This document shows positions 1 to 64,000 of a DNA stretch of 64,000 bases, piece by piece. The notes below the pieces were generated by a model, which saw only the letters and a list, made by a program, of their open reading frames with translations, was not told the DNA's origin and did not search any database. The stretch is from NCBI GenBank assembly GCA_019637755.1, contig JAHBVC010000001.1, forward strand, positions 682,001 to 746,000. Reading direction: 5' to 3'. The position numbers were made by a program, and so were the translations under genes. Source of the stretch: Anaerolineales bacterium (GTDB lineage: Bacteria; Chloroflexota; Anaerolineae; Anaerolineales; UBA11579). Each line of letters starts with the position of its first letter. Positions within the stretch are counted from its first letter, which is position 1.

Positions 1-1
1 T

Positions 2-379
2 GAGACGCCCACCTCGCTGCCTCCCAGCCCCACTCCGGATTGCGAAAACAACCTGGTCTTCCTGCGCGATATTAACGTGCCGGATGGCACACGCTTTGCG
101 CCCGGCGCCCCGGTAGAGAAGAGCTGGGAGCTGCGCAACGATGGCAGCTGCGCCTGGGTGCAAGGTTACAACGTTGAGTTGCAAGCTGGCAGCATTGGCC
201 TGGGGGCGGTGCCCCGCCACCCGCTGCCGCCGGCGCAGCCCGGTGAAAGTGTGGTGCTCACGATCCAATTTACCGCGCCCAGCGAGCCGGGTACCTATCG
301 CAGCCTGTGGAAGGCGCACGATTTTGACGGCAACCCCTTCGGCGTGGGCTTTTACGTCGACATCACTGTTTCGGAGTAG
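2..379 (+). CDS. NBR1-type Ig-like domain protein, C-terminal part
   Basis: The reading frame is open from the window edge, so the 5' part of the gene is missing. A Pro/Thr/Ser-rich linker is followed by a single beta-sandwich domain with the landmarks of the Ig-like domain first described in NBR1: an F-x-K-x-W-like pattern (here EKSWELRNDG), a conserved Trp in CAW, PGE, and a C-terminal GTYRSLWKA stretch. In Chloroflexi such domains commonly end secreted or membrane-anchored proteins and probably bind protein or wall material. The frame passes through a GTG at 77, but the upstream codons fit the same domain, so 77 is not the true start. The stop lies 2 bases before the next gene, suggesting an operon. 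Confidence 0.75.
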   Translation, partial: ETPTSLPPSPTPDCENNLVFLRDINVPDGTRFAPGAPVEKSWELRNDGSCAWVQGYNVELQAGSIGLGAVPRHPLPPAQPGESVVLTIQFTAPSEPGTYRSLWKAHDFDGNPFGVGFYVDITVSE

Positions 380-381
380 TT

Positions 382-861
382 ATGCGCACCCCCACCAACC
401 CAACCGCCATCGCTTTTCAAGACACCCTTCGCCAGCACGATTTGCCGGGCGACGTAGTGGAGTTCGAGATCCCCACGCGCACCGCAGCCGATGCGGCGGC
501 CGCCATCGGCTGCCAGTTGGGCCAGATCGTAAAATCGCTGATCTTCCGCAATGCGGAAGGTGAGGGCGTGATCATCCTGACCAGCGGCAGCAACCGGGTG
601 GACGAGGCCCTGGTGGCCGAGGCCACCGGTGAGACGCTGGGCAAGGCCGATGCCGATTTTGTGCGCACGCTGACCGGCTTCGCCATCGGCGGGGTGCCGC
701 CTTTTGGTCACCAGCAGCCGGCCCACACCTACATTGACGAGGATTTGCTGCAGTACGCCGAAGTATGGGCGGCGGCTGGCACGCCGCACGCGGTGTTCCC
801 GCTGCCGCCGGATGCGTTGTTACGCATCAGTGGCGGCAAGGTGATTCGGGTGCACGGGTAA
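382..861 (+). CDS. YbaK/EbsC-family aminoacyl-tRNA deacylase
   Basis: The 159-residue protein has the normal single-domain length of YbaK/ProX editing proteins, which hydrolyse mischarged aminoacyl-tRNA such as Cys-tRNA(Pro) or Ala-tRNA(Pro). Visible landmarks are QIVKSLIF, with the conserved Lys at about residue 51, and the glycine-rich GGVPPFGH loop at about 103-110. The C-terminal LRISGGKVIRVHG matches the family end. It starts 2 bases after the preceding stop, so the two are probably co-transcribed. Which tRNA is edited cannot be told from sequence. Confidence 0.85.
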   Translation: MRTPTNPTAIAFQDTLRQHDLPGDVVEFEIPTRTAADAAAAIGCQLGQIVKSLIFRNAEGEGVIILTSGSNRVDEALVAEATGETLGKADADFVRTLTGFAIGGVPPFGHQQPAHTYIDEDLLQYAEVWAAAGTPHAVFPLPPDALLRISGGKVIRVHG

Positions 862-865
862 CAGG

Positions 866-898
866 CGTAGGGATTGCTTCGCTGCGCTCGCAATGACA
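866..898. repeat. Short palindromic repeat, GATTGCTTCG...CAATGACA type
   Basis: A short stretch beginning GATTGCTTCG and ending CGCAATGACA lies directly after the YbaK-like gene. The same end sequences occur at 1937-1997 and 13598-13640 with different middles. It belongs to the intergenic repeat group of this genome rather than to a gene. Confidence 0.6.
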
Positions 899-908
899 GA
901 CCACTGAT

Positions 909-1931
909 TTGACATTCCGAGCGGGTGAATAAGCCAACATCAGACCGCCGAATCCGCACCAGCGAGGAATCCGTGCTGGCGCATCTTCCGAATTGGCTCA
1001 GATCTTGCCAGCACTACCTTTGCCCTTAACGGATTCCTCCTCGGCCTCCGGTCTCGTTCGGGATGACAGATTACTCAACTTGTCATTCCGAGCGGGTGAA
1101 TAAGCCAGCATCAGACCGCCAAACCCAAACCAGCGAGGAATCCGTGCTGGCATATCTTCCGAATTGACTCAGATCTTGCCAGCACTACCTCTGCCCTTAA
1201 CGGATCCCTCCTCGCCGCTATGCGGCTCTTCGGGATGACAAATTTACTCAACTTGTCATTCCGAGCGAGTGAATAAGCCAGCGTTAGACCGCCGAGCCCG
1301 CACCCGCCAGGAATCCCTGCTGGCGCATCTTCCGAATTGGCTCAGATCTTGCCAGCACTACCTTTGCCCCAAACGGATTCCTCCTCGGTCTGCAGTCTCG
1401 TTCGGAATGACAAATTTACGTAGCTTGTCATTCCGAGCGGGTGAATAAGCCAGCATCAGAACGCCAAACCCAAACCAGCGAGGAATCCGTGCTGGCACAT
1501 CTTCCGAATTGGCTCAGATCTTGCCAGCACTACCTTTGCCCTTAACGGATCCCTCCTCGCCGCTATGCGGCTCTTCGGGATGACAAATTTACTCAACTTG
1601 TCATTCCGAGCGGATGAATAAGCCAGCATCAGACCGCCAAACCCGCACCAGCGAGGAATCCGTGCTGGCATTTCTTCCGAATTCACTCAGACTCATTGAC
1701 GTACAAACCAGCCCCAAACGGATCCCTCCTCGGCCCTCCGGCCTCGTTCGGAATGACAAATTTACTCAACTTGTCATTCCGAGCGGATGAATAAGCCAGC
1801 ATCAGACCGCCAAACCCGCACCAGCGAGGAATCCGTGCTGGCATTTCTTCCGAATTCACTCAGACTCATTGACGTACAAACCAGCCCCAAACGGATTCCT
1901 CCTCGGCCTCCGGCCTCGTTCGGGATGACAT
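909..1931. repeat. Array of six tandem palindromic repeats, about 172 bp each (family A)
   Basis: Six imperfect copies begin near 909, 1081, 1253, 1425, 1599 and 1771. Each starts GTCATTCCGAGCG, carries CGAGGAATCC, and ends with the inverted counterparts GGATTCCTCCTCG and CGTTCGGGATGACA, so one unit can fold into a long hairpin. The internal part varies little. The array fills the gap between the convergent YbaK-like and ahcY genes and contains no supported coding sequence. Confidence 0.9.
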
Positions 1932-1936
1932 GGCTA

Positions 1937-1997
1937 GATTGCTTCGTCGGCTGAAAGTTGCATGAACATGCAACTTTCAGCACTCCTCGCAATGACA
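1937..1997. repeat. Short palindromic repeat with a perfect 14-bp-arm hairpin insert
   Basis: The element has the ends GATTGCTTCGTCG and CTCGCAATGACA. Its middle, 1951-1980, is a perfect inverted repeat with 14-base arms (CTGAAAGTTGCATG and its complement) around a 2-base loop. Copies elsewhere have the same ends with other middles. Confidence 0.7.
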
Positions 1998-2004
1998 AAC
2001 GATA

Positions 2005-2035
2005 TAAAAAGACCGGCTTTCGCCGGTCGTTTTTG
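2005..2035 (-). terminator. Intrinsic terminator of ahcY
   Basis: A GACCGGC/GCCGGTC stem with a 4-base loop is flanked by A-runs and T-runs on both sides. It sits just beyond the ahcY stop codon and should end that transcript; by symmetry it could also stop transcription entering from the repeat array. Confidence 0.85.
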
Positions 2036-2039
2036 CTTC

Positions 2040-3308
<1,269 letters not shown>

Positions 3309-3324
3309 TTAGAACTCCATTCCT

Positions 3325-3388
3325 AAGTTTGTTTCGAAACGGTTAATCGATTAACAGATTAATCGATTAATCCGATAATCGGTTAATC
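3325..3388. repeat. AT-rich degenerate TTAATCGATTAA repeats
   Basis: Between ahcY and the PfkB gene several overlapping copies of TTAATCGATTAA-like palindromes fill the gap. Similar sequence recurs at 11745-11786. No promoter hexamer pair can be separated from the repetition. Confidence 0.6.
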
Positions 3389-4349
3389 AATTTTGCCCTA
3401 AACCATCCAGCTTGCCCGCATCGTCATAGTGTTCACGATAGCGGGTGACGAAATCGGGCGGGGAGAAGTGGTGCGTTTGCGGGCCGGCCTGCTCCAGGCA
3501 GTAAGTGGCGGCCAGGGAGCCGATGCGGCCGCAGGTCTCCCAATCGAGGCCGAGGCTGACGCCGGTGAGGAAGCCGGCGCGGAAGGCATCACCGCCGCCG
3601 GTGGGGTCTACGATGGTGTCAGTGGGCACGGCCTCGACCCAGGTCTTGCCGTCTTTGGTGTAGATATCGGCGCCCTTCGGGCCGAGGGTGACGACCATGT
3701 ATTCGAGGTGCGAGAGAATGGCCTGATCATCCATACCGGTCTTGTCTTTGACGAGCTCAAACTCGTACTCGTTCATGAACATGGCGTGGGCGGCCTCCAC
3801 CCCGGTGCGCAGAATGCTGCCGTCAAAGCGCACGATCTGCTGGCTGGGGTCGTAGACGTAGGGGATGTTGAGCTCCTGGCACTCGGCGACATATTGCTGC
3901 ATGGCGGCAGGATCATTGGGAGAGATGATGACCAGCTGGGGCGTGCCACCTTTGACGTTCTTGAGGGAGAGCTCGCTGGCGTGGGCCATGGCGCCGGGGT
4001 AGAAGCTGGCGACCTGAGCGTTGGAGCGGTCTGTGGTGGCGAAGAACGAGGCAGTGAAAGTGCCCTCGATGACTTCCATATTGGTGGTGTCTACGCCGTG
4101 GGTCTTAAGGAAGGCGCGGTAATCGGCAAAATCTTCGCCCACGGCAGCCATGACGCGGGGGGTACCGCCGAGCAGTGCCATGGTGTAGGCGATGTTGGGG
4201 GCGATACCGCCGCGGCGGCGGTCCAGCTTCTCGACCAGGAAGGAGAGGGATATCTTCTCGAGGTGTTCGGCCAGCAGGTGCTCTTTGAAGAGCCCTGGGA
4301 AGGTCATAAGGTAATCGTAGGCTACGGAGCCGGTGATGAGTACATCCAT
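3387..4349 (-). CDS. PfkB-family kinase, probable adenosine kinase
   Basis: A 320-residue ribokinase-fold kinase. The first PfkB signature (GGIAPNIAYTMALLGG, about 47-62) and the second (DPTGGGDAFRAGF, about 248-260) are present; the catalytic Asp is about residue 254, and the usual Ala of DPTGAGD is Gly. The start at 4349 is preferred over an upstream ATG because GAGG lies about 8 bases before it and the protein then begins with the family beta-strand MDVLITGS. Family membership alone would allow ribose, fructose or nucleoside as substrate. Position directly upstream of ahcY, whose product is adenosine, makes adenosine kinase the best inference. A terminator-like hairpin lies in its leader. 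Confidence 0.85.
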   Translation of the reverse strand: MDVLITGSVAYDYLMTFPGLFKEHLLAEHLEKISLSFLVEKLDRRRGGIAPNIAYTMALLGGTPRVMAAVGEDFADYRAFLKTHGVDTTNMEVIEGTFTASFFATTDRSNAQVASFYPGAMAHASELSLKNVKGGTPQLVIISPNDPAAMQQYVAECQELNIPYVYDPSQQIVRFDGSILRTGVEAAHAMFMNEYEFELVKDKTGMDDQAILSHLEYMVVTLGPKGADIYTKDGKTWVEAVPTDTIVDPTGGGDAFRAGFLTGVSLGLDWETCGRIGSLAATYCLEQAGPQTHHFSPPDFVTRYREHYDDAGKLDGLGQN

Positions 4350-4399
4350 TGTGTGCCTCGCCCACGGCGGGGGTGGAGTTTGTGGCGAATACACACAAA

Positions 4400-4424
4400 A
4401 ACGCCCTCGGGTATCGAGAGCGTT
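4400..4424 (-). terminator. Terminator-like hairpin in the PfkB/ahcY leader (possible attenuator)
   Basis: Read on the minus strand, AACGCTCTCG pairs with CGAGGGCGTT around a 5-base loop and is followed by TTTGTGTGT. No minus-strand gene lies upstream that it could terminate, and the PfkB start is only about 50 bases downstream. It therefore looks like a conditional terminator. The preceding minus-strand bases, CACGCCACGCGCGGGAG, vaguely recall the end of a T-box, but no specifier region is recognisable. Confidence 0.6.
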
Positions 4425-4551
4425 CTCCCGCGCGTGGCGTGAGCAAGTTTAGCATGCGGGCAGAGGAATGACAAGGATGAAGGATGAGGATGGAAGGATG
4501 AGGGAGAAGCAACCACAAAGGCACAAAGGCCACAAAGAAACCAAATCTCCG

Positions 4552-4620
4552 TGTCATTCCGAGCGGGTTTTGAAAGCAACACCAGAACGCCGAACCCCGA
4601 CCAGCGAGGAATCCTTGTAG
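4552..4620. repeat. Partial copy of the GTCATTCCGAGCG...GAGGAATCC repeat
   Basis: The left part of the repeat unit is present (GTCATTCCGAGCG, then CCAGCGAGGAATCC) without its right arm. It lies upstream of the small plus-strand membrane protein gene and is probably a decayed solo copy of the intergenic repeat family. Confidence 0.6.
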
Positions 4621-4669
4621 CCTGAGCTTCCACATGGTGCCAGTTTTCAGCGCAGCGCGGCGAAATCCC

Positions 4670-4675
4670 TATAAT
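4670..4675 (+). promoter_or_regulatory. -10 element TATAAT, leaderless start
   Basis: A perfect TATAAT ends 7 bases before the ATG at 4683, so transcription would begin at or next to the start codon. An ATG inside the hexamer (4674) is therefore unlikely to be the true start. No clear -35 or ribosome site is seen. Confidence 0.65.
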
Positions 4676-4682
4676 GACCGGC

Positions 4683-4979
4683 ATGGATGCGAATACATTG
4701 CAGACGCTTGCCACCGCCCTGACGATCTGGGGCGGCGTTTTCTTGCTGGCCCTGTGGGCCAGCCTGGTGTACTGGACGCACCGGGACGCGGCGGCCCGGC
4801 TGAGGGAGCCCAGCCGCCGGCTGCTGGCGGTGCTGCTCTCGGTAATTTTGTTCATTCCCGGCGTGCTCATTTACCTGCTGCTGCGCCCACAGCGCACACT
4901 GGAGGAGGAGTACCTGCTGACACTGGAAGAAGAGGCGCTGCTGCGGGCGATTGAGGAAAGCGAACGGAAACATGGGTAG
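4683..4979 (+). CDS. Small two-helix membrane protein
   Basis: A 98-residue protein of unknown function. Two hydrophobic segments (about residues 11-31 and 46-67) are separated by a basic loop (RDAAARLREPSRR), which by the positive-inside rule would face the cytoplasm, leaving both termini outside unless the C-terminal tail is re-oriented. The C-terminal 25 residues are highly acidic and helical (LEEEYLLTLEEEALLRAIEE) and could form a coiled coil. The start is placed at 4683 from the adjacent -10 element. No neighbour suggests a role. Confidence 0.65.
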   Translation: MDANTLQTLATALTIWGGVFLLALWASLVYWTHRDAAARLREPSRRLLAVLLSVILFIPGVLIYLLLRPQRTLEEEYLLTLEEEALLRAIEESERKHG

Positions 4980-5263
4980 AAGCGGGGCAAAGGCAAGTTA
5001 GATTTTTGATTGCTGAGCGTTGATTTCTGATTGAAGTTTTAATCATCATCATGGTTCCCCCACCCCAAGTGTGAATAGTTAAAACATTTGTGGCTGCCCG
5101 CGAGCCGGTGGCACCAACAGCCCGCGGCTAGGCTACAGGCAGCTAGGCAGCGGCTTGCGGGGACTATGTATCACGGATGGCGGGGCGGCGGCGCGGATTG
5201 GGCGCGGTGTCAAGGAGACGAAACACTCAACATGGAATCTAGTCAAAATAGTGTATAAGTGCT
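4980..5263. other. Intergenic region without a supported gene
   Basis: The first 60 bases hold degenerate TTGATT/CTGATTG repeats of the type seen in other gaps here. The rest is mixed, with a GC-rich stretch near 5095-5215. I see no convincing ORF, RNA gene or terminator. Confidence 0.5.
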
Positions 5264-6169
5264 TTAGCAAGAGTTTGAAAGATACAAGTCTTGTAATGAG
5301 ATGTACATATAGGAAGCTGTAAGAAAAACGCGCCCAGTAGCCTGAATACAATCGCCTCGTTTTAAGTCAGGCCACACCCAAGATTGACTAAGAAAAAGAA
5401 TTTCATTTTGACCAGTGCCAGAATTTCTCAATCTGATGATTGTTGAGTACTCAGGCGTTTGATTCACTTTATCAACAACCCCATAAACACAGATTGTTCT
5501 GCCAACGTAAGTTTGAGTAACAGCAAACGCACTAAGACAAGTAGGATCCTTATAGCTAACAACCGGGCTAGATGTTGGCCTAGCAGTTGGAATGCGGGTT
5601 GAAGTTGGAGCGATGAAGCTCGAAGCAGAGCTTGAATTCGTTTGTCGAGCCGGCTGGCTAGTATCTGCGCAAACAAAGGCGAGGAATACAAGAACAAAAA
5701 GAAAGGCCAGAATACTTAGGGCATTCGATCCTTTATTCTTTCGTCTCAAATGTTCTGACGGCTTAGGGTCTGGCGTTTGAGCACTACCCCTCTTCTGTCG
5801 CGAAGCCTGCTGCCTAAATGCGCTACCTTGCCCCTCTCGCCTATTTTGATCAGAAGCATTTCTCTGATCCCAGGCTTTGCGACGAGCTGGATCAGACAGC
5901 AGATGATATGCCCAATTCAAATCTCGCATCTTAGTTTCCGCTTGCGAAGATTTGTTTTGATCAGGATGGTATTTCTTAGCCAGAGATTTATATGCGGCTA
6001 ATATAACTTCTACCTCAGCATTGTTTGATATTTGCAAAACTTGATATGGGTTACGGCTTTCGTTTTGTGGTTCAGTTCTGTTTAAATTTGCCCCACAGCT
6101 AGGACAAAAATTAAGGCCACTTCGACTTTCAAAACCGCAATTTTGACAGGCTCTTGTATCCCCGGGCAT
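5264..6169 (-). CDS. Zinc-ribbon / J-domain membrane protein with C-terminal OB-like domain
   Basis: The 301-residue protein is modular. Residues 1-30 form a zinc ribbon with two CxxC pairs (CQNC, CPSC). About 40-105 is a J domain (NPYQVLQISNNAEVEVI, then YHPDQN with the HPD tripeptide needed to stimulate Hsp70). A basic Gln-rich linker leads to one transmembrane helix (about 150-170), a Thr/Ser/Pro-rich segment, and a C-terminal domain with an OB-fold-like pattern (TICVYGVVDKV, GDCIQATGRV). The topology suggests a cytoplasmic chaperone-recruiting part and an external sensing or binding part. The gene is clearly AT-richer than its neighbours, as is the adjacent zinc-ribbon gene 18 bases upstream, suggesting joint acquisition. 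Confidence 0.75.
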   Translation of the reverse strand: MPGDTRACQNCGFESRSGLNFCPSCGANLNRTEPQNESRNPYQVLQISNNAEVEVILAAYKSLAKKYHPDQNKSSQAETKMRDLNWAYHLLSDPARRKAWDQRNASDQNRREGQGSAFRQQASRQKRGSAQTPDPKPSEHLRRKNKGSNALSILAFLFVLVFLAFVCADTSQPARQTNSSSASSFIAPTSTRIPTARPTSSPVVSYKDPTCLSAFAVTQTYVGRTICVYGVVDKVNQTPEYSTIIRLRNSGTGQNEILFLSQSWVWPDLKRGDCIQATGRVFLTASYMYISLQDLYLSNSC

Positions 6170-6187
6170 TGTAGTAAGCTCAACCTT

Positions 6188-6652
6188 TTAAATTGAAGCC
6201 GAAAGAGCGCTTCCACAATTTGAACAAAAATTCATATGTGCTGAATAAACCTGCTTACAATTATCGCAAGTGGAAAAGGAGCCTCCCGCAGCCATGCTAA
6301 TTAGATTCTCTGCTTCCCCTTGCGACAGACCCTTTGTAAGTAGGAACTGATAAAGTATATTTGCCGAGACACCATTATCAAGCTCTCGCTTAATTCCCCC
6401 AAGCATCTCACGAATACGTTGCTGCGCGCCTAGATTATAGTTCAACACTTCAGTCTTGAAGCTAGTTTTGCATCTCTGACAATCAATGTATTCAGTAATC
6501 TTACTGGTCTGAAACAAGGGAATGAAATAGAGAGTAAAGTATTTGCCTAACTCATAGTGCTTATAGTTTTGCGACGAATTGCAGTTTGGGCAATAAAAGA
6601 TTCCAGCGCCAATTTCTTTTGCCTTACCTTTAGACCCCCAAATTAGAACCAT
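6188..6652 (-). CDS. Double zinc-ribbon protein
   Basis: A 154-residue protein with a zinc-ribbon-like N-terminal half (CPNC near residue 21, CQRC near 58, separated by an aromatic stretch) and a second zinc ribbon at the C terminus (CDNC, CSNC). Between them is a short helical region ending in LTKGLSQGEAENLI, reminiscent of a SHOCT-like motif. Function unknown; metal-binding ribbons of this kind often mediate protein or nucleic-acid contacts. It is the first gene of an AT-rich two-gene unit with the J-domain protein and has a full promoter placing the transcription start at the ATG. Confidence 0.75.
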   Translation of the reverse strand: MVLIWGSKGKAKEIGAGIFYCPNCNSSQNYKHYELGKYFTLYFIPLFQTSKITEYIDCQRCKTSFKTEVLNYNLGAQQRIREMLGGIKRELDNGVSANILYQFLLTKGLSQGEAENLISMAAGGSFSTCDNCKQVYSAHMNFCSNCGSALSASI

Positions 6653-6658
6653 TCGGCA

Positions 6659-6687
6659 AGTATATGCTTTGGTCTAATCTGTGTCAA
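6659..6687 (-). promoter_or_regulatory. Consensus promoter, leaderless (TTGACA-N17-TATACT-N6-ATG)
   Basis: On the minus strand TTGACA (6687-6682) is followed after exactly 17 bases by TATACT (6664-6659), and 6 bases later by the ATG of the zinc-ribbon gene. Both boxes and the spacing fit a housekeeping sigma factor. This is the clearest leaderless promoter in the window. Confidence 0.85.
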
Positions 6688-6754
6688 CGACACACAAATC
6701 TAAGCAAGTTCCAGATTAGTGCAAACACCGTTCACTAAAGGTCAGAGTTATCAA

Positions 6755-6963
6755 CTAAGGCTGTGTATTCGTCGCATAGCCTTCAAGCAGAGGTAAGCCG
6801 TCTTCTCGTATTCCATCGAAATGAAACTGGATGGCTTCCCCTGAATGTTCTTGATGGCCTCTTCACGCGTTTCGCCCACCGCTACACAGCCGTCTATATC
6901 GGGTGCGTAGGCAGAGAAGCCATGTTCCGTTTTCTCAATGACAATTAAGTAGCGTCGCTCCAT
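6755..6963 (-). pseudogene. Frameshifted hicB-like copy
   Basis: The first 40 codons (MERRYLIVIEK, then YAPDIDGCVAVGE) closely match the intact HicB-like gene 120 bases upstream. Two extra G residues near 6838-6841 throw the reading frame. In the shifted frame the normal C-terminal part resumes (EAIQFHFDGIREDGLPL) and runs to a stop at 6755. As it stands the first frame would give a different tail ending at 6751. It lies 1 base after a duplicated enolase 3' end, copying the eno-hicB arrangement. Confidence 0.8.
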
Positions 6964-6964
6964 T

Positions 6965-7056
6965 CTACCGCCCCAGCGCCGCCCATCCTGCGTACTGGGC
7001 GGTGGCACCCAGCTCCTCCTCTATGCGTAGGAGTTGCACGCTTCGCTTGTGAAACT
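6965..7056 (-). pseudogene. Duplicated 3' end of an enolase gene
   Basis: Read on the minus strand, this stretch encodes [10 protein letters not shown], then YAGWAALGR and a stop, matching the C terminus of the intact enolase ([19 protein letters not shown]). The DNA aligns with the real eno end at roughly three quarters of positions, so it is a diverged copy, not a recent duplication. Upstream of it no further enolase sequence is present. Confidence 0.8.
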
Positions 7057-7077
7057 TCGGCGGGCTAAGTAGGCTTG

Positions 7078-7287
7078 CTAAACCGCCACGTATTCGGCGC
7101 TGGCGTAACCTTCTGGCAGAGGTAGGCCATCTTCTCGCATCCCATCGAAATGGAACTGTATAGCTTCCTGCATATTCTTGATAACTTCTTCGCTGGTTTC
7201 GCCCGCAGCTACACAGCCGTCTATATCGGGCGCGTAGGCTGAGTAACCATTAACTGCTTTCTCGATGACAATCAGGTAGCGCTGCAT
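7078..7287 (-). CDS. HicB-like antitoxin-family protein
   Basis: A 69-residue protein with the typical single HicB fold: YLIVIEK strand, YAPDIDGCVAAG and a helical EEVIKNMQEAIQFHFD segment. HicB proteins usually neutralise a HicA mRNA interferase, but no hicA is visible next to it and the C-terminal DNA-binding extension of many HicB proteins is absent. The ATG at 7287 has GAGG just upstream and lies 5 bases after the enolase stop, so it is probably co-transcribed with eno. It could be an orphan HicB-fold protein with another role. Confidence 0.8.
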   Translation of the reverse strand: MQRYLIVIEKAVNGYSAYAPDIDGCVAAGETSEEVIKNMQEAIQFHFDGMREDGLPLPEGYASAEYVAV

Positions 7288-7292
7288 ATCCT

Positions 7293-8597
<1,305 letters not shown>

Positions 8598-8614
8598 CTA
8601 AAAAATCAATTGTA

Positions 8615-8661
8615 AACCAGCGATTAGCAATTAGCGGTTAGCGGTTAGCGGTTAGCGAACT
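8615..8661. repeat. Short tandem GGTTAGC heptamer repeats
   Basis: Heptamers of the form TTAGCGG/GGTTAGC occur four to five times in a row between eno and the GIY-YIG gene. It is one of several simple-sequence fillers in this window. Confidence 0.7.
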
Positions 8662-9398
8662 TACCAGCTATACAGTATAGGATTGGCATTGCCGCGCTTA
8701 CGCATACCTTCTGGCAGGCGTCTGCCAACATACGCTTGCTTGATCTCGGCAGTGGCTTCCCGCCCAACGAAACCCCAACGCTTAGGATTATCTTCAGGCA
8801 AGGCGGGAAAATTATCCCGTGTGGCAGGCAACCACTCCTGAGCTTCGAAGGCGCCTACGATCAAACCTTGCATAGTTGCCAGTATCACTTCAGCCTGCCG
8901 CGCTTTGGATACGTTCAACCGCCAGGCAAAGCGTGTAGCTTCATACAAAGAGCGCTCCACAGCACTCTTGTTGACGCTGATCAACAAGGCTTTGTGTACA
9001 AAAACCGCAGGTTTCGCTGAATACCGACGCATGATCTCTCTGGCATGCATGGCACCAAAGTCACTGCCATGCACTCCCCCCACCGCGTTGGTGAGCCCAG
9101 GGTAAGCATCCATTAGTGCGCACTCCACTTCAAAAGCAGTCTTCTCATCCATTCCATGGCGATGAATCACGTGTGCTACTTCAAATCCTGCAAGCTGAAT
9201 CTCGCGAATACGGCGCACCTTGTTATCCACGTCATCACCTTCCAGCGAGCTGGCTAACTCGATGTGGGCAAAGACGCGGTTTCCTTTGCCCTTGCCCACA
9301 TAGAAGGTCTCACCATTGCGCGGGTCAATCAAGCGGTATACGTAGTATCTAAGCTTGGCCGTAATCTCAGGGGTAAATGTCTCTTTCGAAGCTGACAT
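8661..9398 (-). CDS. GIY-YIG nuclease-domain protein (COG3680-like)
   Basis: The 245-residue protein begins with a GIY-YIG domain in the variant form YYVYRLID...FYVGKGKGNRVFAH (about residues 17-50), followed by conserved Glu and Asn positions (AFEVECALMDAYPGLTNAVGG, about 108-130 in two blocks). The second half is of unknown function with conserved Trp and Arg residues (FAWRLNVSKARQAEV). Members of this group are putative endonucleases or DNA-processing proteins, usually without experimental role. The ATG lies 6 bases after the pyrG stop, so it is probably read from the pyrG promoter. Confidence 0.75.
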   Translation of the reverse strand: MSASKETFTPEITAKLRYYVYRLIDPRNGETFYVGKGKGNRVFAHIELASSLEGDDVDNKVRRIREIQLAGFEVAHVIHRHGMDEKTAFEVECALMDAYPGLTNAVGGVHGSDFGAMHAREIMRRYSAKPAVFVHKALLISVNKSAVERSLYEATRFAWRLNVSKARQAEVILATMQGLIVGAFEAQEWLPATRDNFPALPEDNPKRWGFVGREATAEIKQAYVGRRLPEGMRKRGNANPILYSW

Positions 9399-9404
9399 AC
9401 TGCG

Positions 9405-11048
9405 CTACTTAGTGAGGATGTCCGCGGCCAGCTCCAACGTAGCGCCGGACTTTTCGGCGGCGGCGCGCACGAAGGCGGCGAACAGCGGATGTGGGCGCGT
9501 GGGGCGCGAGAGGAACTCAGGATGGAACTGGGTGCCGAGCATATACGGGTGCTCGGCGACCTCGATGATCTCGACGAGGCGGTCATCCGGCGAGGTGCCG
9601 GAGAAGCGCATGCCGTGCTCGGCAAAGGCTTCGCGGGCGGTGTTGTTGAACTCATAGCGGTGGCGGTGGCGCTCCTCGACGACCGGCTGGCCGTAGGCGG
9701 CGGCGGCCACGCTGCCGGGCTGCAGCTGGCAGGGGTACACGCCGAGGCGCATGGTGGCGCCCTTTTCGGCGATGCCACGCTGGTCAGGCATGAGGTCGAT
9801 CACAGGATACGGCGAGGCCGGGTCAAACTCGGTCGAATTGGCCTCGCTGTAGCCGAGCACGTTGCGGGCAAACTCAATGGCCATGATTTGCATGCCGAGG
9901 CACAGGCCGAAGTACGGCACGTTGTTTTCGCGGGCGTACTTGGCAGCGGCAATCTTGCCCTCGATGCCGCGGCTGTCGAAGCCTCCGGGCACCAGGATGC
10001 CGTCAGCGGCATGGATCTCATCCCAGCCGCGGCCCTTCTCTACTTCACTGGCATGCACCCAGTCAATTTCAACCTCAACACCGAGGGCGAGGCCGGCGTG
10101 CACGAGGGCCTCTTTGACGCTGAGGTAGGCATCATGCAGCTCCACGTACTTGCCCACCAGGGCGATGCGCACGGTGGGCTTGTCTTTGTGGGCCGACTTG
10201 CTGATGGCCTCCCAGGCGGTGAGGTCTGGCTTGTGGCGCGCTTGCAAGCCGAGCGTATCGACGATGTAGTCGGCCACGCCCAGGCGCTCAAGCAGCAGCG
10301 GAATCTCGTACATGACGTCAATGGTGGGCACCGGCACCACGCCGCGGCGGTCGACATCGCAGAACTTGGCAATCTTCTCGGTGAGGTCCGGCGTGATGGT
10401 CTTGTCGGCGCGGGCGATAATCATTTGCGGCGAGATACCGAGCGAACGCAGCTCACGCACGGAGTGCTGGGTGGGCTTGGTCTTGAGCTCGTTGGTGGCG
10501 CCGATGTGTGGCAGCCAAGTGGTGTGGATGTAGAAGACGTTCTCGCGTCCGACATCGGAGCGGATTTGGCGCAGCGCTTCGATGAAGGGCAGCGACTCGA
10601 TGTCGCCGACGGTGCCGCCGACCTCGACAAGGACGATTTCGGCTCCGGTGCTCTCAGGCACCATGCCGACGCGGCGCTTGATCTCATCCGTGATCTGTGG
10701 GATGACCTGGATGGTGCCGCCCAGGTAGTCGCCGCGGCGTTCCTTGGCGATGACTTCGGCATACACCTGGCCGGTGGTGAGGGTGCTGACCTTGGAGAGG
10801 TTGATATCTACGAAGCGCTCGTAATGGCCGAGGTCGAGATCGGTCTCGGAGCCGTCATTGAGCACAAAGACTTCGCCGTGCTGGTAGGGGCTCATCGTCC
10901 CGGGGTCTACGTTGATGTAGGGGTCGAGCTTCTGCACGGCGACACTGAAGCCACGCTCTTTGAGGAGGCGCCCAATGGCGGCAGTGGTGACGCCTTTGCC
11001 AACGGAGCTTACTACGCCCCCGGTAACAAATATGTACTTAATCGTCAT
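9405..11048 (-). CDS. pyrG: CTP synthase
   Basis: The 547-residue enzyme makes CTP from UTP with glutamine as nitrogen donor. The N-terminal amidoligase domain shows the P-loop-like GGVVSSVGKGVT and the DPYINVDPGTMSP substrate motif. The C-terminal class I glutaminase has the nucleophile in FGLCLGMQ and the His-Glu of the triad in QFHPEF. A GAGGAG ribosome site precedes the ATG. The GIY-YIG gene follows on the same strand. Confidence 0.98.
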   Translation of the reverse strand: MTIKYIFVTGGVVSSVGKGVTTAAIGRLLKERGFSVAVQKLDPYINVDPGTMSPYQHGEVFVLNDGSETDLDLGHYERFVDINLSKVSTLTTGQVYAEVIAKERRGDYLGGTIQVIPQITDEIKRRVGMVPESTGAEIVLVEVGGTVGDIESLPFIEALRQIRSDVGRENVFYIHTTWLPHIGATNELKTKPTQHSVRELRSLGISPQMIIARADKTITPDLTEKIAKFCDVDRRGVVPVPTIDVMYEIPLLLERLGVADYIVDTLGLQARHKPDLTAWEAISKSAHKDKPTVRIALVGKYVELHDAYLSVKEALVHAGLALGVEVEIDWVHASEVEKGRGWDEIHAADGILVPGGFDSRGIEGKIAAAKYARENNVPYFGLCLGMQIMAIEFARNVLGYSEANSTEFDPASPYPVIDLMPDQRGIAEKGATMRLGVYPCQLQPGSVAAAAYGQPVVEERHRHRYEFNNTAREAFAEHGMRFSGTSPDDRLVEIIEVAEHPYMLGTQFHPEFLSRPTRPHPLFAAFVRAAAEKSGATLELAADILTK

Positions 11049-11139
11049 GACACGACTCCTCTGGTAAGTGTATTCAAGCTAACGGATGGATGTGGCTAGG
11101 TGTGAGGCAGGGCTAATAAAGTGACGCAAAGTGGAAGAT

Positions 11140-11215
11140 GTGGTGAGAAAGATTCTTCCCTGGTCGAGCGCCGGCGATTCTGGTGTAGATGTACAAACCC
11201 GGTCAGAATGACACG
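11140..11215. repeat. Decayed copy of the intergenic palindromic repeat
   Basis: AAGATTCTTCCCTGG and CCCGGTCAGAATGACAC resemble the right half of the family B unit (GGATTCCTCCC...CGGTCGGAATGACAC). It lies between pyrG and the roadblock gene. Confidence 0.5.
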
Positions 11216-11229
11216 GGGGTGTTAAACGA

Positions 11230-11264
11230 AACGGAGAGGGGTCTTGAAAGAGCCTCTCTCCGTT
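11230..11264 (-). terminator. Intrinsic terminator after the roadblock gene
   Basis: On the minus strand ACGGAGAGAGG pairs with CCTCTCCGT around a loop of about a dozen bases, which can itself pair partly (TCTTTC/GAC). It is followed by TTTCGTTT. It lies 35 bases beyond the roadblock-protein stop codon. Confidence 0.75.
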
Positions 11265-11298
11265 GAGTGGCGATGCAATCGCGGGCGGGGTGCACGCG

Positions 11299-11673
11299 CT
11301 ATGCGACATAAGGCTCCAGTTCGGCGGCGGTGCGCCGCATCTCCAGCAGCATGAGGCCCAGCTTGGCCTCGCTGCGCGCCAGGGTGGTGAGCACCGCATC
11401 CCGCCCAATGGCGGTGAGCAGTACGAGGCCCTCCTCGCCGCGAATGTAGACTTCCTCCATGTTGCCGCGCTGCAACTCCTGGGCAATGCGTTCACCCAGG
11501 CTGAGCATGGCGGCGCTCATGGCGGCCACGCGTTCTTCTTCTACGTTGGAGGGGAGATTAGAGGCAAGCGAAAGGCCGTCTGCAGTGACGACGGCCGAGG
11601 CGATGATGTCTGGAGCTGAAGCTTGCAGATCCCGAAGGCGGTTCACAATTTGGGTCGAGCGAGAATCAGACAT
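11299..11673 (-). CDS. Roadblock/LC7-domain protein
   Basis: A 124-residue single-domain protein with the alternating helix/strand pattern of Roadblock/LC7: LRDLQASAPDIIASAVVTADGL, a long helix (ERVAAMSAAMLSLGERIAQEL) and the paired strands EEVYIRGEEGLVLLTAIG. Bacterial members commonly act as GTPase-activating or scaffold partners of small MglA-like GTPases. No GTPase is encoded nearby. The start at 11673 is chosen because the domain begins there and TACAAC ends 7 bases upstream, a near match to the leaderless promoters of this genome. Confidence 0.8.
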   Translation of the reverse strand: MSDSRSTQIVNRLRDLQASAPDIIASAVVTADGLSLASNLPSNVEEERVAAMSAAMLSLGERIAQELQRGNMEEVYIRGEEGLVLLTAIGRDAVLTTLARSEAKLGLMLLEMRRTAAELEPYVA

Positions 11674-11744
11674 AGCAACAGTTGTAAACAATATACCATA
11701 TGAGACATAAAGTATGAAGCAGGAGGGATGAGGATTGGCAATCA

Positions 11745-11786
11745 AAGGCAATTGATTAATCAATTAATCGATTGTCTTTGATTAAC
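11745..11786. repeat. AT-rich ATTAATCGATT repeat
   Basis: Alternating AATTGATTAATCAATTAATC palindromes fill the gap between the exonuclease stop and the roadblock gene's upstream region. It resembles 3325-3388. Confidence 0.55.
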
Positions 11787-12661
11787 TACTGCCAGCGCGT
11801 GACGCGCTCGGCGATGGTTTCGGCACCGAGCTCGGCGAGCAGTTCGCGTAGCTGCGGGTGTGCGCCGCGCCATTCGAGGTCAGCCAGGGTCTGCGGCAGC
11901 GGTACATCGGTGCGCAGGGTAGCCAGCGTGCGGAAGAGCAGCGCATCGGCATGCTGGGCGTGCAGCGTGGCGGCCAGCTTGGCAGCACGAGTTGCGCTGA
12001 GCCCTGGCACCTGCCAGGCGGCGGAGTCTGCCGGAATGTTGTCGATGTTGCCGTAAGCCGCCAGCACGCTGGCGGCGGATTTAGCGCCCCACCCCGGCAG
12101 GCCGGGATAGCCATCGGCCGAGTCGCCGACGAGGGCAAGATAATCGGGGATGCTGGCGGGTAGCACGCCAAACTTGGCGTGCACGGCTTCGGTATCCAGA
12201 ATGAGATCACGGCGGCGATCCCAGGCGGCGATGTTGCCGCCCACCATTTGCATCAAATCCTTATCCGGCGAGCAGAGCAGGATGCGTTCGACGCTTGGCT
12301 CGGGCGCCCAGCGGGCGGCGCCGGCAGCCAGGGCATCGTCTGCCTCGAATTCGATCATGGACCATACCGTTACGCCGAGGGCGGCCACGAGGTCCTCAGC
12401 GATCTGGAACTGGTTCCACAGGTCCGGCTCGATGCCCTCGCCGGTTTTGTAGCCGGTATAGAGGTCATTGCGGAAGGATTCGATGACGTGGTCGAAGGCA
12501 TAGGCCACATGCGTCACGCCGGGCTGCTCGAGCATGGCCATCAGGCTGCGCAGCAGGCCGATGGCGGCGCCAACCTCGCGGCCGTCTGGCGCTTTGCGTG
12601 GCGGCGCGCCGAAGTAGTTGCGGTATAGCTCGTAGGTGCCATCCACCAGGTGTAGTTGCAT
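11786..12661 (-). CDS. 5'-3' exonuclease, FEN/Pol I N-domain type
   Basis: A 291-residue stand-alone 5' nuclease of the PIN/FEN superfamily. Acidic metal ligands are seen in LVDGTYELYR, AFDHVIESFR, FEADDALAAG, CSPDKDLMQ and LVGDSADGYPG. A helix-hairpin-helix region (GLPGWGAKSAASVLAAYG, about 190-207) contacts DNA. Such enzymes remove RNA primers or flaps during replication and repair. The Tyr/Arg arch residues (FRNDLYTGYKTG) are conserved, so activity is likely. It is divergent from the HXXEE protein gene with only 30 bases between the two start codons. Confidence 0.9.
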   Translation of the reverse strand: MQLHLVDGTYELYRNYFGAPPRKAPDGREVGAAIGLLRSLMAMLEQPGVTHVAYAFDHVIESFRNDLYTGYKTGEGIEPDLWNQFQIAEDLVAALGVTVWSMIEFEADDALAAGAARWAPEPSVERILLCSPDKDLMQMVGGNIAAWDRRRDLILDTEAVHAKFGVLPASIPDYLALVGDSADGYPGLPGWGAKSAASVLAAYGNIDNIPADSAAWQVPGLSATRAAKLAATLHAQHADALLFRTLATLRTDVPLPQTLADLEWRGAHPQLRELLAELGAETIAERVTRWQ

Positions 12662-12667
12662 GCCCGC

Positions 12668-12673
12668 ATTCTA
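12668..12673 (-). promoter_or_regulatory. -10 element TAGAAT, leaderless start of the exonuclease gene
   Basis: On the minus strand TAGAAT ends 6 bases before the ATG at 12661. Its -35 region would fall inside the divergent HXXEE gene. Confidence 0.65.
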
Positions 12674-12679
12674 AAGGAT

Positions 12680-12685
12680 TACAAT
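12680..12685 (+). promoter_or_regulatory. -10 element TACAAT, leaderless start of the HXXEE gene
   Basis: TACAAT ends 6 bases before the ATG at 12692. A weak -35-like TTGCAT lies at 12656-12661, inside the exonuclease start. The two divergent -10 boxes are only 6 bases apart. Confidence 0.65.
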
Positions 12686-12691
12686 CCGCGC

Positions 12692-13300
12692 ATGTTGGCA
12701 TTTTTGCGCAAGCACTGGTTTGAGCTTGGCCTGGGGCTGGCGCTTGCTGCGTTTACCGCGGCAAGCCGCGTGGCGAGCCCGCTGGCGAAGCTGTTGTGGC
12801 TCAACCTAGTGGCTTTGTTTTTGCACCAGTTTGAGGAGTACCGCTGGCCGGGCACATTCCCTGGGATGCTCAACACGGTCATGTTCGCCAGCCAGCAACC
12901 CGACCGGTATCCGCTCAACGCCAACTCTGCCATGATTATTAACGTGGGCGTGGGCTGGACAAGCTATCTGCTAGCCGCCCTGGCGGCCGAGCGCGCCATC
13001 TGGCTGGGCATTGCTACCATGCTGGTCTCGTTGGGCAACCTGCTGGCGCATGGCATATTGTTCAATCTACGCGGCAAGCGCTTCTACAACCCCGGCATGC
13101 TTAGCGCACTGGTCTTGTTCGGCCCGCTGGTGGCCGTATTTGGCCAGCGCATCGTTGCGCACGCCGCGGCCAGTGCCAGTGACTGGCTGATTGGCCTTAG
13201 CTTGGGGCTGGTATTGAACATCCTAGGAATTTTTGGCCTGATTGATTGGCTCAAAGACAAGCACAGCCGCTATCGCTTCCCGGCGCGCATGCTGGAGTGA
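12692..13300 (+). CDS. HXXEE-domain membrane protein
   Basis: A 202-residue polytopic protein with about five to six hydrophobic segments. The signature HQFEEY (His45, Glu48, Glu49) is at the end of the second segment, followed further on by conserved HGILFN and NPGM elements. The HXXEE family is a widespread membrane family whose charged His/Glu set suggests metal binding or an enzymatic role, but no function is established. The start follows from the adjacent -10 hexamer. Confidence 0.8.
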   Translation: MLAFLRKHWFELGLGLALAAFTAASRVASPLAKLLWLNLVALFLHQFEEYRWPGTFPGMLNTVMFASQQPDRYPLNANSAMIINVGVGWTSYLLAALAAERAIWLGIATMLVSLGNLLAHGILFNLRGKRFYNPGMLSALVLFGPLVAVFGQRIVAHAAASASDWLIGLSLGLVLNILGIFGLIDWLKDKHSRYRFPARMLE

Positions 13301-13307
13301 ACACCGC

Positions 13308-13313
13308 TACAAT
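13308..13313 (+). promoter_or_regulatory. Possible -10 element TACAAT for the small membrane protein
   Basis: TACAAT lies 29 bases before the ATG at 13343 and would give a short leader containing the ribosome site. Confidence 0.45.
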
Positions 13314-13342
13314 AGCGCTATAGATTGACCTACGGAGGAGCT

Positions 13343-13543
13343 ATGGCAAAGAAGAAACGTTCAAGCAACAAGGGTCTCGTGCTGTCTGCGCCGAAGGAAG
13401 TGACCTGGGTAATTGCAGTGATCATTGGCAGTTTGGGGATCCTGACCCAGCTCGGCGTGCTGTCAGTAGGCATTTCGGCCTTTGGCCTGGTATTGATCGG
13501 CTTTGTGCTGTTGGCAATAGCCACCGCTTTCAAGGGCATCTAG
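13343..13543 (+). CDS. Small membrane protein, two helices
   Basis: A 66-residue protein of unknown function: a Lys/Arg-rich N terminus (AKKKRSSNK), then two hydrophobic helices (about 19-37 and 42-63). GGAGGAG lies 3-9 bases before the ATG, an unusually strong ribosome site, and a dedicated terminator follows 17 bases after the stop. Together these argue for a real, well-expressed gene despite its size. Confidence 0.7.
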   Translation: MAKKKRSSNKGLVLSAPKEVTWVIAVIIGSLGILTQLGVLSVGISAFGLVLIGFVLLAIATAFKGI

Positions 13544-13560
13544 CCCTGTCTTGGCAACAA

Positions 13561-13588
13561 AAAAGCCCAGCCACATGGCTGGGCTTTT
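13561..13588 (+). terminator. Intrinsic terminator
   Basis: AAAAGCCCAGCC and its exact complement GGCTGGGCTTTT surround a 4-base loop directly after the small membrane protein gene. Confidence 0.9.
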
Positions 13589-13597
13589 GCTTTACAC

Positions 13598-14013
13598 CAG
13601 ATTGCTTCGTCGTTCAGCAGCCAGCCGCTTCACGTCCTCGCAATGACAGATGCAGGCGTGCTGCGCCTATTCATTGGCTACCTGATGTGCACAAAGAAGT
13701 ATCGCCCTTCTGCCAGATGTGTAATGTTTGGAACAGATCTTTAACGGATCCCTCCTCGGCCTTACGGCCTCGTTCGGGATGACAAAGAGACCCGGATAAT
13801 CATGACGGCGTAGCATGTTGCGCCCCTACTCGAATATTCGATGCGAAAAAGGGCAACTTTAAAAACAAGAGCAAGATTACTGATACAACTTGTCATTCCG
13901 AGCGTAGCGAGGAATCCGTATTCACTAGTTCTTAGTGCCACATAGATGAGCACCTAGTAGCCATCCTTAACGGATTCCTCCTCGCCGCTACGCGGCTCGT
14001 TCGGAATGACAAA
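13598..14013. repeat. Cluster of solo palindromic repeats
   Basis: The region upstream of pth holds three repeat remnants and no gene. 13598-13640 has GATTGCTTCGTCG...CTCGCAATGACA. 13741-13785 is a right half (ACGGATCCCTCCTCGG...CGTTCGGGATGACA). 13888-14013 is a full shortened unit whose ends GTCATTCCGAGCG and CGTTCGGAATGAC are inverted, with GAGGAATCC and GGATTCCTC inside. Confidence 0.8.
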
Positions 14014-14120
14014 AGGGCGCAGCATGCTGCGGCCCTATAAGCCTATTGCCAGGAAATCCTATAGGCGAATTCAGGCAAGCGCGGATTTGAGAACAAAAAT
14101 GCTAAAATAGCGTCATTCAC

Positions 14121-14172
14121 AACCACCCCAGCATAGGCTGCGGTGGTAAGCCGCATTTAAAATGCGGCTTTT
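14121..14172 (+). promoter_or_regulatory. Two-hairpin leader with terminator upstream of pth-mfd
   Basis: An ACCACC/GGTGGT stem extended by CAGC/GCTG around a 4-base loop is followed at once by AAGCCGCATTT/AAATGCGGCTT and a TTTT tract. The second hairpin has the form of an intrinsic terminator. A TAAAAT at 14102-14107 could be the -10 of the transcript. It is either a tiny RNA with its own terminator or an attenuator of the pth-mfd operon; which one cannot be told. Confidence 0.55.
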
Positions 14173-14234
14173 AGGCGTTTTGATGTGCTTTTGATTGTAA
14201 AGAGCAGGTAGAAACGCCCGCAAAACGAGGATAC

Positions 14235-14843
14235 ATGTTTCGAAAGCGCACAAAAGACACAGAGAGCGGCAACCCGCCCTTCTTGATCGTCGGTTTGGGG
14301 AACCCCGGGCCGGAGTACCGCGAAAACCGCCACAATGCCGGTTTCATGGCGGTGGAGAAGCTGGCCGAGGATCTGGGCGTCAAGTTTGCCAAGGTGCAGA
14401 ACGAGGCGATGGTGGCGCAGGCTGGCACTGGCGAAGGGCGCATTGTGCTGGCCAAGCCGCGCACCTTTATGAATAACTCCGGCGTCTCGGTAAGCCAGTT
14501 GGTGCGCTTCTACAAGGTGCCGCTCGAAAAGCTGCTGGTGGCTTTCGACGATGTAGACCTGCCCTTTGAAACGCTGCGTCTGCGAGCGGAAGGCAGCTCC
14601 GGAGGACAGAACGGCATGAAGTCGATCATCCAAAAATTGGGCTCGCAGGAGTTTGCGCGTCTGCGCATTGGCGTCGGCCGCCCCAAGGGGCGCATGAGCA
14701 CGCCCAACCATGTACTGCAAGACTTCTCGCGCAGCGAGCAGCAGGCGTTGCCCTTCGTGCTCAAGCGCGCCAGTGACGCCATGCAAACCTTCGTGAGCGA
14801 AGGCATTGTGACGGCGATGAACAAGTTCAACGGCGGCGAATGA
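14235..14843 (+). CDS. pth: Peptidyl-tRNA hydrolase
   Basis: The 202-residue enzyme recycles peptidyl-tRNA that drops off ribosomes. The family's GLGNPGPEYRENRHNAGF block carries the catalytic His; the Asp partner is in FDDVDLPF, and GSSGGQNGMKSII and RLRIGVGRP follow. A short N-terminal extension (about 17 residues) precedes the first strand. GAGGA lies before the ATG. Its last 4 bases (ATGA) overlap the mfd start, so translation is coupled. Confidence 0.97.
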   Translation: MFRKRTKDTESGNPPFLIVGLGNPGPEYRENRHNAGFMAVEKLAEDLGVKFAKVQNEAMVAQAGTGEGRIVLAKPRTFMNNSGVSVSQLVRFYKVPLEKLLVAFDDVDLPFETLRLRAEGSSGGQNGMKSIIQKLGSQEFARLRIGVGRPKGRMSTPNHVLQDFSRSEQQALPFVLKRASDAMQTFVSEGIVTAMNKFNGGE

Positions 14844-17800
14844 GCGAATTGCTGCAGCGCATCCAACGCCAGCCGGCTTTCCAGCAGCTGCTGGCGAATA
14901 GCCGTGACGGCGGCCCCCTAGCGGGCAACAGCCCGCTACAACTGGGGCTGATGCGTTCGGCGCGCCTGCCGCTGGCGGCCGCCTTGGCAGCGGCCAGCGG
15001 GCGCACGGTGCTGCTGCTGACCCACCGGCGTGACCGCGCCCTAGCCCACTTTGAGGAACTCGCTTTCTGGGTGCCCACACTGGAACGCCTGTACTTCCCC
15101 GAACCCAGCTCGCTGTTCTATGAGAATGCACCGTGGAGCGAAACAGCGCGGCGCGAACGCCTGGCCGCGCTGGCGCGCTTGGCCTTGCCGGCAGAGGGCG
15201 CGCCCGTCTTTCTAACGGTCAGCGCACGCGCGCTGATGTCACGCACGCTGCCACCCGCCGAGTTTGCCGCGGCGGCGCAACGCCTGCAGCGCGGGGCGCG
15301 TAGCCAGCCAGCCGAGCTGGCGGCGCAGTTGGCGCGCCTGGGCTACGAGGCGGCACAGAACGTGATCGCCCCCGGGCAGTTTGCACGCCGCGGTGGCATC
15401 TTGGATCTGTGGCCGATGCAAGACGAGCTGCCGGCGCGCCTGGAATACTTTGGCGATGAGCTGGACAGCCTGCGCCGTTTCGACCCGGCCACGCAGCGCA
15501 CGATCAACGCAATTGACGAGCTGCTGATCCCGCCGGCGCGCGAGTTCGTTCTCGGCGAAAGCCTGCCTGAGGGGCTGGAAGCGCGCGCCCTCACCGAGTT
15601 TCATCTTCCGCTACTGCACCCTGAACCCGCTGGCCTGCTGGACTATCTGCCCGCGGATGCGCTGATCCTTGTGGATGATCTGGACGCGCTGCGCGAGCAG
15701 ATCAGCGAGCTGGAGACCCAGGCGCTACAGTTGCGCACCGAGAACCTGGCCGCTGGCACGCTGGCGGTGGACTACCCTGCCCCGTATCTCTCACTCTCTG
15801 AGCTGGAAGAGCTGCTGGCTGAGCGCACCCTGATCGAGCTCGGCCCCACCCTGCCCATCGAAGACGCACATACGGTGAGCGGCATGTTCCGCCCCGGGCC
15901 ACGCTTTGGCGGCCAGCTCAAGCCGATGCTGGATCAGGTGGAACGCTACCTGGACGCGGGCGATGAGGTGCTCATCGTCTCACGCCAAACGCCGCGCCTC
16001 AACGATATGTGGGCCGAGCGCAACTACGGCACCGGCAACCTGGCCGACCCGCAGTTTGCCGAGGGCAGCCTGGCCGAGGGCTGGAGCCTGGAGGCACCAG
16101 GCTGGAGCCTGGGTGCGGCGGGAGCGAAGGAGCCGCGCCTGCACCTGCTCACAGATGGCGAGATCTTTGGCTGGGAGCGCCCGCAAGCGCGCCGCCAGCC
16201 GCGCGCCGAGAGCCAGGCGCCTGAGGCTGGCTATGTAGACCTGCAGAATGAAGAGCTGGTGGTGCACATTGACCACGGCATCGGTATCTTCCGCGGACTG
16301 GTGGAAGCCAAGATCGAAGGCAACACGCGTGAATTCTTGCGCGTGGAATACGCCGGCGGGGATCAGCTGTATGTACCCGTACACCAGGCTGACCGGCTGA
16401 GCCGCTACATTGGCTCACGCGGCGAGACGCCCACGTTGAACCGCCTGGGCGGCCAGGAATGGCGCACCACCAAATCACGCGTGCGCCGGGCGGTGGAAGC
16501 CATCGCCGAAGACTTGCTGGAGCTGTACGCCAAGCGCGAGATGGCGCAAGGACACGCCTTCCCGCCGGATTCACCCTGGCAGTATGAGTTGGAAGCCAGC
16601 TTCCCCTACGTGGAAACTGAAGACCAACTGCGTGTGCTGGCCGAGGTGAAGGAAGATATGCAAAACCTGCGCCCGATGGACCGCCTGGTGTGCGGTGATG
16701 CAGGCTACGGCAAGACCGAGATTGCGCTGCGGGCGGCCTTCAAGGCGGTGATGGACGGCAAGCAGGTGGCCATGCTGGTGCCCACTACCGTGCTGGCACA
16801 GCAACACTACGAGACCTTCCGCCAACGGTTGGCGGCCTTCCCGGTGCGCATCGAGATGCTCTCGCGCTTTAGAGATGCCAAGCAGCAGCAGGACACCATT
16901 CGCAAACTGGCAGCGGGCGAGATGGACATTGTCATCGGCACGCACCGCCTGGTGCAGGCCGACGTCAAGTTCAAAGACCTCGGCCTGGTCATCATCGATG
17001 AAGAGCAACGCTTCGGCGTGGCGCACAAGGAGCACCTCAAGAAGCTGCGTACCGAAGTGGACGTGCTGACGATGACAGCAACACCCATCCCACGCACGCT
17101 GTACATGGCGCTAACCGGGGTACGTGACATCTCGACCATCAGCACCCCGCCAGAGGAGCGCCTGCCGATCGTCACCCACGTTGGCCCGTACTCTGAGCAA
17201 CTGGTGCGGCGCGCCGTGTTGCGTGAGCTGGACCGCGGCGGCCAGATCTTCTTTGTGCACAACCGTGTGCACAGTATTGAGGCGATGCGCGCACATTTGC
17301 AGCGCGTAGTGCCTGAAGTGCGTATTGGCGTGGCGCACGGCCAGATGGCCGAGGGCCAACTGGCGGCGCGCATGAACGAGTTCTCGCGCGGCGAGATCGA
17401 TCTGCTGCTGACCACCACCATCATCGAATCCGGTCTGGATATTCCCAACGCCAACACGCTCATCGTAGACCGGGCGGATGCCTTCGGCCTGGCGCAGCTG
17501 TACCAGCTGCGCGGGCGCGTGGGCCGCGGCGCGCAACGCGCCTATGCCTACTTCTTCCGCCATGCGGAGAACGGGCTGACCGACGAAGGCCGCCAGCGCC
17601 TGGAAACGATTGCCGAGAATACGCAGCACGGCGCGGGCTTCTCCGTGGCGATGCGTGACCTCGAAATTCGTGGCGCCGGCGACCTGCTGGGCGTGCGCCA
17701 GCACGGGCTGATCGCCTCGGTGGGCTTCCATTTGTATACGCGCCTGCTCTCCAAGGCGGTGGATGACATTAAACGTGCTGGCGGCTTTGGCGCTGAGGCC

Positions 17801-18298
17801 GGTGCACTGAGCGTGACTTTGTATCACCCGCTGATCAACGTAGACCTGCCCATCGAGGTGGGCATTCCGGCCAACTATGTCAGCGATAAGGCCATGCGCC
17901 TAAAGCTGTACCGCCGCCTGGCCGATATTCACGATGTGAGCGAGATCGAGGCGCTGAAGGAAGAGTTCCGTGACCGCTTTGGCCCGCCACCCGCAGAAGT
18001 GCAGAACCTGCTGTTCCAACTGCAGGTGCGCGTACTGGCGGAGCGCACCGGGCTTACGACAATTAACGTTGAAAACAAACAGCTGGCGCTGCGCTTCCCG
18101 CCGCCACGCAAAAAAGATAAACCGATGGAATTCGGCGCGCTGCCCGCGGGCACGCGCACCAGCAAGAACACGGTGTGGCTCAACAACCTGGACTCGGTAG
18201 ATTGGCGGCAGCGCTTGCTGAGCCTGCTGGAGGCGCTGGTGGAGCAGCACGCTCTGCGGGCGCTGGTGCGCCAAGAGCCGCACGAACAAGCGCAATAA
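14840..18298 (+). CDS. mfd: Transcription-repair coupling factor
   Basis: A 1152-residue Mfd that removes stalled RNA polymerase and recruits UvrA. In order: UvrB-like N-terminal region (with the GGILDLWP element), RNA-polymerase-interacting module (VVHIDHGIGIFRGLV, about 470-485), RecG-like helicase domains with Walker A GDAGYGKTE, the DEEQRFG box, TATPIPRTL, and the translocation motif region DIPNANTLIVDR...LYQLRGRVGR, then the TRCF C-terminal domain. All seven helicase motifs appear intact. It is coupled to pth, a common bacterial arrangement, and ends at a bidirectional terminator. Confidence 0.98.
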   Translation: MSELLQRIQRQPAFQQLLANSRDGGPLAGNSPLQLGLMRSARLPLAAALAAASGRTVLLLTHRRDRALAHFEELAFWVPTLERLYFPEPSSLFYENAPWSETARRERLAALARLALPAEGAPVFLTVSARALMSRTLPPAEFAAAAQRLQRGARSQPAELAAQLARLGYEAAQNVIAPGQFARRGGILDLWPMQDELPARLEYFGDELDSLRRFDPATQRTINAIDELLIPPAREFVLGESLPEGLEARALTEFHLPLLHPEPAGLLDYLPADALILVDDLDALREQISELETQALQLRTENLAAGTLAVDYPAPYLSLSELEELLAERTLIELGPTLPIEDAHTVSGMFRPGPRFGGQLKPMLDQVERYLDAGDEVLIVSRQTPRLNDMWAERNYGTGNLADPQFAEGSLAEGWSLEAPGWSLGAAGAKEPRLHLLTDGEIFGWERPQARRQPRAESQAPEAGYVDLQNEELVVHIDHGIGIFRGLVEAKIEGNTREFLRVEYAGGDQLYVPVHQADRLSRYIGSRGETPTLNRLGGQEWRTTKSRVRRAVEAIAEDLLELYAKREMAQGHAFPPDSPWQYELEASFPYVETEDQLRVLAEVKEDMQNLRPMDRLVCGDAGYGKTEIALRAAFKAVMDGKQVAMLVPTTVLAQQHYETFRQRLAAFPVRIEMLSRFRDAKQQQDTIRKLAAGEMDIVIGTHRLVQADVKFKDLGLVIIDEEQRFGVAHKEHLKKLRTEVDVLTMTATPIPRTLYMALTGVRDISTISTPPEERLPIVTHVGPYSEQLVRRAVLRELDRGGQIFFVHNRVHSIEAMRAHLQRVVPEVRIGVAHGQMAEGQLAARMNEFSRGEIDLLLTTTIIESGLDIPNANTLIVDRADAFGLAQLYQLRGRVGRGAQRAYAYFFRHAENGLTDEGRQRLETIAENTQHGAGFSVAMRDLEIRGAGDLLGVRQHGLIASVGFHLYTRLLSKAVDDIKRAGGFGAEAGALSVTLYHPLINVDLPIEVGIPANYVSDKAMRLKLYRRLADIHDVSEIEALKEEFRDRFGPPPAEVQNLLFQLQVRVLAERTGLTTINVENKQLALRFPPPRKKDKPMEFGALPAGTRTSKNTVWLNNLDSVDWRQRLLSLLEALVEQHALRALVRQEPHEQAQ

Positions 18299-18326
18299 AA
18301 AAAGACGGCCGGGGGCCGTCTTTTTT
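18297..18326. terminator. Bidirectional terminator between mfd and yceI-like gene
   Basis: GACGGCC/GGCCGTC around a 3-base loop is flanked by seven A and six T, so it works for both converging genes. Confidence 0.92.
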
Positions 18327-18343
18327 ATTGCCTATCTGTAGCG

Positions 18344-19084
18344 CTATTGTACCAGCGCTACGAACTCAAGCTCGAGGATTACGGTTTCCTCCACCGAAGC
18401 CACGCCAGGCGCGTTCGGGATCACCAGGTCGTAGCTGGCCCGGTTGATGGTGGTGCTGGCCAGGCCGCTGATGCGGTTCTCCGATTCGACCGTCACGCTG
18501 ACATCAAAGGTGACCGGGGTGGTGATGTCACGAATGGTCAAGTCGCCGCTGATCTGAAAGCTGAAGCTATCGCCAACCGCAATGCTGGCTGGCAGCCCGC
18601 TATAGGTGTGCGGCACAAAAGTCACCAATTCGTAGCGATCGGTCTGCAGGATGAAGTTCTGGATGGCCCGGTTGCGGCTACCGCTATCGGTAAGGAAGGT
18701 GCGCGCATTGACCTGTACGGTGCCCAACTGCACGCCCGCCGGGCTGGCCGGGTCGATCAGGATCTGGGCGGCCACCGCATTGGTCACGCCCACCACCGTC
18801 TTGTCGGCGCCATTGAGCACCTCGTTGATGATAAAGCGCGCCTGGCTTTCATCGGCGGCAAGCTCAAAAACGAGGCTGCCTTCGGCCACCGCGGGCTGGC
18901 CGCCGGCAGCCGCGCTGGGTTGCGTCTCGGCGGCCTGCACCTGCGGCGAAACCAACACCGGGATGGCGGTAAGCTCACCGCTCGGCGCGGCCGAGGGGCG
19001 CAACACATAGACAGCCAATGCGCCAAAGAATATCAGCGCACCCACGGCCATAGCAGCAATCACAATTGTTGTTCGACGATTCAT
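18344..19084 (-). CDS. YceI-family lipid-binding-like protein, membrane anchored
   Basis: The 246-residue protein has an N-terminal transmembrane anchor (about 8-32), a low-complexity linker and a YceI beta-barrel: SLVFELAADESQARFIINEVL, then RTFLTDSGSRNRAIQNFIL with the family's conserved Asp/Arg pattern, and repeated strands to the C terminus. YceI proteins bind isoprenoid or other amphiphiles outside the cytoplasm. The start at 19084 is preferred because GGGAG lies upstream and the residues before it are not part of the signal. It has its own transcript bounded by terminators on both sides. Confidence 0.85.
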   Translation of the reverse strand: MNRRTTIVIAAMAVGALIFFGALAVYVLRPSAAPSGELTAIPVLVSPQVQAAETQPSAAAGGQPAVAEGSLVFELAADESQARFIINEVLNGADKTVVGVTNAVAAQILIDPASPAGVQLGTVQVNARTFLTDSGSRNRAIQNFILQTDRYELVTFVPHTYSGLPASIAVGDSFSFQISGDLTIRDITTPVTFDVSVTVESENRISGLASTTINRASYDLVIPNAPGVASVEETVILELEFVALVQ

Positions 19085-19144
19085 GTTTCTCCCAATGATC
19101 ATTTAGTGGCCTGACTATACAGGCCCTGGATTAAGCCCTTATGA

Positions 19145-19173
19145 AGAAAGCGCCCTTTTAAGGGGCGCTTTCT
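19145..19173 (-). terminator. Terminator between the SDR and yceI-like genes
   Basis: AGAAAGCGCCC and GGGCGCTTTCT surround a short AT-rich loop, just beyond the SDR stop on the minus strand. The trailing T-tract is short. Confidence 0.7.
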
Positions 19174-19198
19174 GTGAATCCACTGTGAATGCTGCTTT

Positions 19199-20002
19199 TT
19201 ACTTCGGCAGCATGCCCTTCATTTGCTTCTGGATGAAGTGCGTGGCGCCGCGCGGATTGAACTTGTACAGAATGTTCATCAAAGCGGCATCCTTGCCAAT
19301 ATAGGCTTGGAATTTGTTCTTCTCAATGGCGCCGATGATGGTTTGGGCGGCCACCTCAGGCGAGGTCATCGGCAGCTTGGAGTCACCTGCCTCCTCGGCA
19401 CCGAGGTTGCCCACGCCGGAATTCTTGGTGATGTTGGTGGCAATCGCCCCAGGGAATACCACCGAGACGTTGACTTGCGTATCCAGCAGTTCCGCATACA
19501 AGCCTTCGGTCAGCAACTTCACGGCCGCTTTCGAGGCTCCGTAGAGCGTCTGGCCCGGGAAGGGGAAGAAGCCACCCATGCTGGACACATTGACGATGTG
19601 CGCTTCGGGGCGCTTGAGCAGCTCGGGCAGGAAGGTTTTGACCATGTAGATGGTGCCGTACAGGTTGATGTTGAGCACACGCTCAATGGCACCGTAGTCT
19701 AGGTCCTGCAGAGGAATAAAGGGCTGGATGATACCGGCATTGTTGACGACACCATCCACCACGCCGTGCGCCTCAACCACCGCGGGGCGCAGCGCTTCGA
19801 TCTGCTGGCGGTTTGAGATATCGACCACATGCGTGGAGAGCGAAGTGCCCGCGTTGGCCAGGCTAGCGGTTTCCTTCAGGTTGGCCTCGTTAATGTCTAC
19901 CGCAGCCACCTTGGCGCCGCCTTTGAGCATGGCCAAGGTGAGGGAGCGCCCAATACCGCTGCCCGCCCCCGTTACGACAAACACTTTGCCTTGAATTTTC
20001 AT
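19199..20002 (-). CDS. Short-chain dehydrogenase/reductase
   Basis: A 267-residue classical SDR. TGAGSGIG (about 11-18) binds the nucleotide, VDIN after the second strand suggests NAD preference through Asp, NNAGII is the stabilising motif, and the catalytic Ser (VSSMGG) and YGASK follow. The C-terminal extension with a hydrophobic LMNILYKFNPRG stretch suggests a membrane-near or lipid substrate, an inference only. AAGGAG lies 8 bases before the ATG at 20002. Substrate unknown. Confidence 0.88.
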   Translation of the reverse strand: MKIQGKVFVVTGAGSGIGRSLTLAMLKGGAKVAAVDINEANLKETASLANAGTSLSTHVVDISNRQQIEALRPAVVEAHGVVDGVVNNAGIIQPFIPLQDLDYGAIERVLNINLYGTIYMVKTFLPELLKRPEAHIVNVSSMGGFFPFPGQTLYGASKAAVKLLTEGLYAELLDTQVNVSVVFPGAIATNITKNSGVGNLGAEEAGDSKLPMTSPEVAAQTIIGAIEKNKFQAYIGKDAALMNILYKFNPRGATHFIQKQMKGMLPK

Positions 20003-20083
20003 AGTTGTCTCCTTGTTGAAAGTATAGAAGGCCGCCCTGCACACTTGTAGGGGCAAATGTAACTGTTTTTTGGGCAGGATAGG

Positions 20084-20575
20084 TTAGCTGGGGAGTTGAG
20101 CGAGCAGGGTGGCGATGATGTCATCCGCCGGCAAGAGCGCATCCACCACGATGGCGTCACTAGGCTCTTCAAGTGCATCAAACTGGCTTTGCAGCAGGCT
20201 GGCGGGCATGAAGTGGGTGCGGCGGCCCTCTACGCGCTGGCGCAACCGCTCTGGGCTGGCCTGCAGGTAAACCAAACGCAGCTGCACCCCACCCTGCTGC
20301 AGTTGTTGGCGGTAGGCTGCTTTCAAGGCTGAGCAGGCCAGCACCACCGCCTGGCCGCGGGCGTGGTGCTCTTGCAGTGCCTGATTCAATGCCGCCAGCC
20401 ACGGGGCACGGTCGGCATCCGTCAGCGCGTGGCCGCTTTGCATTTTGGCAATATTGTCTGCGGGGTGGAAGTTATCGCCTTCCAAGAATGGCAGCCCGCA
20501 CGCCTGAGCCAGCGCGCGCCCAATGTGGCTCTTGCCCGCGCCAGACACGCCCATCACCACGATGCTGCGCGTCAT
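20084..20575 (-). CDS. gntK: Gluconokinase
   Basis: A 163-residue kinase of the GntK/IdnK type that phosphorylates gluconate to 6-phosphogluconate. The P-loop is GVSGAGKS (about 8-15); FLEGDNFHPADNIAKM (about 33-48) and the LACSALKAAYRQQL region are diagnostic of gluconokinases among small P-loop kinases. The start codon overlaps the stop of the upstream glycosyltransferase (TAATG), so it is translationally coupled. No gluconate transporter is nearby. Confidence 0.92.
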   Translation of the reverse strand: MTRSIVVMGVSGAGKSHIGRALAQACGLPFLEGDNFHPADNIAKMQSGHALTDADRAPWLAALNQALQEHHARGQAVVLACSALKAAYRQQLQQGGVQLRLVYLQASPERLRQRVEGRRTHFMPASLLQSQFDALEEPSDAIVVDALLPADDIIATLLAQLPS

Positions 20576-21537
20576 TACGAAGCCCGGCTGAAACGCAAAC
20601 GGCGCAGCGTGTCCGCCAAGGCGGCGCGTACGCCGCGCGGCATCAGGCTGGCGGCCAAGGTGAGCCAAGCCGCCGGCGCCCACGGGCGCAGCCCGATGGC
20701 GCTGCGCAGGTGTTGGCGCGCAATGCCAATTTCGGCGCGCCCGCCCTCGCCCAGCAGGTTCTGGGCTACGGAGATGTACATGGCGGCCAGCGCCTGGCGG
20801 CGGGTGGCGGCGGATAGCGCCGGGTCATCGGCAAAGGCTTTTTCCAGCATGATGCGGAAGTGCGCCGCAGACTGGGTTTTATCGCTGGACATGCTGCTGA
20901 CCTGCTGGCGGATACGCACCAGGCTGGCCGGCACGATGTAAAAAGCATAATGCCGCGCCACGCGCCGCCACATATCTAGATCTTCAGCGTAGCGCAGGCT
21001 TTCATCAAAGCCGCCGATGACATCGAAGACTTCACGGCGCAGCATGACACACGGGGTGGCCATGAGCATGCGCCAATACGAAAGGATGGCGGGATAGAGC
21101 TGGCCTTGGAACCAATCCGGCTTGCGCAAGCCGAGATTGGCTTCTTGCTCACTAAACTTGGTAAACCAACAGTGCACCAGCATGGCATCGGGGTGCGCGT
21201 CCAGATAAGCGGCCTGCTGGGCAAGCTTGCCCGGCTCATAGAGATCGTCATCATCCAGGAAGGTGATGTAGGCGCCGCGTGCCTCGCGGATGCCGTGATT
21301 GCGCGCCGCGGAGAGCCCAGCATTAGCCTGGCGCACATAGCGGATGCGGCCCGCGGCGACCAACGGCTGCAAGGCCGCGGCGGTGTCATCCGGCGAGCCA
21401 TCATCCACCACGATGCACTCAAAGTCTGTGAAGGTTTGCGCCAGCACGCTGGCAATCGCCTGCTGCACCATCGCCGCCCGGTTGTAGGTGGGGATGATGA
21501 CACTGACCAAGGGGGGCGTGGCGGTGGAAGGAGGCAT
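20575..21537 (-). CDS. Family 2 glycosyltransferase
   Basis: A 320-residue GT-A enzyme: SVIIPTYNRAAMVQQAI, the UDP-binding VVDDGSPDDT and the metal-binding FLDDDDLYEPGKL. The C-terminal third (helical, Arg-rich) probably binds the acceptor. It may act in cell-surface glycan assembly. The start at 21537 is chosen because TAGAAT ends 7 bases upstream; the ATG at 21546 lies inside that hexamer. It shares a stop/start overlap with gntK. Confidence 0.88.
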   Translation of the reverse strand: MPPSTATPPLVSVIIPTYNRAAMVQQAIASVLAQTFTDFECIVVDDGSPDDTAAALQPLVAAGRIRYVRQANAGLSAARNHGIREARGAYITFLDDDDLYEPGKLAQQAAYLDAHPDAMLVHCWFTKFSEQEANLGLRKPDWFQGQLYPAILSYWRMLMATPCVMLRREVFDVIGGFDESLRYAEDLDMWRRVARHYAFYIVPASLVRIRQQVSSMSSDKTQSAAHFRIMLEKAFADDPALSAATRRQALAAMYISVAQNLLGEGGRAEIGIARQHLRSAIGLRPWAPAAWLTLAASLMPRGVRAALADTLRRLRFSRAS

Positions 21538-21544
21538 ACGGCTC

Positions 21545-21550
21545 ATTCTA
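21545..21550 (-). promoter_or_regulatory. -10 element TAGAAT, leaderless glycosyltransferase
   Basis: On the minus strand TAGAAT ends 7 bases before the ATG at 21537. The alternative ATG at 21546 overlaps the hexamer itself. Confidence 0.6.
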
Positions 21551-21578
21551 TATGCAGAATCTACTACAGCTGCTTAAA

Positions 21579-21608
21579 GCAAAAAGCCAGTGGCTACCGG
21601 CTTTTTGC
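21579..21608 (-). terminator. Terminator downstream of tRNA-fMet
   Basis: GCAAAAAGCC and GGCTTTTTGC form a 10-bp stem around a 10-base loop, 19 bases beyond the tRNA 3' end on the minus strand. Confidence 0.85.
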
Positions 21609-21626
21609 GCACAATATGGTTTTGAG

Positions 21627-21698
21627 TAGCGGGGCCAGGACTCGAACCTGGGACCTTCGGGTTATGAGCCCGACGAGCTGCCACTGCTCCACCCCGCG
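21627..21698 (-). tRNA. tRNA-Met (CAT), probable initiator
   Basis: The minus strand folds as a standard cloverleaf: acceptor CGCGGGG/CCCCGCT, anticodon stem TCGGG/CCCGA with loop CTCATAA, and T-arm CCAGG-TTCGAGT-CCTGG. The unpaired C1-T72 end and the three G-C pairs next to the anticodon loop are hallmarks of initiator tRNA. CCA is not encoded. Confidence 0.93.
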
Positions 21699-21733
21699 AT
21701 GAACAGAGATGATACCGCTTGCGCGCGGCAACG

Positions 21734-22120
21734 TCAAGGCCCACGATAAAAAAACCAGTTCCACCAGGTTTCGAAATTGCTGGCCGAGGAAGAGAATTGC
21801 GCCTCCGGCGTAACGGGCTGCGGCGTGAAATCGGCGGGTGGCAAAGGGATCACCGGGAAATCACCGGGCCGTGCCCAGCGCCCGTTTTCACGCGCCCACT
21901 GCTCCACCGCCGCATCGGAGTTGGCAAAGGCAATGCGCTCTTGCAGATATTGCTCGGTGGCCGCCAACTCGGTGATGTAGCCGCGCTCGCGTTCCAGTTG
22001 CTCGGTCAGGCGCGAGTATTCGGCGATGCGGCGGCTAAAGCCGAACAGCACGATAAACAGGGCGAGGATGCCCACGCCCAGCGCTACGCGCCGGGTTGTG
22101 CCATCAAGGGGAGGCAGCAT
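21734..22120 (-). CDS. FtsB/DivIC-like septum formation initiator protein
   Basis: A 128-residue single-pass protein: one N-terminal helix (about 10-28), then a coiled coil (RLTEQLERERGYITELAAT, about 36-60) and a short globular part with WARENGRWARPGDFPVIPL. That layout and the AREN-x3-RPGD element are those of FtsB/DivIC cell-division proteins, which bridge FtsL and FtsQ at the septum. The Pro-rich tail is longer than usual. TACACT immediately before the ATG suggests a leaderless mRNA. Confidence 0.82.
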   Translation of the reverse strand: MLPPLDGTTRRVALGVGILALFIVLFGFSRRIAEYSRLTEQLERERGYITELAATEQYLQERIAFANSDAAVEQWARENGRWARPGDFPVIPLPPADFTPQPVTPEAQFSSSASNFETWWNWFFYRGP

Positions 22121-22126
22121 GAGTGC

Positions 22127-22132
22127 AGTGTA
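22127..22132 (-). promoter_or_regulatory. -10 element TACACT, leaderless FtsB-like gene
   Basis: On the minus strand TACACT ends 6 bases before the ATG at 22120; no ribosome site is present. Confidence 0.55.
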
Positions 22133-22158
22133 CCCACTGGGTGCAGCACATGCAAGCG

Positions 22159-23208
22159 CTAGGGCGCGCCGGCCGCGCTGGATTCTGGCGAGCTAAGCGC
22201 TTGCAGCAAAATGCGGCGCACGCGCTCGGCATTGGGGATGAGCACGGCGCTGCCCACACTGTTGCGGAACGGGGTGACATCATCCGGCCCTACTGAGTAG
22301 CGCTGGATCGCCTGCGTGTCGCGCACGGCGCTGGCCACCGGCACCCAGCCGAGGATCTGCGCCAGGCCAATGTTGGTTTGCACCATATCTTTGTATTGCG
22401 TATGCAGCTCAGGAATGCGCGTGAGCGCGTTGAGGCTGACCAGGCGCTCGAAGATCGCCGCGATCATTTCCTGATGGCGGCGGCCGCGATCGTAGTCACT
22501 GGTGGTGCCGCGTGAGCGCACGTACCACAGGGCGGTTTCGCCATCCATGTGCACGCGCCCCGAGGGCACGCTGTAATCGCCGGGGCCTTCACGTTCATCC
22601 CACAGGGCGCGGCCCACTTGCACATCCACGCCACCCAGGGTGTCGATCATGCGCTCAAAGCCACTGAAGTTGATCAAAATGTAATAGTCGGGCTTGACGC
22701 CAAAATTGTAGGCGAAGGTATTCGCCATCATCTCAAAGCCACCGCGCTGCATGCCGGCATTGATGCGCGTGATACGCCAGCCCGGGTGATAGACGTAGAG
22801 ATCACGCGGGAAGGAGGTGAGCGTAACAGTCTTATCGGCGCTGTTGATGGTGAGCAACTCGATCACATCTGTACGAAAGCCGCCGTCACTGGGGCGCTGA
22901 TCACTGCCCAGGATGAGGATATTGATCTGGCCTTCCGGTTGGGGCAGCTTGCCCATCTGCGGCGGGATCTCGATATCTGAGGCCTCGGTGGGGCCAGGGA
23001 AATCACCAAAGCCCACATCCTCCAGGTGCGGCTCGGCCTCGCCGCCTTTATCCACCCAGGGAGTGGGCAGCTCGCCAGCCGGGCCAGCCGGCAGGAACGG
23101 CGTGGGCGTGGGGGTGCCCAAGGCCGCCGTGGCGGTGGCGCGGCCGGGGGCGCAGGCGCCGAGCAGCAGCGCGGGCAGAAGCAGGAAGGAGAGCCAGGCA
23201 GATTTCAT
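22159..23208 (-). CDS. LytR-CpsA-Psr (LCP) family lipoprotein
   Basis: A 349-residue exported protein. A signal peptide ends in the lipobox LLGAC, so it should be lipid-anchored rather than held by the usual N-terminal helix. The LCP domain begins near residue 93: INILILGSDQRP, FRTDVIELLTI, TLTSFPRDLYV (the pyrophosphate-binding Arg), INAGMQRGG, LINFSGFERMIDTLGGVDV, LWYVRSRGTTSDYDRGRRHQE. LCP enzymes transfer glycopolymers from lipid carriers to the wall or other acceptors. It sits next to the FtsB-like gene, consistent with envelope work. Start at 23208 places the signal peptide at the N terminus. Confidence 0.9.
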   Translation of the reverse strand: MKSAWLSFLLLPALLLGACAPGRATATAALGTPTPTPFLPAGPAGELPTPWVDKGGEAEPHLEDVGFGDFPGPTEASDIEIPPQMGKLPQPEGQINILILGSDQRPSDGGFRTDVIELLTINSADKTVTLTSFPRDLYVYHPGWRITRINAGMQRGGFEMMANTFAYNFGVKPDYYILINFSGFERMIDTLGGVDVQVGRALWDEREGPGDYSVPSGRVHMDGETALWYVRSRGTTSDYDRGRRHQEMIAAIFERLVSLNALTRIPELHTQYKDMVQTNIGLAQILGWVPVASAVRDTQAIQRYSVGPDDVTPFRNSVGSAVLIPNAERVRRILLQALSSPESSAAGAP

Positions 23209-23310
23209 GTGTATCCGTGGGTGCAAGAGTTGTGCCGCCACACGGCACTAGCATAGCCGTTTTTGACGGCCACTGAGTTAACGTTGCATGATGTGATTTG
23301 TTCCTGAGTA

Positions 23311-25800
23311 CTAGGCCGCCGGAGCCAGCGGCAGCAACACACTGAAGGTAGCGCCGGCGCCAGGCTGGCTTTCGACCCAGATGCGGCCACCCAGCGCCTT
23401 GGTGAGCGTCTCGGCGATCGTGAGGCCTACGCCGCTATCGCCCACCCCGGGGATAACGGGATTTTGGGCGCGGTAGACGCGCGAGAAGACGCGCGGCAGA
23501 GCTTCCTCAGGAATGCCGCCACCGCTATCGCTGACCTGGACGAGGATGTATTCGCCCAGATCCGCCTGGGTCTGCTGGGCGGCCCGCAAACTGATGGCGC
23601 CGCCAGCGGGGGTGGCGGCATCCGCGTTTTGCAACAGATGGTAAAGCACTTGCTGCAGCGCGTCGCGATCTGTGTTGAGCGCCGGCAATTGGCGCGGCAA
23701 ATCCACGCGCAATGCGATCTGCTTTTCCTGCAGGGGTTGGCGCAAGAGGCGAATGGCATCATCGATCACGCTGCCCAGGTCCACCAGGCTGCGCGGCACC
23801 GAGGCACCTTCAGGATCCAGCGCAGCCACGCGGATCAGGTTGTCGATCAGCAGGTTCATGCGTTCGGTGGAGCTACGCACGCGTTCAAGGAACTTACGTT
23901 GTAGCGCGCCCAGCAGGCCAACGGACTCGCCGAGCAACAAATCGGTGTAGCCCATCACCGAGGAGAGCGGCTGGCGCAACTCCTGTGCGATGGAGGTGAC
24001 CAGCTCGACTTGCTCGGCGGGGATCTGGGCGCCAGGCTGCTGCTGCACCGTATCCACAATGGCTTGCTGGGCCGTCTCCAGGCGCGCCTGCAAAGCAGCC
24101 ACCTCTTCGAGCGCCAGGCGCAGCTCTTCTTTGGCCTGCTCAGCGCTGACTTCACTGGGCGTGGCAGGCGGCGTGGTGGCGGGTGACGCCGCGGGAGCCT
24201 GCAGCTCGGCCAGGGATTGTTTCAGGCGCTGGTTCTCGTGTAGCAGCGTACTCCAGGGTTGGTCTGCTGCGCTGTGCGCTGCGTCGGCGTGGGGGTCTTG
24301 CAGGGTATCGATATGCGCCAGCAGGCGCTCCACATCGGCGCGGTAGCGCGCGTTCTCGGCCTGCACACTTTCCAGCTCGGCGCGGGTTTGCTCTAGCTCC
24401 TGCGTGAACGGCGTAGCCACCGTGGGCCGGTCCACCACGCCGAGCGCCGTGGCAAGCTGCGCGCCGAGGGTTTGGGCGCGTTGTTCGAGCAGCAGCTCAT
24501 CGCCGGCCTGCCAGCCTGCATCCGTGTGCAGTGCCAGCGCAGCCCACTGGCGCAAGTCTTGCGGATAATCAAAGGGCACCAGCAGCAAATTGGCGGGGAA
24601 GGACAAGCGCAAGGCCTGCGACAGCGCAGTCAGCTCTTGCGGAGCATCTTCGGTTTGCAGGCGCAGGCTGCGGCGGCGCTGCAAGGCGGAAGCGATGCGC
24701 GGCACCTCAGGCAGGGCGAGACGCAATGGTGCTACCGCGGCGGAGCGCAGCACGTTGTAGCCATATTCAAATTCCAACTGGAGTTGGGCATCGTTGTAGG
24801 TAGCCAGCACACAAATCTCGGCACCCAGCTGCCCCGCCAGCTCGGCGGCCAATTCATCCGCGGGGTTGAGTTCAACGATCGGGGTAGCTTCTGCCATATC
24901 GTCCTGCGCCACAAAGGCCGGTGTGGCCGCGGGCGGTTCGGCATCGTACGAATCATCGTATAGCGGATCGTGCGGCTCGCTTTCGCTATGCGGCGAGAGG
25001 TCAAAATAGCCCGGCAGCTCTTCTTCCAGCTCCTCGGCGGTTTGCCATTCTTCTTCCGGCTCGTCTAGTGCTGCGGCGTCCTCATTCAGCAACTCCAGCA
25101 GCTCGTTGGGCGCATCGGCGCTGTCTTCGGCATCCAGATCCGCTTCCGCTGGGATTGCCGGCGTGCTAGGCAGTGTGAACAGCAGCGGCAGAGCCAGCAA
25201 GGCGCCCGTCTGCACCAGCAGCGGCAAGTTGCCGTAAGGCTCGGCCAGGAAGACGTGCGCCACCTGCGCCAGTAGCAGCAGCGCCATGTGCAGCAGGCCG
25301 CGGCGGCGGCCAGGGGCGCTGGTGGCGCGGGCGATCTGGAACAGGCCCAGCAGCGCCAGCAAGCCGCTGGCGGCGCTCCAGGCGTAATCGCTATCGGTGT
25401 AATTGAAGCTGCTGCCGGCTGGTACCGGCAACCACAGCAAGAGGATCAAGCCGGTGAAGATCAGTACGCCAGAAATTTGCAGGCCAAACAGGAAGCTGCG
25501 GCGCGGCGCGGCGGCATCCGCTGGTTGCCACAGCATCGCCACCGCCACCAGCGCCAGCGCCAGCATGCCGCGCTGCAGCGGCGCACTGGCCGCCTGGGCC
25601 AGCGGCAGCCCCCACCACGCCAGGCCATGCACCAACAGGGCCAGCAGATGGGCCGCCATGAGCAGGATCAGCCCATTACGCATGCGGGCTGGGCGCACGG
25701 CCGCACGGCTGTACAGCCACAGGCTGGCAGCCGAGGCCAGCAGCAGGCAGAGCAGACTGTAGAAAATACCACCCAGAGGGCTATCTAAAATGGCCAACAT
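23311..25800 (-). CDS. Membrane histidine-kinase-like protein with degenerate H-box
   Basis: An 829-residue protein: about eight hydrophobic segments in the first 230 residues, an acidic linker, a GAF-like domain (about 320-470), a coiled coil, then a dimerisation/ATPase module. The H-box reads SIAQELRQPLSSVMGY, with Gln where the phospho-acceptor His normally stands. The ATP-binding domain looks intact: LLQNADAA (N box), VSDSGGGIP (G1), GVGLTI (G2). It may be a pseudokinase, a phosphatase or a partner in a heterodimer. No response regulator is adjacent. A TATAAT lies 12 bases before the ATG at 25800. Confidence 0.82.
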   Translation of the reverse strand: MLAILDSPLGGIFYSLLCLLLASAASLWLYSRAAVRPARMRNGLILLMAAHLLALLVHGLAWWGLPLAQAASAPLQRGMLALALVAVAMLWQPADAAAPRRSFLFGLQISGVLIFTGLILLLWLPVPAGSSFNYTDSDYAWSAASGLLALLGLFQIARATSAPGRRRGLLHMALLLLAQVAHVFLAEPYGNLPLLVQTGALLALPLLFTLPSTPAIPAEADLDAEDSADAPNELLELLNEDAAALDEPEEEWQTAEELEEELPGYFDLSPHSESEPHDPLYDDSYDAEPPAATPAFVAQDDMAEATPIVELNPADELAAELAGQLGAEICVLATYNDAQLQLEFEYGYNVLRSAAVAPLRLALPEVPRIASALQRRRSLRLQTEDAPQELTALSQALRLSFPANLLLVPFDYPQDLRQWAALALHTDAGWQAGDELLLEQRAQTLGAQLATALGVVDRPTVATPFTQELEQTRAELESVQAENARYRADVERLLAHIDTLQDPHADAAHSAADQPWSTLLHENQRLKQSLAELQAPAASPATTPPATPSEVSAEQAKEELRLALEEVAALQARLETAQQAIVDTVQQQPGAQIPAEQVELVTSIAQELRQPLSSVMGYTDLLLGESVGLLGALQRKFLERVRSSTERMNLLIDNLIRVAALDPEGASVPRSLVDLGSVIDDAIRLLRQPLQEKQIALRVDLPRQLPALNTDRDALQQVLYHLLQNADAATPAGGAISLRAAQQTQADLGEYILVQVSDSGGGIPEEALPRVFSRVYRAQNPVIPGVGDSGVGLTIAETLTKALGGRIWVESQPGAGATFSVLLPLAPAA

Positions 25801-25866
25801 GTGAATACTGCGATTATAAATGAGGGCGCAGGGCTGCGCAGCCAGCGCGGGCAAACCAGTTGGCCG

Positions 25867-25894
25867 TTGACACGGCGCAGTTTCCAGTTAGAAT
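25867..25894 (+). promoter_or_regulatory. Promoter of tRNA-Leu
   Basis: TTGACA (25867-25872) and TAGAAT (25889-25894) are 16 bases apart and would start transcription about 20 bases before the tRNA. Confidence 0.8.
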
Positions 25895-25922
25895 ACGGCC
25901 TCAGTCCGCAAGCAGGATTTAT

Positions 25923-26009
<87 letters not shown>

Positions 26010-26013
26010 AAGT

Positions 26014-26043
26014 AAAACAGCCAGGCAATTGCCTGGCTGTTTT
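26014..26043. terminator. Bidirectional terminator after tRNA-Leu
   Basis: AAAACAGCCAGGCAA is followed at once by its exact complement ending in TTTT. It serves both the tRNA and the converging membrane protein gene. Confidence 0.92.
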
Positions 26044-26064
26044 GATTCTGCATCCGTGCGGCGC

Positions 26065-26400
26065 CTAGCCGCCAATGTACTTGATGTAATCGAAGTAGGC
26101 CGAGATGACGATGAAAGGCACGAAAATGGCGGCGATGAGCAGATAGCGCTTGCGCCAGTTGGTGTTCCACAAGGTGACCAGGTTGTAGCCGATGACGCCG
26201 ATAGCCAACACCCCTGCGCCGATATTGACCAGCGGTGAGAAGGTATCGCCCCAGCCGAGCAGCGGCACGAGCAGCGGCACGATGATGTATTGCAACGTGC
26301 AGCGAATGGCGGTGAGGATAATGGGGATGCCGAGCACGGTGCTGCCGTAGGCAGCCAGCGGCGGAGTTTCGGTGCTGAGGGTTTCTTGCTTGGTGGCCAT
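26065..26400 (-). CDS. Small polytopic membrane protein
   Basis: A 111-residue protein with three to four hydrophobic segments (about 19-42, 55-77 and 86-104). No family is recognised. The TATAAT ending 6 bases before the ATG and the shared terminator at its end support it as a single-gene transcript. Function unknown. Confidence 0.65.
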   Translation of the reverse strand: MATKQETLSTETPPLAAYGSTVLGIPIILTAIRCTLQYIIVPLLVPLLGWGDTFSPLVNIGAGVLAIGVIGYNLVTLWNTNWRKRYLLIAAIFVPFIVISAYFDYIKYIGG

Positions 26401-26406
26401 GGGTCA

Positions 26407-26412
26407 ATTATA
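26407..26412 (-). promoter_or_regulatory. -10 element TATAAT, leaderless membrane protein gene
   Basis: A perfect TATAAT on the minus strand ends 6 bases before the ATG at 26400. Confidence 0.65.
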
Positions 26413-26647
26413 GACCCTGTTTTTTACGCCCCTTCTCTTTTTATTTCTTAGGGGCTCCACCCCTATGACCCCGCAGGGTGAACCAAAGTTGGTTCCCCCT
26501 GACCCCCTCCGCAAAGCGTTCGGCCCGGGTTGTGCAACCCTAGGCAACTTCTGAGGGTCCTGCGCCGCAAGTTGTGATGACTTGCAATTGACTTGAATGA
26601 AAGGGAATGGACGCTAAGCAAAAGCCGCGCACAGCAGCGAAACCTAA
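26413..26647. other. Non-coding region with short hairpins
   Basis: The stretch has C-rich blocks and small inverted repeats, e.g. GGGTTGTGCAACCC at 26528-26541 and GAACC/GGTTC near 26477-26495. I see no gene; it separates the membrane protein promoter from the repeat array. Confidence 0.5.
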
Positions 26648-27264
26648 ACTGTGCATCCTGAGCAAAGCGAAGGATCCTTGCTGGCGAGTTATAAACACAC
26701 GCTACTTTGGAAGACGTGCTTATAAGGATTCCTCCCTTAAGCGGGTTCGGCGTGCGGGTGATGATTTCAGCACCCGGTCGGAATGACACATGGACAAAAC
26801 TAACTGTGCATCCTGAGTGAAGCGAAGGATCCTTGTGGGTCCTGTTAAAAATGATGCTGTTTCGGAAGACAGGCCTATAAGGATTCCTCCCTAGTCTGGG
26901 TTCGGCGGTCTGGTGTTGGTTTTAATACCCAGTCGGAATGACACATGGGTACAGCCTGACATTGTGTCATCCTGAGCGAAGCAAGGAATCCTTGTGGGGC
27001 CTGTTAAAAATGCACACATTTTGGAAGATATGCCTATAAGGATTCCTCCCTGAAGCGGGTTCGGCGTGCGGGTGGTGACTTAGGCACCCGGTCGGAATGA
27101 CACGTGGCATAGCCTACCATTGTGTCATCCTGAGCGAAGCGAAGGATCCTCTGCGGGCCAGTTTAAAAATGGCGCTATTTCCGAAGATAAGCCAATAAGG
27201 ATTCCTCCCTGATGTGGGTTCGGCGTGCGGGCGGTGATCTAGGCACCCGGTCGGAATGACACAT
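26648..27264. repeat. Array of four tandem palindromic repeats, about 157 bp each (family B)
   Basis: Four copies begin near 26648, 26806, 26963 and 27120. Each starts GTCATCCTGAGCGAAGCGA with AAGGATCCTT and ends AAGGATTCCTCCC...CGGTCGGAATGACAC, so its ends are inverted repeats of each other. Ends and layout resemble family A at 909-1931, but the middle sequence and unit length differ. Confidence 0.9.
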
Positions 27265-27270
27265 GGTGTA

Positions 27271-27299
27271 AAAAGAGCCGCCCGTAGGGCGGCTCTTTT
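27271..27299 (-). terminator. Terminator of the glutamate synthase operon
   Basis: AAGAGCCGCCC/GGGCGGCTCTT around a 3-base loop with a T-run on the minus-strand side, about 50 bases beyond the last stop codon. Confidence 0.9.
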
Positions 27300-27350
27300 G
27301 GTTTACACAAAAAGTGAGGGGACGGCCGCATACCATCCCCCTACTGTTGG

Positions 27351-29972
27351 CTAATGCCCGCCACTTGCCGAAGGCGTCTTCGCCTTGGTGACCCAGGCTT
27401 CCTCGGCCTGCAGGGCGCGTACGGAGCCGGGCTGAATCTTACGGTAGACCTCGTGCGGGGCACGGGGCGTGCCGTCCACTTCCAGCAGGCGAGCGAGCGG
27501 GATGCCAAACAGGCGCTCATTCTCCTCGAGATAGGGCAGGATCAGCGCCCAGTCCGCTTCACTGAGCGGCACGAACTCGCCGCCGTTGAGCTGCTCGGCC
27601 ACCACGCGCTGGTGCGGGTCACGCACGTAGATGGCACCGCCGGAGGCCAGCGAGAACAGGTTGCTGCCCGGGTACGGCGTCTCCAGCTCAGCGATTTGGC
27701 CGTCTTCGTCAAATAGGATGCCGTTGAGCACCACGAAGCCGCCGCCGTTGAGCGGGTCACCCGCCATGAACGACTCAGCCAGATAGTCAAGGCAAGTGCC
27801 ATTGATGACGACGCGTGGCTTGCCGACTGCGTTGATGAGCGGGCGGCCAGCGGCGTTACCCAGGATCAAGGCGCTGCCGCCCTTGGCGCCGTACATAAAC
27901 GTTTGGCCAACATCGCCATGCACGACCAGGCGGCCCGCTTTCATGATTTGCGCCAACTGGTCTTGCCCATTGTTGTGCACAGTGATGGTGGCGCCATCCA
28001 GGCCGGAAGCGAGATAGTCGCCCGCCGAACCGTAAGTGTGAATGTGCACATCCTGCGTGTTGGTGCCGATGCCGTTGCCGATGAAGCGCTGGCCGCGCAG
28101 GTGAATGACGATGATGTGGCGGAAGCCAGCTTCGACGATGCGCTGCACTTCACGGCCCACCGAGTCTTCGCCTTGCGGCGGGTAGCCTTGCGCGTCGAGG
28201 ATGAGCGTTTGCGTCAGGCTGGCGGCTTTGGGCAGGCTGGCCCCATAGACATGATAGACAAAGCCTGCACTGGGTGCGGCTTTGATGGCTGCCATCACGC
28301 GCTCCAGGCTGGCGTCCACTAGCGAGACCAGGCTGCTACGGCGCAAGCTGCCGGTGGGATAGCGACGGTCCATGAGCAGCGAGAGCAACTCGATGGCACG
28401 GGCGCGGCCAGCATCGTCGCTGGCGCTAGCCTCGATGCCGGCCAGGAAGTCTTGTGCCTGCTGGTAGCTCCAGCCCGGCAGCTGGCTCAGCGCCCAGGCG
28501 TACTGCGTCATAGCGTCACCTTGCGGTACCGCCATGGCGCGGGGCGTGTACGCGGCGCGGTCGTAAGCCGTGCGGCTGGTGGGCTGCTTCACGGGCTGGC
28601 CAAATTTGTTGGTGAGCACCAGTTTGGGCTTGGTCTTATAGTCGTCATGCACGCTGAACAAGAACGCGCCGCCATCGGTGTGGCTGCCGCCGCGGGCGTT
28701 CCAGTAACGGTCCGCACGTGACCAGAAGCGCGAGTCCTCAGCGGCCAGGCTAATCATGGCGGCGTCAATACCCTGCTTCTCGGAGGCGGCCATCGCAATC
28801 GAGACGGTTTCGCCGTCTACCGTACTCTCCTGCCAGGCGAAGACTTGCGGGCGCAGCATGCTGGTATCGGTGATGCCGGTGAGGCGGTAGACGGCCTCGC
28901 CCTGCGTGCCTTCATCAGACTGAGCGATGAGGAAGAACCACGGCCCATCTGGCGAGGAGTGGATGTGGCTGCTCTGCAGCATGGAGTAGATGCGCTGCTT
29001 GTCTGCCGGCAGCAAGGTGTAGTCACGCTCGGTAGTGGGAGCCAGCGCCTCGATGACGTACTCCAGCGGATAGTTGTAGGTGCGATACAGCAGGTCAAAG
29101 ACCTGCACCGCTACCTCGGTATCCGTGAGATACAGCGGGTAGATGTTGCGCTGCGCCAAATACTCGCTGATGGAGGCATGGTTGGCAAAATCGCCATTGT
29201 GTACCAGGGCCTCGTTCATGCCGATGAAGGGATGGGCGCCACCCGGGTGCCACACGCGGCCCTTGGTGGGATAGCGATGATGCCCAATCCAGACATGGGC
29301 GTGCATGTCTTCCAGTTGGTAGTAGCGAATGACATCATCGCCATAGCCCACCATCTTGAGCACGAGCAGGTTCTTGGCATGCGAGAGCACAAAGGCGCGC
29401 TTCTCACCCAGTGAGGCGTAGTAGGTAGTGTTGATTTTGAAGCTGTTTTGGTAGACGTACTCATCTTCGACGGCACGCTCGGGCAGATTCATGAAATCAT
29501 GTTCGGCGCGGAAGGCGGCCAGCGCGGCGGCTTTGGGGCGCACGAAGTACTGCACCACATCCGGCGGGCGCACATCCAGGCCGGCAATCTGGGTGTAGTC
29601 CGCCATCTGCGGCTGTTCGCGCGTGTGGTCAATCTCAAACATGGGGTGGATGTATTGCGCTTCCACCTCGGCGCGCGCCGCCGGGTCCATGTAAGCCATG
29701 GCCAGCAAGTAGTCATTGTGCAGCACGTCTGGGCTGACACCGAATTCAGCTGCGTCCAGGCCAACGGCCGCAATGCCGCCGCCCTTGCCGTTGCCGCGGT
29801 TGCTCATCTGCGCCAAGGCGGCCAGCATGTGGCGGGCGGCGATGCGCTCGCTACTGGCCATGCCGATGACGCCGCAGCCACCCTCGGCGGCTTCGTCGCG
29901 GTTGAATTGGGTCAGGTCCGTGCGCGGCAGTTTGCCGCGGCTGGTGAGCATGCGAGTTAGTTCGTTTTTCAT
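27351..29972 (-). CDS. Glutamate synthase: class II glutaminase plus GXGXG domain subunit
   Basis: An 873-residue subunit that should release ammonia from glutamine and channel it to the FMN subunits. The nucleophile Cys33 is in GGCGVIGMASSE, so a 32-residue propeptide would have to be removed, as in classical GltB. Further glutaminase elements are WIGHHRYPTKGRVWHPGGAHPF and LVHNGDFANH. The C-terminal part is the right-handed beta-helix GXGXG domain (DGATITVHNNGQDQ, VHGDVGQTFMYGAKGG). The central FMN domain of a normal GltB is missing here and is supplied by the two genes upstream. AGGAG precedes the ATG. Confidence 0.92.
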   Translation of the reverse strand: MKNELTRMLTSRGKLPRTDLTQFNRDEAAEGGCGVIGMASSERIAARHMLAALAQMSNRGNGKGGGIAAVGLDAAEFGVSPDVLHNDYLLAMAYMDPAARAEVEAQYIHPMFEIDHTREQPQMADYTQIAGLDVRPPDVVQYFVRPKAAALAAFRAEHDFMNLPERAVEDEYVYQNSFKINTTYYASLGEKRAFVLSHAKNLLVLKMVGYGDDVIRYYQLEDMHAHVWIGHHRYPTKGRVWHPGGAHPFIGMNEALVHNGDFANHASISEYLAQRNIYPLYLTDTEVAVQVFDLLYRTYNYPLEYVIEALAPTTERDYTLLPADKQRIYSMLQSSHIHSSPDGPWFFLIAQSDEGTQGEAVYRLTGITDTSMLRPQVFAWQESTVDGETVSIAMAASEKQGIDAAMISLAAEDSRFWSRADRYWNARGGSHTDGGAFLFSVHDDYKTKPKLVLTNKFGQPVKQPTSRTAYDRAAYTPRAMAVPQGDAMTQYAWALSQLPGWSYQQAQDFLAGIEASASDDAGRARAIELLSLLMDRRYPTGSLRRSSLVSLVDASLERVMAAIKAAPSAGFVYHVYGASLPKAASLTQTLILDAQGYPPQGEDSVGREVQRIVEAGFRHIIVIHLRGQRFIGNGIGTNTQDVHIHTYGSAGDYLASGLDGATITVHNNGQDQLAQIMKAGRLVVHGDVGQTFMYGAKGGSALILGNAAGRPLINAVGKPRVVINGTCLDYLAESFMAGDPLNGGGFVVLNGILFDEDGQIAELETPYPGSNLFSLASGGAIYVRDPHQRVVAEQLNGGEFVPLSEADWALILPYLEENERLFGIPLARLLEVDGTPRAPHEVYRKIQPGSVRALQAEEAWVTKAKTPSASGGH

Positions 29973-29981
29973 CTCAGTCTC

Positions 29982-31283
29982 CTAGCCCACATACTTCAGC
30001 AGATCACGGCGGCCGCGCAGCTCACGAATGCTGCGCAAACCCAGCTTGCGCAACAAATCACGCAATTGGATGGCGTAGGCGTTGTACATGTTGATGATGC
30101 GCTGCTGGCCCCAGTCAGCGGGCATAAGTTGCTGCAGCAACGGGTCGGTAGTGGTCAGGCCGAAGGGGCAACCGCGGCCGCGCTCGCAGTTGCTGCAGCG
30201 CGTGCAACCGATGGCGATGAGTTCGGCGGTGCCCATCACGCAGCCATCCGCGCCGAGGGCAATGGCCTTGGCGACATCATAGGCAGTGCGCACACCGCCG
30301 CTGGCCATCAGGGTCACTTCTTCACGCACGTTCTCGCTCACCAGGTACTTGTGCACCTTGGGGATGGCGAACTCGATCGGCATGGCGATGTTCTTCTTGG
30401 CAATTTCAGGGGCGGCACCCGTACCGCCGTACGAGCCATCCAGATGCACAATGTGCGCTCCGGCAAAGTATGAGCCCACCGCCACCATGTCCACATCCGT
30501 AGGCGTGGACACTTTGACCGAGACCAGCGCACGCGGGTTGGTGGTGCGGATCCAATCCACATGCTTGCGGTGGTCTTCCACCGAATACACCGAGTGGAAG
30601 GGGAACGGCGAGAACAGGCTGACCCAGGGCACGCTCTCACGCATGGCGGCGACGGCGCTGGTGGCCTTGTCACCCAGCAAGTGGCCGCCCAGGCCGGGTT
30701 TGGCACCCTGGGCGTACTTGAACTCCACAATCGGCGCGTACTGGATGGTCTCCTCGCGCACGCCAAACATGCCCGTGGCTACCTGGGTGATGATGTGGTC
30801 TTTGTAGGGCACCAGCGATGGCGGGTAACCACCCTCCCCCGTGCTGGTGAAGGTGCCCAAATGTTGGGCGGCGCGAGCACGGGCTTGCATGACATGCTCG
30901 CTGATCGAGCCGTAGGACATGCCGCCGCCATACATGGGAATGTTGATCTTGAGTTGGGCGCCGTCATCGCGGCGGTTGAGCGGCAACGAGAGGTCAATCT
31001 CGGTGTCCTCAGACAGCCATTGGTCTTGGTTGGGAATGTTGAAATCAAGCACATCAAAACCGCCGCCGGAGGCGCCGATTTTGTACTCCAGGCCGTTGTC
31101 CGGCACCTGACCCGTTTCGGCCATCAGCCAGGTAGCGAGGATGAGGTCTTGCGTCCAGCGGCTGTCGCCCAGGGCGGGCGGCGCCTCTTCGGCGCGCGGC
31201 CAGTGGGCGAAGCCGTTGTGCAGATTGCTAATGTGCTTCTCGACGATGAGTTGTTCGTCGGTCTTGTTGGCGATGCTAGCCAT
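29982..31283 (-). CDS. Glutamate synthase FMN-binding subunit with Fe-S cysteines
   Basis: A 433-residue TIM-barrel subunit equivalent to the central/FMN part of GltB. It contains VSVKVSTPTDVDMVAVGSYF, HLDGSYGGTGAAP (2-oxoglutarate/FMN loop), LMASGGVRTAYDVAKAIALGAD (phosphate-binding) and the [3Fe-4S] cluster set CTRCSNCERGRGCPFG. Together with the glutaminase subunit it should form glutamate from 2-oxoglutarate and ammonia. GGAGG supports the start at 31283, which overlaps the end of the upstream gene by 8 bases. Confidence 0.92.
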   Translation of the reverse strand: MASIANKTDEQLIVEKHISNLHNGFAHWPRAEEAPPALGDSRWTQDLILATWLMAETGQVPDNGLEYKIGASGGGFDVLDFNIPNQDQWLSEDTEIDLSLPLNRRDDGAQLKINIPMYGGGMSYGSISEHVMQARARAAQHLGTFTSTGEGGYPPSLVPYKDHIITQVATGMFGVREETIQYAPIVEFKYAQGAKPGLGGHLLGDKATSAVAAMRESVPWVSLFSPFPFHSVYSVEDHRKHVDWIRTTNPRALVSVKVSTPTDVDMVAVGSYFAGAHIVHLDGSYGGTGAAPEIAKKNIAMPIEFAIPKVHKYLVSENVREEVTLMASGGVRTAYDVAKAIALGADGCVMGTAELIAIGCTRCSNCERGRGCPFGLTTTDPLLQQLMPADWGQQRIINMYNAYAIQLRDLLRKLGLRSIRELRGRRDLLKYVG

Positions 31284-32700
31284 TCTTGGCCTCCGTGTAG
31301 CCCAGCAGGCCGGCAAAGGCATCTGCTTCCAAAGTCTTCATGAACATGGCGCGGCCCATCTCGCCGCGCAGGCGGCGCACTTCACGCAGCCCCATCGCGC
31401 CGAGGATTTCAAGCAGCTGATCGCGCCACGAGGCGCACAGGTTCTTGAGGCGTTGCACGCCCCAGGTTGCATTGAGGTTACCGGGCAGGCGGAAGCTGCT
31501 GGCGCCGCGGGCGCTGCACTCGCCACCGAAGCGGGCTTGCAAGGCCACGAGCAGTGGCGTATCCACGGCTACCGCGTCCAGCCCGCAAATCATCGCCTTG
31601 GGCAGGTGCTCAGCGGCAATCATGCCGCCGCTGGCTAACAGGGTCACTTCTTCACGGATGCCTGCGTCTACAAAGGCTTTGTGCGCCTCACGGATCAGGT
31701 CAAGCACAAAGGATCCATCCGCGCTGCGGCCGTGGAAATCGGCCAGCAGGTGGAAAACTTTGATGCCGCGTTGGGCATAGCTAACCAGCGCACCCGTCTC
31801 TTCAAAGCCGGTGCGCAGCGCCACGATGGCATCAGGGAAAGTGGCGGTGATGGCGCTGTACAACGCCTCGTCCCAACCTTGCATCTCCACCATGCGCGGC
31901 GTAAAGCCGAGCTGGCTGAGGCGGCGGGCGTGCTCAGGGCGCAGCACAGGCACCACTGCTGCGCCGTATGCGGCCAGACCCACAGCGTAATCGAAGGGCA
32001 GCACGGCCAGCGTGTCGAGCTCGGCGGCGGCACGCGCGTACATCTGGGCTACGCCTGCGGCCAGCTCATTCTGTGGGCCATCCAGCACGATGGGCAACTG
32101 GATCGAGAGGGTGTGCGGCGTGTTGCCAATGGGCTGGCCAGCGGCGTCAAATTGCAGGAAGTTGGGGGTGTAGCCAATATCCACCACGGTGGAGATGGTC
32201 TCACGGCCGTGGATGCCGTCACGCGTGGGGCGCACGATCTCAGACATGTCGGTCCACATGCCATCCCAGCCCTCGCCGCCAAACTTGCCGCGGTAGCCGG
32301 CGCCGCGCACCGGCACCAGGCCGCTGGAAGCCTCGTAGGCGATTTGGTCTACATAGTTGAACGTGAAGTAGGAGTCGCCCAGGCTGCGGCGCTCAGGGTT
32401 GTGCTCAATGCGCACGAACTCGGGAAACTCGGTGGTGCAGCGCAGGCAGCCTACGCAGTGCTCCTCGCGCGGCATGAAGCCGCCCACCGGGCCGGAGAAG
32501 ACGCCATACATGCACGGGCGGCTGAGGATGACATCCTTGCGCGGGCCGTAGTGCAGTACTTCAGAAATCAGGAGCTTGGCCAGGCCGGCACGGCGCACCT
32601 TGACCTTGAAGCGGCTGGGCCACTTCTCAATGTCCGGCGCCGGCTGCGTGGGAATGTGATAGCGATGATAGGTAGCGGCTGTGTCTCGGTGTTCAGGCAT
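31276..32700 (-). CDS. Second glutamate-synthase-type FMN-binding protein
   Basis: A 474-residue relative of the preceding subunit. The N-terminal 100 residues carry the short cysteine cluster EEHCVGCLRCTTEFPEF. The barrel follows with TVVDIGYTPNF and LLASGGMIAAEHLPKAMICGLDAVAVD, and a C-terminal domain similar to its partner's end (LRRLRGEMGRAMF). The CTRC-type cluster is replaced by FGGECSARGASSF, with one Cys, so it may have lost one cofactor and act as a regulatory or electron-entry subunit. AAAGG precedes the ATG at 32700. Upstream ATGs in the same frame run through the leader terminator and are not favoured. Confidence 0.85.
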   Translation of the reverse strand: MPEHRDTAATYHRYHIPTQPAPDIEKWPSRFKVKVRRAGLAKLLISEVLHYGPRKDVILSRPCMYGVFSGPVGGFMPREEHCVGCLRCTTEFPEFVRIEHNPERRSLGDSYFTFNYVDQIAYEASSGLVPVRGAGYRGKFGGEGWDGMWTDMSEIVRPTRDGIHGRETISTVVDIGYTPNFLQFDAAGQPIGNTPHTLSIQLPIVLDGPQNELAAGVAQMYARAAAELDTLAVLPFDYAVGLAAYGAAVVPVLRPEHARRLSQLGFTPRMVEMQGWDEALYSAITATFPDAIVALRTGFEETGALVSYAQRGIKVFHLLADFHGRSADGSFVLDLIREAHKAFVDAGIREEVTLLASGGMIAAEHLPKAMICGLDAVAVDTPLLVALQARFGGECSARGASSFRLPGNLNATWGVQRLKNLCASWRDQLLEILGAMGLREVRRLRGEMGRAMFMKTLEADAFAGLLGYTEAKNG

Positions 32701-32720
32701 AGCAAAGAACCTTTCTGCCC

Positions 32721-32749
32721 AAATAAAAATGGGCACGCAGGGCGTGCCC
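32721..32749 (-). terminator. Leader terminator (attenuator) of the glutamate synthase operon
   Basis: On the minus strand GGGCACGC/GCGTGCCC with a 3-base loop is followed by ATTTTTATTT. It lies only 21 bases before the first start codon, so read-through must be regulated or partial. Confidence 0.85.
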
Positions 32750-32759
32750 ATTAAATCCA

Positions 32760-33140
32760 TCGAGGTCACACCCTTCCATAGGGAAACTACGCAACACACC
32801 CGCGCGGGCGGGTTGCACCAGTGCGCCGCGCTCTGTGCCACCTGTCACCAGGCAGTTTTCTTGCGTCGCTTGTGTTGGAAGGGAGAAACGAAGCCCGTGG
32901 TAGGGCTTCAGAGGCATCCGCTGATTTGTGCCGTTGTGCTTGGCGAAGCCAAGTCACAACAACATCGCTCGATGTTCGCTGGCACGGCTGCCAGCTTAGC
33001 TCCGGACTTTCACCGGTGGCATTGTTTGCACAACACCAGCGCCTTTCGGGCGCAAGAACCTCCACCTCGTAGCCTTAAACGCTCCAGGGGGACGTAGTCA
33101 CCCGCAGAGCGTAAGGCCCAGCCGCTTGTTCTCTCTATTC
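32760..33140 (-). ncRNA. Long structured leader RNA of unknown class upstream of glutamate synthase
   Basis: The minus strand of this gap carries a chain of strong hairpins: GCCTTA-CGCTC with GAGCG-TAAGGC (33117-33072), GCGCC closed by a GAAA tetraloop (33053-33039), CCGG-N7-CCGG (33016-33002), GCTGGCA/TGCCAGC (32995-32978), CGATGTT-type 7-bp stem (32976-32961), a GTTGTG+CTTGGC two-part stem (32960-32933), AAGCCC/GGGCTT (32908-32891) and a GCAAC/GTTGC stem (32815-32791), then the terminator. The core CCGGTGAAAGTCCGGAGCT resembles the cobalamin-riboswitch element, but CCCGCAACTG and the other B12 boxes are not evident. No protein-coding frame fits. Confidence 0.65.
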
Positions 33141-33188
33141 AGTTGTTAACAGGCAAGACTATACCCGTGGGCGGGAAAGGTTGTCAAG

Positions 33189-34577
33189 TCAGTGGGCGGC
33201 CGGCGCCGGAGCAGGCGGCACGGCGCCCTTCTCCACCGCTGCCTGCAGCGCCTGGAAGGCGCGCGGATCGATGCCGGTGCCCACTTGGCCGCGCAGCAGC
33301 GCCAGCGCCTCTTGCGGGGTGAGCGGCTGGCGATAGGGGCGCGCCGCGGTGAGCGCTTCGTACTGGTCCGCCACGGCCAGCAGGCGTGCGCCGGCCGAGA
33401 CTTCGCCGCCGGGCAGGCCGCGGTGGTAGCCGCGGCCATCCAGGCGCTCATGATGGGCACTGGCTACCGCGGCCAGCTCGCTGAAGCCACGCACGCGTTG
33501 CAGAATGCGATAGGTGTATTCGGTGTGCGAGCGCATCTGCGCCCACTCGGCATCGTTGAGCTGCTCGGGCTTATCCAAGATCGTATTGGAGACGGCCAGC
33601 TTGCCAATATCATGCAGCAGAGCCGCCCGCGAGAGGTCACGGCGTTCTTCCGGCGGCAGATTGAGTTCCGCCGCCATCAGGCGCACGATCTCGGCCACGC
33701 GCGCCGAGTGGCGGCTGGTATAGGGCGACTTGGCGTCGATCACGCGCGCAAACGCCTCGGCGATCTGATCCAACTTGTCCTGATCGGCATGCAGAATGCG
33801 ATCGGTGGGTTCGTAGGCACCGATATCGGTGATCAGCTCTTTGGAGGCGAGCTTCTGCCAAAACGTATCGTCATAAGCGAAGGTGTCAAAGAACAGATCC
33901 ACCAGCGAGGGGTCAAACCAGCTACCGCGGCGTTTGCGCGCCACGCGGCGCGCCTCTTCAGGCCCATAGGCACTGTAGAAGATCTCCACCGTTTGGGCAA
34001 AGCCGAGCACCCGGCCAAGCAGTGAGATCTGCTGGCCCTTCTTGCCCAGCGGGTTGCCCTTGCCGTTCCACAGCTCGTCAAGATCCAGGATCGCCTGGGC
34101 GGTATCTTCGGGGAAGCCGAGTTGGCGGGCGATCTCAGCGCCGCGCTCACAGCGCGTGCGGATCAGGCCGCTGGAGAGCGTGGTGGCTTGCAGGCTGAGC
34201 CCCAGCAGGCGGCGCAGGCGCTGGAAGAACGGCTCGCCGCGCCCGGCGCTGCGCAACAGGTACAGGCCGCTTTGCAGCAGGCTGGAAGAGTCGATGCGTT
34301 TGAGTTCCAGTTTGGTGGTGCGATCATCCGCCCCGAAGAGCTGCGTAACTGTGGCGGCGTTGCTGGAGCAGCCCAGATCGCTGAGCAGCAGCGCGTAGAA
34401 CAGGGCGGAGCGCTGGGCAGAGGAGAGGCGCATATGGTCCGCCAGGGCCATGCCGATCATACAGTTGCGTATCGCATGGCCTTCGGGCTGGTCCTCGGTG
34501 AGGTCCAGCGCATAGGTAAGGGCAGAAAGCACTTCCGACAGGCGAATATCTACGGTGTTTTGTTTAGCGTCGGCCAT
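33189..34577 (-). CDS. HD-GYP domain protein, probable cyclic-di-GMP phosphodiesterase
   Basis: A 462-residue soluble protein with two HD-GYP-like halves. The first (about 20-180) is degenerate: EGHAIRN and LLSDLG remain, and the GYP loop has decayed to DELWNGKGNPLG. The second (about 285-450) is well preserved: HSARVAEIVRL, HDIGK (322-326), HTEYTYRIL and HHERLDGRGYHRG (375-387), where the signature Pro is His. DQYEALTAARPYR follows. Metal-binding residues are intact, so hydrolysis of c-di-GMP is plausible, with the N half as a sensor or dimer domain. No GGDEF partner is nearby. Confidence 0.85.
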   Translation of the reverse strand: MADAKQNTVDIRLSEVLSALTYALDLTEDQPEGHAIRNCMIGMALADHMRLSSAQRSALFYALLLSDLGCSSNAATVTQLFGADDRTTKLELKRIDSSSLLQSGLYLLRSAGRGEPFFQRLRRLLGLSLQATTLSSGLIRTRCERGAEIARQLGFPEDTAQAILDLDELWNGKGNPLGKKGQQISLLGRVLGFAQTVEIFYSAYGPEEARRVARKRRGSWFDPSLVDLFFDTFAYDDTFWQKLASKELITDIGAYEPTDRILHADQDKLDQIAEAFARVIDAKSPYTSRHSARVAEIVRLMAAELNLPPEERRDLSRAALLHDIGKLAVSNTILDKPEQLNDAEWAQMRSHTEYTYRILQRVRGFSELAAVASAHHERLDGRGYHRGLPGGEVSAGARLLAVADQYEALTAARPYRQPLTPQEALALLRGQVGTGIDPRAFQALQAAVEKGAVPPAPAPAAH

Positions 34578-34726
34578 ATTGATTCAAACGATGCAAAGTA
34601 CTCGGATAGTACTCCAATTTTACGGCTGGGTAAGCCATGCTATGTGTCGTTCGCCGAAGGCACCACGCCCGTGCCTGGGATTGAGCTGCTGGGCAGTTAT
34701 GCGTTCGTTTTGGATGCGGTGCTGCC

Positions 34727-36298
34727 TTAACGTTTGAAGGCGCTGCGCAGGCGCTGCAGCAGGCGGCCAGACAGCCAGGTCAGCTCGGGCACGCGCAGCA
34801 GCCAGGCAGTGAGCGCATAGCCCGCCGCCCCCACCACGATGCCGCCCAAGGCCTGTAGCCACACCGGCTGCAGGTTAGCCGCGCCCAGCCAGGCCCACAG
34901 CGCACCGAGCATGATCAGGCTGGAAAGTAGCGATTGGCCCAGGCCGCGCAGCAGGCGCCCCGCTTCCAGCCCGCGCAGGCGGCTGCGCAGCAGCCACAGC
35001 AGCACCAGCATCTCGATAGCAGTGGCGATGGAGTTGGCCAGCGCCAGGCCGCCGTGCGGCATCCAGCCGGTGCGGGCAAACGCGCCGGGCAGCAGCAAGC
35101 TGAACACCACGTTGAGGCCCATGGCGCCCATGCCCACCAGCACCGGGGTGCGCGTATCTTGCAGGGCGTAAAACGCACGCGAGGCAATCTCCACCATGCA
35201 GTGGCCCACCAAACCCGCCGCGTACCACAGCAGCGCCCAGGCCACCAACTGCGTATCGTGGGAGCCAAAGGCGCCGCGCTGGAACAGCAGCGCCACGACC
35301 GGCACACGCAGCACGATGAGGCCAATGCTGGCCGGCAGAGCCAGAAAGAGCATGCTGCGCAGGGCGCTGGCCAGGGCACTCCGCAGCCCGGCCATATCGC
35401 CGCGCGCATACTGGGCCGAGAAGGTGGGCAAGGCGGCGATGGCGATCGCCTGGCCAATGGCTTGCTGCGGCATCAGCATCACCGAGAAAGCCACGGTGAT
35501 CGCCGCCAGGCTGCCGGCAGCCATCCCCGAGGCCATGATCGTATTCACCAGGAAATTGAGCTGCACCACCGCCACGCCGAGCAGGCGCGGCGCCATCAGG
35601 CGGCCCACCTGGCGCACCTGCGCCAAGTGCAGCCCCAGTTGGGGGGAGTAGCTCGGTTTGAGGCGCAGCAAGGCCGGCAGCTGCACGCCCAGGTGCAGCA
35701 GCGCGCCGAGCACCGCACCCCAGGCCAGGCCGTGAATGCCCAGGCGCGGCACGAAAGCAAAAATGCTGACGATAATGCCCAGCCACAGCATGCTGGGGGC
35801 GATGGTGGGTAGGAAGAAGCTTTGATGGGCGTTGAGCACCCCCATCAACAAGCCACTCAGGCCGAAGATCACCGGGGTAAGCAGCTGGATGCGCAAAAGC
35901 TGGACGGTGAGCGCTTGCTGGGCCGGGTCAAAACTGGGCACCAACACCTGGCTGACCAGTTGAGGGGCGAACAGCCAGGCCAACAGCGAGAGGGCTACCA
36001 TCACCAGCAAGAGCAGGTTGGCAATTGCCGAGGCCAGTTGCCAGGCTTCGGCTTGCTTTTTATTCTCGAGCAAGCCGGTGAAGGTAGGGATGAAAGCCGA
36101 AGCCAGCGCCCCGCCGGCAACGAGGTTGAACAAGATCTCGGGCAGGCGCGAGGCGGCGTAAAAAGCATCCAGGGCGGCATCGGTGCCAAAGGCGCGGGTG
36201 ATAAGCACCTGGCGCAGCAAGCCCATCAGGCTATTGAGCACAAACGCCGCCATGACGCTGGCGGCGCCGCGAGCGATCTGGCGCGTGGCGTTGGACAT
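34727..36298 (-). CDS. murJ: MurJ-like lipid II flippase
   Basis: A 523-residue polytopic membrane protein of the MviN/MurJ family (about 14 hydrophobic segments) that moves lipid II across the membrane for peptidoglycan synthesis. Family elements: GLLRQVLITRAFGTDAALDAFYAASRLPEILFNLVAGGALASAFIP at the N terminus (seen in successive blocks), and LFQRGAFGSHDT in the second half. The ATG at 36298 is preferred: TATAAT ends 7 bases upstream and the earlier frame has no membrane-protein character. Confidence 0.92.
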   Translation of the reverse strand: MSNATRQIARGAASVMAAFVLNSLMGLLRQVLITRAFGTDAALDAFYAASRLPEILFNLVAGGALASAFIPTFTGLLENKKQAEAWQLASAIANLLLLVMVALSLLAWLFAPQLVSQVLVPSFDPAQQALTVQLLRIQLLTPVIFGLSGLLMGVLNAHQSFFLPTIAPSMLWLGIIVSIFAFVPRLGIHGLAWGAVLGALLHLGVQLPALLRLKPSYSPQLGLHLAQVRQVGRLMAPRLLGVAVVQLNFLVNTIMASGMAAGSLAAITVAFSVMLMPQQAIGQAIAIAALPTFSAQYARGDMAGLRSALASALRSMLFLALPASIGLIVLRVPVVALLFQRGAFGSHDTQLVAWALLWYAAGLVGHCMVEIASRAFYALQDTRTPVLVGMGAMGLNVVFSLLLPGAFARTGWMPHGGLALANSIATAIEMLVLLWLLRSRLRGLEAGRLLRGLGQSLLSSLIMLGALWAWLGAANLQPVWLQALGGIVVGAAGYALTAWLLRVPELTWLSGRLLQRLRSAFKR

Positions 36299-36305
36299 GG
36301 GCAGG

Positions 36306-36311
36306 ATTATA
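36306..36311 (-). promoter_or_regulatory. -10 element TATAAT, leaderless murJ
   Basis: TATAAT on the minus strand ends 7 bases before the murJ ATG. Confidence 0.65.
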
Positions 36312-36431
36312 CGGCGCGCCGCAAAAAGCGCGAACCACAAAGGCACAAAGGACACAAAGTTTGAGAGATAAAGATTTCTACGATTGGGGTTTCTTTGTGA
36401 TCTTCGTGTCTTTGTGGTTGGTCTTGTGGAT

Positions 36432-36437
36432 TATGAT
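36432..36437 (+). promoter_or_regulatory. -10 element TATGAT, leaderless
   Basis: TATGAT ends 7 bases before the ATG at 36445 of the receiver-like gene. Confidence 0.55.
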
Positions 36438-36444
36438 TCAAGCC

Positions 36445-36804
36445 ATGACTACAGGCAGTGTTTTCGTCTTCGTATGGAGCCAGGCGGAAGCCGAGGCCAC
36501 CGCTCAGACCATCAGCGATTGGGGCTGGGATGTGGCGCTGGAATGGCTGGACGGCGGGCGCGGCAGCCAGGCGGTCAAGGCCGCGCCGCCGCATGTGCTC
36601 GTCTTCGATCTGGAGCACAAGCCCTCCCACAGCCGCGCCACCGCCGAATACCTGGCGCAGATCAAGGCCACGCGCTACATCCCCATGGTGTTCGTGGGCG
36701 GGAGCGAGGACCTGCGCCACAAGCTGCGCAGCCAGTTCCCCACCGCCTCCTTTGTGCGCCAAGACGAGTTGCAGGTCACGCTAGACGAGTTGCGCCCCAA
36801 GTGA
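36445..36804 (+). CDS. Receiver-like domain protein
   Basis: A 119-residue protein with the alternating pattern of a response-regulator receiver: VFVFVWSQAEAEATAQTI, HVLVFDLEHK with an Asp at the phosphorylation position (about 50), YIPMVFVGGSEDL, and a final helix. The usual DD pair of the first strand and the conserved Lys near the end are missing, so phosphotransfer is doubtful. Function unknown. Its stop overlaps the tag start (GTGA), so the two are translationally coupled, hinting at a link to alkylation repair. Confidence 0.6.
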   Translation: MTTGSVFVFVWSQAEAEATAQTISDWGWDVALEWLDGGRGSQAVKAAPPHVLVFDLEHKPSHSRATAEYLAQIKATRYIPMVFVGGSEDLRHKLRSQFPTASFVRQDELQVTLDELRPK

Positions 36805-37379
36805 GCGCGCAGACGCGCTGTGGCTGGCACGGCGATGACCCGCAGTATATCCAGTACCATGACGAAGAATGGGGCGCTCCCCTGCACGACGAGCGCCGCC
36901 TGTTCGAGATGCTCATCCTCGAAGGCGCCCAGGCCGGGTTGAGCTGGATCACAGTATTGCGCAAGCGCGAAGCCTACCGCGCCGCCTTTGACAACTTTGA
37001 CGCCAAGAAGGTGGCCGCCTACGGCGAAGCCAAAGTAGCCGAGCTGCTGGCCAACCCAGGCATCATCCGCAACCGGGCCAAGATCAACGCGGCGATCGGC
37101 AACGCCCAGGCCTTCCTGGCTGTGCAGGATGAATTCGGCAGCTTTGATGAGTACATCTGGCAATTTGTGGGCGGCGAGCCACTACAAAACCAACGCAAGA
37201 CGCTCAAGGATATTCCCGCCGAAACGGCACAATCGCAAGCGATGAGCAAGGACCTCAAAACACGCGGCTTTCGCTTTGTTGGCCCCACGATCTGCTATGC
37301 CTATATGCAGGCCACCGGCATGGTGAACGATCATTTGGTGGATTGTTTTCGGTACGGGGAAGTGGGGAAGGTCAAGTGA
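36801..37379 (+). CDS. tag: DNA-3-methyladenine glycosylase I
   Basis: The 192-residue enzyme excises 3-methyladenine. The GTG start at 36801 gives the normal N terminus: RCGWHGDDPQYIQYHDEEWG with the zinc-binding Cys and His. ERRLFEMLILEGAQAGLSW (base pocket), NPGIIRNRAKI and the C-terminal zinc half-site NDHLVDCFRY are all present. It overlaps the upstream gene by 4 bases. A methyltransferase repair gene lies 360 bases downstream, so this is a small alkylation-repair neighbourhood. Confidence 0.95.
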   Translation: MSAQTRCGWHGDDPQYIQYHDEEWGAPLHDERRLFEMLILEGAQAGLSWITVLRKREAYRAAFDNFDAKKVAAYGEAKVAELLANPGIIRNRAKINAAIGNAQAFLAVQDEFGSFDEYIWQFVGGEPLQNQRKTLKDIPAETAQSQAMSKDLKTRGFRFVGPTICYAYMQATGMVNDHLVDCFRYGEVGKVK

Positions 37380-37470
37380 GGGGTGAGGAAGTGAGGAGTG
37401 ACCAGTCACCAGTGATGAGTGATCAGGGATTAGGGATCAGGGATTAGGGATTAGGGATTAGGGACTAGTG
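37380..37470. repeat. Simple repeats including (GGGATTA)n, G-quadruplex capable
   Basis: GTGAGGA/GTGATCA-type repeats lead into six GGG triplets at a strict 7-base period (37425-37463, units GGGATTA with one GGGATCA). The plus strand can form an intramolecular G-quadruplex. No gene overlaps it. Confidence 0.75.
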
Positions 37471-37739
37471 ATTACTCGATTACTGGTTGCTGGTCACTGC
37501 TCCCTGCTCCCTGCCCACTCTGCCTTTAAAAGTGAAAGAGCCGGGTACGCCGCCCGGCTCTCACTAAGGAGGAGAAGAAGAGAGAAAATCGCCCTTACGC
37601 CCTACATGATAGATAATCACGCGCGGCCGTGCTTGACGCTTACCCTACGATTACCCTACTCCCACTGCGCACTTGGCGCTAGTACCCTGGGGCTAGATAG
37701 CCCTTCACAAATTTGCCGCTAGCGAGTTAACTACTACAT
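37471..37739. other. Intergenic region with one strong hairpin
   Basis: GAGCCGGG/CCCGGCTC at 37541-37562 has a T-rich tail on the minus side only (TTTCACTTTT). The remaining bases up to the ogt-like gene include a GGAGGAG not followed by a plausible start. I see no gene. Confidence 0.5.
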
Positions 37740-38273
37740 ATGCAGACTTCGACACCTGGCCCGCTGGTGTATTACGCCGCCCGCCCCCATCGCCGGTTCG
37801 GCCTGCTGTGGGCCGCGGCCAGCGTCAGCGGGGTGTGGGCCGCCGCCTACGGGATGGACGAAGCTGAGTTTTGCGCCCATGCCGTGGAGCGCGGGCCGGC
37901 CCACCTGGTGCCCGATGCGGCGGCGGTGGCGGCGGTGCTGCAACAAATCGCCGAATTCCTGGATGGCCAGCGCCAGCAATTTGAGCTGGCGGTGGACTGG
38001 CACGGCATGAGCGCCTTTCAGATCGCGGTGCGCCAAGCGGTGATGACGGTGCCGTTTGGCCAGACCGCGTCCTATGGCGAGATTGCCGCGGCGGTGGGCC
38101 GGCCCCTGGCCGCCCGCGCCGTGGGCGGCGTGCAGGCCCGCAACCCAATCTCGTTCATCATCCCCTGCCATCGCATCATCGGCAGCGATGGCCGCCTGGC
38201 GGGCTACGGTGGCTTTGGCGGGCTGGAGACGAAACGCTGGTTGTTGAAGTTAGAGGGAACAAAAATTGACTAG
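37740..38273 (+). CDS. ogt: Methylated-DNA-protein-cysteine methyltransferase
   Basis: The 177-residue protein removes O6-alkyl groups from guanine by suicidal transfer to its own Cys. The active-site block is IPCHRIIGSDGRLAGYGG (about 141-158). The helix-turn-helix (TVPFGQTASYGEIAAAVGRP) with the arginine-finger region, here AVGGVQARNP instead of the usual AVGxANxxNP, inserts into DNA. The N-terminal domain is present, as in Ogt/Ada-C. Symbol ogt rather than ada because no Ada N-domain exists. Confidence 0.93.
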   Translation: MQTSTPGPLVYYAARPHRRFGLLWAAASVSGVWAAAYGMDEAEFCAHAVERGPAHLVPDAAAVAAVLQQIAEFLDGQRQQFELAVDWHGMSAFQIAVRQAVMTVPFGQTASYGEIAAAVGRPLAARAVGGVQARNPISFIIPCHRIIGSDGRLAGYGGFGGLETKRWLLKLEGTKID

Positions 38274-38332
38274 CCGATTGGTCACCCAGCGAGTCGCTTC
38301 GACTGTTCGACTAGCTGAGAAACTGACCGGGT

Positions 38333-38338
38333 TAGAAT
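38333..38338 (+). promoter_or_regulatory. -10 element TAGAAT, leaderless RpiB-like gene
   Basis: TAGAAT ends 7 bases before the ATG at 38346, favouring that codon over the GTG at 38343. Confidence 0.6.
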
Positions 38339-38345
38339 CTCTGTG

Positions 38346-38792
38346 ATGAAAGTATTCGTGGGCAGTGACGAAGCCAGCCCGCTGCTGGCGCATCTGGCGG
38401 CGTGGTTGCAGCAACACGGCCACCAGGCCGAGCTGCTGCCGGCGGCGTTGTGGCCGCAGGCTGCCCGCCGGGTAGCCGAAGCGGTAGCCAGCGGCCAGGC
38501 CGATGAGGGCATTCTGCTGTGCTGGACGGGCACCGGGGTGAGTATCGCCGCCAACAAAGTAGCCGGCATCCGGGCCGCTTTGTGTGCGGATGCCGAGACG
38601 GCCCGCGGGGCGCGGCTGTGGAACGATGCCAATATCCTCTGCCTGGCGCTGCGCACCACCACGCCGGCGCTGGCCAGCGAAATTCTGCACATCTGGTATG
38701 GCACGCGCTACCAACCAAACCCCAATGATGATGCCTGCCTGGCCGAAGTACGTGCGCTGGACGCGGGCCTCGCTGCGGGCCGCAGCAAATAA
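38346..38792 (+). CDS. RpiB/LacAB-family sugar-phosphate isomerase
   Basis: A 148-residue protein with the RpiB fold: KVFVGSDEAS at the N terminus (normal SDHAG) and GILLCWTGTGVSIAANKVAGIRAAL (active-site Cys in CWTG, usually CGTG; seen at about 59-83), followed by the family's WNDANILCLALR. The substitution of His by Glu in the first motif and of Gly by Trp beside the Cys suggests a sugar phosphate other than ribose 5-phosphate. The gene has its own promoter and terminator. Confidence 0.82.
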   Translation: MKVFVGSDEASPLLAHLAAWLQQHGHQAELLPAALWPQAARRVAEAVASGQADEGILLCWTGTGVSIAANKVAGIRAALCADAETARGARLWNDANILCLALRTTTPALASEILHIWYGTRYQPNPNDDACLAEVRALDAGLAAGRSK

Positions 38793-38816
38793 AAAGAGCG
38801 GCTATGCCGCTCTTTT
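38792..38816. terminator. Bidirectional terminator
   Basis: AAAAGAGCGGC and GCCGCTCTTTT around TAT, between two convergent genes (RpiB-like and S41 protease). Confidence 0.92.
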
Positions 38817-38826
38817 GTTATCGCGC

Positions 38827-40863
38827 TTAGCGTTGTAGCGCTTCGATGCCCGCTTCCAGCACGGGGTCACCCGTGCTGAACAGTGTGGCCTCATCGACTG
38901 GCACCAGCACATCCGGCACCACGCCCACATTCTCGATGATGACATGGCCATCCAAATCCAGCGGGCGGGCGATGGGGAAGCGCACGGTCATATTGCCGGG
39001 CATTTCAAAATCTTTCACGCCGCCGCCAAGCCCGGCGGTGGGGTACTGGCCCACAATGACAGCACGCTGCTGCAGGGTCATGTTGTGGGCAAAGAATTCG
39101 CAGGCGCTGGCACAGTTGGGTGAGACCAGCACGGCGATGCGGCCGTCGTATTGCATATCTGCACTGGGCGGATAGAGCATCTGCGGCGTATTCGGGTCGG
39201 TGTAAAAATCACCCAGGCTCTCATCCCAGGCGGCGCCGTAGCCAATCGCCATCTCCTCACGGAAGAAGTAAGCCGACATTTGATCAGCCAGGAAGCCGAA
39301 ACCGCCACCGTTATTGCGCAGATCGATGATCAAGCCGGGCACGGCATTGGCATTGAGCACGTTGATCATGCGCTCCCATAACTGTACGGTGAGCAGCTCA
39401 TTATCGAAGAAGGAGTAAATCGCCACATAGCCATAGCCATTCTCCAGTATGGTGAATTCGACCGGCAATTCAAAACCGCTGAGCTGGCTGCTGAGCGAGG
39501 ATTGGTTGAAGCTGGTGTACTCCTGCATGGTGCGCAGGGTGGTGGTTTCCGGCTGCCCGCCGGGGTTCTGGTAGCCCAGCTCAACATCCATGATGTCTGG
39601 AAAGCGCACGGCATAGCGCAGCTGCTGCAGGCGCTGGGTGTGCGGCGTGCTGAACGGGGCCGACCAGGCAACCGCCTGGTCAATCGCCTCGTCGATCGGC
39701 AGGCCATTCAGGCGGGTGACCTCTGCGCCGAGCTGAATGCCGGCCTGCTCAGCCGGCCCGCCGGGGGTTAGATAGGTCACCAGCACGCGGCCATCGCTGG
39801 TGTCACGCAGCGAGAGGCCCAGCCCGGTAGCGATCTCACGGTTGAACTGGCGGTTCAGCGTATCCGGGAACGTGAAGCCGATGTGGCCATCGGGGATCGA
39901 CCAAAGAAAATCGCGCATGGCGAAGTAGTAAGCATCCAGGTCATTGGCTTGCTGGGCCTGTTCAAAGCGCGGCCGGAAGCTGGCGTTGAGCGCGTCCCAA
40001 TCCAGGCCCTTGAGCTCGGTGAAAGCATACTCCTGGCGCATCATCAGCAGCATTTCATCGAAGGCATCCAGAAAGCCCAGATCCGAGAAATCGTCCAGGG
40101 CGGCACCGGCCGGTTCGAGCAGGTCCATCACCACCGCACGCGAACGGTCAAACGTAAACGGCGCCGTATCCATATCCACCAGGGTATAGCCCCGCGGCAG
40201 GCCTACGATCGGGTCATCGGCAGTGAACAGCTTGCCATCCGCGCCGAAGCCTGCGGGGAAGCCCTGCTGATCATCGCCGGCGTACACCAATAGCTTGCCG
40301 CCAATGTATTCGCGTTCGGTGGCGGCCTCTTCGCTGGTGCGCGTGGAGGCGTAGGCGGTGGACCAGCCGCCGCCTGCCAGATCGCGCTTCTCCAGAAACG
40401 GATCGCCAAAACTATTGGTCCAGTAGGCGGTGGCGAAGACCAGCACGCCCGGGTCGGCTTCGCCGTCCTGGTCCACATCGCGCCAACCGCCTTGCGGCTC
40501 GATGGGCAGCGAGAGGCTGTAGGTGAACGGGGAGGCGTAAAAATCGGAGGTGATCTGGCCCATCACTTGTGAGGCCACCGGCATCAGGTAGCCGCGGTCG
40601 CGATCAATGAAGCCTGCCTGGTCTTCGAGGATCACCAGTGGCTCGGCCACGCCATCGGTAAAGAAGGGGTACGAGTAGGCCAGCGAGCCGCTGATCGTCA
40701 CCACGCCGCCCTCGTCGTTTTGCAGCGGCGCCGGGCTGAAGGCGGAGGCGGCGCTGGGGGCCGGGGTGCTTTGCGCCGCGGCACTGGGCAGCACGCCGCC
40801 CAGCGAACAGGCCAAAACCGCCAGGGCGAGCACCAACAAAGCAGAGTGAAGTGAGCGTGGCAT
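38827..40863 (-). CDS. S41-family protease lipoprotein with PDZ domain
   Basis: A 678-residue exported protein. The signal peptide ends in VLAC, a lipobox. About residues 60-270 form an unassigned N-terminal region with Asp-rich DVDQDGEADPG. A PDZ domain (VLVTYLTPGGPAEQAGIQLG, about 370-400) and the tail-specific protease core follow: LIIDLRNNGGGFG, then VSPNCASACEFFAHN with the likely nucleophile Ser. The Lys of classical CtpA dyads is not obvious near GQYPTAGLGG, so the catalytic set may be of the tricorn/Ser-His type. CTGGAG supports the start at 40863. Targets are unknown. Confidence 0.85.
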   Translation of the reverse strand: MPRSLHSALLVLALAVLACSLGGVLPSAAAQSTPAPSAASAFSPAPLQNDEGGVVTISGSLAYSYPFFTDGVAEPLVILEDQAGFIDRDRGYLMPVASQVMGQITSDFYASPFTYSLSLPIEPQGGWRDVDQDGEADPGVLVFATAYWTNSFGDPFLEKRDLAGGGWSTAYASTRTSEEAATEREYIGGKLLVYAGDDQQGFPAGFGADGKLFTADDPIVGLPRGYTLVDMDTAPFTFDRSRAVVMDLLEPAGAALDDFSDLGFLDAFDEMLLMMRQEYAFTELKGLDWDALNASFRPRFEQAQQANDLDAYYFAMRDFLWSIPDGHIGFTFPDTLNRQFNREIATGLGLSLRDTSDGRVLVTYLTPGGPAEQAGIQLGAEVTRLNGLPIDEAIDQAVAWSAPFSTPHTQRLQQLRYAVRFPDIMDVELGYQNPGGQPETTTLRTMQEYTSFNQSSLSSQLSGFELPVEFTILENGYGYVAIYSFFDNELLTVQLWERMINVLNANAVPGLIIDLRNNGGGFGFLADQMSAYFFREEMAIGYGAAWDESLGDFYTDPNTPQMLYPPSADMQYDGRIAVLVSPNCASACEFFAHNMTLQQRAVIVGQYPTAGLGGGVKDFEMPGNMTVRFPIARPLDLDGHVIIENVGVVPDVLVPVDEATLFSTGDPVLEAGIEALQR

Positions 40864-40938
40864 AGAACTCCAGAGATGAGCGAAGTGCGCTGATTCTACA
40901 CTGAGCCTGCGCCAAACAAGCCCGCCGCTAAACGCGCT

Positions 40939-40944
40939 TACAAT
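40939..40944 (+). promoter_or_regulatory. Possible -10 element TACAAT for the dehydrogenase gene
   Basis: TACAAT lies 32 bases before the ATG at 40977, giving a leader with an AAGGAAG ribosome site. Confidence 0.45.
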
Positions 40945-40976
40945 CCCTCTATCTTCGCCACTATTCAAGGAAGTGT

Positions 40977-41918
40977 ATGGTTATGAAAGTACTCATCGCC
41001 GATTCACTCGCCCCGCAAGCACTGGCGCGCCTGGAGGCCGCCGGCCTGCAGGCGGATGACCGGGCGGGCATCTCCGCCGAGGAGTTGCAAGCACTCCTGC
41101 CGCAGTATGCCGGGCTGATCGTGCGCAGCCGCACCAAGGTCACCGCGGCCCTGCTGGCCGCCGCCCCGGCGCTCAAAGTGGTAGGCCGTGCCGGCGTAGG
41201 CGTAGACAATATCGATCTGGCGGCTGCCAAGGCGCAGGGCGTGGTGGTGGTGAATACGCCGGTTTCCACCAGCGTGGCGGTAGCCGAGCTGACCCTGGCG
41301 CTGATGCTGGCGCTGCTGCGCAGCATCCCGCGCGCCGATGCCAGCATGAAGGCCGGGGCCTGGGATAAAAAATCCTTTGAGGGCGCCGAGCTGGCGGGCA
41401 AGACGCTGGGCGTGCTGGGCATGGGCAACATCGGGGCCCAGGTGGCGCGGCGTGCCGCGGCGTTTGATATGCGCGTGATGGCCTACGACCCCTTTTTGGA
41501 TGACGCCACGATCACGACGCGCGGTGCCCTGGCCGCCAAGCTGGAGGCGGTGTATGCCGAGAGCGATGTGCTCACCCTGCACCTGCCACTGCTGCCTGAA
41601 ACGCGCGGCATGCTAAACGAAAGCACCTTCGCACAGATGAAGCGCGGCGTGTACCTGATCTGCGCGGCGCGCGGCGGCGTGATCGACGAGGACGCGCTGC
41701 TGAACGCGCTGGCGCGCGGCCAGGTGGCCGGAGCGGCGCTGGATGTGTTTGCCACCGAGCCGCCGGGCGCCAGCGCCCTGGTCACCCACCCGCAAGTGAT
41801 CGCCACGCCCCACATGGGCGCCCAAACCGCCGAGGCGCAGACCCGCGCCGCCGCAGATGTGGCTGACGAAGTAGCCAATGTGCTGCTGGGCCAGCCGATC
41901 CGCTGGCAAGTGCACTGA
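40977..41918 (+). CDS. D-3-phosphoglycerate-dehydrogenase-like 2-hydroxyacid dehydrogenase
   Basis: A 313-residue NAD-dependent D-2-hydroxyacid dehydrogenase of the short SerA type, without the C-terminal ACT domain. Seen: VVGRAGVGVDNIDL (substrate Arg nearby), NTP...AVAELTLALML, the Rossmann LGMGNIGAQVARR, CAARGGVIDEDAL, DVFATEPP (catalytic Glu) and ATPHMGAQT (catalytic His). These fit phosphoglycerate dehydrogenase of serine synthesis, but hydroxypyruvate or other hydroxyacids are possible. Two in-frame starts (40977, 40983) are compatible with the ribosome site. The M32 peptidase gene follows after 28 bases. Confidence 0.88.
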   Translation: MVMKVLIADSLAPQALARLEAAGLQADDRAGISAEELQALLPQYAGLIVRSRTKVTAALLAAAPALKVVGRAGVGVDNIDLAAAKAQGVVVVNTPVSTSVAVAELTLALMLALLRSIPRADASMKAGAWDKKSFEGAELAGKTLGVLGMGNIGAQVARRAAAFDMRVMAYDPFLDDATITTRGALAAKLEAVYAESDVLTLHLPLLPETRGMLNESTFAQMKRGVYLICAARGGVIDEDALLNALARGQVAGAALDVFATEPPGASALVTHPQVIATPHMGAQTAEAQTRAAADVADEVANVLLGQPIRWQVH

Positions 41919-41946
41919 TTCCCCTACCGGGGTTACGGAGAGAACG

Positions 41947-43449
41947 ATGAGCAAAGAATTGCAAGCGTTGAAAGATATTCTGGCCGAGGTCAATGATCTG
42001 CAAAATGCCAGCGCCGTGCTGAGCTGGGACCAGCAGACCTATATGCCGCCCAAGGGCGCCGAAGCACGCGGCCAGGCGCAGGGCACGCTGGACAAGCTGG
42101 CCCATGAAAAGTTCACCGCCGCACAGGTGGGCACGCTGCTGGAGGCGCTGGAGAAGCAAGCCGGCAGTTGGGACCCGGATTCAGATGAAGCGCGCCTGGT
42201 GAAGGTGACGCGGCGCAGCTTCGACAAGGCCACCAAGCTGCCGTCAGCGATGGTGGTGGAACGCGCCGAGCTGACCACGATGGGCAACCAGGCCTGGATG
42301 GAAGCGCGCAGCACATCGCAATTCGCCATCTTTGAGCCGCACCTGGAGAAGCTGGTCGATTGGTCACGGCGCTACGCCGAGCTGTTCGCCCCCTACGAGC
42401 ACGTCTATGACCCGGTGCTGGATGAATACGAGCCGGGGATGAAGACGGCTGACGTCAAGGCAATCTTCAGCGATATCCGCCCCAAGCAGGTTGAGCTGAT
42501 CAAGCGCATCGCCGCGGCCCAGCAGGTGGATGACTCCGTGTTGCACCAACCCTTCGCCGAGCCTGACCAGTGGGCGTTTGGCGTCAACGTCATCACCGAT
42601 TTCGGTTACGACTGGGCGCAGGGCAATCTCTCCAAAACCACCCACCCCTTCCAAACCACGCTGGGCTGGGGCGATCACCGCATCACCACGCGGGTGTATC
42701 CCGATTTCTTCAATCCCTTTTTCTTCGGCACCCTGCACGAAGCGGGGCACGCCATGCACGCCCAAGGCATGGCAGAGAGCCTGAAGCGCACGCCGCTGTA
42801 CAACAGCCCCTCGCTGGCGATCGGCGAATCACAATCGCGCCTGTGGGAGAACCTGGTGGGCCGTTCCAAACCCTTCTGGGAGCACTACTTCCCCAAACTG
42901 CAGCAGGTCTTCCCGCAGCAGCTTAAGGGGGTGCAGATGGAAAGCTTCTACAAGGCGATCAACAAAGTGGCGCCTTCGTATATTCGCGTCGAGGCCGACG
43001 AAGCCACCTACAACCTGCACATCATGCTGCGCCTCGAGCTGGAGATCGCCTTGATGGAAGGCGAAGCCGAAGTGCACAAGCTGCCGATGTACTGGAACGA
43101 AATGTTCCAGCAGTATCTGGGGGTGACCCCGCCGAATGACCGGGAAGGCGTGCTGCAAGACGTGCACTGGTCGTTCGGGCTGATGGGCTATTTCTCCACC
43201 TATGCGCTGGGCAACCTTGTCTCGGCGCAACTGTGGGAAGTAGCCCATCGCGACATCCCCGGCCTGGACGACAAGATTCGCAGCGCCGAGTTTGCCCCCC
43301 TGCTGCACTGGCTCAACCAGCACATCCACGCCCCGGGGGCCAAGTTTGAACCGCAAGAGATGGTGCAGCGCATCACCGGCGAGAAGATCAACGGCGATAC
43401 CTACATTCGCTATCTGGAAAGCAAGTTCAGCGACATCTACGGCCTATAG
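41947..43449 (+). CDS. M32 metallocarboxypeptidase (Taq carboxypeptidase type)
   Basis: A 500-residue cytosolic zinc carboxypeptidase that trims C-terminal residues from peptides. The zinc motif HEAGH is in GTLHEAGHAMHAQG (about 260-273), and family blocks include SWDQQTYMPPKGAEARG at the N terminus, the DDYR-like TRVYPDFFNPFFFG, GIGESQSR-like AIGESQSRLWEN and RVEADEATYNLHI. Length matches the family. GGAGA lies before the ATG at 41947; the longer frame overlaps the dehydrogenase gene and is not favoured. Confidence 0.95.
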   Translation: MSKELQALKDILAEVNDLQNASAVLSWDQQTYMPPKGAEARGQAQGTLDKLAHEKFTAAQVGTLLEALEKQAGSWDPDSDEARLVKVTRRSFDKATKLPSAMVVERAELTTMGNQAWMEARSTSQFAIFEPHLEKLVDWSRRYAELFAPYEHVYDPVLDEYEPGMKTADVKAIFSDIRPKQVELIKRIAAAQQVDDSVLHQPFAEPDQWAFGVNVITDFGYDWAQGNLSKTTHPFQTTLGWGDHRITTRVYPDFFNPFFFGTLHEAGHAMHAQGMAESLKRTPLYNSPSLAIGESQSRLWENLVGRSKPFWEHYFPKLQQVFPQQLKGVQMESFYKAINKVAPSYIRVEADEATYNLHIMLRLELEIALMEGEAEVHKLPMYWNEMFQQYLGVTPPNDREGVLQDVHWSFGLMGYFSTYALGNLVSAQLWEVAHRDIPGLDDKIRSAEFAPLLHWLNQHIHAPGAKFEPQEMVQRITGEKINGDTYIRYLESKFSDIYGL

Positions 43450-43463
43450 CGCACCAGCATACA

Positions 43464-43495
43464 AAAAAGAGCCGGCAAAATGCCGGCTCTTTTTG
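43464..43495 (+). terminator. Intrinsic terminator after the M32 peptidase gene
   Basis: AAAAAGAGCCGGCA and TGCCGGCTCTTTTT around a 2-3-base loop, 15 bases after the stop codon. Confidence 0.92.
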
Positions 43496-43542
43496 TTGCC
43501 GGCGGCCAGCGGGCTGGCCCTATCAGGTATCATTGGTGCCTT

Positions 43543-43911
43543 ATGGCAAATATCCTCTTCGTTGACGATGAGCCGTTGACACGTAAGCTGCTCACCCAGG
43601 CAGCTACCATCATGGGCCACCAGGCGATTACCGCCGCCAGCGAAGAGGAGGCCCTGCGCCTGGCGCAGGAGGCGCGCCCGGATCTGATCGTTACCGATGT
43701 GAATCTGAACGGCCGGCGCAGCCTGGAAATGATCCAGCAGCTGCACACGGCGCCCGATACGCGTAACATTCCGATCGTTACGCTTTCGGCCCTGAATTTA
43801 AGCGAAATCCAGTCCGAGGCACGCGCCAGTGGCGCGGTGGCCTCGCTGGAAAAACCCATTCGTCTGCAAGCATTGTTAGAGGTAATTGGTGAGTACGCTC
43901 CAAAAAAATGA
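43543..43911 (+). CDS. Single-domain response regulator
   Basis: A 122-residue receiver protein with the complete active site: DDE at the first strand (residues 8-10), phospho-acceptor Asp in LIVTDVNLNG (about 52), TLSA and the Lys of EKPIRL. It has no output domain, so it probably acts by protein contact. No kinase gene is adjacent, although the H-box-less kinase-like gene lies 18 kb away. The start at 43543 gives the canonical MANILFVDDE. Its 3' end overlaps the dehydrogenase gene that follows. Confidence 0.92.
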   Translation: MANILFVDDEPLTRKLLTQAATIMGHQAITAASEEEALRLAQEARPDLIVTDVNLNGRRSLEMIQQLHTAPDTRNIPIVTLSALNLSEIQSEARASGAVASLEKPIRLQALLEVIGEYAPKK

Positions 43912-44977
43912 ACCCCTCCCCTTGGTTGTCATGCATGGGGACCAGACTGGCGAGGAATTATTGCAAGAAACCCTGCGCGTAGCCGATGCGCTGGGCGTCA
44001 CCTTTGATTTTCAACATTTCGATCTGAGCCTGCAGAACCGCGAAGCCACGCAGAACGCAGTGGTGCACGCCGCCGGAGAAGCGATGGTGGCGGGCCGCTA
44101 CGGCCTCAAGGCTGCGACGATCACCCCGGAGAGCGGCAGCCTGGGCAGCCCGAATGCGATCCTGCGCAACACGATGAAGGCACAGGTGATCCTGCGCACC
44201 GGCCGGCGCATCCCCAATGTGCTGCCGGTGGCCGGTGTGCACGCCCCGATCGCCGTGGCGCGCATGGCGGTGGAAGATGCCTATGGCGCCAAAGAATGGC
44301 GCGAGAGCGTGGATGGTGACGAGGTGGCCTACCGCACTTCGCAGATCCACCGCTCCACCTGCCAGGCGGTGGCCGAGTTTGCCTTCTTGTACGCCAAGAA
44401 GAACGGCGCCACCGTGTTCGGCGGGCCGAAGTTTACCGTCAGCCCGATCTATGAAGGCATGTTCAAAGAAGAGATGGACGCCGCCGCCCAGCGCCATCCA
44501 GAGGTGGAGTACCGCCCCTTGCTGATCGACGCCACGCTGGCCTTGCTGTTGCAGGCCAACGGCCAGGCGCTGGTGATCCCGGCGCTCAACCGCGATGGCG
44601 ATCTGCTCTCCGATCTGATCCTGCAGATGTTTGGCAGCATTGCCGGCTCAGAGAGCCTGGTGCTGGCGGTGGATAGCGCGACACAGAGTGTGAAAGCGGT
44701 GATGGCCGAAGCGCCGCACGGCACCGCCCCTGCGCTGGAAGGCAAAGACATCGCCAACCCGATGGGCATGATCCTGGCGCTGGGCGCGCTGCTCAGCTAT
44801 GCGCCGGGCAAGGCCTACGAACAAGCCTCACGGGCGATCTACGAAGCCGTCTTCGAAGCGATCCACAGCGGGCACGCCACCACCGATCTGGGCGGGCACC
44901 TGGGCACCAAAGCCTTCACCGATGAGATCATCCAACGCGTCGGCACCAAACTCGAAGTGTGGTCTGCCCTCGCCTAG
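43889..44977 (+). CDS. Isocitrate/isopropylmalate dehydrogenase family protein
   Basis: A 362-residue beta-decarboxylating dehydrogenase. Family motifs are recognisable but diverged: VVMHGDQTGEE for GDGIGPE, ITPESGSLGSPNAILRNTMK, the metal-binding Asp set in NRDGDLLSDLILQMFG, and the NAD(P) loop APHGTAPALEGKDIANPMG. The substrate Arg set (ILRTGRRIP) suggests isocitrate, but homoisocitrate or tartrate-type substrates are not excluded. A GTG at 43889 with GAGG six bases upstream is preferred; it overlaps the response regulator by 23 bases, so they are co-translated. Confidence 0.85.
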   Translation: MSTLQKNEPLPLVVMHGDQTGEELLQETLRVADALGVTFDFQHFDLSLQNREATQNAVVHAAGEAMVAGRYGLKAATITPESGSLGSPNAILRNTMKAQVILRTGRRIPNVLPVAGVHAPIAVARMAVEDAYGAKEWRESVDGDEVAYRTSQIHRSTCQAVAEFAFLYAKKNGATVFGGPKFTVSPIYEGMFKEEMDAAAQRHPEVEYRPLLIDATLALLLQANGQALVIPALNRDGDLLSDLILQMFGSIAGSESLVLAVDSATQSVKAVMAEAPHGTAPALEGKDIANPMGMILALGALLSYAPGKAYEQASRAIYEAVFEAIHSGHATTDLGGHLGTKAFTDEIIQRVGTKLEVWSALA

Positions 44978-44996
44978 CGTCACGGCCCGGCCCGCT

Positions 44997-45788
44997 ATGC
45001 GCATTTTTCTGGCTGCCCTCAGTCTGCTGTTGGTAGCACGCTGCGGGCAGCCAGCCGCGTTAACACCGCCCGCCGCGCTACCCACGGCCAGCCTGGCACC
45101 GGCCGTCGCTGCCACGCAAACAATTTTTATTGCAAAAACAGGAACTATTGCAATAGATATTGATACTATCGATGTACGCAGCCCGGGGCCGGATTCGGTG
45201 CTCACCTCCCCCATCCAACTGCACGCTACGCTGGCCGGCGGGGCAATGGACCATGCCGAAGTGAGCCTGCTGGACGCCAGCGGCCGCATTCTGGCACGCC
45301 AGGTGCTGCCAGTGGTGGATAGCTCCCTACATGTGAGCCTGCCGTTTGAGATCAGCCGCAGCCCGCAGCCGGCACGCCTGGTGCTGCGCACACAAGACGC
45401 CTACGGCCGCACCCAGGCGCTGCGCTCGCTGGCGGTGACCCTGCTGGCCGAAGGCAGCCCCAGCCTGCACGCGCCGGAAGAGCGCCCCGCGCTGCAACTG
45501 AGCCAGCCCAGCGCAGGCCAAAGCCTGAGCAGTGGGCGCATCCTAATCCAGGGCGATAGCGCCGGCACGCAGCCACTGAGCATCACGGCGATTGGGCGCA
45601 ATGGCCGCGTGCTGGCGGCCGGCAGCGTCTACCCGCAGCCCACGGCCAGCGGCGCGAATGCCTTCGCAACCAGCCTGGCCCTGACGGTAAGCGAGCCTAC
45701 CTGGGTGCAAATTGCGCTCAGTGAGTACGCCGCTGCAGGGGAAATGCCGACCCGTTTTATTGCAGTGGAAGTGCTGCTACTGCCCTAG
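44997..45788 (+). CDS. Lipoprotein with two Ig-like (Gmad2-type) domains
   Basis: A 263-residue exported protein: signal peptide ending LLVARC (weak lipobox), a Pro/Ala linker, then two beta-sandwich modules. The first begins IDVRSPGPDSVLTSPIQLHA and the second LQLSQPSAGQSLSSGRILIQG; both openings resemble Gmad2 domains seen in spore-germination and cell-surface proteins. A short AT-rich patch (45118-45175) lies in the linker. It starts 19 bases after the dehydrogenase stop. Function is unknown, probably surface binding. Confidence 0.7.
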   Translation: MRIFLAALSLLLVARCGQPAALTPPAALPTASLAPAVAATQTIFIAKTGTIAIDIDTIDVRSPGPDSVLTSPIQLHATLAGGAMDHAEVSLLDASGRILARQVLPVVDSSLHVSLPFEISRSPQPARLVLRTQDAYGRTQALRSLAVTLLAEGSPSLHAPEERPALQLSQPSAGQSLSSGRILIQGDSAGTQPLSITAIGRNGRVLAAGSVYPQPTASGANAFATSLALTVSEPTWVQIALSEYAAAGEMPTRFIAVEVLLLP

Positions 45789-45792
45789 CGGG

Positions 45793-46437
45793 CTAGCCGC
45801 CCATTAGCACGCGGTAGAGCTGGATCATCGGCTGCCACACCAAATAGCCCAGCACATCGATGCCCAAGCGCGGCAACAGGAAGATCGCCGCCAACAAGAT
45901 CAGCGAGCCATAGGGGCGGATGCGTTCCATGAAGGCTTTGCCGCTGGGCGGCAGAAAGAAGGTGAAGATCTTCTCGCCATCCAGAGGAAACACCGGGATC
46001 AGGTTGAACAGCATCAACAGCAAGTTGATATAGACGAACGCATCGAGCAACTGGAAGGCCGTAGGCAGCAACGCGCCGGCACGCAGATCCATCACCACCC
46101 AATTCATCTGAAAAGGAATCGCCGCCAGCAGCGCCAGCAGGAAGTTGCTCAGCGGGCCGGCCAGCGCCACCAGCATCGGCGCGGCGGGGTGGCGGCGCTC
46201 GAGGGCGGCGGGGTTGACCATCACCGGCTTGGCCCAGCCGATGCCGGCGATCAATAGTAACAGCGAGCCGATCGGATCAAGGTGCGCCAGCGGGTTGAGC
46301 GTCAGACGCCCTTGCGAGCGCGGGGTATCGTCGCCGAGGCGATCTGCGGCAAAGGCGTGCGCAAATTCATGCACAGTGAAGGCCACCACCAATACGATGG
46401 CCCGCGCGATCAATTCTGAGGGGCTGAGACCGAACAT
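45793..46437 (-). CDS. Site-2-protease (M50) family membrane metalloprotease
   Basis: A 214-residue polytopic protein. HEFAH (about residues 23-27) in the first transmembrane segment gives the zinc ligands and Glu, and [10 protein letters not shown] near residue 150 gives the third ligand (NPxPxxPLDG of the family, here [10 protein letters not shown]). There is no PDZ domain, so it belongs to the compact rhomboid-size S2P group. Such proteases cut membrane-bound regulators, but no anti-sigma factor is nearby. TATAAT ends 6 bases before the ATG. Confidence 0.9.
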
Positions 46438-46443
46438 GGCAGG

Positions 46444-46449
46444 ATTATA
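46444..46449 (-). promoter_or_regulatory. -10 element TATAAT, leaderless site-2 protease gene
   Basis: TATAAT on the minus strand ends 6 bases before the ATG at 46437. The divergent DUF951 gene starts 50 bases away. Confidence 0.65.
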
Positions 46450-46486
46450 ACCAGCCCGCACGCCGTGATACCATACCCCGCACACC

Positions 46487-46681
46487 ATGCTGCCGGAACT
46501 CAAGCTCGACGATGTAGTACGTTTGCACAAAGTACACCCGTGCGGCAGCACCGATTGGAAGGTGGTGCGCCTGGGTGCAGATATTGGCCTGGTGTGCCTG
46601 GGCTGTGGCCGCCGCGTCCTGCTGGAGCGGCGCAAACTGGCCCACCGTATGAAAAAGATCCTCAGCGAAGAAGAAAAGTGA
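46487..46681 (+). CDS. DUF951-family small protein
   Basis: A 64-residue protein matching the DUF951 pattern: [28 protein letters not shown], then [13 protein letters not shown], seen as adjacent blocks. Three conserved cysteines (CGS, CLGC) suggest metal binding, and the many basic residues suggest nucleic acid contact. The family is widespread in Gram-positive-type genomes and has no known function. It is divergent from the site-2 protease. Confidence 0.85.
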
Positions 46682-46694
46682 TCCATCGATCGAT

Positions 46695-46729
46695 CGGTCA
46701 GCCCCTCGTCAGACGAAAGTGCTTGACCG
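46695..46729 (+). promoter_or_regulatory. Nested inverted repeat upstream of rsmI
   Basis: CGGTCA (46695-46700) pairs with TGACCG (46724-46729), enclosing a perfect TCGTCAGACGA palindrome (46706-46716). It lies 21 bases before rsmI and could be an operator or an mRNA hairpin. Confidence 0.4.
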
Positions 46730-46750
46730 AATCGGTAGTGGTTTCGATCT

Positions 46751-47596
46751 ATGTCGATTTTATTTCTTGTCGCCACGCCCATCGGCAACCTTGAAGATAT
46801 GAGCCCGCGGGCGATACGTGTGCTGCGCGAAGTGCAACTCATCGCCGCCGAAGATACCCGCCATAGCCGCAAGCTACTGACCCATTTTGAGATCCACACC
46901 CCGCTGACCAGCTATTACGAGCACAACCAGCTTAGCAAGCTGGAGCGCGTGCTGGCCGCGCTGGCCGCCGGCGATGTAGCCCTGATCTCCGATGCGGGCA
47001 TGCCCGGCATCAACGACCCCGGCTACCTGCTGGTGCGGGCGGCCTTGCAGGCCGGGCACCAGGTCAGCCCGGTGCCCGGGCCCAGCGCCCCGGTGGCGGC
47101 GCTGGCGGCCAGCGGCCTGCCCAGCGATCACTTCGTATATCTCGGCTACCTGCCGGCCAAAGCCAGCGAGCGCCGCGCCGCGATCGAGCAGGTGGCCGCC
47201 CTGCCCTACACGCTGATCTGGCTGGAGAGCCCGCACCGCTTGAGCGCCGCATTGGCCGACCTGCAGCGCGTGCTGGGTGAACGCCACGTGGCGGTGGCCG
47301 CCGAACTCACCAAGCTATACGAGCGCTTCTTCCGCGGCACGCTGAGCGAAGCCGCGGCATTCTACGCCAAGCAGCCGGCCCGCGGCGAATTCACCCTGGT
47401 GGTGGCAGGCGCCGAAACGCAGCCACAAGCCTGGGGCGAAGAGCAAGTAAAATCACTGCTGCAGGCCGGGCTGGCCACTACGCCGCCCTCCCAATTGGCC
47501 AAGCAGGTGGCCGCCGAGAGCGGTTGGCCGCGCAGCCAGGTGTATACCCTCCTCGAACAACTCCGCAAGGAACGTATTGACGATGAATCTGAATGA
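46751..47596 (+). CDS. rsmI: 16S rRNA 2'-O-ribose C1402 methyltransferase
   Basis: The 281-residue SAM-dependent enzyme methylates the ribose of C1402 in the decoding centre. The YraL/RsmI blocks are clear: [84 protein letters not shown]-like YLGYLPAK, and ESPHRL. The protein ends with a short helical C-terminal domain ([19 protein letters not shown]). It overlaps the phosphosugar isomerase gene by 14 bases. Confidence 0.96.
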
Positions 47597-48635
47597 CCTT
47601 GACTTGATGAAGCAGCAAGACCCCGAGAACATGATCGGCCATATCAACGGCCTGCCCGAGCAGTTGGCGGCCGCCTGGGCGCTGGGCCAACGCCTGGCCC
47701 TGCCGGCGTGGGCGGGCATCCGCCAGATCGTGGTGGCAGGCATGGGTGGCTCGGCCATCGGCGCCGATCTGCTGGCGGCCTACGCCGAGCCGCAGTTGCA
47801 GGCCAGCCTGGTCACCCATCGTGACTATGGCCTGCCGGCCTGGGTGAACGCCGATACGTTGGTGGTGTGCTCTTCACACTCCGGCAACACCGAGGAAACC
47901 TTGGCTGCCTACACGGCCGCCAAGGCCGCCGGCAGCAAAATTCTGGTGGTGTGCACCGGCGGCAAGTTAGCTGCCCTGGCCCAGCAAGATGGCCACCCCC
48001 TGTGGCAGTTCGAGCACAAGGGCCAGCCGCGCACCGCCGTGGGCTACTCGTTCGGCTTGCTGCTGGCGCTGGTGGCGCGGCTGGGCCTGTTGCCTGACCC
48101 AGGCGCCGAGCTGGCTGGCGCGGTGGCGGCGATGCAGGCGCAACAGGCCGCCTTCCTCCCCGAGGTGCCCGACACGCAAAACCCTGCAAAACGCATGGGC
48201 GGCCAACTGATCGGCCGCTGGGTCACGATATACGGCGCCGGCCTGATGGCGCCGGTGGCGCGCCGCTGGAAGGCGCAGCTCAACGAGAATTCAAAGGCCG
48301 CCGCCAGCTTTGAAGTCATTCCTGAGACCAATCACAACGCTTTGCAAGGGCTAATGCAGCCCGAAGCGCAATTCAACGCCAGCATGGCGCTGTTCCTGCT
48401 GGCCGCGCAGGATGATGCACGCAACCGCAAGCGCACCGAGCTTACCCGCAACGCGGTGATGGTGGAGGGCCAGAACACCGACATGATCCGCGCACAAGGG
48501 GACACGCGCATGGCCAACCTGTGGACGGCGCTGCACTATGGCGATTACGTCAGCTTCTATCTGGCGATGGGCTATGGCTACGACCCCACCCCGGTGCCGG
48601 CCCTGGCGGCGTTCAAGCAAGCGATGGCCGGTTAA
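47583..48635 (+). CDS. Bifunctional phosphoglucose/phosphomannose isomerase
   Basis: A 350-residue SIS-domain enzyme that interconverts fructose 6-phosphate with glucose 6- and mannose 6-phosphate. VVAGMGGSAIGADLL begins the first SIS domain, SSHSGNTEETLAAY is the phosphate loop, and ETNHNALQG carries the active-site His/Glu pair of the archaeal/Chloroflexi-type enzyme. The start at 47583 lies inside the rsmI end, with AAGGA 11 bases upstream. The MBOAT gene follows after 6 bases. Mannose 6-phosphate supply fits the glycosyltransferase genes nearby. Confidence 0.92.
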   Translation: MNLNDLDLMKQQDPENMIGHINGLPEQLAAAWALGQRLALPAWAGIRQIVVAGMGGSAIGADLLAAYAEPQLQASLVTHRDYGLPAWVNADTLVVCSSHSGNTEETLAAYTAAKAAGSKILVVCTGGKLAALAQQDGHPLWQFEHKGQPRTAVGYSFGLLLALVARLGLLPDPGAELAGAVAAMQAQQAAFLPEVPDTQNPAKRMGGQLIGRWVTIYGAGLMAPVARRWKAQLNENSKAAASFEVIPETNHNALQGLMQPEAQFNASMALFLLAAQDDARNRKRTELTRNAVMVEGQNTDMIRAQGDTRMANLWTALHYGDYVSFYLAMGYGYDPTPVPALAAFKQAMAG

Positions 48636-48641
48636 AAGTAC

Positions 48642-50081
48642 ATGCAGTTTGCTTCACTGCAGTTCGCCGTCTTCATACCGCTGTTAGCGCTGGTCTACTT
48701 TGCATTGCCCCCGCGCCATCGCTGGGCGGCCCTGCTGCTGGCGAGCGTGTATTTTTACATGAGCTTTATCCCAGTGTATGTGTTGCTGGCGCTAGCGCTC
48801 AGCCTGCTGGACTATTGGGGTGCGCTGGCGCTGGAACGCAGCCCGGTGGCCAAGCGGCGCGGGCTGTACCTGAGCCTGATCGCGATACACCTGCTGGCCT
48901 TACTGTGGCTCAAGTACAACAACTTCCTCGGTGAAAATCTGAGCAGCCTGCTGGGCCGCGACTTCACGGCGTCCGGCTGGCTGGCGCCGGTGGGCCTCTC
49001 GTACCAGACGCTGATGTCGATCAGCTATCTGAGCGAAGTGCATGCGGGGCGCTTCCCGGCGGCGCGCAAGCTGCACACTGTGGCGCTGTACCTGTTGTTC
49101 TTCCCGCAGCTACTGGCCGGGCCGATCGAGCGCCCGCAGCACACCATGCCGCAGTTCGAAGCCGGGCAAGGTTTTGACTACGCCCGCGTGACAGACGGTT
49201 TAAAGCGCATGGCGTTTGGTTTCTTCAAGAAGCTGGTGGTTGCCGACCGCCTGGCCGTGATCGTGGGCACGGTGTATGGCAATGTGCGCGCCTTTGACGG
49301 GCCGCAGTTGATGCTGGCCACGCTGCTGTACGCCTGGCAAATTTATTACGACTTCTCCGGCTATACGGATATTGCCCTCGGCACGGCGCAGCTCTTTGGC
49401 ATCCGCCTGAGCGAGAATTTCAAACAGCCGTACTTCTCACGTTCAGTGACCGAGTTCTGGCAACGCTGGCACATCTCGCTCTCCACCTGGCTACGCGATT
49501 ATTTATATTTCCCACTGGCGCGCAAACTGCGCTCGCCGCGCTGGCGCTGGCTAGCGCTCTTCACCACCTTCGCGATCAGCGGGCTGTGGCATGGCGCGGC
49601 GTGGACCTTTGCGGTGTGGGGTGCTTTGCATGGCCTATTCATGATCGTGGAATTGTGGCTCAAGCGCCCTGGGGCGCCGGCGCCTTCCTCGCCCTGGCTG
49701 GAGGCAGCCAAGACCATCGCCACCTTCACCGCGGTGAGCTTTGCGTGGATCTTCTTCCGTGCCGCTGATCTGAACGACGCCGGATATATCGTCACCCATC
49801 TGTTCAGCAACCTGCCAGCCTGGGCCGCCAACCTCACCTCGCCGGCCTTTTTCAAAGACGCGTTGGTGCACATGGGCTTTAGCCTCTCCAGCCTGGTGAT
49901 CGTGCTGATCAGCCTGCCCTTACTTTGGCTGCTGGATCGCATGCAAAGCCAGCAGGATCTGTTGGAGCGCCTGAACCGGCTCGGCCGGGTGCCGCGCTGG
50001 GCAGTGTATTACTTGCTGGTGGTGGCGATTGCCTTTTTGGGCATGTACGGCGCATCCGGATTCATTTACTTTCAGTTTTAG
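48642..50081 (+). CDS. MBOAT-family O-acyltransferase (AlgI/DltB type)
   Basis: A 479-residue polytopic protein. The MBOAT core is seen as YQTLMSISYLSEVHAGR, FFPQLLAGPIERPQ, FWQRWHISLSTWLRDYLYFPL (in blocks) and the catalytic His of SGLWHGAAWTF (about 310). AlgI-type MBOATs move acetyl groups across the membrane to acetylate exopolysaccharide or wall polymers. It is followed after 2 bases by an SGNH-like protein, the usual AlgJ/AlgX-type partner, so the pair should O-acetylate an extracellular glycan. Confidence 0.92.
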   Translation: MQFASLQFAVFIPLLALVYFALPPRHRWAALLLASVYFYMSFIPVYVLLALALSLLDYWGALALERSPVAKRRGLYLSLIAIHLLALLWLKYNNFLGENLSSLLGRDFTASGWLAPVGLSYQTLMSISYLSEVHAGRFPAARKLHTVALYLLFFPQLLAGPIERPQHTMPQFEAGQGFDYARVTDGLKRMAFGFFKKLVVADRLAVIVGTVYGNVRAFDGPQLMLATLLYAWQIYYDFSGYTDIALGTAQLFGIRLSENFKQPYFSRSVTEFWQRWHISLSTWLRDYLYFPLARKLRSPRWRWLALFTTFAISGLWHGAAWTFAVWGALHGLFMIVELWLKRPGAPAPSSPWLEAAKTIATFTAVSFAWIFFRAADLNDAGYIVTHLFSNLPAWAANLTSPAFFKDALVHMGFSLSSLVIVLISLPLLWLLDRMQSQQDLLERLNRLGRVPRWAVYYLLVVAIAFLGMYGASGFIYFQF

Positions 50082-50083
50082 CC

Positions 50084-51133
50084 ATGAAACGTCTGCTCAG
50101 CAAACTCGCCTTGTTATTTGTGCCCGTCTTCCTGTTGGTAGGCCTGGTGAATTATGTAGTGGACCCCTCGCTGCTGTTTGGCACCGGCCGCGTGGAGCGC
50201 GAGATGGCGCAGGCCATGCTCAACGAGCAAAACATTGCCAATATCTTGAATTATGATCATCGCTTGTTGCAAAAATTCTACTTTGCCGGCCTGCAACAAA
50301 CGCCGGACATGGTTGTCTTAGGCTCCAGCCGCAGCATGCTGGTGCGGGCAAGCTATTTCCCCGGCCAGCGCCTGTACAACGCCGCGGTGGCCGGAGGCAG
50401 CGTGGAAGATTTCCTCGCCATCGATCAAGTGATGCGCAACAATGGGCACAGGCCGAAAACAGTGATCCTGGATATCAGCCCCTGGGTGTTTAACCGCCAG
50501 AATGGGCAAACACGCTGGCGCAGCCTGGCCAGCGAATACTTCCAAGCGCTAGACCGCCTGGGGATCGACCATGGCCTGGACGAGTACTGGCGCAGCCTGG
50601 ACGTGGAGAAATACTCCGCCTTGTTTTCGCTGCCGTATTTGCAAGAGTCGCTTCGCTGGGCCAATCGAGAAAACAGCTATTACTTCACCGAGCGCAGCCA
50701 TACCGGCGAGGTGCTCAAGCTTAGCGATGGCTCGCGCGTCTATGGAGACGAAGAAGAGAAGCGCAGCGCGGCTGAACTGCAGAAGCTAGTGAGCACGGCG
50801 GTAGATAATCTGAGCCCATTCAACCAGCTCGATCCGTTCTTTATGCAGGTGTTCGAAACTTTTGTGGCCGGCTTGCAAGCCGAAGGCGTGGAGGTGGTGT
50901 TCTTCTTAGCCCCCTATCCGCCTGCGATGTACGCAGCAGACGCCATGCAGCCCGGCGCACAAGCAGTTGAGCAATACTTGCATAGCTTCGCGGCTCGACA
51001 CGGCATCACGGTGGTGGGTTCGTATGACCCAGCGGCGCTGGGTTGCGATGCCAGCGAATTCTACGACGCGGTGCACCCGCGCCCCAGCTGCATTGCCAAG
51101 CTGGGCCTCGAGGCGCTGGCCGGCGGGCACTAG
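50084..51133 (+). CDS. SGNH-hydrolase-like membrane-anchored protein (AlgJ/AlgX-type partner)
   Basis: A 349-residue protein with one N-terminal transmembrane anchor (about 7-25). MVVLGSSRSMLVRA (about 74-87) corresponds to the SGNH block I nucleophile Ser, a Gly/Asn follows at NAAVAGGS, and EFYDAVHPRPSC near the C terminus gives the Asp-x-x-His pair. It should act outside the membrane, accepting acyl groups from the MBOAT protein it follows by 2 bases. Overall similarity to AlgX/J or DUF1574 proteins is inferred from these motifs and context. Confidence 0.82.
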   Translation: MKRLLSKLALLFVPVFLLVGLVNYVVDPSLLFGTGRVEREMAQAMLNEQNIANILNYDHRLLQKFYFAGLQQTPDMVVLGSSRSMLVRASYFPGQRLYNAAVAGGSVEDFLAIDQVMRNNGHRPKTVILDISPWVFNRQNGQTRWRSLASEYFQALDRLGIDHGLDEYWRSLDVEKYSALFSLPYLQESLRWANRENSYYFTERSHTGEVLKLSDGSRVYGDEEEKRSAAELQKLVSTAVDNLSPFNQLDPFFMQVFETFVAGLQAEGVEVVFFLAPYPPAMYAADAMQPGAQAVEQYLHSFAARHGITVVGSYDPAALGCDASEFYDAVHPRPSCIAKLGLEALAGGH

Positions 51134-51139
51134 CCCGGC

Positions 51140-52780
51140 TTAGGGCCGCGCGCCCAACTGGGGGGCGCGCTGCAGCAGGTTCAAGTAGAAGCGGCTGGCA
51201 GGTTTCGGCCCCGGCACGATGTGCTCGCGGTTGGTGCGGATCGGCGTGGGGTCCTCCCAGGTGATCTGCAGGCCACGGTCAGCACCTGGGGTCAGTTGCT
51301 CTACTACATAGGGCAGGCCCTGCGCATCCAATGCGATCAGGATCCAATTGTCTTTGCGCAGATTGCCACCGCGGTTGGCTTCCAAATAGCCTTCATGGCG
51401 GATGGCCCAGTATTCTGCCAGATCGGTACTGAGAAACGCGCACAGCAGATCAGGCTGGCCATACAGCATTTCGAGGCTGGGGCCACAGCCCGAATTGCTC
51501 AGCACGCGATCGATAAAGATGAACACCGTGCCCGGCTGCACCTGCGGCACAACCTCCAGCAGGCCGCGATAGAGCACATTTTCCGGCAGCTCGCGCTCGG
51601 CCAGAAACTGGTAACGAGCCGTGCTCTCTACGCCGCTATATGAAACCAGCACGGCGAGTACGGCCGCGGCTAGCACCCGCCAAACCCCCGGCTTCGCCAG
51701 ATGATAGGCCAGCACCCCTAAGGGCATCAACCCAAAGACGGAGGAGGAGAACACGCGCCCCACCGGGCCGTAGCCCGCCGCGGCGTAAGGAACAAAGCCA
51801 AAAATAAAGAACCAAATCAGCGCCGCGGCGAGGAAGAAGCGCCGTGGCTGAGGCACGCCGCGCCGGGCTTGGCTGAGCAGCAACCCCAGGCCAAACAGTT
51901 GCAGCAGGATCACCGCAGCGAGCATCAGCGCCAACCAGATAGCCTGCGGTGCTGACCACGAGGGAGTGCGGATACCGAAGAAATAGCCGGGCAGCCGCTC
52001 GGCAATGCGCTGCACAATCTCCCAGGCTGCGCCCAAATTCACGGCCGGGTGGGCCATTGCCTCACTGGCCTGGGCCGCCTGGGCGGCGTAGAAGCGAAAC
52101 AGCAGCAGCCCGAAGACGCCCGAGAACACGGCCAAACCCAGATATTGCCAGGCACGGCCGCGGCGCTTGTCGCGCTCCAGCGGCCAAGCGAGCAAGAGCA
52201 GGCCGGGGAAGAGCAACAAGGCATTCTCGTAGGTGATGATCGAAAGCACGAAGAGCAAGAAGCTGGCAATCAGCCAGCGCACTTTTTTGCCGGCCGCCCA
52301 GTTTTGCAGCGCCAAGCCCGCCAAAAAGAAGAAGATCAGCGAGATGCGCCCATTATCGGTGGACACCTTGAAGGCCAAGGGGAGCGAGATCCAATTGGTG
52401 AACAACACAAAAGCCAGCAATGCGAATAGGTACTTCGGGCGACGCTCATTGGGCCAGACGCGGCTCAGCAGCCGGGTGGCCAGCAAAGCCACCACCAGCA
52501 GCAGTACGAAGGACAGTGTATGGATGAGCAAAGGCTGGTAGCCGACCAGCTTATAGAGATAGTTCCAATACAGGGCTTCGATGGCGCGCCCGTTGTCTTG
52601 ATAATACATTTGCCAGGCAAGCTCGTGATTGTAGCCATCGGCATAGCGGAAGAGCAGAAATTCTTCGCCAAACAGATAGCGCGGCACGATGCCGAGAGCC
52701 GCTGCCAGGCCAATCAACCCCAAACCGGTCAAGCCTGCCCGAAACCAAAATGAATCTCGCAGCTTGAACACAGCCGCCAT
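51140..52780 (-). CDS. Polytopic membrane protein, possible GT-C type glycosyltransferase
   Basis: A 546-residue protein with about eleven hydrophobic segments followed by a C-terminal soluble part (about 420-546) containing FIFIDRVLSNSGCGPSLE. The first extracellular loop is acidic/aromatic (FRYADGYNHELAWQMYYQDNGR), as in GT-C enzymes where it holds the catalytic Asp. No family signature is certain. Its ATG overlaps the thiolase stop (TAATG), so the genes are translationally coupled although their functions seem unrelated. Confidence 0.65.
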   Translation of the reverse strand: MAAVFKLRDSFWFRAGLTGLGLIGLAAALGIVPRYLFGEEFLLFRYADGYNHELAWQMYYQDNGRAIEALYWNYLYKLVGYQPLLIHTLSFVLLLVVALLATRLLSRVWPNERRPKYLFALLAFVLFTNWISLPLAFKVSTDNGRISLIFFFLAGLALQNWAAGKKVRWLIASFLLFVLSIITYENALLLFPGLLLLAWPLERDKRRGRAWQYLGLAVFSGVFGLLLFRFYAAQAAQASEAMAHPAVNLGAAWEIVQRIAERLPGYFFGIRTPSWSAPQAIWLALMLAAVILLQLFGLGLLLSQARRGVPQPRRFFLAAALIWFFIFGFVPYAAAGYGPVGRVFSSSVFGLMPLGVLAYHLAKPGVWRVLAAAVLAVLVSYSGVESTARYQFLAERELPENVLYRGLLEVVPQVQPGTVFIFIDRVLSNSGCGPSLEMLYGQPDLLCAFLSTDLAEYWAIRHEGYLEANRGGNLRKDNWILIALDAQGLPYVVEQLTPGADRGLQITWEDPTPIRTNREHIVPGPKPASRFYLNLLQRAPQLGARP

Positions 52781-54009
52781 TAGCTCTCGAGCCACTCCAC
52801 GATCGTGGCTTCGCCCTGCCCCACGCCGACGCACAACGTAGCCAGGCCATAGAAGGGCCGCGGCATGCTGGGGGCACGGCGGCGCATTTCGTGCAGCAAG
52901 GTGGTGAGAATGCGCGCCCCGGAGCAGCCCAGTGGATGTCCGAGGGCGATCGCGCCGCCATTCACGTTAGTGATCTCTTCGCTGATGCCCAGTTCGCGCA
53001 ACACGGCCAGCGATTGCACCGCGAACGCTTCGTTGAGCTCAACCAGGCCGATGTCGCTGACGGTCAGGCCGGCGCGAGCCAGCGCCTTGCGCACGGCGGG
53101 CACCGGGCCCATGCCCATGGTGCGCGGCGGCACGCCAGCGGCGGCCGAGGCGACGATGCGTGCCATCGGCTTGAGCCCGAGGGCGGCGGCCTTCTCAGCG
53201 CTGGTGAGCAAGAGAGCCGAAGCGCCATCGTTCAGGCCGGAGGAGTTGCCTGCGGTGACCGTGCCATCTTTGCGGAAGGCCGGGCGCAGCTTGGCCAGGC
53301 TCTCCAGGCTGGTATCGCGGCGTGGGCGCTCGTCGGTAGCCACCAGAATCGGATCGCCCTTACGCTGCGGCACCGGCACGGGCACAATTTCATCTGTGAA
53401 GCGCCCGGCATCCATCGCGGCGATGGCGCGCTGGTGGCTTTGCAAGGCGAAGCGATCCTGCTCTTCACGCGAGATCGGCGTGGCATCGTAGATATTTTCG
53501 GCCGTCTCCCCCATCGAGTCGTTGCCGAACATCTCTTTGAGTTTGGCATTGGGGAAACGCCAGCCCAGCGTGGTATCCCACATGGTCACATTGCCATATT
53601 CGTAGCCTTGGGCGGCCTTGGCCACCGCATAGGGTGAGCGCGTCATGCTTTCCACGCCGGCGGCGATGTACATATCGCCATCGCCGGCTTTGATGGCGCG
53701 TGCCGCGGCGTTGACTGCGCTCAGGCCGGAGGCGCACAGGCGGTTAAGCGTCACCGCAGGCACCTCTACCGGGAAGTTAGCCAGGAGCACCGCCATGCGG
53801 GCCACGTTGCGGTTGTCTTCGCCGGCCTGGTTGGCGCAGCCCATATAGACTTCTTCCACTTCAGCGGGGTTCACCCCGGTGCGCGCCACCAAGGCTTGTA
53901 ATACCAAGGCAGCCATATCATCGGGGCGCACCGCAGCCAGCACGCCGCCGAGCGCGCCAATAGGGGTGCGCACGCCGTCAATGATCACTGCTTCATTTTG
54001 GTGGGTCAT
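52780..54009 (-). CDS. Acetyl-CoA acetyltransferase (thiolase)
   Basis: A 409-residue thiolase. The acyl-accepting Cys is in [15 protein letters not shown] (about 92), the His in [12 protein letters not shown], and the second Cys in [12 protein letters not shown] near the C terminus. Substrate length cannot be inferred: acetoacetyl-CoA thiolase and 3-ketoacyl-CoA thiolase of beta-oxidation are both possible. The pattern [20 protein letters not shown] is typical of the PcaF/FadA group. A leaderless promoter precedes it. Confidence 0.92.
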
Positions 54010-54015
54010 AGGGCA

Positions 54016-54021
54016 ATTCTA
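54016..54021 (-). promoter_or_regulatory. -10 element TAGAAT, leaderless thiolase
   Basis: TAGAAT on the minus strand ends 6 bases before the ATG at 54009, within the 36-base gap after the methyltransferase gene. Confidence 0.65.
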
Positions 54022-54045
54022 ACGGCTAATTGATGGTGCACTATG

Positions 54046-54654
54046 CTAGCGGGTTTTCTGTGCCAGTACGCCAATAAATGTACCGAACAGGTACGAGGTG
54101 TGGCGCACCGGCTGCAGCCCGGCGCCGGCCAGCAGGCTGCGCAATTGTGCCAGGCTGTACACGCGCCCCAGCCAGGCGCGCGTGCGCGCAGAGGGCAGCA
54201 GGCGCAGCAGCCCGGCCAGCCCGTACCGGCTAGGCACCCCGACGAAGACCATGCCGCCAGGCTTGGCCAGGCGCGCCATGCAGGCCACGGCCTGCTCGGG
54301 GTTATCAATCTCCTCGATCGAAGAGGAGTTCCACACTAAATCCAACGACTCGGGTTGAATCGCCGGGCGGAATAGATCGGTCAGCAGGAAGGCGGCCTGA
54401 AACGCGGGAATGTGTGCCTGGCGGTAATCCTCAAGGTTTAGATCGGCGGCGATGCTCAGGCCCACCTGCGGAAACTGGCTGAGCAAGTGCGCGGCAAAGC
54501 CGCTGCCGCAGGCTACTTCGGCCAGGCGCAACCCCTGGCGCCCTTCCAGCACGGCGCGCTGCAGGAAGCTCACCAGACCACGGTTCATTTGCAAACGCAG
54601 CCATTGGTAGGGGCGCGTAGCTTCCAGGGCATCCAACCAGATTCGTTCAGTCAT
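54046..54654 (-). CDS. Class I SAM-dependent methyltransferase
   Basis: A 202-residue Rossmann methyltransferase: motif I LAEVACGSGFAAHLLS (the usual ExGxGxG reads EVACGSG), acidic post-I DLNLEDY, motif IV LDLVWNSSSIEEI and GGMVFVGVPSR. Substrate unknown. It is the last gene of a three-gene minus-strand unit with another methyltransferase and a Dpm1-like transferase, overlapping its neighbour by 8 bases, so a lipid-linked or surface sugar substrate is plausible. Confidence 0.82.
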   Translation of the reverse strand: MTERIWLDALEATRPYQWLRLQMNRGLVSFLQRAVLEGRQGLRLAEVACGSGFAAHLLSQFPQVGLSIAADLNLEDYRQAHIPAFQAAFLLTDLFRPAIQPESLDLVWNSSSIEEIDNPEQAVACMARLAKPGGMVFVGVPSRYGLAGLLRLLPSARTRAWLGRVYSLAQLRSLLAGAGLQPVRHTSYLFGTFIGVLAQKTR

Positions 54655-55372
54655 TTTTTCTCACCACCACCAATACGGAAGTGCCGATGGGTAAGTTTAC
54701 CCAGCGCAGCACTTGCATTTCCAACCACGAGAGCCAGTATAAGGGTTCATTGATTAGGCCAGGGAAAAGGCGCACATCGGAGCGACTGACGCCTTGACCG
54801 GGTTTGTTAAACAGCTTGCGCAGGGCCATCAAAGGAAATAAAAGGAAGAAGAGATAGCTGCCCCGCAGAAACTGCACCGGCTGGCCGGCGAACAGGCTGC
54901 GCAGTTGCGTGAGATTGAAGCGGCGTACGGAGTTGACCGCGCGGTCGTGCTCACTGTAGAGCCACTGGTGGGCGGCCATCAGGAACAGGGCCTGGCCGCC
55001 GGGGCGTAGCACGCGCAGAGCATTCGCAACCAACTCGTGCGGATTCACCGAACCGACCTCGAGCACATCAATGCAAGTGAGCAGATCGAAGCTATTGGCG
55101 GCAAAGGGCAACTGGTTGCCGCTGGCGCGCAGCACTGGGCCAACCTGGCGCGCCTGGCTGAAGCGCACGGCTTCGCTGGCGTAATCCAAGCCGGTGACCT
55201 GGTAGCCGGCACGCTGCAGCGCGCTGAGCAGGCCGCCGGTGCCACAGCCCAGCTCCAGCAGGCGCTGGCCGGAAGGCGTGGGCAGCAAGCGCCGCACCGC
55301 CAAGTGAACCGCGCGCAGCCACCACAAGCGCTGCTCGGCAGCATGCAGATACTGGTATTCAGCCGCCTGCAT
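54647..55372 (-). CDS. Class I SAM-dependent methyltransferase, UbiE/COQ5-like
   Basis: A 241-residue protein with motif I LLELGCGTGGLLSAL (about 38-52), VTGLDYASEAVRFSQ, DLLTCIDVLEVG and RVLRPGGQALFLM. The C-terminal quarter is hydrophobic and basic (YLFFLLFPLMALRKLF), suggesting membrane association. It overlaps both neighbours by a few bases (ATG within the Dpm1-like stop region), so the three genes form one translationally coupled operon likely making a modified polyprenyl-sugar. Confidence 0.85.
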   Translation of the reverse strand: MQAAEYQYLHAAEQRLWWLRAVHLAVRRLLPTPSGQRLLELGCGTGGLLSALQRAGYQVTGLDYASEAVRFSQARQVGPVLRASGNQLPFAANSFDLLTCIDVLEVGSVNPHELVANALRVLRPGGQALFLMAAHQWLYSEHDRAVNSVRRFNLTQLRSLFAGQPVQFLRGSYLFFLLFPLMALRKLFNKPGQGVSRSDVRLFPGLINEPLYWLSWLEMQVLRWVNLPIGTSVLVVVRKND

Positions 55373-56094
55373 TAATCTCGCCCGGTGAGGAAACGCAGGC
55401 GCAGGCTAAAGATCCGCAGGATATAGCGCAACCCGGTGATAAAAAAGCTGATCAGCGAAGGGGCCGATTTGGACACACCCACGCTGCGATCGCGAAAGGC
55501 ATAGCCGACCTCTTTGATGCGCAGGCCGGCGCGATGGGCATCGTAGATAAACTCAATGAAATAATCGCCGTACCCAAAAGGAATCAAGGTGACGTAATCG
55601 AACACTTCTCGGCGAATGGCAATGAAACCGCTGTCGTAATCGCGCACCGCATTGTTGAGCACGATACGCGCCAAGGCGTTGATCGCGCGGCTGGCCAGGG
55701 TGCGCACGGGGTGGCGGTTATCGCTGCCGCCTTCCACATAGCGCGAGCCGATAGCAATGTGATCGTGATCCAACTGCTCGATCAGCTGGTTCATCACCGC
55801 CGCGGGCATGGTCATGTCGGCATCCATCCAGCCGAGAATATCGCCACGCGCCTCAAGGATGCCGCGATGGAAAGCGGCGGCCAGGCCGCGCGCTTTGCGG
55901 CGGATCAGGCGCAGGTTGGGATGCTGCAGCGCCGCCACCAGATCGGCAGTGCCATCCGGTGAGGCATCATCCACCACGATGACTTCCAGCGGGGCCGGGA
56001 TGGCGGCATACAACGCTTCGATCAGGGCAGTGATGTGCTCTTTCTCGTTATAGGTAGGGACAATGATGGAAACCAGGCTATCTTTGGGGCGCAT
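55372..56094 (-). CDS. Polyprenol-phosphate mannosyltransferase-like GT2 (Dpm1/Ppm1 type)
   Basis: A 240-residue GT-A enzyme: VSIIVPTYNEKEHI, VVDDASPDGTADLV, GWMDADMTMP (metal-binding DAD) and the family element GSRYVEGG. RIKEVGYAFRDRSVGVSK near the end is diagnostic of Dpm1-like synthases that charge polyprenyl phosphate with a sugar. There is a hydrophobic C-terminal end but no second domain. It leads the operon with the two methyltransferases. A GGGGG ribosome-site-like tract and TATACT lie upstream. Confidence 0.9.
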   Translation of the reverse strand: MRPKDSLVSIIVPTYNEKEHITALIEALYAAIPAPLEVIVVDDASPDGTADLVAALQHPNLRLIRRKARGLAAAFHRGILEARGDILGWMDADMTMPAAVMNQLIEQLDHDHIAIGSRYVEGGSDNRHPVRTLASRAINALARIVLNNAVRDYDSGFIAIRREVFDYVTLIPFGYGDYFIEFIYDAHRAGLRIKEVGYAFRDRSVGVSKSAPSLISFFITGLRYILRIFSLRLRFLTGRD

Positions 56095-56148
56095 AGACCC
56101 CCAAGTATAAATTATCCCTAGCGTATACTTGCAGCTTCGGAGATTTCT

Positions 56149-57054
56149 ATGCCCATGCGATTCATTGGTGAGTTGGCCGGGCTGGCGACGGCGATTTTCT
56201 TTGCTGGTGGCGCCAGCTTCTTTACATTGAGCTCGCGCCTGGCGGGCTCACAAGTGGTCAACCGCACGCGCTTGCTGGCGGCCACCCTGATCCTGCTAAT
56301 GATCCACTCCCTGCTGTATGGTGGCCCGATCCCGCAGGCGGAGGACACGCGCTGGATCTGGCTGGGCCTCTCCGGTGTGATCGGCCTGACCTTGGGCGAT
56401 GCGGCGTTGTTCCAGGCCTTCGTGCAGTTGGGAGCGCGCCTCACCATGCTGGTCTTCAGCACCGCCCCTGTAGTGGCGGCCATCCTGGGCTATTTCCTCT
56501 TCGGCGAAACCCTCGGCGCGCTGCAATTGCTGGGCATGCTGCTGAGTCTGGGCGGTGTACTGTGGGTCGTCTCGGAGCAAGAAGGCGGCGAGCGCGGCCA
56601 TGCCGAGCGGCGTGTGTATCTGGCCGGGCTCGGCTTCGCCTTCCTGGCGGCGCTGGGGCAGGCGCTGGGCACGATCACAGCCAAGTTTGGCCTGGCGGGT
56701 GAGTTCCCGGCGCTTTCGGCACAAGTGATGCGCATGCTGGCGGCCACGGGCAGCATTTGGCTGTTTGCCATCCTGCGCCGCCAAGTTAGGCCTACGCTGC
56801 GCACACTGCGCAGCCAGCCCAAAGCTTTGGGGCTGCTGCTGATCGGTGCGCTGTTCGGCCCGATCAGCGGGGTATGGCTCTCCTTGGTTTCGATCCAGAA
56901 TACGGAGGTGGGCGTTGCCAGCACGCTGATCGCCATGGTGCCGATCTTCCTGCTGCCGATCGGCTATTTCGTCTTCAAGGAGAAGCTGAGCGTGCGCGGG
57001 ATTGCTGGCACGCTGCTGGCATTGGCGGGAGTAGGCATCTTGTTCCTCGCATGA
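56149..57054 (+). CDS. EamA/DMT-family transporter
   Basis: A 301-residue protein with ten transmembrane segments in two homologous halves (EamA repeats), the second ending GLLLIGALFGPISGVWLSL and YFVFKEKLSVRGIAGTLLALAG. The drug/metabolite transporter superfamily exports amino acids, nucleotides or other small molecules; the substrate is not predictable. GGAG is close to the ATG at 56149. It is divergent from the Dpm1-like operon and followed after 15 bases by the DapA-like gene. Confidence 0.9.
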   Translation: MPMRFIGELAGLATAIFFAGGASFFTLSSRLAGSQVVNRTRLLAATLILLMIHSLLYGGPIPQAEDTRWIWLGLSGVIGLTLGDAALFQAFVQLGARLTMLVFSTAPVVAAILGYFLFGETLGALQLLGMLLSLGGVLWVVSEQEGGERGHAERRVYLAGLGFAFLAALGQALGTITAKFGLAGEFPALSAQVMRMLAATGSIWLFAILRRQVRPTLRTLRSQPKALGLLLIGALFGPISGVWLSLVSIQNTEVGVASTLIAMVPIFLLPIGYFVFKEKLSVRGIAGTLLALAGVGILFLA

Positions 57055-57057
57055 CCT

Positions 57058-57063
57058 TATAAT
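57058..57063 (+). promoter_or_regulatory. -10 element TATAAT, leaderless DapA-like gene
   Basis: A perfect TATAAT ends 6 bases before the ATG at 57070 and sits right after the transporter stop codon. Confidence 0.7.
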
Positions 57064-57069
57064 CAGGCC

Positions 57070-57948
57070 ATGCCCTCCCCAAACCTCACCCATCCATTAT
57101 CCGGCGTGTACGCCGCGGCGGTCACTCCACTGCACCCTGACGATACGCCGGATCTGGCCGCCTGGCCAGCGCTGCTAGGCTTCTTGGCCGAGCGCGGCGC
57201 CCACGGAGCGCTGCTGCTCGGCACCACCGGCGAGGGCACCAGCTTCTCGGCCGCGGAGCGCGTGGCGATCTTCAAGGCGGCCGCGGCGGCCCGCCCCGAG
57301 GAGTTTCGCCTGCTAGCGGGCACGGGCACGCCTAGCCTGAGTGAGACGATTGCGCTCAACCAGACGGCCTACGAACTAGGCTTTGAGGCGACGGTAGTGC
57401 TGCCGCCCTATTTTGTGCGCAACGCCAGCGAAGACGGCTTGTTTGATTGGTATAGCCAAGTGATCGAACGCAGTGTGCCTGAGGGCCGCTGGCTGCTGGG
57501 TTATCACATCCCTGCGCTGAGCGGCGTGCCGCTGCCGCTCAGCCTGCTGCAGCGCCTGCACGCCGCCTACCCTACGCGCTTTGCCGGCTTGAAAGACTCC
57601 ACAGGCGATCTGGCTTCCGCCGCGGCGTATGCCGCGGGGCTGCCGGGCTGCGCGGTGCTGGTGGGCAACGACAAGCTGATGACCAGCGGCCTGCAAGCCG
57701 GTGCGGCCGGGGCGATCACGGCGCTGGCCAACCTGCGCTGCGGTGAACTGCGCGCGGTTTACGAGGGCTTCTTGTGGAACACGGATGCCAGCGAGCACCA
57801 GGCCACGCTGGACGCGGCGCGTGCGGCGATGGACGCCATGCCGCCAGCGCCGGCCTACCTCAAGGCGATGCTGCACACGCAACACGGCCTGCCGCACTGG
57901 CCAGTGCGCAGCCCGCTGCGTAACTTCTCTGCCGAGCAGGTGCAATAG
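57070..57948 (+). CDS. DapA/NAL-family class I aldolase
   Basis: A 292-residue Schiff-base aldolase/lyase. LLGTTGEGTSFSAAER (pyruvate-carboxylate loop, about 48-63) and the Schiff-base Lys in FAGLKDSTGDL (about 170) are clear. The usual Tyr-containing YNxPxxT element reads YHIPALSGVPL, so it is probably not the lysine-pathway DapA; N-acetylneuraminate lyase, KDG aldolase or related sugar-acid enzymes are alternatives. No other lysine genes are near. A LacI regulator is next on the opposite strand. Confidence 0.85.
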   Translation: MPSPNLTHPLSGVYAAAVTPLHPDDTPDLAAWPALLGFLAERGAHGALLLGTTGEGTSFSAAERVAIFKAAAAARPEEFRLLAGTGTPSLSETIALNQTAYELGFEATVVLPPYFVRNASEDGLFDWYSQVIERSVPEGRWLLGYHIPALSGVPLPLSLLQRLHAAYPTRFAGLKDSTGDLASAAAYAAGLPGCAVLVGNDKLMTSGLQAGAAGAITALANLRCGELRAVYEGFLWNTDASEHQATLDAARAAMDAMPPAPAYLKAMLHTQHGLPHWPVRSPLRNFSAEQVQ

Positions 57949-57957
57949 CCCCGCGCG

Positions 57958-58953
57958 CTAGGCAGATTCGCGGATCACCAGTTCGGAAGGAAGTATCTTT
58001 GAGAGCGGCTGTGTTGGCTGGCGCCCGATCAGCTGCATGAGCATATCCACCGCGTGGCGCCCCAACTCAGCAATCGGCTGCGCAATGGTGGTGAGCGCTG
58101 GCTTGTGGTTGGCTGCAAAGGGCGCGTCATCAAAACCCACGATGGCCACATCCTGTGGCACACGCATGCCCTGCTCGTGTAGGTAACGGATGGCTCCGGC
58201 GGCCATGGCATCGTTAGTGGCAAAGACCGCATCTGGCCTGTAGGGCGCGATCTTTTGCATGGCCGTATACCCGCCCTCTTCTACAAAACCACCCGCGGCA
58301 ATCAGGTTCTCGTCCACCGTTATGCCTGCCTCGCCCAGCGCGGCACGGTAAGCCTCGAGGCGCTGGCGCTGAACCAGAGTGCCCTCCACGCCGGTGATGG
58401 TGGCAATCCGCTTATGGCCAGTTGCGATGAGGTAGTTGATGGCCCGGCGGGTGCCCTCTTCATTATCAATATCCACATAGTTAACCGGCAGTGTGCCCGG
58501 ATAACGGCCAATGAGGACAAAAGGGATCTGCGACTGGTGCAGTGCGGCGACGATCGGATCACGGTCTTGTAGGGAGGAGACAATCACCCCGTCAAGAAGG
58601 TCGTTGCTCAGGATCTGGGTAATGCTTCTGCGTTCGTGTTCTGGCTCGCCCAACCAAAGCATCACCGAGTGATTGAGCTGATTGCTGTGATGGGTGACAC
58701 TTTGCACCAGAATTGGGAAGAAGGGCTCGCCGAACAGGCTGGAGACGCGAATGGGAATCACCAGGCCAATTACGCTGGTGCGGCCGCCAGCCAGCTTGCG
58801 GGCGGCGCGATTGGGCACGTAGTTATTTGAAGAAACTACCTCGAGCACACGCTGGCGCGTACTGTCCTTGACATTGGGGTCATTGTTGATCACCCGAGAA
58901 ACGGTGGAACGCGAAACCCCTGCTTGTCTGGCGATTTCTTCAATCCTGCTCAT
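57958..58953 (-). CDS. LacI-family transcriptional regulator
   Basis: A 331-residue repressor. Residues 1-50 are the LacI helix-turn-helix and hinge (EEIARQAGVSRSTVSRVIN, then VPNRAARKLAGG). The rest is the periplasmic-binding-protein-like effector domain (IGLVIPI, FVLIGRYPG, DAVFATNDAMAAGAI, IVGFDDAPFA). GGAGG supports the ATG at 58953. It is divergent from the FAD oxidoreductase gene and convergent with the DapA-like gene; the operator-like site between the divergent genes makes those the likely targets. The effector is probably a sugar or sugar acid. Confidence 0.95.
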   Translation of the reverse strand: MSRIEEIARQAGVSRSTVSRVINNDPNVKDSTRQRVLEVVSSNNYVPNRAARKLAGGRTSVIGLVIPIRVSSLFGEPFFPILVQSVTHHSNQLNHSVMLWLGEPEHERRSITQILSNDLLDGVIVSSLQDRDPIVAALHQSQIPFVLIGRYPGTLPVNYVDIDNEEGTRRAINYLIATGHKRIATITGVEGTLVQRQRLEAYRAALGEAGITVDENLIAAGGFVEEGGYTAMQKIAPYRPDAVFATNDAMAAGAIRYLHEQGMRVPQDVAIVGFDDAPFAANHKPALTTIAQPIAELGRHAVDMLMQLIGRQPTQPLSKILPSELVIRESA

Positions 58954-58998
58954 TGCCTCCCCAGCCAAGGTACATAGTGATGATCGGGTGTGCACAAA

Positions 58999-59016
58999 AA
59001 TTATAACGCTTACACC
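58999..59016. promoter_or_regulatory. LacI-type operator overlapping a -10 element
   Basis: TTATAACGCTTACA (59001-59014) has the central CG and right half of the LacI-family consensus TGTAANCGNTTACA, with an imperfect left half. The minus-strand TATAAT (59005-59000), the likely -10 of the regulator, lies inside it, so autoregulation plus control of the divergent oxidoreductase is plausible. Confidence 0.6.
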
Positions 59017-59043
59017 CCCGGCAACTTGTGGTTGAATCGTCCA

Positions 59044-60405
59044 ATGAGCAAACAATCTGCCGAGATCGTGATTTGTGGCGCCGGGATTTTGGGCGTTAGC
59101 ACGGCCTATGCCCTGGCACAGCAGGGCATAAAAGATATCGTCATGATCGACGAGCGCCCGCCACTGACGCTCACCTCGGATAAATCCAGCGAGTGCTACC
59201 GCAACTGGTGGCCTGGCCCGGGCGATGCGATGGTGCAGTTGATGAACCGCAGCATCACACTGATGGAAGCACGCGCCGCGGCCTGCAACAACATGTTCAA
59301 GCTCAACCGGCGCGGTTACCTCTACGTCACCACCGATGCGCAGCAGATCGCGGGTTTGCGCGCCGCGGCCGCGGAGGCCGCGCAATTGGGCGCCGGCGCC
59401 CTGCGTGAGCACGCCGCGGGCAGCGCCAGCTACCAGCCGCAGCATGCCGAGGGCTATGAAGGGCCTGACGGCTCAGACCTGATCACAGACCCGGCACTGA
59501 TCCAGCAACACTTTCCCTACCTGGCACCGGAGACGGCAGGCGTGTTGCATGTGCGCCGGGCTGGCTGGCTGAGCGCGCAGAGTTATGGCATGTGGATGTG
59601 GGAGCAAGCGCGTGCGGCTGGCGTTAAGCTGATCACAGGCTGCGTGGTGGGCGTAGACATCCAAAACGGTGCGGTGAGTGCGGTGCGTTTGGCCGATGGC
59701 ACCGTCATTGAGACCAGCACCTTTGTAAATGCCGCCGGGCCGCACATTGCCTCAGTGGGCAAGCTGCTGGGTATTGAAGTGCCCGTCTATAACGAACTGC
59801 ACCTCAAGGCGGCCTTTAACGACAACTTGGCGGCGGTGGGGCGAGATGCGCCGCTGGTGATCTGTGCCGATGAGCAGGAGTTGCCCTGGGGCGAGGACGA
59901 GCGCGCCATGCTGGCCGAGGATCCTGAGACGGCCTGGCTGCTCGGCCGCTTGCCTTCCGGCGCCCACACGCGCCCAGAAGGCGATGCCGCCGCACAAAGT
60001 ATCCTGATCCTGTGGGATGTGCACAACGAGAAAGTAGAGCCCAGCTTCCCGATCGCAGACGACCCGCTGTACGCCGAAACGGCGATCCGCGGCCTAGGGC
60101 GCATTCTGCCCGGCATGCGCGGCTACCTGGAGCGCATGCCGCGCCCCAGCGTGGATGGCGGCTACTACACCAAAACGCAGGAGAACCGCCCGCTGGCCGG
60201 GCCGCTGGGCGTGCAGGGCGCCTATATCATCGGCGCGGCGTCTGGCTACGGCATCATGGCCGCCGCCGGCCTGGCGGAGCTGGTGGCTGGGCACATTAGC
60301 GGGGGCGAGCTACCCGGCTATGCCCCGCTATTTAGCCTGCAACGTTATGAGGATGCTAGCTACCAAGCGTTACTAGCCAACTGGGGCGAGAGCTGGCAGT
60401 TGTAG
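59044..60405 (+). CDS. FAD-dependent oxidoreductase (DAO family)
   Basis: A 453-residue flavoprotein of the glycine/D-amino-acid oxidase (DAO) type. The dinucleotide fold is EIVICGAGILGVSTAYALAQQGI (seen as residues 6-28) and the second FAD contact is VNAAGPHIASVGKLLGI (about 240). It ends PLAGPLGVQGAYIIGAASGYGIMAAAGLAELVAG. Substrates of this family are secondary or tertiary amines such as sarcosine. The start at 59044 is preferred since the fold begins there; TTGAAT ends 6 bases before it. Its 3' end has a second, broken copy 650 bases downstream. Confidence 0.88.
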   Translation: MSKQSAEIVICGAGILGVSTAYALAQQGIKDIVMIDERPPLTLTSDKSSECYRNWWPGPGDAMVQLMNRSITLMEARAAACNNMFKLNRRGYLYVTTDAQQIAGLRAAAAEAAQLGAGALREHAAGSASYQPQHAEGYEGPDGSDLITDPALIQQHFPYLAPETAGVLHVRRAGWLSAQSYGMWMWEQARAAGVKLITGCVVGVDIQNGAVSAVRLADGTVIETSTFVNAAGPHIASVGKLLGIEVPVYNELHLKAAFNDNLAAVGRDAPLVICADEQELPWGEDERAMLAEDPETAWLLGRLPSGAHTRPEGDAAAQSILILWDVHNEKVEPSFPIADDPLYAETAIRGLGRILPGMRGYLERMPRPSVDGGYYTKTQENRPLAGPLGVQGAYIIGAASGYGIMAAAGLAELVAGHISGGELPGYAPLFSLQRYEDASYQALLANWGESWQL

Positions 60406-60440
60406 ATAGCAAGTGATCAACGACAGGCAGGAGGGAGAGT

Positions 60441-61004
60441 ATGCCTAGGCGAAAACGCAACACATCTGACGCAGCTGAGCTTGTTTGGAACATGGCATGG
60501 CTTATCTTGCTGGGTTTGTTTGGCACCCTGCCCTGGCTGCGTTCCCTGGCCTATGTCTTGATCGGCGCTGGGGTAGTGGTAGTAATTTGGCGGCTGGTAC
60601 GCTACTTCAAGTTCACCCGTCCATTGAACATCGCCCAGGTCGACGAGATGAGCGGGCCAGAATTTGAGCGCTTTATTGCAAAGTTATTAGCCTACCAAGG
60701 ATATGAGGTTAGGTGCATTGGTGGGCTTGATGATTATGGTGTTGACCTGATCGCCAGCCGCGGTGGCCGCAAACACGCCATACAAGCCAAACGTTGGAAG
60801 CAACCGGTAAGCATAGAGGCGGTGCGCGCCGCCATTGCAGGCATGGCTTATCACCACTGTGATCGCGCCGTAGTGATTACGAGTAGCCACTTCACTAGAC
60901 CCGCCAAAGAGTTGGCGAGGGGGACCCAGTGTTTACTGATTGACCGCCAGCAGCTCGCCTTAGAGATTGGCAAATGGCAGCAGGCACAAAAACCTAGCTC
61001 CTAG
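60441..61004 (+). CDS. Membrane-anchored Mrr-like restriction endonuclease domain protein
   Basis: A 187-residue protein with two transmembrane helices (about 16-33 and 36-51) and a C-terminal Mrr/RecB-type nuclease domain. EMSGPEFERFIAKLL (Glu), DYGVDLIAS (Asp) and AIQAKRW (Q-x-K) give the catalytic E-D-QxK set, followed by YHHCDRAVVITSSHFTRPAKELA. Such proteins may cleave foreign or damaged DNA at the membrane. AGGAGG precedes the ATG. Base use is more AT-rich than in its neighbours, and the gene is bracketed by the intact and remnant 3' ends of the FAD oxidoreductase gene. Confidence 0.85.
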   Translation: MPRRKRNTSDAAELVWNMAWLILLGLFGTLPWLRSLAYVLIGAGVVVVIWRLVRYFKFTRPLNIAQVDEMSGPEFERFIAKLLAYQGYEVRCIGGLDDYGVDLIASRGGRKHAIQAKRWKQPVSIEAVRAAIAGMAYHHCDRAVVITSSHFTRPAKELARGTQCLLIDRQQLALEIGKWQQAQKPSS

Positions 61005-61078
61005 ACTATGCCCTAGCGCGCTACCAAGATGCTAGCTACCAGCGGCGCGGCTAACTGGGGCGAGAGCTGGCAGTTGTA
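61004..61078 (+). pseudogene. Diverged copy of the FAD oxidoreductase 3' end
   Basis: Directly after the Mrr-like stop the sequence encodes DYALARYQDASYQ, then after a frame change ANWGESWQL and a stop. The intact oxidoreductase ends RYEDASYQALLANWGESWQL. The final 26 bases before the stop's last base are identical in both (61053-61078 against 60378-60403); the part before has gaps. It is a displaced or duplicated gene end. Confidence 0.85.
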
Positions 61079-61154
61079 AACACCAGTGATCAGTGATGAG
61101 TAATCAGTAATAAGGAACCGGTAACTCAGTAACTGATTGGTTCCTAGCAGTTAC
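61079..61154. repeat. Simple GTGATCA/TAATCAGTAA repeats and a hairpin
   Basis: Degenerate GTGATCA, GTAATCA and GTAACT repeats run to about 61135. AGGAACC/GGTTCCT forms a stem at about 61113-61146. It may act as a weak terminator for the converging mannosyltransferase gene. Confidence 0.5.
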
Positions 61155-62453
61155 CTATCCCGCCCACATATCAAAGCTAAACAGCGCTGCCATGATGCTC
61201 ATCAAGAGCAGGCTAACCATGCTCCAGGAGCGGTCAAAGGCGGCATGCTTGCCGGCACGCGCCAACAACAGGAATACCGAAGGCGCCACGAGAATGTAAC
61301 GATACATCCCCTGCGCCTGACCACTGGTGAAGGAGACGAACACCACCGCCAGGCCGAACAAAGCCAGATCCGGATGGCGGCGCAAACCGAGCAGGCAGGC
61401 CACAAAGCCGGAGAGGATGCCGGCTAGCTCCAGCGCGTAGTACGCCGAGGATTGCGACACGCCGGCACGCAGAGTCTCGAGCACCACGCCCCAGTTGTAA
61501 ACGGTCTTACCCCATTCCAGCAAACCGCGGCCAAACCACACATCTTCCACAATGGTGAAGGCCTGCCCATAGTACGAGATACGCCACAGGCCAAAGGCCA
61601 GCACGGGTGCAGAGACCGTCAGCAGGCCAGCTAGCGCCCGCCAGGAGAATTGCTTAGGCTGCAACTGTTTCCATGCCCCACTTTGCACCCAGTGATACAG
61701 CAGCGGCAGCACCAGCAAAACGCCCACCGCACGCGCATAGGTAGCCAGCACAGCCAGTGCAGCCGCCCAGGCGAACCGCTTGCGCCGCGCCATCACGAGC
61801 GACCAGAAGGCCAGCCCCACAAACAAGCCCTCGGTATACACCTGTGCGAGGAAGAACCCGCTGGGGAAGATGACCAAATAGAAAGCCGCCCGCAACCCAC
61901 CCTCTTCGCCCAGCTCATCTTTGGCCAACTGATACAAGGCCAGCATGCCCGCCAGCGCGCCCAGCAGCGAGATGGTGACGCCGGCCAGGCTGGCGGTGGC
62001 GACCGGGTTCATACCCAGCAAACTAAGCGGCGCGCTAAGGGCGCGCATGCTCAGCGGGTACAAGGGGAAGAAGGCCAGGCTCATCGAGAGGCGTTCGCCA
62101 GGCGCCACGCTGGCCGGCGGGCTGAAGGGCCAGAATGGCAGTTGTGCATTGGCGCTATCAAAGTAGCCATCCACCTGGCGGATATTGCTGGAATGGTAGC
62201 CCTCGTTGGCAATCGCCAGATAAAACTCTGAATCCCAGGATACATGGGTATTCAGAAAAGGTTCGTTCAGGTAGAGCTTATCAGCCTGGGCACCGGCGCG
62301 CGTCTCTTGCGGCGTCCATTCAATAGCATAGTCCGGCCGCGCCAGCTCCAGCCGGGCGGGCAGATAGGCCTGGAAGGCGAGCATTGCAAAAACCCAACCG
62401 GCCCAGATCCAGGCCACGGTGCGATGAGCGGGAGTATTGAAAAATGAGCGCAT
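61155..62453 (-). CDS. Gpi18/PIG-V-like mannosyltransferase (GT-C)
   Basis: A 432-residue polytopic protein, about ten hydrophobic segments. The GT-C signature is the first extracellular loop with WDSEFYLAIANEGY (about 72-85, catalytic Asp), then FFPLYPLSMR and FPSGFFLAQVYTEGLF, all typical of bacterial proteins related to Gpi18/PIG-V mannosyltransferases that use polyprenyl-phosphate-mannose. The Dpm1-like synthase 5 kb away could supply that donor. Confidence 0.85.
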   Translation of the reverse strand: MRSFFNTPAHRTVAWIWAGWVFAMLAFQAYLPARLELARPDYAIEWTPQETRAGAQADKLYLNEPFLNTHVSWDSEFYLAIANEGYHSSNIRQVDGYFDSANAQLPFWPFSPPASVAPGERLSMSLAFFPLYPLSMRALSAPLSLLGMNPVATASLAGVTISLLGALAGMLALYQLAKDELGEEGGLRAAFYLVIFPSGFFLAQVYTEGLFVGLAFWSLVMARRKRFAWAAALAVLATYARAVGVLLVLPLLYHWVQSGAWKQLQPKQFSWRALAGLLTVSAPVLAFGLWRISYYGQAFTIVEDVWFGRGLLEWGKTVYNWGVVLETLRAGVSQSSAYYALELAGILSGFVACLLGLRRHPDLALFGLAVVFVSFTSGQAQGMYRYILVAPSVFLLLARAGKHAAFDRSWSMVSLLLMSIMAALFSFDMWAG

Positions 62454-62496
62454 GATGATTCCTTGCTAAAAGATGGCGAACTATACACCAGTCTGC

Positions 62497-62525
62497 TTGA
62501 CATTCGGGCACTTCCCCTGTATGCT
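62497..62525 (+). promoter_or_regulatory. Promoter of the DEAD-box helicase gene
   Basis: TTGACA (62497-62502) and TATGCT (62520-62525) are exactly 17 bases apart, giving a transcript with a leader of about 140 bases. The leader has a CCGCCACG/CGTGGCGG hairpin at 62616-62633. Long leaders are common in cold-inducible helicase genes. Confidence 0.8.
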
Positions 62526-62670
62526 CTCACGGTCTTATTCAACTATCGTTATTCGGCAGTCGCTGCTGTTCTGCGCCAACACCTGGCAACGTTGTCTTTG
62601 AACTCAGTCTGGAAGCCGCCACGTCCGTGGCGGGACACCCCATAGACTTCTGAATACACAAAGGAATACT

Positions 62671-63990
62671 GTGAAATTTTCTGAGTTCAACCTTGATTCG
62701 CGCCTGTCGAAGGGCATTCAACGCGCCGGCTACACGCAGCCCACGCCGATCCAGGAACAGGCCATCCCCGTAGCGCTTGAAGGCTACGACATCATCGGCA
62801 CGGCGCAAACCGGCACCGGCAAGACCGCAGCCTTCGTGCTGCCGATCCTGAACAAGCTGCTGGATGGGCCGCGCAACCAATCGCGCGCCCTGATCGTGAC
62901 GCCGACGCGTGAGCTGGCCGAACAAATTCGCGAAACCATCGTCACCCTGGCCAGCGGCACCAGCCTGCGCTGCGTCACGGTGTATGGCGGCGTGGGTTCG
63001 CGCCCACAGATCGAAGCGCTGCGCCGCGGCGCTGAGATCATCGTGGCCTGCCCCGGCCGCCTGCTCGATCTGGCCAACCAGAACGCGGCGCGCCTGAACC
63101 GCATCGAGATGCTGGTGCTGGATGAAGCCGATCGCATGTTTGATATGGGCTTTCTACCAGATGTGAAGCGCATCATCCAGCTCTTGCCACCCAAGCGCCA
63201 GAACATGCTGTTCTCGGCCACCTTCCCCAAAGAGGTCGAGGACCTGGCAAAGAGCTTGCTGCACAATCCCAAGCGTGTGGCTGTGGGCATCAGTGCCCCG
63301 GCCAACACGGTAGCCCATTCGCTGTACCCGCTGCCGCGCCACTTGAAGACGCAAATGCTGCTGGAGATGCTCAAGCGCTCGGATGCCGAGTCAGTGCTGG
63401 TATTCACGCGCACCAAGCACCGCGCACAGAAAGTAACGCGCCAACTGGAGCGCGAAGGCTTCATGGCCACCGCGCTGCACGGTAACCGCACGCAGAGCCA
63501 GCGCCAGTCAGCGCTTAAGGGCTTCCGCGATGGCCGCTACCAGGTAATGGTAGCGACTGATATTGCCGCCCGCGGCCTGGATATCGAGAGCATCAAGCTG
63601 GTGGTCAATTATGACATGCCGGATACTACGGATGCCTACATCCACCGTATCGGCCGCACCGGCCGCGCTCAGCGCACCGGCGAAGCCTTTACGCTGGTAG
63701 TAAATGAGGATGACCGTGACATGCTGCGCGCCCTGGAGCGCGTGATGGGCAAGATCGAGACCCGCAAGCTGGATGGCTTCGATTACAGCGCCAAGGCCGC
63801 CCCCGAAGTGGTGGCCGCCAATCAGCCGCGCGTCAAGCCCAGCGCCGCCCCGCAAGGCCGCCGGCCCAGCCCGGCGCCACAGGGACGCAAGCCGAGCCCC
63901 GCCCCGCAGAACCGCCCGGGCCGTTCACGCTCGGCGCGCAAACACCGCGAGAACGACCAGTACGCCAAGCGGCTGGCTTCCTACAAGTAA
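62671..63990 (+). CDS. DEAD-box RNA helicase
   Basis: A 439-residue ATP-dependent RNA helicase. In order: Q motif (YTQPTPIQEQAIP), Walker A AQTGTGKTAAF, PTRELAEQI, DEAD (VLDEADRMFDMGFLPD), SAT (FSATFP), then VFTRTKHRA, TDIAARGLDI and HRIGRTGR. The C-terminal tail (about 385-439) is basic and repetitive (RPSPAPQGR, KPSPAPQNR), as in RhlE-type helicases where it binds RNA. The GTG start at 62671 has AAAGGA upstream. RhlE-like is the nearest type. Eleven bases after the stop the window ends in what looks like the first arm of a terminator. Confidence 0.95.
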   Translation: MKFSEFNLDSRLSKGIQRAGYTQPTPIQEQAIPVALEGYDIIGTAQTGTGKTAAFVLPILNKLLDGPRNQSRALIVTPTRELAEQIRETIVTLASGTSLRCVTVYGGVGSRPQIEALRRGAEIIVACPGRLLDLANQNAARLNRIEMLVLDEADRMFDMGFLPDVKRIIQLLPPKRQNMLFSATFPKEVEDLAKSLLHNPKRVAVGISAPANTVAHSLYPLPRHLKTQMLLEMLKRSDAESVLVFTRTKHRAQKVTRQLEREGFMATALHGNRTQSQRQSALKGFRDGRYQVMVATDIAARGLDIESIKLVVNYDMPDTTDAYIHRIGRTGRAQRTGEAFTLVVNEDDRDMLRALERVMGKIETRKLDGFDYSAKAAPEVVAANQPRVKPSAAPQGRRPSPAPQGRKPSPAPQNRPGRSRSARKHRENDQYAKRLASYK

Positions 63991-64000
63991 AAAACGGCTC

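Follow-up and report, generated by a model that had tools for sequence, protein, structure and literature searches.

A glmS-ribozyme-like leader RNA, with a predicted attenuator, before glutamine synthetase and glutamate synthase genes in Anaerolineae

The window analysed here, a stretch of 64,000 nucleotides from an Anaerolineales bacterium, carries a long gap before a set of glutamate synthase-like genes, and the question that this locus raises is what kind of RNA the gap encodes and what that RNA might sense. An earlier note had described a large structured leader with a terminator before a three-gene glutamate synthase operon, a description that folding, terminator analysis and Pfam assignments confirm. 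The gap extends from an upstream HD-domain gene (ending at 33189) to the ATG at 32700; its length and the distance between terminator and ATG, put earlier at about 490 and 21 bases, were recomputed as 488 and 20. On the minus strand, which carries all the features described below, positions 33180–32703 fold at -220.9 kcal/mol compared with -177.8 kcal/mol (sd 6.4) for 100 shuffled sequences (z = -6.8). The operon comprises a Glu_synthase-related gene 1 (31279–32700, 474 aa, PF01645), a glutamate synthase FMN-domain subunit (29985–31322, 446 aa, PF01645 at 301.6 bits) and a glutamine amidotransferase plus GXGXG subunit (27354–29972, 873 aa), the Glu_synthase domain being found in proteins 1 and 2, and GATase_6 and GXGXG (PF13522, PF01493) in protein 3. 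A likely promoter at 33158–33187 consists of TTGACA (33187–33182), an 18-nt spacer and TATAGT (33163–33158).

When the gap was scanned against Rfam at high sensitivity, a single significant match appeared, to the glmS ribozyme (RF00234) at 33137–32813 (35.4 bits, E = 1.2e-6), covering the model at full length with a 129-base insert. The score lies below the RF00234 gathering cut-off of 37 bits, so routine annotation would miss the leader; a scan of the window at cut-off returned two tRNAs and nothing else. Likewise, an RF00234 search of the source genome recovered only a partial match of 23.5 bits, because the insert defeats fast filters, and no RF00234 match at E<=1 was found before the glmS gene of that genome. 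The earlier note had taken the CCGGTGAAAGTCCGG element as reminiscent of the cobalamin class and had considered a variant cobalamin switch. This did not hold up: cobalamin covariance models gave no match to the leader over cut-off or at E<=10, and CCGGTGAAAGTCCGG is part of an insert within the P2 region, not a B12 box. Models of the glutamine riboswitches (glnA and Downstream-peptide RNA) gave no Rfam match to the leader, and T-box, RNase P and intron readings were ruled out on the same ground. Low-E matches such as DapZ, Ysr202 and the S10 leader are terminator or chance matches, far under their cut-offs.

The leader contains the double-pseudoknot core P2-P2.1-P2.2 with its active-site letters, the P2.2 bulge being at nucleotide 4 and not 6, as well as the P3.1 pseudoknot and the P4/P4.1 domain. 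Judged from this alignment, the window leader is a predicted member of a paralogous branch of glmS ribozymes whose fold scores just under the Rfam cut-off. Hence it is not the orphan that the earlier note had seen in it; two sister loci score over the cut-off, with 41.4 and 39.2 bits. That note had also held that a strong Rfam hit would speak against a new class, which applies to the fold, whereas gene context, nucleotide 4 and expression platform differ from those of glmS ribozymes before glmS.

Relatives were sought first among the neighbours of the operon. Protein 1 had matches in 14 of 24 family genomes, 13 of them clear orthologs and one weak. RF00234 matched at E<=1 before the gene in 12 of 13 gltB loci (the window's own included), with only two (L015 and L026) over the cut-off, and the same ribozyme core is present in all 13; the weak cases were L019 (no match), L016 and L017 (partial matches) and L018 (out of register in the 5' half). 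The cut-off was also passed by two of 18 other loci tested of what we call the gln/glt type, that is, RNAs of this branch before glutamine synthetase or glutamate synthase genes. An exact pattern taken from the core's 3' half was then scanned over 84,980 species genomes, giving 117 stretches, 80 of which were examined. Two of these, from Paraburkholderia (L049) and a member of the Sphingomonadaceae (L091), were without the 5' core and were left out before counting. The remaining 78 contigs, which are the matches listed here, are all labelled Chloroflexi/Chloroflexota, Anaerolineae or a lower group of it. Named carriers among them are Longilinea arvoryzae (two copies), Levilinea saccharolytica and Bellilinea caldifistulae, which makes the RNA directly testable.

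None of the 78 listed loci has glmS downstream. A glutamine synthetase gene follows in 53 (glnA directly in 40, ada-like/EamA/glnA in 12 and EamA/glnA in one) and a glutamate synthase operon in 12; GlnA identity was confirmed by Pfam for two loci. Six short-flank loci show an ada-like gene only (five) or EamA only (one), both of which precede glnA elsewhere, and seven have no gene, six of them ending within 250 nt and one (L070) being a real exception. EamA and Ada-like genes were considered as separate targets and rejected, given the order ada-eamA-glnA in 12 of the 78 listed loci. This regulon of nitrogen metabolism agrees with the earlier suggestion of a nitrogen-linked regulatory RNA. In the source genome (G000; 97% completeness) PF00120 gave no match to a glutamine synthetase gene, and the glutamate synthase-like operon is retained; it follows that the G000 copy of the leader would control only the glt operon and that the nitrogen logic may differ there. 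In four loci (L056, L058, L064 and L084) the genes between RNA and glnA are an AraC-type/O6-methylguanine methyltransferase gene and an EamA transporter gene.

Ordinary glmS-type ribozymes exist alongside this branch. RF00234 matched 124 of 400 Chloroflexota genomes (110 over cut-off). Among the best 30 RF00234 loci in Chloroflexota glmS lies downstream in all 30, and in 60 further loci the first gene is glmS in 53, glnA in five (L192, L194, L206, L212 and L213) and neither in two. Ten genomes contain both a gln/glt-type RNA and a glmS-type RNA before glmS. In five of them glnA lies behind the variant (G191, G223, G334, G366 and G378); in the other five (G135, G183, G271, G278 and G415) an ada-like gene, mostly with EamA, takes this place and the examined stretch ends before any glnA. 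One contig of G334 shows the tandem order variant, glnA, glmS-type RNA, glmS. The model R1, derived from 43 gln/glt-type RNAs, detects at least one of the two types in 232 of 396 Anaerolineae genomes, the gene behind its best 30 loci being glnA in seven, ada-like in 11, glmS in 11 and none of these in one. Within one Anaerolineales family, several glmS-type RNAs (L203, L205, L210, L211, L216 and L213:2230-2429) apparently have no P4 domain; a long P0 helix, in which the 5' leader pairs with the stretch following P3, seems to close them, an unusual minimal architecture.

Altogether 91 RNAs were extracted. Six (L072, L081, L100, L104, L111 and L113) are identical to L016, L022, L020, L018, L024 and L023, respectively, and look like the same genomes as their twins; they were left out of the R1-model and joint alignments and counted in the P0 swap, P5/antiterminator, P0/P5 overlap, AAYTGAATA, 78-locus regulon and strict-terminator tallies. 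The joint alignment held 101 matches and, with one of unknown type excluded, consists of 76 gln/glt-type and 24 glmS-type rows, including L249 and L254, which look like second copies of L093 and L083.

A comparative alignment in Chloroflexota, as the earlier note had proposed, showed that the leader structure is conserved and co-varies in 43 relatives. Over these relatives 96.1% of cells pair in the named structure, its pseudoknots counted, compared with 39–47% for versions slid along the alignment. Both sides have changed in 30 of the 51 pairs, and none of 500 shuffles came as high. Co-variation is found in P1, P3.1, P4.1 and the insert hairpins: both sides changed in four of five pairs of P3.1 (95.5% of cells paired) and in all six of P4.1. 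The letters of P2.1 and P2.2, which are nearly invariant and pair, are supported by conservation and not by co-variation.

The elements of the window RNA are given here 5' to 3'. A conserved AAYTGAATA element, AACTGAATA (33136–33144), lies directly 5' of P0 and is present as a loose motif in 79 of 90 gln/glt-type relatives; a pairing partner for it was sought and none was found. The P0 5' strand GAGAGAAC (33128–33135), upstream of the predicted cleavage site, pairs with J3/4, a helix that RNAalifold proposed unprompted. From the RF00234 alignment, cleavage is predicted between A(-1) at 33126 and G1 at 33125, where relatives have A(-1) or G(-1) followed by GCG. The P2.2 5' strand GCGGCTG (33119–33125) has G as nucleotide 4 (33122), the expected bulge, and pairs with 32923–32919, as indicated by the alignment, the co-variation test and a bulge-shift precedent in the part of PMC7125110 consulted. 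Then come the P1 hairpin (33071–33118; five of seven pairs changed on both sides) and the ACGAGG active-site strand with the P2 5' strand (33058–33070), ACGAGG being found in 76/76 gln/glt-type rows (one gap at A37) and 24/24 glmS-type rows; the G at 33065 is equivalent to G42 of B. subtilis and G40 of T. tengcongensis. The hairpin insert of the P2/P2.1 region (32925–33057), with J2/2.1 AUCG (32973–32970) inside it, has a shorter two-hairpin version that co-varies in relatives. It is followed by the P2.2 3' strand UCAGCGG (32918–32924; G67 equivalent at 32918), identical in all 76 gln/glt-type rows, and by the P3 hairpin (32890–32909), whose loop ACCAC (32901–32897) pairs with CUGGU (32821–32817) in the P3.1 pseudoknot, four of five pairs forming in the window. 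J3/4 (32876–32889) holds the P0 3' strand UUUCUC overlapping the P5 5' strand CCCUUCCA, and the P4/P4.1 domain (32822–32870, by RF00234 alignment) has the conserved purine internal loop (AAAAC ... ACA). The last elements are the P5 3' strand UGGAAGGG (32771–32778), the antiterminator strand GGGUGUGACC (32764–32773) and the intrinsic terminator, AAUGGGCACGC CCU GCGUGCCCAUU plus a U tract (32721–32752).

Bar a few misaligned or odd rows, both types agree at A(-1), G1, C2, G3, ACGAGG, AUCG and GCGG. Among the core positions compared, only nucleotide 4 separates them: it is C in all 24 glmS-type rows and G (65), U (six) or A (five), never C, in the 76 gln/glt-type rows. A wider set of 86 glmS-type RNAs yielded 71 that could be parsed, and all of these have C (67 directly, four mis-parsed and read by eye). 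The gln/glt-type P2.2 pairs C2-G66, G3-C65, C5-G64, U6-A63 and G7-C62 around a bulged nucleotide 4; a rarer AGCGUAUG form (five loci) would pair U4-G64 and bulge A5. According to the consulted part of PMC7125110, nucleotide 6 is the P2.2 bulge of the canonical core, C4G is highly detrimental in a core construct, and a C4A mutant is rescued about 24-fold by changing nucleotide 6 to C, which its authors read as a shifted bulge; in that construct the bulge-shifted double mutants are rescued only partly. By analogy, the natural gln/glt type looks like the shifted-bulge form. Considering that C4G is detrimental and that the double mutants are only partly rescued, cleavage in the gln/glt type may be slow or lost.

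The gln/glt type also differs in what follows the core. A GGAAGG-like P5 3' strand is present in 82 of 86 loci with enough sequence, and 72 of these 82 also have a terminator by a simple finder. A strict finder placed a terminator in 48 of 68 gln/glt-type loci, failing in 20, compared with 7% in shuffles and with three of 26 glmS-type Anaerolineae loci. When the antiterminator (GGAAGGG plus about 10 bases) was paired with the terminator 5' arm, own pairs averaged -14.2 kcal/mol over 72 loci, compared with -12.4 kcal/mol for re-paired loci (-13.0 for the best of 100 re-pairings) and -8.3 kcal/mol for shuffled letters. Judged by these duplex energies, the antiterminator co-evolves with its own terminator. 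Its duplex uses at least one G of the P5 GGG in 60 of 60 loci tested. In J3/4, 81 of the 82 measured loci have one or more nucleotides common to P0 and P5, and 51 have two. Co-variation in P5 is seen at the outer pair (A-U, G-C, G-U), with isolated examples further in (CCCUCCG/CGGAGGG). Through the bases shared by P0 and P5 and by P5 and the antiterminator, these helices and the terminator are linked into a chain in which each competes with the next, exclusivity being judged by overlap and duplex energies.

With glmS-type RNAs included, each of the four modelled P0 pairs has changed on both sides, in an alignment that was fitted to the model; within the gln/glt type alone the cognate mean was 5.89 pairs and the best of 200 swaps 5.84, a weak control because P0 is nearly invariant there. 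P0 is also present in glmS-type RNAs that have no terminator. Its origin therefore does not lie in switching; it was inherited and perhaps later put to use in the gln/glt type.

In some loci (L045:3169-3600, L071:5933-6419 and others) the gln-type RNA is immediately preceded, on its own strand, by a 6S RNA, which RF00013 detects in five of 18 loci. By motif, a 6S-like 3' end was found upstream in 13 of 75 loci; in eight of them it is only 29–47 nt away from the predicted cleavage site and the interval holds no promoter-like pair. Self-cleavage could free the 6S RNA from a 6S-glnA transcript.

What, then, would the RNA sense? We lean, with modest confidence and by comparison of sequences, towards the reading that an Anaerolineae branch of the glmS ribozyme has moved from glmS to ammonia-assimilation genes (glnA and the gltB-type operon) and most likely still binds glucosamine-6-phosphate (GlcN6P) as a sign of nitrogen sufficiency. 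Comparison supplied the fold of the glmS ribozyme, the conservation of catalytic and ligand letters, the link to these genes and the chain of overlapping helices; from these we infer ligand, cleavage and sign of control. The unchanged pocket letters and the kept G1 make GlcN6P the leading candidate as ligand. Cells make GlcN6P from glutamine. The portion of PMC6316151 consulted also describes it as an inhibitor in the classical cumulative feedback control of glutamine synthetase in enterobacteria, and given both properties its repression of glnA and gltB would make sense; in the glmS ribozyme, N1 of G1 contacts its phosphate (PMC10594590, consulted in part).

The P0/P5 overlap suggests a route from cleavage to terminator. 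At low GlcN6P the uncut RNA would retain P0, whose 5' leader strand (with UUCUCC) competes for two C's of P5; the P5 GGG could then pair with the terminator arm as antiterminator and the operon would be read. When GlcN6P is plentiful, its binding and, probably, self-cleavage between A(-1) and G1 would release a short 5' piece, and with this strand lost P5 would close fully, the antiterminator would be lost, the terminator arm would be free and transcription would stop before glnA or gltB. The change at nucleotide 4, with the P2.2 bulge nearer the active site, would tune or slow cleavage. We put this cleavage-driven scheme forward tentatively, as possible rather than probable.

Several other readings were weighed. 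The RNA might have lost catalysis and act as a plain riboswitch, a GlcN6P-binding aptamer working through the terminator without needing cleavage. Nucleotide 4, near the active site and never C in the 76 rows, fits this, given the effect of C4G (PMC7125110, in part), as does the gain of a terminator platform, which is required by an aptamer but dispensable for a cleaving ribozyme. However, A(-1), G1, C2, G3, ACGAGG, G66 and G67 are all still conserved, C5-G64 and U6-A63 restore P2.2 around the bulged nucleotide, a kind of shift that partly rescues activity (same source), and the ribozyme structure is not changed by GlcN6P according to the part of PMC11602151 consulted; we regard the aptamer reading as doubtful. 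A shift in gene association together with a fixed core difference is the usual sign of ligand-changed riboswitch variants. Here the two coincide, with paralogs in the same genomes, and a variant using another amine cofactor, e.g. glutamine or glutamate, would show this pattern too: the coexistence in one cell of paralogs with a single core difference counts against a retained GlcN6P specificity. Nevertheless, all pocket letters compared (G1, C2, ACGAGG, AUCG, G66, G67) are unchanged and nucleotide 4 is, to our knowledge, not a known ligand contact in the glmS ribozyme, which leaves a changed ligand unlikely.

Constitutive cleavage might instead serve processing, separating upstream RNA (6S RNA in some loci) from the mRNA, with the terminator as an independent attenuator. 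The 13 loci with a 6S-like end, including the eight closely spaced ones, would suit such a role, but in 62 of the 75 loci no such end is near and 60 of these 62 have a promoter-like TTGAC...TAnnnT pair just upstream, within the last 130 nt; moreover, the terminator is coupled to the ribozyme fold through P5 and the antiterminator, and we find a processing role quite improbable. A cobalamin-like or wholly new riboswitch class would be in line with the scores below the Rfam cut-off, which few related loci exceed, yet it is refuted as to fold by the full-length RF00234 alignment with its conserved double pseudoknot and by the lack of a cobalamin match, and is hardly credible.

Compared with glmS ribozymes of Chloroflexota and Firmicutes (RF00234), the gln/glt type shares P1, P2, P2.1, P2.2, P3, P3.1, P4.1 and the purine internal loop, as well as the cleavage dinucleotide, catalytic G and pocket letters; with the glmS-type RNAs of related Anaerolineae it also has the two-hairpin insert and P0 in common. 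It differs in the downstream gene, in nucleotide 4, in the new P5, antiterminator and terminator, and in scoring mostly under the Rfam cut-off. All but two of 463 glmS ribozymes in a 2011 survey by McCown reportedly lie in glmS mRNAs. In the consulted parts of PMC2258182, PMC10043782 and PMC6154101, glmS ribozymes are described as regulating genes that make GlcN6P. The cyanobacterial glutamine riboswitches (glnA RNA, RF01739, and Downstream-peptide RNA) act on a similar nitrogen regulon that includes glutamine synthetase and glutamate synthase (PMC2864571, PMC6316151, each in part), but their fold is unrelated to that of this leader, and the latter source, in the part consulted, reports them as restricted to cyanobacteria. 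Enterobacterial glutamine synthetase likewise uses GlcN6P as an end-product signal (PMC6316151, in part), there by allosteric control of the enzyme and here, as proposed, by RNA control of transcription.

The fold is thus known; new, as far as the literature searched shows, are the gene association, the fixed difference at nucleotide 4 and the attenuator, for which we found no description in the open-access literature, most subscription papers lying outside it. That so few gln/glt-type loci pass the Rfam cut-off may be why they are undescribed. A conserved paralogous branch that stands before glnA and gltB and has acquired an attenuator would couple nitrogen assimilation to the supply of amino sugars through RNA. 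If the cleavage scheme is true, the leader would be a case in nature of a ribozyme whose cleavage is reported by an attenuator, would parallel in RNA the feedback that GlcN6P exerts on glutamine synthetase, and would show a way for a ribozyme to become a transcriptional switch. Two paralogs per cell, differing at one core letter and in the read-out of the signal, would offer a natural experiment.

Two further features were seen among the relatives. In members of the ada-EamA-glnA group (L056, L058, L084 and L106), P4 carries an insert with GGAGUUUAAAAAAACUC. The second copy in Longilinea arvoryzae (L070:785-1002) scores 197 bits with R1, has neither P5 nor a clear terminator, and is followed by no more than a frame of 46 codons; it is possibly a decaying copy.

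Follow-up and report, generated by a model that had tools for sequence, protein, structure and literature searches.

A displaced 3′ end of an oxidoreductase gene beyond an Mrr-like nuclease gene in an uncultured Anaerolineales lineage: a probable scar of recombination between diverged alleles

Gene order and an extended repeat at the locus

The window analyzed in this study is a 64,000-nucleotide stretch on contig 1 (1.59 Mb) of a metagenome-type Anaerolineales assembly, which consists of 2 contigs with a total of 2.26 Mb and has a completeness of 96.8% and a contamination of 1.6%. On its plus strand, a gene for a FAD-dependent oxidoreductase of the DAO family (ox; 59,044–60,405; PF01266, 110.7 bits) is followed by an Mrr-like nuclease gene (60,441–61,004; 187 aa), a second copy of the ox 3′ end, 75 bp of noncoding sequence, and a convergent, membrane glycosyltransferase-like gene on the minus strand (gt; 61,155–62,453; PIG-V-like, with a weak match to PF04188). 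The current ox end encodes LQRYEDASYQALLANWGESWQL before its stop codon, the last residues being ANWGESWQL.

The Mrr-like protein starts with hydrophobic N-terminal stretches, which are followed by an Mrr_cat domain (PF04471, 99.6 bits vs. a cut-off of 21). It contains the D...QxK core (GVDL...IQAKRW), which is conserved in the alignment of its homologues, and an AGGAGG-like Shine-Dalgarno motif is located upstream of the gene. A sequence search for a relative with a solved structure found none. Judged from these features, the product is probably a membrane-anchored nuclease of the Mrr type that may serve in restriction or defence.

An initial annotation of this DNA had claimed that the 3′ end of ox is repeated directly behind the Mrr-like gene. 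This repeat is real and longer than the 26 bp originally noted. The 26-mer AACTGGGGCGAGAGCTGGCAGTTGTA occurs at 60,379–60,404 and 61,053–61,078, with no third copy in the 2.26-Mb genome even when up to 3 mismatches were allowed. Local alignment of the 700-bp flanks of the Mrr-like gene yielded a score of 75, compared to at most 33 for 100 shuffled sequences. The similarity extends over approximately 65–90 bp, including ~20 bp beyond the stop codons up to a common AGTGATCA. Since AGTGATCA has only six occurrences on both strands of the 64-kb window, the extension of the repeat past the stop codons is unlikely to be due to chance. Copy 1 (60,337–60,423, plus strand) comprises the last ~69 bp of ox and ~18 bp of its 3′ flank, with AGTGATCA at 60,412. 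The ungapped blocks of the two copies (60,337–60,365 with 61,013–61,041, and 60,376–60,405 with 61,050–61,079) are identical at 49 of 59 positions.

Copy 2, hereafter the remnant, lies on the plus strand at 61,013–61,079 and is separated from the Mrr stop codon (61,002–61,004) by an 8-bp junction (61,005–61,012); a weaker match reaches back to ~61,005, beside the stop codon, and the remnant possibly starts there. It encodes LARYQDASYQ..ANWGESWQL and a stop codon with a 2-nt frameshift. With its 2-nt deletion and an ~11–12-nt gap, it does not form an ox open reading frame and could not be translated as an ox end; the remnant is noncoding, and its decay has begun via small deletions. The 26 identical bases were confirmed, but they are less telling than they had seemed: the same codons hardly vary across all congeners, and the identity is therefore weak evidence of recency. 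The genome contains no ox paralogue that could have donated the remnant, as all other matches have 25–31% identity.

The noncoding flank of the remnant (61,080–61,154) consists of a degenerate 7-bp repeat, (CAGTGAT)n, at 61,083–61,110 and of inverted-repeat sequence, and has few related copies in the genome. Its fold z-score as a structured RNA or terminator was not significant (−1.2), no terminator-like site was found in it, and Rfam gave no match in 59,000–62,500. The whole genome contains 11 sites with at most 1 mismatch from CAGTGATCAGTGAT, and stretches like (CAGTGAT)n also occur in congeners and other members of the order. Other repeats in the window are six tandem copies of a ~172-bp unit starting with TGTCATTCCGAGCGGGTGAATAAGCC (909–1,934; 71–90% alike) with a related lone copy at 4,552–4,631, a ~330-bp block present twice in tandem at 6,840–7,364 (115 nt at 81% and 73 nt at 78%), and four tandem copies of a ~147-nt unit spaced by 155–159 nt (26,647–27,266), shortly before which lies a tRNA-Leu gene (25,923–26,009).

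The slot between ox and gt in congeners

The neighbours of the locus are syntenic in relatives. Six congeners, the window included, are syntenic for 10 kb or more on the stretch surrounding it, with gt as the fixed right-hand neighbour in all six, and ox shares 78–81% nucleotide identity with its orthologues in the five others. Beside these conserved genes, the LacI-type regulator gene adjoining ox (57,958–58,953) has no match at that place in the otherwise syntenic genome G006, and a methyltransferase gene (54,647–55,372) is absent from G007 and G008.

The comparison with relatives lacking the Mrr-like gene, which the initial annotation had proposed, showed that in three of the congeners (G004, G007, and G008) ox is directly followed by gt, with stop-to-stop gaps of 0, 16, and 30 bp, respectively. 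None of them carries a remnant; a remnant in relatives lacking the nuclease had been named beforehand as an observation that would contradict that annotation. The other two (G001 and G006) have the order ox-Mrr-gt with nothing like a second ox end. The slot thus occurs with and without Mrr, and the window is the only one of the six genomes with a remnant.

Among 400 genomes of the order, Mrr-like genes were detected in seven (E-value 1e-20), and only those of G001 and G006 are located next to ox. None of seven other Mrr loci (one each in G001, G006, G009, G010, and G309, and two in G291) has flanking repeats above those of shuffled sequences, which gives no indication of a mobile cassette. The Mrr homologues in the same slot share 66% (G006) and 59% (G001) amino acid identity with the protein from the window. 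Pairwise distances of the three Mrr proteins (0.64, 0.545, and 0.485) scale with those of the concatenated flanking proteins (0.185, 0.157, and 0.159), the ratios being nearly constant at 3.46, 3.47, and 3.05. Hence, the Mrr-like gene is probably old at this slot and was probably there before these species split; judged by these distances, it appears to have been inherited in place and not to be a new arrival. An ox tree rooted on the other congeners places the three Mrr carriers together with a support of only 43–51, and their grouping was not resolved in an unrooted concatenated tree.

These data bear on the proposal that the repeat is the footprint of the entry of the Mrr-like gene itself, either by a target duplication of ~90 bp (ox end plus flank) or as an integrase-free element carrying a replacement end. 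Such an insertion would account for direct repeats that precisely flank a restriction-type nuclease, for the intact host ox, and for the known empty site. However, G001 and G006 have Mrr in the slot without any repeat, the insertion is probably old according to the distance scaling whereas the remnant is nearly undecayed, and flanking repeats are missing at the seven other Mrr loci. The lower G+C content of the Mrr-like gene (54% vs. 61% for the window), which had been part of the proposal, was confirmed, but homologues occupy the same site in two congeners. Together with the simulations described below, this largely refutes an insertion of the Mrr-like gene as the origin of the repeat, and we regard it as quite improbable.

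Divergence of the remnant and the origin of the two ends

In the 59 ungapped columns, the remnant matches its own ox at 49 positions and the ox ends of the five congeners at 48–51 positions, while the congeners’ ox ends match each other at a mean of 50.0 positions. By this measure, the difference between the remnant and ox appears about as large as the ox difference between species. Nine of the 10 remnant differences from the current ox are bases used at that position by the ox of a congener (expected fraction for random change 0.136; binomial P = 1.4e-7), and all 19 complete remnant codons encode residues tolerated in the congeners’ ox. We simulated a duplicated ox end that changes neutrally while ox itself changes under selection, starting from two sequences and using only the 59 ungapped columns and the residues tolerated in six congeners. 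From either starting sequence, none of 20,000 simulations matched both the congener-base count and the codon tolerance. Simple tandem duplication with neutral decay, which the initial annotation had listed as a possible objection, is thus rejected. The same applies to a target duplicate made by an Mrr insertion, which would start identical and decay neutrally. These results indicate that the remnant was part of a working, diverged ox until recently and that the two ends have separate histories. Furthermore, one private codon (GCT, Ala) is found in both the remnant and the current ox end, as is the 3′ flank with AGTGATCA, which implies that the two lineages are sisters or close relatives within the genus.

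We consider it probable that the remnant is the displaced 3′ end of an allelic ox, left behind by recombination between an ox-Mrr-gt and an ox-gt allele. The notion of a “replacement end” in the initial annotation turned out to be the best reading, the current and the stranded end being different, long-separated alleles. In this exchange, DNA from a related (sister) lineage with the other form of the site would have recombined here on the branch leading to the window. At one end, the exchange would have been homologous and located in ox, in gt, or farther out; at the other, the Mrr end would have been joined illegitimately to a point that we infer to lie ~70–90 bp before the ox stop codon. A small circle integrated by a single crossover could have served as an alternative substrate with the same outcome. 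The product would be ox with the end of one allele, Mrr, the end of the other allele, and gt. The predicted donor or pre-event allele would have an ox ending in LARYQDASYQ...ANWGESWQL and a stop codon, would continue with ACACCAGTGATCAGTGATGAG into gt, and would lack Mrr. The scar is probably later than the arrival of Mrr and belongs to the window’s branch, and Mrr would be a bystander of the recombination event.

The join is located at the Mrr stop codon. The 6-bp sequence CCTAGC occurs at 60,993 and 61,012, and this repeat may represent microhomology at the join; the junction ACTATGCC also matches the ox sequence CTATGCC weakly. As to direction, the scar could equally have arisen if an ox-gt fragment lacking Mrr was inserted behind an Mrr gene that was already present. 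The last 120 bp of ox contain private changes at 10 of 85 positions compared to 5.1% in the rest of the gene (one-sided P = 0.018, uncorrected, with another ox stretch scoring higher). GC3 is 0.60 in the last full 30-codon window of ox vs. 0.87–0.93 in the two preceding windows, with values of 0.63–0.70 in other parts of the gene. This excess and the low GC3 weakly favour an imported ox end plus Mrr, and the apparent long presence of Mrr in the slot would favour a resident Mrr with an imported piece of ox end and gt. A mosaic scan of gt, in a comparison with congeners none of which is a near donor, revealed no such excess.

Four points count against recombination. The predicted donor or pre-event allele is absent among the 10 congeners, the shared Ala codon and flank imply sister lineages whereas the divergence of the rest still needs to be accounted for, the mosaic signal to be expected is weak in ox and was not seen in gt, and homology-facilitated illegitimate recombination is rare when measured, as in E. 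coli conjugation, where its frequency was low (PMC3240628).

The divergence pattern and the simulations would fit a donor allele and an old paralogue alike. The main rival of recombination is a locus of the form ox1-Mrr-ox2-gt that arose by an old tandem duplication, in which both genes were used and diverged for a long time until ox2 was recently deleted down to its last ~70 bp. It explains equally well that the differences of the remnant remained compatible with coding until recently, as well as the position of the remnant next to gt and the features that both copies have in common (private Ala codon, 3′ flank). However, a second ox is missing at this place from all five syntenic congeners despite a divergence between ox and remnant at species level, and the genome lacks an ox paralogue elsewhere. 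This scenario also calls for two rearrangements and for duplicates that persisted side by side over a long time, and we regard it as unlikely.

We give two further scenarios the same low credence, just below that of an Mrr insertion. In the first, the ox end was duplicated recently behind Mrr, and ordinary recombination with the homologous sequence of a congener later replaced the original 3′ end of ox. In that case the remnant would be native, and the ox end of today, with its low GC3, would be foreign. This calls for two independent events where one suffices, and the compositional signal is weak, given the GC3 of 0.63–0.70 elsewhere in ox. Alternatively, the assembly could be a chimera of two co-occurring strains, with ox-Mrr from one and the ox end and gt from the other. 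A metagenome-type assembly with 1.6% contamination and two ends that resemble the alleles of two lineages would agree with a chimera, but the join lies at the Mrr stop codon and not inside the shared 26–36 bp, where an assembler would switch. Moreover, the remnant has indels as in decaying DNA, and the locus lies on a 1.59-Mb contig of a two-contig assembly.

Relation to known systems

Integrative elements restore the 3′ end of the gene at tRNA and protein-gene targets. The locus resembles such insertions in that a displaced 3′ end marks its far side, and differs from them by the missing integrase, the one-gene cargo, and the non-identical ends. No recombinase- or integrase-like domain was found in the neighbouring proteins scanned (48.6–64 kb), in agreement with the initial annotation, and there are no tRNA targets within 20 kb of the locus. 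Also unlike integrative elements, no other cargo occupies the site in any of the ten congeners.

Restriction-modification genes inserted with long target duplications have been described (Nobusato et al. 2000, as cited in PMC3031569). Going by that citation, the shared feature is a restriction-type gene between long direct repeats. In such insertions the repeats are copies of the target wherever the insert is present, whereas here they are diverged alleles and two congeners (G001 and G006) have a filled slot without repeats. Also in contrast to the insertions cited there, no methyltransferase partner adjoins Mrr.

Parallels are also found in systems with displaced gene ends; the locus has the gene’s own 3′ remnant beyond new sequence and two ends of different origin. 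For the displaced C-terminal tips of rhs loci, homologous recombination, possibly via a circle, has been proposed as a model (Jackson et al. 2009, PMC2935791). The locus shares with rhs a gene that is itself intact and, behind it, a frameshifted piece of that gene’s 3′ end, which an incoming alternative end has displaced. However, rhs tips are non-homologous and arrayed with repeats of the conserved core, whereas the ends observed here are alleles of one conserved housekeeping-type gene, with a single remnant and one nuclease gene as the passenger. Displacement by homology-facilitated illegitimate recombination was proposed for the ends of type VI secretion system (T6SS) effectors in Vibrio cholerae (Kirchberger et al. 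2017, PMC5361080), and the exchange suggested here would likewise be anchored by homology at one end and joined illegitimately at the other. In the T6SS the selected cargo is an effector-immunity pair, whereas no selection for the exchange is evident in the window, where the scar is probably younger than Mrr.

A more far-reaching idea is that the ox 3′ end is a preferred docking point in the genus, where short circles or linear DNA pieces with an alternative ox end plus Mrr are exchanged between species without an integrase and shuffle a defence nuclease on and off through replacement of the gene end; this is speculative and the least probable of the scenarios considered here. The scar most likely represents a known kind of genetic accident and not a new mobile system or element. 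Its divergence pattern illustrates how a gene-end remnant can be used to separate allele exchange from simple duplication. The locus also shows that, where a solitary restriction-type nuclease is present in some genomes and absent from others, this polymorphism can leave behind a scar that can be dated in an uncultured lineage.
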